Shown here: positions 1 through 12,193 of the stretch, one piece after another
Layout: each line of letters begins with the position of its first letter
Numbering within the stretch: the stretch's first letter is position 1
Assembly (NCBI GenBank): GCA_029883145.1
Contig: JAOUJR010000021.1
Location: 1-12,193 of the forward strand
Direction of reading: 5' to 3'
Length of the DNA stretch: 12,193 nt
Source of the DNA: Nitrospirota bacterium
GTDB lineage: Bacteria > Nitrospirota > Thermodesulfovibrionia > Thermodesulfovibrionales > SM23-35
The notes under the pieces: model-generated
The model's database searches: none
Seen by the model: only the letters and a program-made list of their open reading frames with translations
What the model was told of the DNA's origin: nothing
Translations under genes and position numbers: made by a program

Positions 1-800
1 AAGCCACTGCCCAAGATATCTTCACCAAGAAGACCTGCCTCTGTAGCCTGGTCTATTGCTTTCTGCAGACGTTCAACAGCAATGGTGTAATCAGTTCTCA
101 CGTAAATATATCCCTTGGTTGCACCTATAGCTCTCGCACCGATTATCATTCCCTCAATGATTTCATGTGGATCTGATTCCATTAAAGCCCTATCCCCATC
201 CTTAATGGCAGCAGAACCATTACACAACATGTATTTCTGTCCTGAATCCATCTTTGCACATACTTCCCATTTCACACCTACTGGAAAACCAGCACCGCCT
301 CTTCCCCTAATGCCTGAATCTTTTACAACTTTAATTATTTCTTCAGGGGTCATCTCCGTCAGTGCCTTTGCCGCAGCCGAATAACCGTCTCTTGCAATGT
401 ATTCTTCAATCTTATCCGGATCAATGAGTCCTTTATTCCTTAATACCCTCAGAACCTGGTGTTTAAAAAATGGTATTTCACTCATGCGCGGAATAGCCAA
501 TCTTTCCACAGGTTCTTTATACATAAATTTCTCAACAGGCCTTCCTTTTAGGAAATGCTCTTCTACTAAAAAGGGAACATCTTCAATCTTTATATTTTCA
601 TAGAAGATTTCTTCTGGATACACAGTAATAATTGGCCCACGGGTACAGACACCGGCGCACCCTGCAAGAACTACCGTTACTTCGTCTTCGAGTTTCCACT
701 TTTTCAATTCTTCCTGAAGGGCGTTCTTCACTTTAAGAGACTTGGCTCCAACACAGCCACTTCCTGCGCATACCATTAGGTTTGTACGAGATTTTTTCAT
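1..800 (-). CDS. HndC/NuoF-like flavoprotein subunit, 5' part only (runs off left edge); NADH-loop motif missing
   Basis: The first 266 residues are present and the gene continues past base 1. ATG at 800-798 follows an AGAGGAG ribosome site. Residues 1-95 form a thioredoxin-like [2Fe-2S] ferredoxin domain with C11, C16, C48 and C52, the N-terminal extension that separates HndC/HydB proteins from plain NuoF. From about residue 140 the NuoF core starts. The FMN glycine loop GRGGAGF (166-172) is present, as are KW (177-178) and GYIYVR (230-235). Where NuoF has NADEG(D/E)PG, this protein reads CNGSAAIKDGDR (193-204), so the acidic residues that contact NADH are absent and the loop is two residues shorter. 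Family knowledge: HndC or HydB carries FMN and iron-sulfur clusters in cytoplasmic bifurcating hydrogenases or formate dehydrogenases. Inference: this copy probably passes electrons without normal NAD(H) binding. It is last in the visible operon; a catalytic subunit may follow outside the window. The C-terminal clusters cannot be seen. Confidence 0.9.
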   Translation of the reverse strand, partial: MKKSRTNLMVCAGSGCVGAKSLKVKNALQEELKKWKLEDEVTVVLAGCAGVCTRGPIITVYPEEIFYENIKIEDVPFLVEEHFLKGRPVEKFMYKEPVERLAIPRMSEIPFFKHQVLRVLRNKGLIDPDKIEEYIARDGYSAAAKALTEMTPEEIIKVVKDSGIRGRGGAGFPVGVKWEVCAKMDSGQKYMLCNGSAAIKDGDRALMESDPHEIIEGMIIGARAIGATKGYIYVRTDYTIAVERLQKAIDQATEAGLLGEDILGSG

Positions 801-873
801 GCCTACTCTCCTCTATAGAAATTCAAATAAAGAAATTCCATAATTATTAATCTTGTCCTATTCATTTTGAATT

Positions 874-1257
874 TTAGTATGTTGTCTCACTTCCGAGTAC
901 CAGAGCATATTTTTCTACAGGTTTACCACCCATGATGTGCTCTTTAAATATTTCTTTTACCTTCGTCGCATTCAGGTCACAGTATTTGATGGGTGGCTCG
1001 TTGACTATCTCCACAGTAATCATAGGTTCACGTGAACAGAGCCCTGCACAGCCTGAAGTCGTCACGATAACATCTTCCACATTCGCATTAGCAATTTCAT
1101 CCATTACAGTGGTCATGACATCCCTTGCCCCTGCGGCGATTCCGCATGTCCCCATATGTACTGTAACCTTTGCCCTATGGCCTCCTTGCCTGAGTGTAAA
1201 GGCTGCTTGTTGTTTTTCTTTAATTTTCTTTAAATCATCTATTGTCAATCTAGCCAT
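874..1257 (-). CDS. hndB: HndB-like (2Fe-2S) thioredoxin-fold ferredoxin subunit
   Basis: This 127-residue protein matches the small HndB-type subunit of NADP-reducing hydrogenases and related complexes. It resembles the ferredoxin domain at the start of the next gene (HMGTCGIAAGA near residues 34-44, then GCAGLC at 69-74). The cysteines are C38, C70, C74 and C93, enough for one [2Fe-2S] cluster, although the spacing of the first and last differs from NuoE. The C-terminal pattern of an EH-x-x-GGKPVEKY stretch is shared with the HndC-like neighbour (EHFLKGRPVEKF), pointing to common ancestry. The start at 1257 follows a near-perfect AAGGAGGT ribosome site. It lies 15 bp after the receiver-NuoE gene and 73 bp before the HndC-like gene, so it is co-transcribed. 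The likely role is an electron-relay subunit in the cytoplasmic complex; the real partner enzyme is not visible. Confidence 0.88.
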   Translation of the reverse strand: MARLTIDDLKKIKEKQQAAFTLRQGGHRAKVTVHMGTCGIAAGARDVMTTVMDEIANANVEDVIVTTSGCAGLCSREPMITVEIVNEPPIKYCDLNATKVKEIFKEHIMGGKPVEKYALVLGSETTY

Positions 1258-1272
1258 TTTCTTACCTCCTTA

Positions 1273-2163
1273 TTAGGTTGTTTCTTTACTTACTGGTCTG
1301 TATTCGTCAAGAATTTGCGCTACTTTCTTTGGTTCTAAAGTACCATGTGTATCTTGGTCTATAACCATGACAGGTGCAAGACCACACGCACCGAGGCAGC
1401 GTACAGACTCCATAGAAAATCTCTTGTCATCAGTTATTCCACCCATTTCTATCTTTAACTCTTCTTTGAGCTTGTTTACTACTGCCTCAATCCCCTTTAC
1501 ATAGCAGGCAGTTCCAAGACAGACCTTTACAATATGCTCTCCCCTCGGTTTCATCGAGAAGAAGGAATAGAAAGAAACAATACTGTGTACATCCGCTGTA
1601 GATACATTCAGTCCTCTTGCTATTCTTTTCTGTATTATGGGAGGAAGATAACCAACGATTTCCTGAGCTCGCTGAAGGACTGGTATTGTATTGCCGGGTT
1701 TACCTTTATAGTCTTTAATAACCCTGTCCAATTCACCAATCATCGACGGCGGAAACTCTTCCTTAGGTATCTCTTCTGCCAGCACTTTACCTTTCATCCA
1801 ATCAAATGCCCTGTGTGTAACATCGAGCAGTACAGCCGGAGTAAAGGGCTTCGGCACATAGTCAATGATCCCCAGTTCAAGAGCATCCTTAATTGTCTCC
1901 TGTGACGGATAACCAGTAATGACTACGATCCCGGTTTCCGGTCTTGATTTTCTTATCCATCTCATCAGTGTGATACCATCTACCTCAGGCATCTTCAGGT
2001 CTGTCAAGACAAGATTATAGTTTTTCTGTTCCATCATGAGTATGGCTTCTCTCCCGCCACTCGCACCCTCAACATCATAACCTTCAGCACCAAGAATTCT
2101 TTTCGTACTCCTGATTACTATAGGCTCATCGTCAACTACCAGTATTTTAATATTGTCAGCCAT
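1273..2163 (-). CDS. Response-regulator receiver fused to NuoE/HndA-type [2Fe-2S] subunit
   Basis: This is a 296-residue two-domain protein. Residues 1-120 are a CheY-type receiver: the acidic pair D11-D12, phospho-acceptor D55 (LTDLKMP), T83 (ITGY) and K105 (PKPF) are all present. A linker of about 20 residues leads to a complete NuoE/HndA domain (about 140-290) with C215, C220, C256 and C260 in the C-x4-C ... C-x3-C order that ligates the N1a-type [2Fe-2S] cluster. NuoE is normally about 150-170 residues with no receiver. I chose ATG at 2163 rather than the TTG six bases upstream because AGGAGGG lies 7 bases before the ATG and only 1 base before the TTG. It is followed by HndB-like and HndC-like genes, the usual hndABC order, so it takes the HndA position. 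Inference: phosphorylation of D55 could gate electron flow through this cluster. There is no DNA-binding domain. Confidence 0.95.
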   Translation of the reverse strand: MADNIKILVVDDEPIVIRSTKRILGAEGYDVEGASGGREAILMMEQKNYNLVLTDLKMPEVDGITLMRWIRKSRPETGIVVITGYPSQETIKDALELGIIDYVPKPFTPAVLLDVTHRAFDWMKGKVLAEEIPKEEFPPSMIGELDRVIKDYKGKPGNTIPVLQRAQEIVGYLPPIIQKRIARGLNVSTADVHSIVSFYSFFSMKPRGEHIVKVCLGTACYVKGIEAVVNKLKEELKIEMGGITDDKRFSMESVRCLGACGLAPVMVIDQDTHGTLEPKKVAQILDEYRPVSKETT

Positions 2164-2203
2164 CAGCAATCCCTCCTTTTGTTCTTTATATCACAAAATT
2201 TAT

Positions 2204-3655
2204 CTAAATCGCTTTCGCTAAATTACTCACGTCCCAGTATTTCCATTTGAGATATTCATTAGTTGCCCTTGCTGCCTTTCTTCCTGCGCCCATCGCCAGG
2301 ATAACTGTTGCAGCACCTGTAACAATATCTCCGCCTGCAAAGACACCCCGTTTCGAGGTCATGCCTGTCGCTTCTTCAGCGATAATATAACCCCTCTTGT
2401 TGAGTTTTAGATCAGTCGTTGTTTTCGTTAAAAGCGGGTTTGCCTTTGTCCCGAGCGCAGGGATTGCAATATCAATCTCCATCTGGAATTCACTTCCTTT
2501 TATTACAACTGGTTTTCTCCTGCCAGACTCATCAGGTTCTCCCAATTCCATCTTTACACATTCAACCGCACAGACATTCCCCTTACCATCGTCAATATAC
2601 CTCGTTGGATTGGTGAGAAGTAAGAATTCTATGCCCTCCTCATGCGCATGGTGGACTTCCGCCTTTCTTGCGGGCATTTCAACTTCGGAACGTCTGTAGA
2701 TGAGATATACCTTTTCTGCACCAAGTCTCATTGCTATCCTTGCAGAATCCATTGCAACATTTCCACCACCAACTACTGCGACTCTTTTTCCTTTTTTTAT
2801 CGGTGTGTCATAATTTGGGAAAAGATATGACTTCATGAGATTTGACCTTGTTAAAAATTCATTTGCTGAGTACACACCATTAAGATTCTCCCCTGGTATT
2901 CCCATGAACATGGGTAACCCAGCACCTATACAAATAAAACAGGCATCGTATCCATATTCATTAAATAATTCATCAATAGTAAAAAGTTTTCCGATCACTG
3001 CATTCACGACGAGCTCAACTCCCAGCTTTTTAATGTAGTCAACTTCCCGCGCAACGATTTGCTTTGGAAGTCTGAACTCTGGTATTCCATAAATCAATAC
3101 CCCTCCTGCTTTATGCAGTGCTTCAAAGAGGGTAACCTGATGCCCTGACATTGCTAAATCAGCTGCACACGTTAACCCGCCTGGTCCCGAACCTATTACC
3201 GCTATTTTTCTCCCTGTTGGTTTCGGTTTCTCAGGGATCATCACCTCACCTTTTTCAGCCTCATAATCAGCAACAAACCTTTCAAGGTTACCTATTGCTA
3301 CAGGCTCTCCTTTCTTTCCCACAATGCATCCCGATTCACATTGAACCTCTTGAGGACATACCCTCCCGCATACAGCAGGCAATGCATTTGTCTCCTTCAC
3401 TTTATAGGCAGCTTCTAAGAATTTTCCTTCTTTCACAAGCTTTAAAAATCCAGGAATATCTACTTCTACCGGGCAATAGTCAACACAGGTTGGTCTTTTG
3501 CATGATAAACATCTTGTTGCTTCTTCAACTGCTTCTTCAGGAGAATAGCCATGGGGAACCTCATTGAAATTTTTAATCCTCTCAAGAGGCGGTTGTTCCC
3601 TCATTTTTACTTTAATCTTTTTTTTCTGTTCTTTCTTCTCCTCTTGCTCTTCCAT
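2204..3655 (-). CDS. nfnB: NfnB-like NADPH:ferredoxin oxidoreductase / GltD-family flavoprotein
   Basis: This 483-residue protein belongs to the family of the glutamate synthase small subunit and NfnB/SudA. After a Lys/Glu-rich tail (1-18) come eight cysteines for two [4Fe-4S] clusters: C49, C52, C57, C61, then C96, C100, C106, C110. An FAD Rossmann motif GSGPGG follows at 155-160, then an NADP(H) Rossmann motif VVGGGNVAMDSAR at 294-306, and the C-terminal FAD motif GVFAGGDIVTGAATV at 437-451. Known role: NfnB holds the bifurcating FAD and two [4Fe-4S] clusters, binds NADPH and exchanges electrons with ferredoxin. The adjacent nfnA-like gene (22 bp gap) supports Nfn rather than GltD, and no glutamate synthase large subunit is visible. 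It starts at ATG 3655 with GGAGG 8 bases upstream. Sulfide dehydrogenase (SudAB) activity is an alternative that sequence alone cannot exclude. Confidence 0.92.
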   Translation of the reverse strand: MEEQEEKKEQKKKIKVKMREQPPLERIKNFNEVPHGYSPEEAVEEATRCLSCKRPTCVDYCPVEVDIPGFLKLVKEGKFLEAAYKVKETNALPAVCGRVCPQEVQCESGCIVGKKGEPVAIGNLERFVADYEAEKGEVMIPEKPKPTGRKIAVIGSGPGGLTCAADLAMSGHQVTLFEALHKAGGVLIYGIPEFRLPKQIVAREVDYIKKLGVELVVNAVIGKLFTIDELFNEYGYDACFICIGAGLPMFMGIPGENLNGVYSANEFLTRSNLMKSYLFPNYDTPIKKGKRVAVVGGGNVAMDSARIAMRLGAEKVYLIYRRSEVEMPARKAEVHHAHEEGIEFLLLTNPTRYIDDGKGNVCAVECVKMELGEPDESGRRKPVVIKGSEFQMEIDIAIPALGTKANPLLTKTTTDLKLNKRGYIIAEEATGMTSKRGVFAGGDIVTGAATVILAMGAGRKAARATNEYLKWKYWDVSNLAKAI

Positions 3656-3677
3656 TTATTTAACCTCCATCTTTCTC

Positions 3678-4565
3678 TCACATCTTTCCGCTATACATAT
3701 CCATTGCGACCTTCTCCTCAACAAGATACATCTGCAGTCTCTTCATGAGCAGATCAAAATCAACCTTGTGACCATCAAACTCCGGACCATCGACACAGGC
3801 AAACTTTGTTTCTCCTCCCACTTCTACTCTGCATGCGCCACACATCCCTGTCCCGTCCACCATAATTGAATTCAGGCTCACTATCGTTTTTACATTGAAC
3901 TTTTCAGTTGTTTTACATACGAATTTCATCATAATGGGAGGTCCGATAGCAATTACCAAATTCACACTGGGATCTTGCACTGCTTCACGGTCTTCGAAAG
4001 ACGGAACATGTTTTTTAGTTGCCTTCATCTGATCTCCCTTAAGAATTTCTTCCAGTGGTATAGTGACAACTCCCTTTCTGCCATAAGAGCCATCGTCTGT
4101 GGTGACAATGAGTTCATCTGATACCTTACGCATCTTGTCTTCCCAGAAAAGGAGGTCCTTTGACCTCGCACCAATAATTGAGATGATTTTGTTGCCTGCC
4201 TCTTTTAATGCCTTTGTAATCGGATATACAGGCGCAATCCCAACCCCACCCCCCACACAGACAACCTTTCCAAAATTTTCTATATGTGAAGGATTCCCCA
4301 GCGGACCAATCACATCGGACAGATAATCGCCTTCATTTAATGTGCCGAGGTGATATGTTGTCTTTCCAACTTTCTGAAAAACAGAAGTGATCGTTCCTTT
4401 GTCTCTATCAAAATCAGCGATAGTTAATGGAATACGCTCTCCTTCCTCGTGAATTTTAAGGATGAAAAAATTACCCGGCTTCGCCTTCTTTGCGATATGT
4501 TTTGCGTCAATCTCGAACAAGGTTATCACTTCTGAGAGCTCTTCCTTCTTTAAAATCTTAAACAT
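3678..4565 (-). CDS. nfnA: NfnA-like ferredoxin-NAD(P) reductase subunit (FAD, [2Fe-2S])
   Basis: This 295-residue protein has the ferredoxin-reductase plan of NfnA/SudB and dihydroorotate dehydrogenase electron-transfer subunits. The FAD-binding RIPLTIAD lies at 44-51, the nucleotide-binding GGGVGIAP at 105-112, and the second half of the NAD domain at about 202-212 (VNLVIAIGPPI). The C-terminal [2Fe-2S] site shows D237, C242, C245 and C257 in DGTGMCGACR ... FACVDGPEFDG. An aspartate as fourth ligand is the NfnA signature, recalled from the known Nfn structures. A charged stretch at about 177-200 lies between the two halves of the nucleotide domain and looks like a modest insertion. ATG at 4565 is preceded by GGGGGGAG. 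It sits directly before nfnB in the same operon. Role: NAD(H) site of the cytoplasmic transhydrogenase, coupling NADH and ferredoxin to NADPH. SudB is the alternative name. Confidence 0.92.
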   Translation of the reverse strand: MFKILKKEELSEVITLFEIDAKHIAKKAKPGNFFILKIHEEGERIPLTIADFDRDKGTITSVFQKVGKTTYHLGTLNEGDYLSDVIGPLGNPSHIENFGKVVCVGGGVGIAPVYPITKALKEAGNKIISIIGARSKDLLFWEDKMRKVSDELIVTTDDGSYGRKGVVTIPLEEILKGDQMKATKKHVPSFEDREAVQDPSVNLVIAIGPPIMMKFVCKTTEKFNVKTIVSLNSIMVDGTGMCGACRVEVGGETKFACVDGPEFDGHKVDFDLLMKRLQMYLVEEKVAMDMYSGKM

Positions 4566-4675
4566 GATGTTCTCCCCCCAATCTTCAATTTTTCACCTAA
4601 TGGCCTCGCTCCCACCTCATATGCAATTTTTCCACACATTGTTCCTTTATTGCTCTCCATACTATTTATCAACTC

Positions 4676-5446
4676 CTACGTTAGTGTTACTGGTTGAACT
4701 CTCACTAACCACAGGAGCCAGCCCTCGCTCAGATTGTCACGTATGAGAGCACTCATCGCCTCATTTGCCTGATTGTTAATCTCTTTTACCACACCTGTCA
4801 TCGGAGAAACAATTTCGTGTGTATCACCTCTACTGCTTGATACCGTGGCAAAAGGAACCCCGGCGACAAGAGTAGTAAGCCCTTTCTGTATGTCAATATA
4901 CAAGAGTTCGGCTGCAAGGAGCCAATATCTCACATCACAACCAACTTCCCATATATTTTCTTTAATCGGCCTTGCCCATGTCCCTTCTTTATAAAATATC
5001 ACTGGATTTTCTTTATCTCTTAAAGGGGTTATATAGTTTCTGAACTCGTCTATAAATGACTGCCTCAGTATCCAGCCTTTCTTATCAAAAATCTTCTTTG
5101 CAACATTTATCATAAATTCAGGCGTGAATGGCTTTTCAATATATTCAAATACCCCAAGCTTGACTGATTCTTTCGCATCCTCCAAATTTGGGTACCCTGT
5201 AATGATAACCACATCTAACTTTGGCTGGATAATCTTTGTTTCTTTTATTACCGTCATTCCATCAACATCTGGAAGCCTTATATCAGATATTAGTAGATCA
5301 AATTCCTCGCTCCCGATTCTCTTTAGGGCCTCTTTCCCCTTGTCAACTGTTATGATAGTATAGCCCTCGGCTCCAAGCACCCTTTTAACGCTCAGGGTTA
5401 CAACAGGGTCATCATCTAATACTAATATCTTCCCCTTTTTTTCCAT
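4676..5446 (-). CDS. Response-regulator receiver fused to a lipoyl-lysine-lacking GcvH-like domain
   Basis: This is a 256-residue two-domain protein. Residues 1-120 are a receiver with D11-D12-D13, phospho-acceptor D55 (ISDIRLP), T83 and K105 (EKPF). Residues about 145-252 resemble glycine cleavage H protein: the hammerhead is recognisable in GVPFATV, IVSPMTGVVKEIN and the ending LSEGWLLWLVRVQP. In true H protein the first turn carries the lipoylated lysine in ESVKA. Here the aligned stretch is SSSRGDTHE (203-211), with Gly at the lysine position and no lysine in the turn, so standard lipoylation is not expected. No gcvT or gcvP is nearby. ATG at 5446 has GGAGG 6 bases upstream. It lies between a stand-alone receiver and nfnA, and probably has its own promoter near 5530-5558. 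A role as phosphorylation-dependent binding partner of the Nfn-Hnd complex is inference. Confidence 0.9.
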   Translation of the reverse strand: MEKKGKILVLDDDPVVTLSVKRVLGAEGYTIITVDKGKEALKRIGSEEFDLLISDIRLPDVDGMTVIKETKIIQPKLDVVIITGYPNLEDAKESVKLGVFEYIEKPFTPEFMINVAKKIFDKKGWILRQSFIDEFRNYITPLRDKENPVIFYKEGTWARPIKENIWEVGCDVRYWLLAAELLYIDIQKGLTTLVAGVPFATVSSSRGDTHEIVSPMTGVVKEINNQANEAMSALIRDNLSEGWLLWLVRVQPVTLT

Positions 5447-5529
5447 ACCTTGCCTCCAGTATAAAGTATTGTTATATACCGCCGAGTCATATGTGCCTTC
5501 ACCTCTCGGAATCTATTTAACTCATCGCT

Positions 5530-5558
5530 ATTTTAGAAAGACAGTATAAATTAATCAA
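5530..5558 (-). promoter_or_regulatory. Candidate internal sigma70-type promoter for the receiver-H-like/nfn/hnd part
   Basis: Reading leftward on the minus strand, TTGATT (5558-5553) and TAAAAT (5535-5530) are separated by exactly 17 bases. The expected start of transcription is near 5523, leaving a leader of about 77 bases before the ATG at 5446. The 136-bp gap holding it is the largest within the minus-strand operon. This would let nfn/hnd expression be set separately from the kinase. It is a consensus match only. Confidence 0.45.
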
Positions 5559-5570
5559 TTCATTTATACT
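5543..5570. repeat. Perfect 9-bp inverted repeat overlapping the internal promoter
   Basis: AGTATAAAT (5543-5551) and ATTTATACT (5562-5570) are exact reverse complements with a 10-base AT-rich centre. The repeat covers the -35 element and part of the spacer of the candidate promoter at 5530-5558. That geometry fits a repressor operator. Low complexity in an AT-rich spacer is the alternative. Confidence 0.5.
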
Positions 5571-5582
5571 ATAAACTCTATT

Positions 5583-5954
5583 CTAAACCTTCTGGCTAAT
5601 AGCCTTTTTTATTACTGACATAATACCATCGGGTGTAAAGGGCTTTTCAATATAATCGAATGCACCAAGCTTTATAGAAGAAACAGCCGAAGCAATGGCA
5701 CTATATCCTGTGATGATGATCACGACAACATCAGGCCATCTTTCCTTGATTTTTTTCAGGACTTCCATCCCGTCCATGTCAGGCATCTTGACGTCTATCA
5801 AGGCAACGTGGAACAATTCGTTTTCGAGCATCTTCAGCCCCTCTACTCCGCTTTTCGCGGTCTTTACATCATAACCCTCGGGAGTAAGAGCCCGATGGCA
5901 GCTCATTAACACTATATCTTCATCGTCTATGACTAAAATCTTTCCCTTACTCAT
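5583..5954 (-). CDS. Stand-alone CheY-like response-regulator receiver
   Basis: This 123-residue protein is a single receiver domain with no output domain. The acidic pocket D10-D11, phospho-acceptor D54 (LIDVKMP), a threonine in ITGY and a lysine in EKPF are all in place. I chose ATG at 5954 because GTGGAG ends 6 bases upstream; an in-frame GTG at 5966 lies inside that ribosome site and has none of its own. It begins 30 bp after the kinase stop codon and is the natural first phosphate acceptor of that kinase. Its closest visible relatives are the receivers of the two fusion proteins in the same operon; all three share the ITGY and KPFTP blocks, which suggests local duplication. Single-domain receivers act by protein contact or as phosphate sinks and shuttles. 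Which applies here is unknown. Confidence 0.93.
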   Translation of the reverse strand: MSKGKILVIDDEDIVLMSCHRALTPEGYDVKTAKSGVEGLKMLENELFHVALIDVKMPDMDGMEVLKKIKERWPDVVVIIITGYSAIASAVSSIKLGAFDYIEKPFTPDGIMSVIKKAISQKV

Positions 5955-5984
5955 GATGAACTCCACTTATATATTGTTGCTTAT

Positions 5985-7559
5985 TCATCTCTCATATAAA
6001 GGCAGCCTCACAAAGAAGCTTGAACCTTCTCCAACTGTGCTCTTTACAAAAATTTTACCTCCGTGTTCCTGCACAATTCCGTGGCTTACCGCAAGCCCAA
6101 GTCCTGTCCCCTTCCCAACAGGTTTTGTGGTAAAGAACGGCTCAAAGAGTTTTGCCATATTCTCTTGAGATATACCGTGACCTGTATCAGTAAATTCAAC
6201 TTCTGCAAAAGTCCTGTCATTTTCGGTAACCTTACGGGTATATACAGTTAATGTCCCTTTGCCTTCCATTGCATCTGCTGCATTGAGAATCATATTTAAG
6301 AAGACCTGCTGAAGTTGAGATGCATTAGCTTCAACAGGTGAAAGCGATTCATCGAGATTCTGTTCAATAGTGATATTGAAGAAGTCTGCCTTTCGCAATA
6401 CCATATTTAAAGAACTCTTCACAACATCATTTATATTCACTGGCCCTTTATCAACTGTGGTGGCTCTTGCAAAGCTCAGAAGTCCTTTAATAATATTTGA
6501 ACATCTATTTGCCTGTTCGATGACAACCTCGATGTCTTCTCTGTCTTCACTGCCCTCAGGGAATTTCTTGAGTAAAAGATGACCAAAAGTAACTATGCCT
6601 GTGAGAGGACTGTTTATCTCGTGGGCTACACCAGCAGCCATCCTTCCGAGGGATGCAAGCTTTGCAGAATGGATAAGTTGTGCATGAGCCTTACGAATCT
6701 CCTCGGTTTTTTCACCGACCTTTTTTTCGAGTGTGTTTCCCCACTCGACTAATTCTTTTTTTGCCTTTGAAAGGTCAGCGGTCATCGCATTGAATACCTC
6801 TGCAAGTTCCCCCATCTCATCCTTTGTGTCTATCTTTACATTATAATTAAGGTCACCTGAAGCAACGCGTTTCATCCCTTTGGAAAGTATATTCACAGGA
6901 GTATGGACAAATTTCCAGAGGATTATATAGAGGACAATTGAGATAATCAAGAAAAAACTCGCAATGTACGCTATGAGCACTAATCCCTGTTTTCTTATAC
7001 CTTTATCGAGATACGCGAGTGAGAGATCAGCCTCAACAAGCCCGAGAACCAATTGGTCCTTAGGATGGACATGGCATGCTGCACTGTAGCACACAGGCTC
7101 ATTATGTACAGGTTGTATAACATTAAGAACCCTGTACCCTTCTTTATCCCTGCTGATAGACCAGCTCTGTGTTGTTTTTGGTTTACTCACTCCTGCATGA
7201 CATGGTTTACAGACATATGAATCCAGACTGAGCACCGTTCCTATTTCTTCTTTACGAGCAGAATATGCAACTTTGCCTTTCGCGTCGAAGATATTGATTT
7301 TATTCACTCCTTTAGAAGAACCTATATCCTCAACGGTTCGCTGGATCAAATTCACATCATAATTCACCATACCAAAACGGGTGCTTTTCTTTATTTGCTC
7401 TGTAAAGGAGATACCGCTATCAACACTATGTTCAATAAGCTCTGCCTCACGATTGCGGTACATAAGATAACCGAGAATAATGCTTCCTATGACCATTAAG
7501 GCACTTATGGTTAGAATGAGTTTTCCGGTTAGGGAGTAGACAAATCTCTTTGCTTCCAT
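5985..7559 (-). CDS. Membrane sensor histidine kinase with periplasmic di-heme-c motifs
   Basis: This 524-residue protein has a membrane segment at about 13-33, a periplasmic domain of about 155 residues, a second membrane segment at about 191-216, a HAMP linker (217-270) and a coiled coil to about 295. HisKA follows with phospho-acceptor H313 (VAHEINSPL), then an HATPase domain with N426 (N box), DTGHG (458-462), FEPFFTTK (472-479) and GKGTGLGLA (482-490). The periplasmic part carries CKPCH (117-121), a canonical CxxCH heme c site, and CYSAACH (157-163), a CxxxxCH variant known in some multiheme cytochromes. Kinases of this layout occur in cytochrome-rich anaerobes; redox or gas sensing is inferred. 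Its partner is most likely the receiver 30 bp downstream, possibly also the two receiver fusions. The ribosome site before ATG 7559 is weak. No DNA-binding regulator is encoded with it. Confidence 0.95.
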   Translation of the reverse strand: MEAKRFVYSLTGKLILTISALMVIGSIILGYLMYRNREAELIEHSVDSGISFTEQIKKSTRFGMVNYDVNLIQRTVEDIGSSKGVNKINIFDAKGKVAYSARKEEIGTVLSLDSYVCKPCHAGVSKPKTTQSWSISRDKEGYRVLNVIQPVHNEPVCYSAACHVHPKDQLVLGLVEADLSLAYLDKGIRKQGLVLIAYIASFFLIISIVLYIILWKFVHTPVNILSKGMKRVASGDLNYNVKIDTKDEMGELAEVFNAMTADLSKAKKELVEWGNTLEKKVGEKTEEIRKAHAQLIHSAKLASLGRMAAGVAHEINSPLTGIVTFGHLLLKKFPEGSEDREDIEVVIEQANRCSNIIKGLLSFARATTVDKGPVNINDVVKSSLNMVLRKADFFNITIEQNLDESLSPVEANASQLQQVFLNMILNAADAMEGKGTLTVYTRKVTENDRTFAEVEFTDTGHGISQENMAKLFEPFFTTKPVGKGTGLGLAVSHGIVQEHGGKIFVKSTVGEGSSFFVRLPLYER

Positions 7560-7584
7560 CTTACTTTAAAGTTAAACGGGTTAT

Positions 7585-7612
7585 ATTATATCATCATTGT
7601 TCAATTATGCAA
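7585..7612 (-). promoter_or_regulatory. Candidate promoter of the kinase-receiver-nfn-hnd operon
   Basis: On the minus strand a perfect TATAAT occupies 7590-7585. TTGCAT at 7612-7607 gives a 16-base spacer. A better hexamer, TTGACT at 7617-7612, would need 21 bases. Transcription would begin near 7578, about 19 bases before the kinase ATG at 7559. The -35 assignment is uncertain. Confidence 0.45.
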
Positions 7613-7651
7613 GTCAAACTTATAACCGAGAAGTCACGAAGTTATTTTTTT

Positions 7652-7668
7652 ATTATATCTCATATAAT
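7652..7668. repeat. Short inverted repeat in the divergent control region
   Basis: ATTATAT (7652-7658), CTC, ATATAAT (7662-7668) form a perfect 7-bp inverted repeat between the two divergent promoters. It could be an operator shared by both units. The composition is nearly all A and T, so chance is quite possible. The rest of 7560-7775 is AT-rich with no gene recognised. Confidence 0.3.
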
Positions 7669-7735
7669 TTATGGAATAATAGTGAGGGGTTAAGGCTATT
7701 AAAATCCTATAGATTTAAAAATGTAAATTTTTTAC

Positions 7736-7764
7736 TTGACAACAATTGATATTTTGAGTATAAA
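7736..7764 (+). promoter_or_regulatory. Strong sigma70-like promoter of the nuo operon
   Basis: A perfect -35 TTGACA (7736-7741) and a -10 TATAAA (7759-7764) stand 17 bases apart. An A/T-rich stretch at about 7712-7735 upstream resembles an UP element. The predicted transcription start is about 7770-7772, only about 5 bases before the nuoA ATG at 7776. Confidence 0.75.
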
Positions 7765-7775
7765 CATATACTCGT

Positions 7776-8147
7776 ATGCCTGGAACTTATTTGCCATCAA
7801 ATTATTTACCGATTCTTATCTTTCTTATCATTGCGACGGCCTTCGGCCTGGGTGCTTTATTAATTGGAGAGATATTCAGGATGAAAAGGCCGTATTTCGA
7901 AAAGCTTATGCCCTATGAGTCGGGTATTACTCCTACTGGTGAGCCTCAATTCAGGTTTTCCATCAGGTTTTACATCATCGCGATGCTTTTCGTTGTATTC
8001 GATATTGAAGCTATTTTTATTTATCCATGGGCAATTGTTTTTGACAAGATCGGGATTTTTGCCTTTATTGAGATGGTCATTTTTATCGTTATACTTTTGA
8101 TTGGATATATCTACGCCTGGAAAAAAGAAGCTTTTAAATGGGATTAA
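7776..8147 (+). CDS. nuoA: NADH-quinone oxidoreductase (complex I) subunit A
   Basis: This 123-residue protein has three membrane helices (about 11-33, 60-82 and 90-116), as in NuoA/ND3. The family loop MPYESG ... RFSIRFYIIAMLFVVFDIEAIFIYPWA is present at about 45-88. Where many ND3/NuoA proteins have YECG, this one has YESG, so the cysteine used as a conformational marker in mitochondrial ND3 is a serine. The N-terminus (MPGTYLPSNYLPILIF) fits the family, which supports ATG 7776. No ribosome site precedes it, and upstream in-frame codons reach a stop at 7761 without a start. A TTG at 7791 is a weaker alternative. NuoA lies in the membrane arm next to the quinone site. It is first in the operon, 18 bp before nuoB. 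Confidence 0.96.
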   Translation: MPGTYLPSNYLPILIFLIIATAFGLGALLIGEIFRMKRPYFEKLMPYESGITPTGEPQFRFSIRFYIIAMLFVVFDIEAIFIYPWAIVFDKIGIFAFIEMVIFIVILLIGYIYAWKKEAFKWD

Positions 8148-8165
8148 GAGATAGCGAGGTAAGAG

Positions 8166-8687
8166 ATGTTAATAGACACATCAACAATCGGGCTCGTTGA
8201 GGTAGAAGAAGGAACAAAGGTACTTCCCCCGAACCTCATCATCACCTCTATAGACAAAGTGGTGAATTGGTCAAGGTTATCATCAATCTGGCCTGTTACA
8301 TTTGGACTCGCATGCTGTGCAATAGAAATGATGGCAGCTGGCGCAGCGCACTATGACTTTGACAGGTTCGGCATTATATTCAGAGGTTCACCAAGGCAAT
8401 CAGACTGCGTCATTATTGCTGGTACAGTGACAAAAAAGATGGCGCCTGTGGTAAGAAGAGTTTTCGATCAGATTCCCGAACCGCGATATGTTGTCGCAAT
8501 GGGAAGTTGTGCATGCTCAGGCGGGATATTTAGAACATACAATACAGTCCAAGGATGTGATACTTTTCTCCCTGTAGATGTGTTTGTTCCTGGTTGCCCC
8601 CCAAGGCCTGAAACTCTCATGGAAGGAATGATATTGCTTCAGGAAAAAATGAGAAAAGAACAAGCAAGATGGAGTATGTGGAGATGA
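8166..8687 (+). CDS. nuoB: Complex I subunit B, carries the N2 [4Fe-4S] cluster
   Basis: This 173-residue protein has the usual NuoB length. Cluster N2 ligands are all present: the adjacent pair C50-C51 in [10 protein letters not shown]115 in MGSC and C144 in PGCPPRP. The conserved block [16 protein letters not shown] (65-80) near the quinone pocket is also intact. N2 is the final electron donor to quinone at the junction of the peripheral and membrane arms. A GAGGT ribosome site precedes ATG 8166. The stop overlaps the start of nuoC, which indicates translational coupling. I see nothing unusual in it. Confidence 0.97.
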
Positions 8688-9256
8688 TAGTAGAAGTAAA
8701 CATGAAATTTCCCTATATGAAAATGGATCCATTAGCAATTGCTGAAAGGATTAAGGAAAAATTTCCTCTTGAGGTTGTCGATGTAGTAAGTTTCAGAGAC
8801 CAAGTCTCTGTCATAATAAAAAAAGAGAAAATTGTCGAGATCTGCAGGTTTCTCCATGATGACCCTGTATTAGATTTTGACCATCTCAGGGACCTCTGTG
8901 GTGTCGATTATCTTGGCAAAAAAGAACCAAGGTTCGAGGTCATATACCATTTATATTCAGTAAGACATCGTCATATGATACGTTTAAATGCTCAAGTTTC
9001 TGAAAGTGACCCGAAGATTGACTCTGTGACATCTTTGTGGGCTGGTGTCAACTGGCACGAAAGAGAATGTTTTGATATGTTTGGCATCAAATTCAAAGGG
9101 CATCCAGACCTGAGAAGGATTCTTTTACCAGAGGATTGGGAAGGCTATCCTTTAAGAAAAGACTACCCTCTCAAGGGGCCTGAAAAGGAATGGTCTGGTT
9201 TTGCTGAAGTTCTTGAAAAGGCAAAGAAGTACAGAGAATTTGATTGGGAAGGATAG
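8684..9256 (+). CDS. nuoC: Complex I subunit C (30 kDa)
   Basis: This 190-residue protein belongs to the 30-kDa subunit family. The signature [29 protein letters not shown] (about 124-152) is followed by [12 protein letters not shown]. NuoC is a separate gene, not fused to NuoD as in E. coli. I chose ATG 8684, which overlaps the nuoB stop as ATGA and has GGAG 9 bases upstream. ATG 8669 is open too, would add five residues and has no clear ribosome site. It is a peripheral-arm scaffold protein without cofactors. The stop lies one base before nuoD. Confidence 0.94.
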
Positions 9257-9257
9257 G

Positions 9258-10448
9258 ATGGAAAAGGTAGAAAAGATACTGGAAACAAGAGAGCTTAATG
9301 TCAATATGGGTCCTCAGCACCCTGCAACACATGGTGTCCTGAGGCTTGTCCTTGAGATAGACGGTGAAACAATTGTGAATGTCACACCCTATGTGGGATA
9401 TCTGCACAGGGGAATTGAGAAGCTTGGTGAAAGTCTGACTTATTTTCAGGGACTCCCCCTTACCGATAGATTGGACTATGTTTCTGCGATGTCAAACAAT
9501 ATAGGTTATGTCGTAGCAGTCGAGAGACTGTTTGGAATAGATCCCCCGGAGAGGGCAAAGTTTATAAGAACCATTGTGGGTGAGCTTTCACGTATATCAA
9601 ACCACCTCCTTTGGCTTGCAACCCACGCTCTGGACATTGGTGCAATGACAGTATTTTTATATTGCTTCAGAGAGAGGGAATGGATTCTTGACCTGTTTGA
9701 AATGATTTGTGGTGCAAGACTTACTGTAACATATCCGAGAGTTGGCGGTGTGAGAAATGATGTCTCTCAGGAGTTTCTTGACAGCCTGTACAAGTTTACA
9801 GAAGAATTTCCAACAAGGATACCGGAATATGAAACCCTTATAGACAAAAACAGGATATGGCTCAAGAGGACAGTAGGCATAGGCGTAATCTCAGCAGAAG
9901 AGGCAATAAACTGGGGACTTACAGGACCGACATTAAGGGGGTCCGGGGTCCAGTATGATATAAGAAAACATACTCCTTATGATGCATACGATAAAGTAGA
10001 ATTTGAAGTTCCTATCGGGACAAACTGCGATACATACGACAGATACCGTTGCAGGATGCATGAATTAAGGCAATCAAATAGAATTTTAAAACAATGTCTT
10101 GAAAAATTGCCGCCCGGCCCTGTGATGGCTGACACCCCTAAATTTACTCTTCCACCAAAGGATTTTATTTTAAAAGATATGGAACATCTTATCCATCAAT
10201 TTATTTTAATCACAAAGGGTCCTACTGTACCAGAAGGAGAAATCTATGTTGCAACTGAGGTGCCAAAGGGAGAACTCGGTTTCTATTTTGTAAGCGACGG
10301 AACAGGAAAGCCTTACAGGATGAGGATAAGGGCGCCTTCTTTTGTACACGCCTCTGTACTCTCGAGGTTGTGTGTGGGACACTTAGTTGCTGATGTGATT
10401 GCAAATATTGGCACAATTGATATAGTGCTTGGTGAATGTGACAGATAA
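9258..10448 (+). CDS. nuoD: Complex I subunit D (49 kDa, quinone site)
   Basis: This 396-residue protein is of the 49-kDa family related to [NiFe]-hydrogenase large subunits. The N-terminal [11 protein letters not shown] (16-26) holds the conserved histidine of the quinone pocket. [12 protein letters not shown] (45-56) and [15 protein letters not shown] (70-84) follow, and the protein ends DIVLGECDR, close to the usual DIVFGEVDR. The frame is open upstream to ATG 9201, but that would overlap nuoC by 56 bases; ATG 9258 has GGAAGG 5 bases before it and matches the family start. It forms the quinone-reduction chamber with NuoB. A 68-bp gap separates it from nuoE, the largest gap in the visible nuo operon. 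Confidence 0.96.
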
Positions 10449-10454
10449 ATAAGT

Positions 10455-10496
10455 GAGCTATCAGCTCTTGGTTCATTGATTAAGAACTGACAGATA
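10455..10496. repeat. Hairpin-forming spacer between nuoD and nuoE
   Basis: GAGCT (10455-10459), ATC, AGCTC (10463-10467) is a perfect small inverted repeat. A longer imperfect pairing also brings TATC-AGCTCTT (10459-10469) against AAGAACT (10482-10488) and GATA (10493-10496). No run of T follows directly, so it does not look like a terminator. It could tune the stability or the ratio of nuoE translation, or be a remnant of a dispersed intergenic repeat. Confidence 0.35.
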
Positions 10497-10516
10497 ACAC
10501 TATAGGATTTTTTAGA

Positions 10517-10981
10517 ATGTTTAGTGAAACAGCAATAAGAGAATTAGAGGAAACAAAGGCAAGATACCCTGATCGTAAGGCAGCACTTCTGCCTGCTCTT
10601 TACATTGCTCAGAAAGAATTTGGCTGGTTGGGTGCCGAGGCATATGAAGAGATTTCCGCTACTTTAGGCATTCCAAAAGCTGCTGTCAGGGGTGTTGGTA
10701 CTTTTTATTCAATGTTGAAACATAAACCTATGGGGAGGAACCTGATACGAATTTGTACAAATGTATCATGCATGATATTAGGAGCTGAAAAAGTGGTAGA
10801 CTTTTTAAGACGTAAGTTTGGCCTTGAAGACGGCTCTACGACTTCTGATAGCAGGTTCTCTCTCGTAATAATGGAGTGCATTGGTGCATGCGCTATAGGC
10901 CCTGCAATGCTTGTTAATGATGATTTATACGGGAATCTTACAGAAAAAACAATAGAAGAAATACTTTCTCAATATAGTTAG
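10517..10981 (+). CDS. nuoE: Complex I subunit E (24 kDa, [2Fe-2S] N1a)
   Basis: This 154-residue protein is an ordinary NuoE. The thioredoxin-like fold carries C80 and C85 (CTNVSC) and C121 and C125 (CIGAC), the N1a ligands. The helical N-terminus has LPALYIAQKEFGWL (25-38), typical of NuoE/HndA. It is similar in length and motif order to the C-terminal half of the receiver fusion at 1273-2163 but has no receiver, so the two serve different complexes. The ribosome site before ATG 10517 is poor (GGA about 9 bases upstream). NuoE pairs with NuoF in the NADH-oxidising tip of complex I. nuoF begins 24 bp downstream. Confidence 0.96.
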   Translation: MFSETAIRELEETKARYPDRKAALLPALYIAQKEFGWLGAEAYEEISATLGIPKAAVRGVGTFYSMLKHKPMGRNLIRICTNVSCMILGAEKVVDFLRRKFGLEDGSTTSDSRFSLVIMECIGACAIGPAMLVNDDLYGNLTEKTIEEILSQYS

Positions 10982-11005
10982 GGGTTAAAAGGTTAAGAGT
11001 TCAGA

Positions 11006-12193
11006 ATGGAAACGTTTCTTTTAAAAGACATAGATAATCCCAATTCCGCAAATATAAATTTTTATATCAATAACCAAGGTGGTTATCAGTCCCTCCAAAA
11101 AGCCCTTGCCATGTCACCTGCAGAGGTAATTGATATGGTAAGAAAAGCGAATCTCAGGGGTCGAGGAGGTGTCGGTTTTTCTGCAGGGATGAAATGGTAT
11201 TTTTGCAGCCTCAATAAAGAGGTTTCTCCGAAATATCTCATCGCGAATGCTGATGAAGGAGAGCCCGGGACATTTAAAGACAGGGCAATACTTGAAAAAA
11301 GACCACACTTATTAATTGAGGGCATGGTTATTGCTGGATATTCATTCGGTGCTGAATATGGATATATCTATCTTAGGGGAGAATACCCTAAGGCAAAAGA
11401 AATAGTGAATAAAGCGATACAAGAGGCTTACCATAAAGGTTATCTCGGCGACAACATCCTCGGCAAAGGTATAAAATTTCATATAACTGTTCATCAAGGT
11501 GCAGGAGCATATATATGTGGTGAAGCCTCCACACTCTTAGAATCCCTTGAGGGAAGAAGAGGCCATCCGAGAATACCATACTATCGTCTTGCGAATGTAG
11601 GAGCGTGGGGAAAGCCCACTATCGTCAATAACATTGAAACACTTTCAAATGTGCCTCTAATAATTAAAATAGGCCCGGAGGAATACACTCAAATAGGTCC
11701 TGCTAAATCACCTGGCCCTAAACTATATTCTATCAGCGGACATGTTAATAAACCTGGCCTTTATGAACTTCCTATGGGCACGTCCCTGAGAGAACTCATT
11801 TATAAACATGCAGGGGGGATAAGAGAGAACAGGAAACTCAAGGCAGTAATACCTGGCGGAATCTCAACACCTGTTTTACCTCCCGATAAGATAGACTGTG
11901 CTATGGATTTTGATTCTATGAGAAATGCAGGAAGTTGGTTAGGCAGCGGTGCTGTCATAGTTATGGATGATACTACCTGTATGGTGAAGATATTATGGAG
12001 GGCGTTAAAGTTTTTTGAACATGAGTCATGTGGGAAATGCGTGCCCTGCAGGGAAGGAACAGGTTGGATGCGGAATATTGTCGAGAGGATTGAAGACGGT
12101 AAGGGTACGGATGATGATATCGACCTTCTCATGGATATCGTCGATAACATCAAAGATAAGGCTTTCTGCCCTCTTGTGGATGGAGCAGTCACA
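11006..12193 (+). CDS. nuoF: Complex I subunit F (51 kDa, FMN/NADH), 5' part only; Glu183-equivalent is Ala
   Basis: 396 codons are present and the gene runs off the right edge. The FMN glycine loop RGRGGVGF lies at 51-58 and the NADH acidic loop NADEGEPGTFKDR at 81-93, with E86 matching E. coli E95. The flavin/NADH stretch YICGEASTLLESLEGRRG is at 169-186. The N3 [4Fe-4S] cysteines C342, C345 and C348 (CGKCVPC) and C388 (FCPL) are present, so only the C-terminal tail is missing. In E. coli the aligned motif is GEET, whose second glutamate is E183; here it is GEAS, with A174 in that place. E183 contacts the adenosine ribose of NADH, and changes there have been reported to admit NADPH (from memory). 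The gene has a plain NuoF start without the ferredoxin extension of the copy at 1-800. The ribosome site is weak (AAGAG). Confidence 0.96.
   Translation, partial: METFLLKDIDNPNSANINFYINNQGGYQSLQKALAMSPAEVIDMVRKANLRGRGGVGFSAGMKWYFCSLNKEVSPKYLIANADEGEPGTFKDRAILEKRPHLLIEGMVIAGYSFGAEYGYIYLRGEYPKAKEIVNKAIQEAYHKGYLGDNILGKGIKFHITVHQGAGAYICGEASTLLESLEGRRGHPRIPYYRLANVGAWGKPTIVNNIETLSNVPLIIKIGPEEYTQIGPAKSPGPKLYSISGHVNKPGLYELPMGTSLRELIYKHAGGIRENRKLKAVIPGGISTPVLPPDKIDCAMDFDSMRNAGSWLGSGAVIVMDDTTCMVKILWRALKFFEHESCGKCVPCREGTGWMRNIVERIEDGKGTDDDIDLLMDIVDNIKDKAFCPLVDGAVT

Follow-up and report, generated by a model that had tools for sequence, protein, structure and literature searches.

A receiver fused to a subunit of a Bfu-type complex suggests a two-component system built into a putative electron-bifurcating enzyme of Nitrospirota

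The small iron-sulphur subunit of a HydABC-like enzyme carries, in a Nitrospirota genome and in many relatives, a response regulator receiver domain, and its gene is accompanied by those of a histidine kinase and further receivers. The window that we analysed, a stretch of 12,193 nucleotides, is an entire contig (C188:1-12193). It holds, on the minus strand, every gene that a preliminary description had named: the kinase, three receivers, NfnA, NfnB and the HndA-, HndB- and HndC-like subunits. We somewhat favor the interpretation that a single kinase addresses several receivers lying within or beside a bifurcating complex and that phosphorylation controls this complex via its mobile [2Fe-2S] subunit, with a heme-type Cache-like domain serving as the sensor in the present lineage. 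If so, an electron-bifurcating complex of the Bfu (HydABC-like) type would have a two-component system as a physical part of it.

The minus-strand series opens with the membrane sensor histidine kinase (5985..7559), assigned from Pfam matches, conserved motifs, an AlphaFold2 model and its co-occurrence with the fusion across the phylum. It continues with a stand-alone CheY/Spo0F-like receiver (5583..5966; Pfam, 105.5 bits, and pocket conservation), a receiver joined to a GcvH-like, lipoyl-fold domain that lacks the lipoyl lysine (4676..5446; Pfam, alignments including one to GcvH, AlphaFold2), an NfnA-like subunit with DHODB-type FAD/NAD and [2Fe-2S] parts (3678..4565; NCBIfam PRK06222.1 above cut-off) and an NfnB/GltA-like NADPH-FAD, Fe-S subunit (2204..3655; NCBIfam TIGR01316 above cut-off). 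Then come the receiver joined to an HndA/NuoE/BfuC-type [2Fe-2S] thioredoxin-like domain with Cys 217, 222, 258 and 262 (1273..2169; Pfam, alignment; the likely true start is the ATG at 2163, the annotated one being 2169), an HndB-like small [2Fe-2S] thioredoxin-like subunit (874..1257; no Pfam match, NCBIfam ferredoxin families below cut-off) and an HndC/NuoF/BfuB-like subunit that is cut by the contig end with 266 residues visible (3..800; Pfam, alignment). Intergenic gaps from the kinase to HndC measure 15 to 136 bases. The enzyme operon of this genome resumes on contig G000:C385 (locus L095), where the remainder of HndC1 is followed by two NuoG-like genes with another, intact HndC between them. 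A canonical nuoA-E set runs divergently (7776..10981, plus strand; Pfam) with nuoF next; nuo genes lie near 30 of 39 kinase-holding loci, and we regard them as adjacent genes that do not belong to the system.

The preliminary description had proposed looking for co-occurrence across genomes, and had taken an association unique to this genome as evidence against its view. The receiver-HndA(NuoE) fusion is present in 112 of 395 genomes of the phylum, belonging to 69 of 169 genera, and also on a closed chromosome, so that uniqueness to the window genome, an assembly artefact and a chance fusion can all be rejected. Among the 112, the match in G375 is cut at residue 210, and some others contain one or two internal stops, though their open frames are approximately full length. 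The kinase is found in 106 of the 112 fusion genomes as against 13 of the 283 others, a count that ignores kinship and includes matches of 34-41% identity resembling paralogs; because the genomes and loci counted are related, such association values overstate the evidence. At the threshold used, six fusion genomes lack the kinase. Within family f1, fusion and kinase occur together in 2 genomes and are both absent from the other 14. Among 66 Nitrospirota-type loci, wherever the flank sufficed, the fusion is accompanied by receiver-GcvH (58/62), HndC (55/55), a NuoG-like gene (46/46) and the kinase (32/44); where no kinase lies nearby (12 genomes), a match is present at another place in 11, full-length in 10. 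A search of the window genome, run without a positive control, gave no counterpart of a PHP protein that is an accessory in relatives. Most of what is known of the carriers comes from metagenome assemblies, and groundwater or subsurface sites are named in many of the record titles.

All three receivers exceed the Pfam cut-off (86, 101 and 106 bits) and, as claimed at the outset, each has the full phosphorylation pocket of an Asp pair, phospho-Asp, Thr/Ser and Lys. In alignment rows picked by length and score from the 66 loci, the pocket is kept in 61 of 62 receiver-HndA sequences, the remaining row having an N-terminal gap, and in 58 of 58 receiver-GcvH sequences (Thr in 57, one gap); the lone receiver has D, D, D and K in 37 of 37 and Thr/Ser in 36 of 37. 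Identity along helix alpha-1 among the three window receivers is 33-58%; against 26 other receivers of the genome the mean values are 13-20% and the highest single value is 33%, which the pair of GcvH-fused and free receivers, at 33%, equals but does not exceed. Judged by their pockets, the receivers seem fit for phosphorylation, and by this comparison, confined to the receiver side, they resemble one another at the helix that faces the kinase. In a tree, the three cluster with the NtrC-type receivers of relatives at a support of 99/79, slightly below the tree tool's starred level; the tree has 120 columns, limited outgroups and only two sequences of the myxobacterial phylum. From these features we infer that the kinase would transfer phosphate to all of the receivers.

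Two of the receivers do form part of metabolic or electron-carrier polypeptides, namely the fusions to HndA and to the GcvH-like domain. The H-protein likeness of the latter stands only in part. The lipoyl fold is recovered by a Pfam match of E 2e-5, barely above cut-off, weak but consistent with the finding that all 13 PDB matches of this part are GcvH (best E 0.0016); the lipoyl lysine is missing, as neither 206 nor 207, the aligned positions, is Lys in any of 58 rows. A Lys occurs at 208 in 10 of the 58, where the alignment to GcvH has a one-residue gap. Because there is no lysine at the lipoyl position, we reject the idea of an ordinary lipoate carrier. A protein search with the receiver-GcvH-like sequence gave 676 matches, of which the best 120 were listed; in a fold search with whole models as query, the matches listed were receiver matches only, so that the GcvH-like part was hardly probed.

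The enzyme is, by its predicted subunits and ligands, of Bfu type, composed of HndA, HndB, HndC and a subunit that resembles NuoG and formate dehydrogenase but has no catalytic cysteine. Each of the four [2Fe-2S] Cys ligands of HndA is present in 62 of 62 rows, and the best solved relatives of this part are 7t2r_C (top), 8a6t_C, 7q4v_C, 9bov_C and 8oh5_A. HndB has a gene of its own in 54 of the 61 loci and is fused to HndC in the other 7. HndC has as best match the bifurcating NiFe-HydB 7t2r_B (705 bits). Among 59 relatives' HndC sequences of at least 560 residues, the ligands of the 51K-type [4Fe-4S] and of the two C-terminal [4Fe-4S] clusters are complete in 59, and the N-terminal [2Fe-2S] pair in 51, 7 having an HndB-type N-terminus and one (L056) a gap. 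The window HndC1, cut at residue 266, keeps the C-terminal ligands in its continuation in L095. Its NADH/FMN loop (CNGDEGDPGAF), intact in 58 of the 59 relatives, is degenerate, as it is in the close relative L009; the second HndC on G000:C385 has it intact. Since HndC1 has lost this loop, NADH is probably handled by HndC2 in the window complex, unless HndC1 serves a different function. The fourth subunit is absent from the window and lies on G000:C385; the L009 protein, to which the window genome's copy is 92% identical, matches Molybdopterin/NuoG Pfam families and no Fe-hydrogenase family. The NuoG-like catalytic column, located by alignment to 6tg9_A, holds Gly in 60 of 60 sequences of at least 650 residues, 10 of them canonical nuoG; a catalytic Cys/Sec followed by His occurs in none (0/60), and formate dehydrogenase activity is thus rejected.

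CheB, PleD and RpfG are response regulators with enzyme outputs. The fused receivers are like them in having an output that does not bind DNA, and differ from them in that this output belongs to a redox enzyme of several subunits, being one of these. In terms of the Bfu family of HydABC-type enzymes (Schut et al. 2022, PMC9304861), HndC corresponds to BfuB with its extra Fe-S ligands, HndA to BfuC and the NuoG-like protein to BfuA; the difference is that BfuC bears a receiver in Nitrospirota. The terms "response regulator", "receiver" and "CheY" do not occur in the main text of PMC9304861. The Sporomusa-type Nfn, StnABC, likewise has NuoE, NuoF and NuoG-like parts, to which the window lineage adds the shared NfnB/GltD-like NADPH part (PMC10482914). 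Whereas StnABC joins GltD and NuoG in one polypeptide and has no NfnA homolog, the window genome has separate NfnB and NuoG-like genes and an NfnA; receivers are a further addition, and in 46 of 51 loci with enough flank there is no NfnAB nearby. HndA, HndB and HndC are shared with the NADP-reducing hydrogenase HndABCD, but the operon is without the [FeFe]-hydrogenase HndD, the fourth subunit being NuoG/FDH-like. The idea of an Nfn-Hnd operon fits the window, which has NfnAB, more than the family, in which Nfn is a minority neighbor, with NfnAB adjacent at only 5 of the 51 loci, and in which the HndABC/NuoG-like, Bfu-type complex is what stays constant. Among the open-licence literature matches listed, no title or abstract start describes the fusion or two-component control of such an enzyme, in agreement with the earlier statement that no described system was known.

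The kinase has an extracytoplasmic Cache/PAS-like sensor, HAMP, HisKA (H313) and HATPase domains according to Pfam and the AlphaFold2 model. Of the two heme motifs ascribed to it, CKPCH (residues 117-121) is a true CXXCH, but CYSAACH (157-163) is CX4CH; in the model they sit between predicted strands 2-3 and 4-5. Among 38 aligned kinases, CXXCH is complete in 36, and CX4CH and H313 in all 38, and the sensor is presumed to attach heme. It resembles the c-type heme sensors of the sCache_heme group (preprint PMC12889525; Pfam PF21563) in its Cache/PAS-like topology, covalent-heme motif and fusion to signaling domains, and differs in having two motifs in two loops. The sCache_heme group is marked by the PF11845 profile and a CXXCH between strands 3 and 4; for three kinases, a Pfam search gave no PF11845 at E<=10 and PF21563 only below cut-off. 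A search with the sensor region alone, a method limited by shared exact words, found only 6 relatives among 752 candidates, and in the fold search with whole models the matches listed were kinase matches only, so that the sensor was hardly probed. The proposed heme-type input holds for the window kinase but is not universal. In 19 genomes, 16 of them among the 112 with the fusion, the sensor half is missing from the top kinase match, which begins behind it, which implies that the signal is not always heme; some of these matches may be cut genes instead of lost sensors, and one closed genome encodes a 377-residue kinase without the heme domain.

Similarly, the absence of a DNA-binding output, true of the window, which also has no sigma-54-like site, is not a property of the system. 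An NtrC-type sigma-54 regulator with a receiver of the same clade is present in 12 of the 66 loci. All 12 loci with this gene have a sigma-54-like site ahead of the enzyme genes, as do 2 of 34 without it nearby and 3 of 7 whose flank is too short to tell. These counts omit L038, L065, L067 and L071 and use a consensus, TGGCAT, that replaced TGGCAC once an initial scan had been seen; that scan listed candidates in L065 and L067 and, far upstream, in L038, and did not list L071. With the textbook consensus, on the same set of loci, the figures are 12 of 12 and, for the others, 5 of 41; about 2% of shuffled sequences attain the score mark. Concerning the two sites without a nearby NtrC gene, the genome of L048 has a 74% identical NtrC elsewhere, and that of L010 has a further receiver gene beside its kinase, cut by a contig end. 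One closed genome, inspected later, has both gene and site. These sites are candidate promoters. No NtrC-type ortholog was found in the window genome's 87%-complete assembly.

Two genomes of the myxobacterial phylum also carry a receiver-HndA fusion, one in a locus with kinase and NtrC-type genes ahead, the other in a locus cut inside the NtrC-type gene. The receiver tree, built on 120 columns with a limited choice of outgroups and just these two myxobacterial sequences, requires two changes or more and so speaks against a single origin with the Nitrospirota fusion; the two fusions apparently arose independently.

On the favored reading, the membrane kinase would read, here through its c-type-heme Cache-like sensor, the extracytoplasmic redox state or a heme ligand, and would phosphorylate the closely related free, GcvH-like-linked and HndA/BfuC-linked receivers. 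BfuC is the mobile [2Fe-2S] subunit whose proposed swing passes electrons towards ferredoxin in the related StnABC and HydABC (PMC10482914). Phosphorylation of the HndA receiver would alter the mobility or docking of this subunit and so affect enzyme activity, setting whether, and in which direction, electrons move among NAD(H), ferredoxin and a third partner, which in the window lineage would be NADPH through NfnB. In some relatives a fourth receiver, on the NtrC-type sigma-54 activator, would also turn on the enzyme operon; the window lineage appears to be without that arm. A bolder version, which we advance tentatively and with more doubt than conviction, is that phosphorylation acts on the swinging gate itself (BfuC/HydC/StnA) and sets the gear of the bifurcating enzyme within seconds, the direct output being the electron path, and that this evolved separately in Nitrospirota and the myxobacterial phylum.

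Information might instead flow from enzyme to kinase, the fused receivers drawing off phosphate or offering docking sites to an extent set by the amount of enzyme or by redox state, with feedback on the NtrC/sigma-54 arm and enzyme activity unchanged. The sigma-54-like sites in all 12 NtrC-bearing loci agree with this, as do the grouping of the four receivers and their common alpha-1 signature, expected if they compete for one kinase. However, 54 of 66 loci have no nearby NtrC gene (some flanks are incomplete, and L048's genome has one elsewhere), and the window genome keeps its fusion pockets intact without an NtrC ortholog; we judge this flow unlikely, if worth bearing in mind. Bifurcation by the complex is itself presumed, and a soluble NADH dehydrogenase or diaphorase under two-component control, feeding some other partner, would suit the NuoG-like subunit's want of a catalytic Cys/Sec and the lost NADH loop of HndC1. 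HndC nevertheless retains its C-terminal and nearly always its N-terminal extra Fe-S ligands, and non-bifurcating homologs are reported to be without clusters B2-B5 (PMC9304861), which leaves that reading rather improbable.

Two further proposals have little to commend them. Receiver domains are common dimerization modules and might here dimerize or anchor a subunit, phosphorylation being incidental, but a structural domain would be expected to lose its acid pocket, whereas virtually every row of the three receivers retains D, D, D, Thr and Lys; both apparently independent fusions, moreover, lie beside two-component genes. The original proposal of a dedicated heme-redox switch of Nfn/Hnd transhydrogenation, post-translational only, fits the window itself, with NfnAB between receivers, heme motifs and neither DNA-binding output nor sigma-54-like site. 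It fits poorly with the relatives, where Nfn is seldom adjacent, an NtrC arm can be present, some lineages lack the heme sensor and the Bfu-type complex is the constant partner, and we give it a similarly slight chance.

Electron-bifurcating enzymes set the NADH, NADPH and ferredoxin pools, and to our knowledge their regulation is poorly understood. With a receiver on the small iron-sulphur subunit, the cell may adjust an energy enzyme directly by phosphorylation. Since this receiver sits on the very subunit to which gating of bifurcation is ascribed, a single protein would allow tests of the gating model and of direct control by phosphorylation alike.

The window is a complete contig (C188). 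On its minus strand, genes for a membrane sensor histidine kinase, a receiver, a receiver fused to a GcvH-like domain (receiver-GcvH), NfnA- and NfnB-like proteins, a receiver fused to HndA (receiver-HndA), an HndB-like protein and a truncated HndC follow in that order; nuoA-E and the start of nuoF run divergently on the plus strand. A TTGACA-N17-TATAAA element found by eye 5' of nuoA (7736-7764, plus strand) would provide the divergent nuo genes with a promoter of the sigma-70 type. The kinase operon resumes on a second contig of this genome (C385) with the remainder of HndC, then two NuoG-like genes separated by a second, complete HndC. The first of these NuoG-like genes is 92% identical to its counterpart in L009, a locus of another Thermodesulfovibrionales assembly with the identical gene order on one contig.

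These subunits point to a bifurcating enzyme of the HydABC (Bfu) type. HndC matches HydB/BfuB (7t2r_B, 705 bits); its C-terminal extra Fe-S ligands are kept in 59/59 sequences from relatives and the N-terminal ligand pair in 51, with an HndB-type front instead in seven. The HndA part keeps all four cysteines and matches HydC, StnA and NfnC chains. The NuoG-like subunit matches formate dehydrogenase alpha and NuoG, and its catalytic Cys is replaced by Gly in 60/60 sequences; hence electron transfer through it is possible, but formate oxidation by the usual route is not. Under the scheme set out in PMC9304861, the enzyme counts as a BfuABC complex, and its third substrate has to enter through another protein. 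In the window lineage NfnB is a candidate for this route, by analogy with StnC of the Sporomusa-type Nfn, which combines GltD and NuoG domains in one protein (PMC10482914). The CNGDEGDPGAF NADH/FMN loop, kept in 58 of the 59 relatives' HndC sequences, is lost from the first HndC of the window (3-800) and of L009 (8125-10032); the second HndC retains it in both, and in the window genome this intact copy lies on C385 (L095:3487-5382).

The arrangement is widely conserved. Scanning named genome contigs for receiver-HndA gave 197 relatives at E<=1e-3, some matching by the receiver alone; the best 80 were kept, and 66 Nitrospirota-type loci among them (L009-L074, at least 56% identity) formed the synteny set. 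Counting only loci with enough flank, receiver-GcvH lies upstream of receiver-HndA in 58/62, HndC is a neighbour in 55/55, a NuoG-like gene in 46/46 and the kinase in 32/44. HndB is a separate gene in 54/61 and is fused to HndC in the remaining seven; HndB replaces the N-terminal [2Fe-2S] domain of HndC in L015, L039, L051, L052, L057, L060 and L069. NfnA and NfnB are neighbours in just 5/51 loci, and a second HndC occurs in 4/40, all four also with NfnAB. Among 12 genomes lacking a nearby kinase, a full-length kinase lies elsewhere in ten, a partial match in one, and no match was found in one, represented by 1.2 Mb of sequence. In relatives the operon is accompanied by a set of genes for small proteins, namely two HATPase proteins, a PHP protein and one or two short ones (L042:16096-18157, L023:6436-8963, L165:13893-16310); Pfam gave no match for the one short protein scanned. 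Clostridial hydABC clusters hold similar genes.

An even sample of 395 genomes of the phylum yielded the fusion (E<=1e-60) in 112 (98 of the 323 good ones) and the kinase (E<=1e-75) in 119. Both occurred in 106, the fusion alone in 6, the kinase alone in 13 and neither in 270 (Fisher 5e-73, a statistic that ignores kinship). Within the window's own family of 16 genomes, two have both and 14 neither. Ten genomes (G134, G150, G209, G237, G291, G305, G339, G369, G379 and G383) carry two receiver-HndA matches each, which suggests paralogous complexes.

Pocket residues of the three receivers are kept in 61/62, 58/58 and 37/37 rows, barring gaps and one Thr change. The kinase-facing helices of the three window-genome receivers share 58, 42 and 33% pairwise identity; outside this helix, every pair includes a member with a closer receiver among the 26 others compared in the genome. 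The free receiver and one such receiver are 51% identical outside the helix and 8% inside. An S-x-x-R-x-L helix signature (mostly SC-x-R in relatives) is common to the operon receivers and an NtrC-type regulator. In a tree of 80 rows, all sampled Nitrospirota operon receivers and the NtrC-type ones form one group (99/79), within which receiver-HndA and receiver-GcvH are sisters (99/90). On the simplest reading, the kinase's NtrC-type regulator was duplicated and the copies then fused to HndA and to the GcvH-like domain. In the myxobacterial phylum 2/235 genomes searched have the fusion (L075:4080-7439, L098:1-4054), with an NtrC-type regulator 5' and HndC 3' of it; L075 includes a kinase gene, and the L098 sequence begins inside the regulator gene. 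The myxobacterial receiver falls outside the Nitrospirota operon group, and this fusion is apparently an independent event.

The regulator bears on the claim of the preliminary description that the system has no DNA-binding output. NtrC-type genes occur in 12/66 loci (counted without a flank condition). In a scan in which the consensus was changed from TGGCAC to TGGCAT after a first look, and L038, L065, L067 and L071 were left out, a sigma-54-like site lay within 120 bases 5' of receiver-GcvH in 12/12 loci with an NtrC-type gene, several of them near relatives, in 2/34 without one nearby and in 3/7 undecided loci. Sites of the -24/-12 type accompany a nearby NtrC-type gene upstream of receiver-GcvH in L015, L022, L026, L031, L034, L042, L043, L054, L055, L057, L069, L072 and L165, the last a closed genome examined after the scan, in which all these genes cluster together and the site reads TGGCAT-N5-TTGCA at -51. 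Two loci have the site with no NtrC-type gene nearby: in L048 a 74% identical NtrC gene lies elsewhere, adjoining its kinase, and in L010 a receiver gene next to the kinase is truncated by the contig end. The 87%-complete assembly of the window genome lacks an NtrC-type ortholog, its matches (39-46%) being on a par with the background level elsewhere, and has no such site 5' of receiver-GcvH or the kinase. The claim thus holds for this genome and fails for some relatives; it describes a lineage missing one arm.

The kinase's sensor part has a complete CXXCH in 36/38 kinases and CX4CH in 38/38. An AlphaFold2 model (overall pLDDT 78, falling to about 56-69 near the first motif) places both motifs in two loops, among strands whose Cache/PAS-like arrangement we read from the model; fold-search matches listed mainly kinase parts. 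The sole Pfam match to the sensor is sub-threshold, to the chemoreceptor sensor family PF21563 (E 0.0029), which we take to be a Geobacter c-type-heme family. According to a preprint (PMC12889525), related heme-Cache domains that are joined to signalling modules act as NO sensors, making NO as possible a signal as redox. The best kinase match has no sensor part in 16/112 fusion genomes, and in L165 (16310-17440) the ortholog has 377 residues and no heme sensor domain; lineages have thus swapped or dropped the input domain.

Taken together, the gene set, its conservation, the common origin and predicted competence of the receivers, and the link between site and regulator in relatives are what the sequences provide. 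As their overall explanation we lean slightly towards a two-component system wired into a Bfu-type complex. One kinase would phosphorylate all operon receivers, and receiver-GcvH, which lacks the lipoyl lysine, may serve this pathway as a scaffold or binding protein. More tentatively, phosphorylated receiver-HndA would shift the BfuC (HndA) domain that gates ferredoxin reduction, a specific model we hold to be possible though somewhat doubtful. Receivers with non-DNA outputs and Bfu enzymes are both already known; the open-licence literature searched yielded no description of a receiver physically joined to a Bfu enzyme. The fusion is of high interest because its point of joining is the proposed gate and because it appears to have arisen twice.
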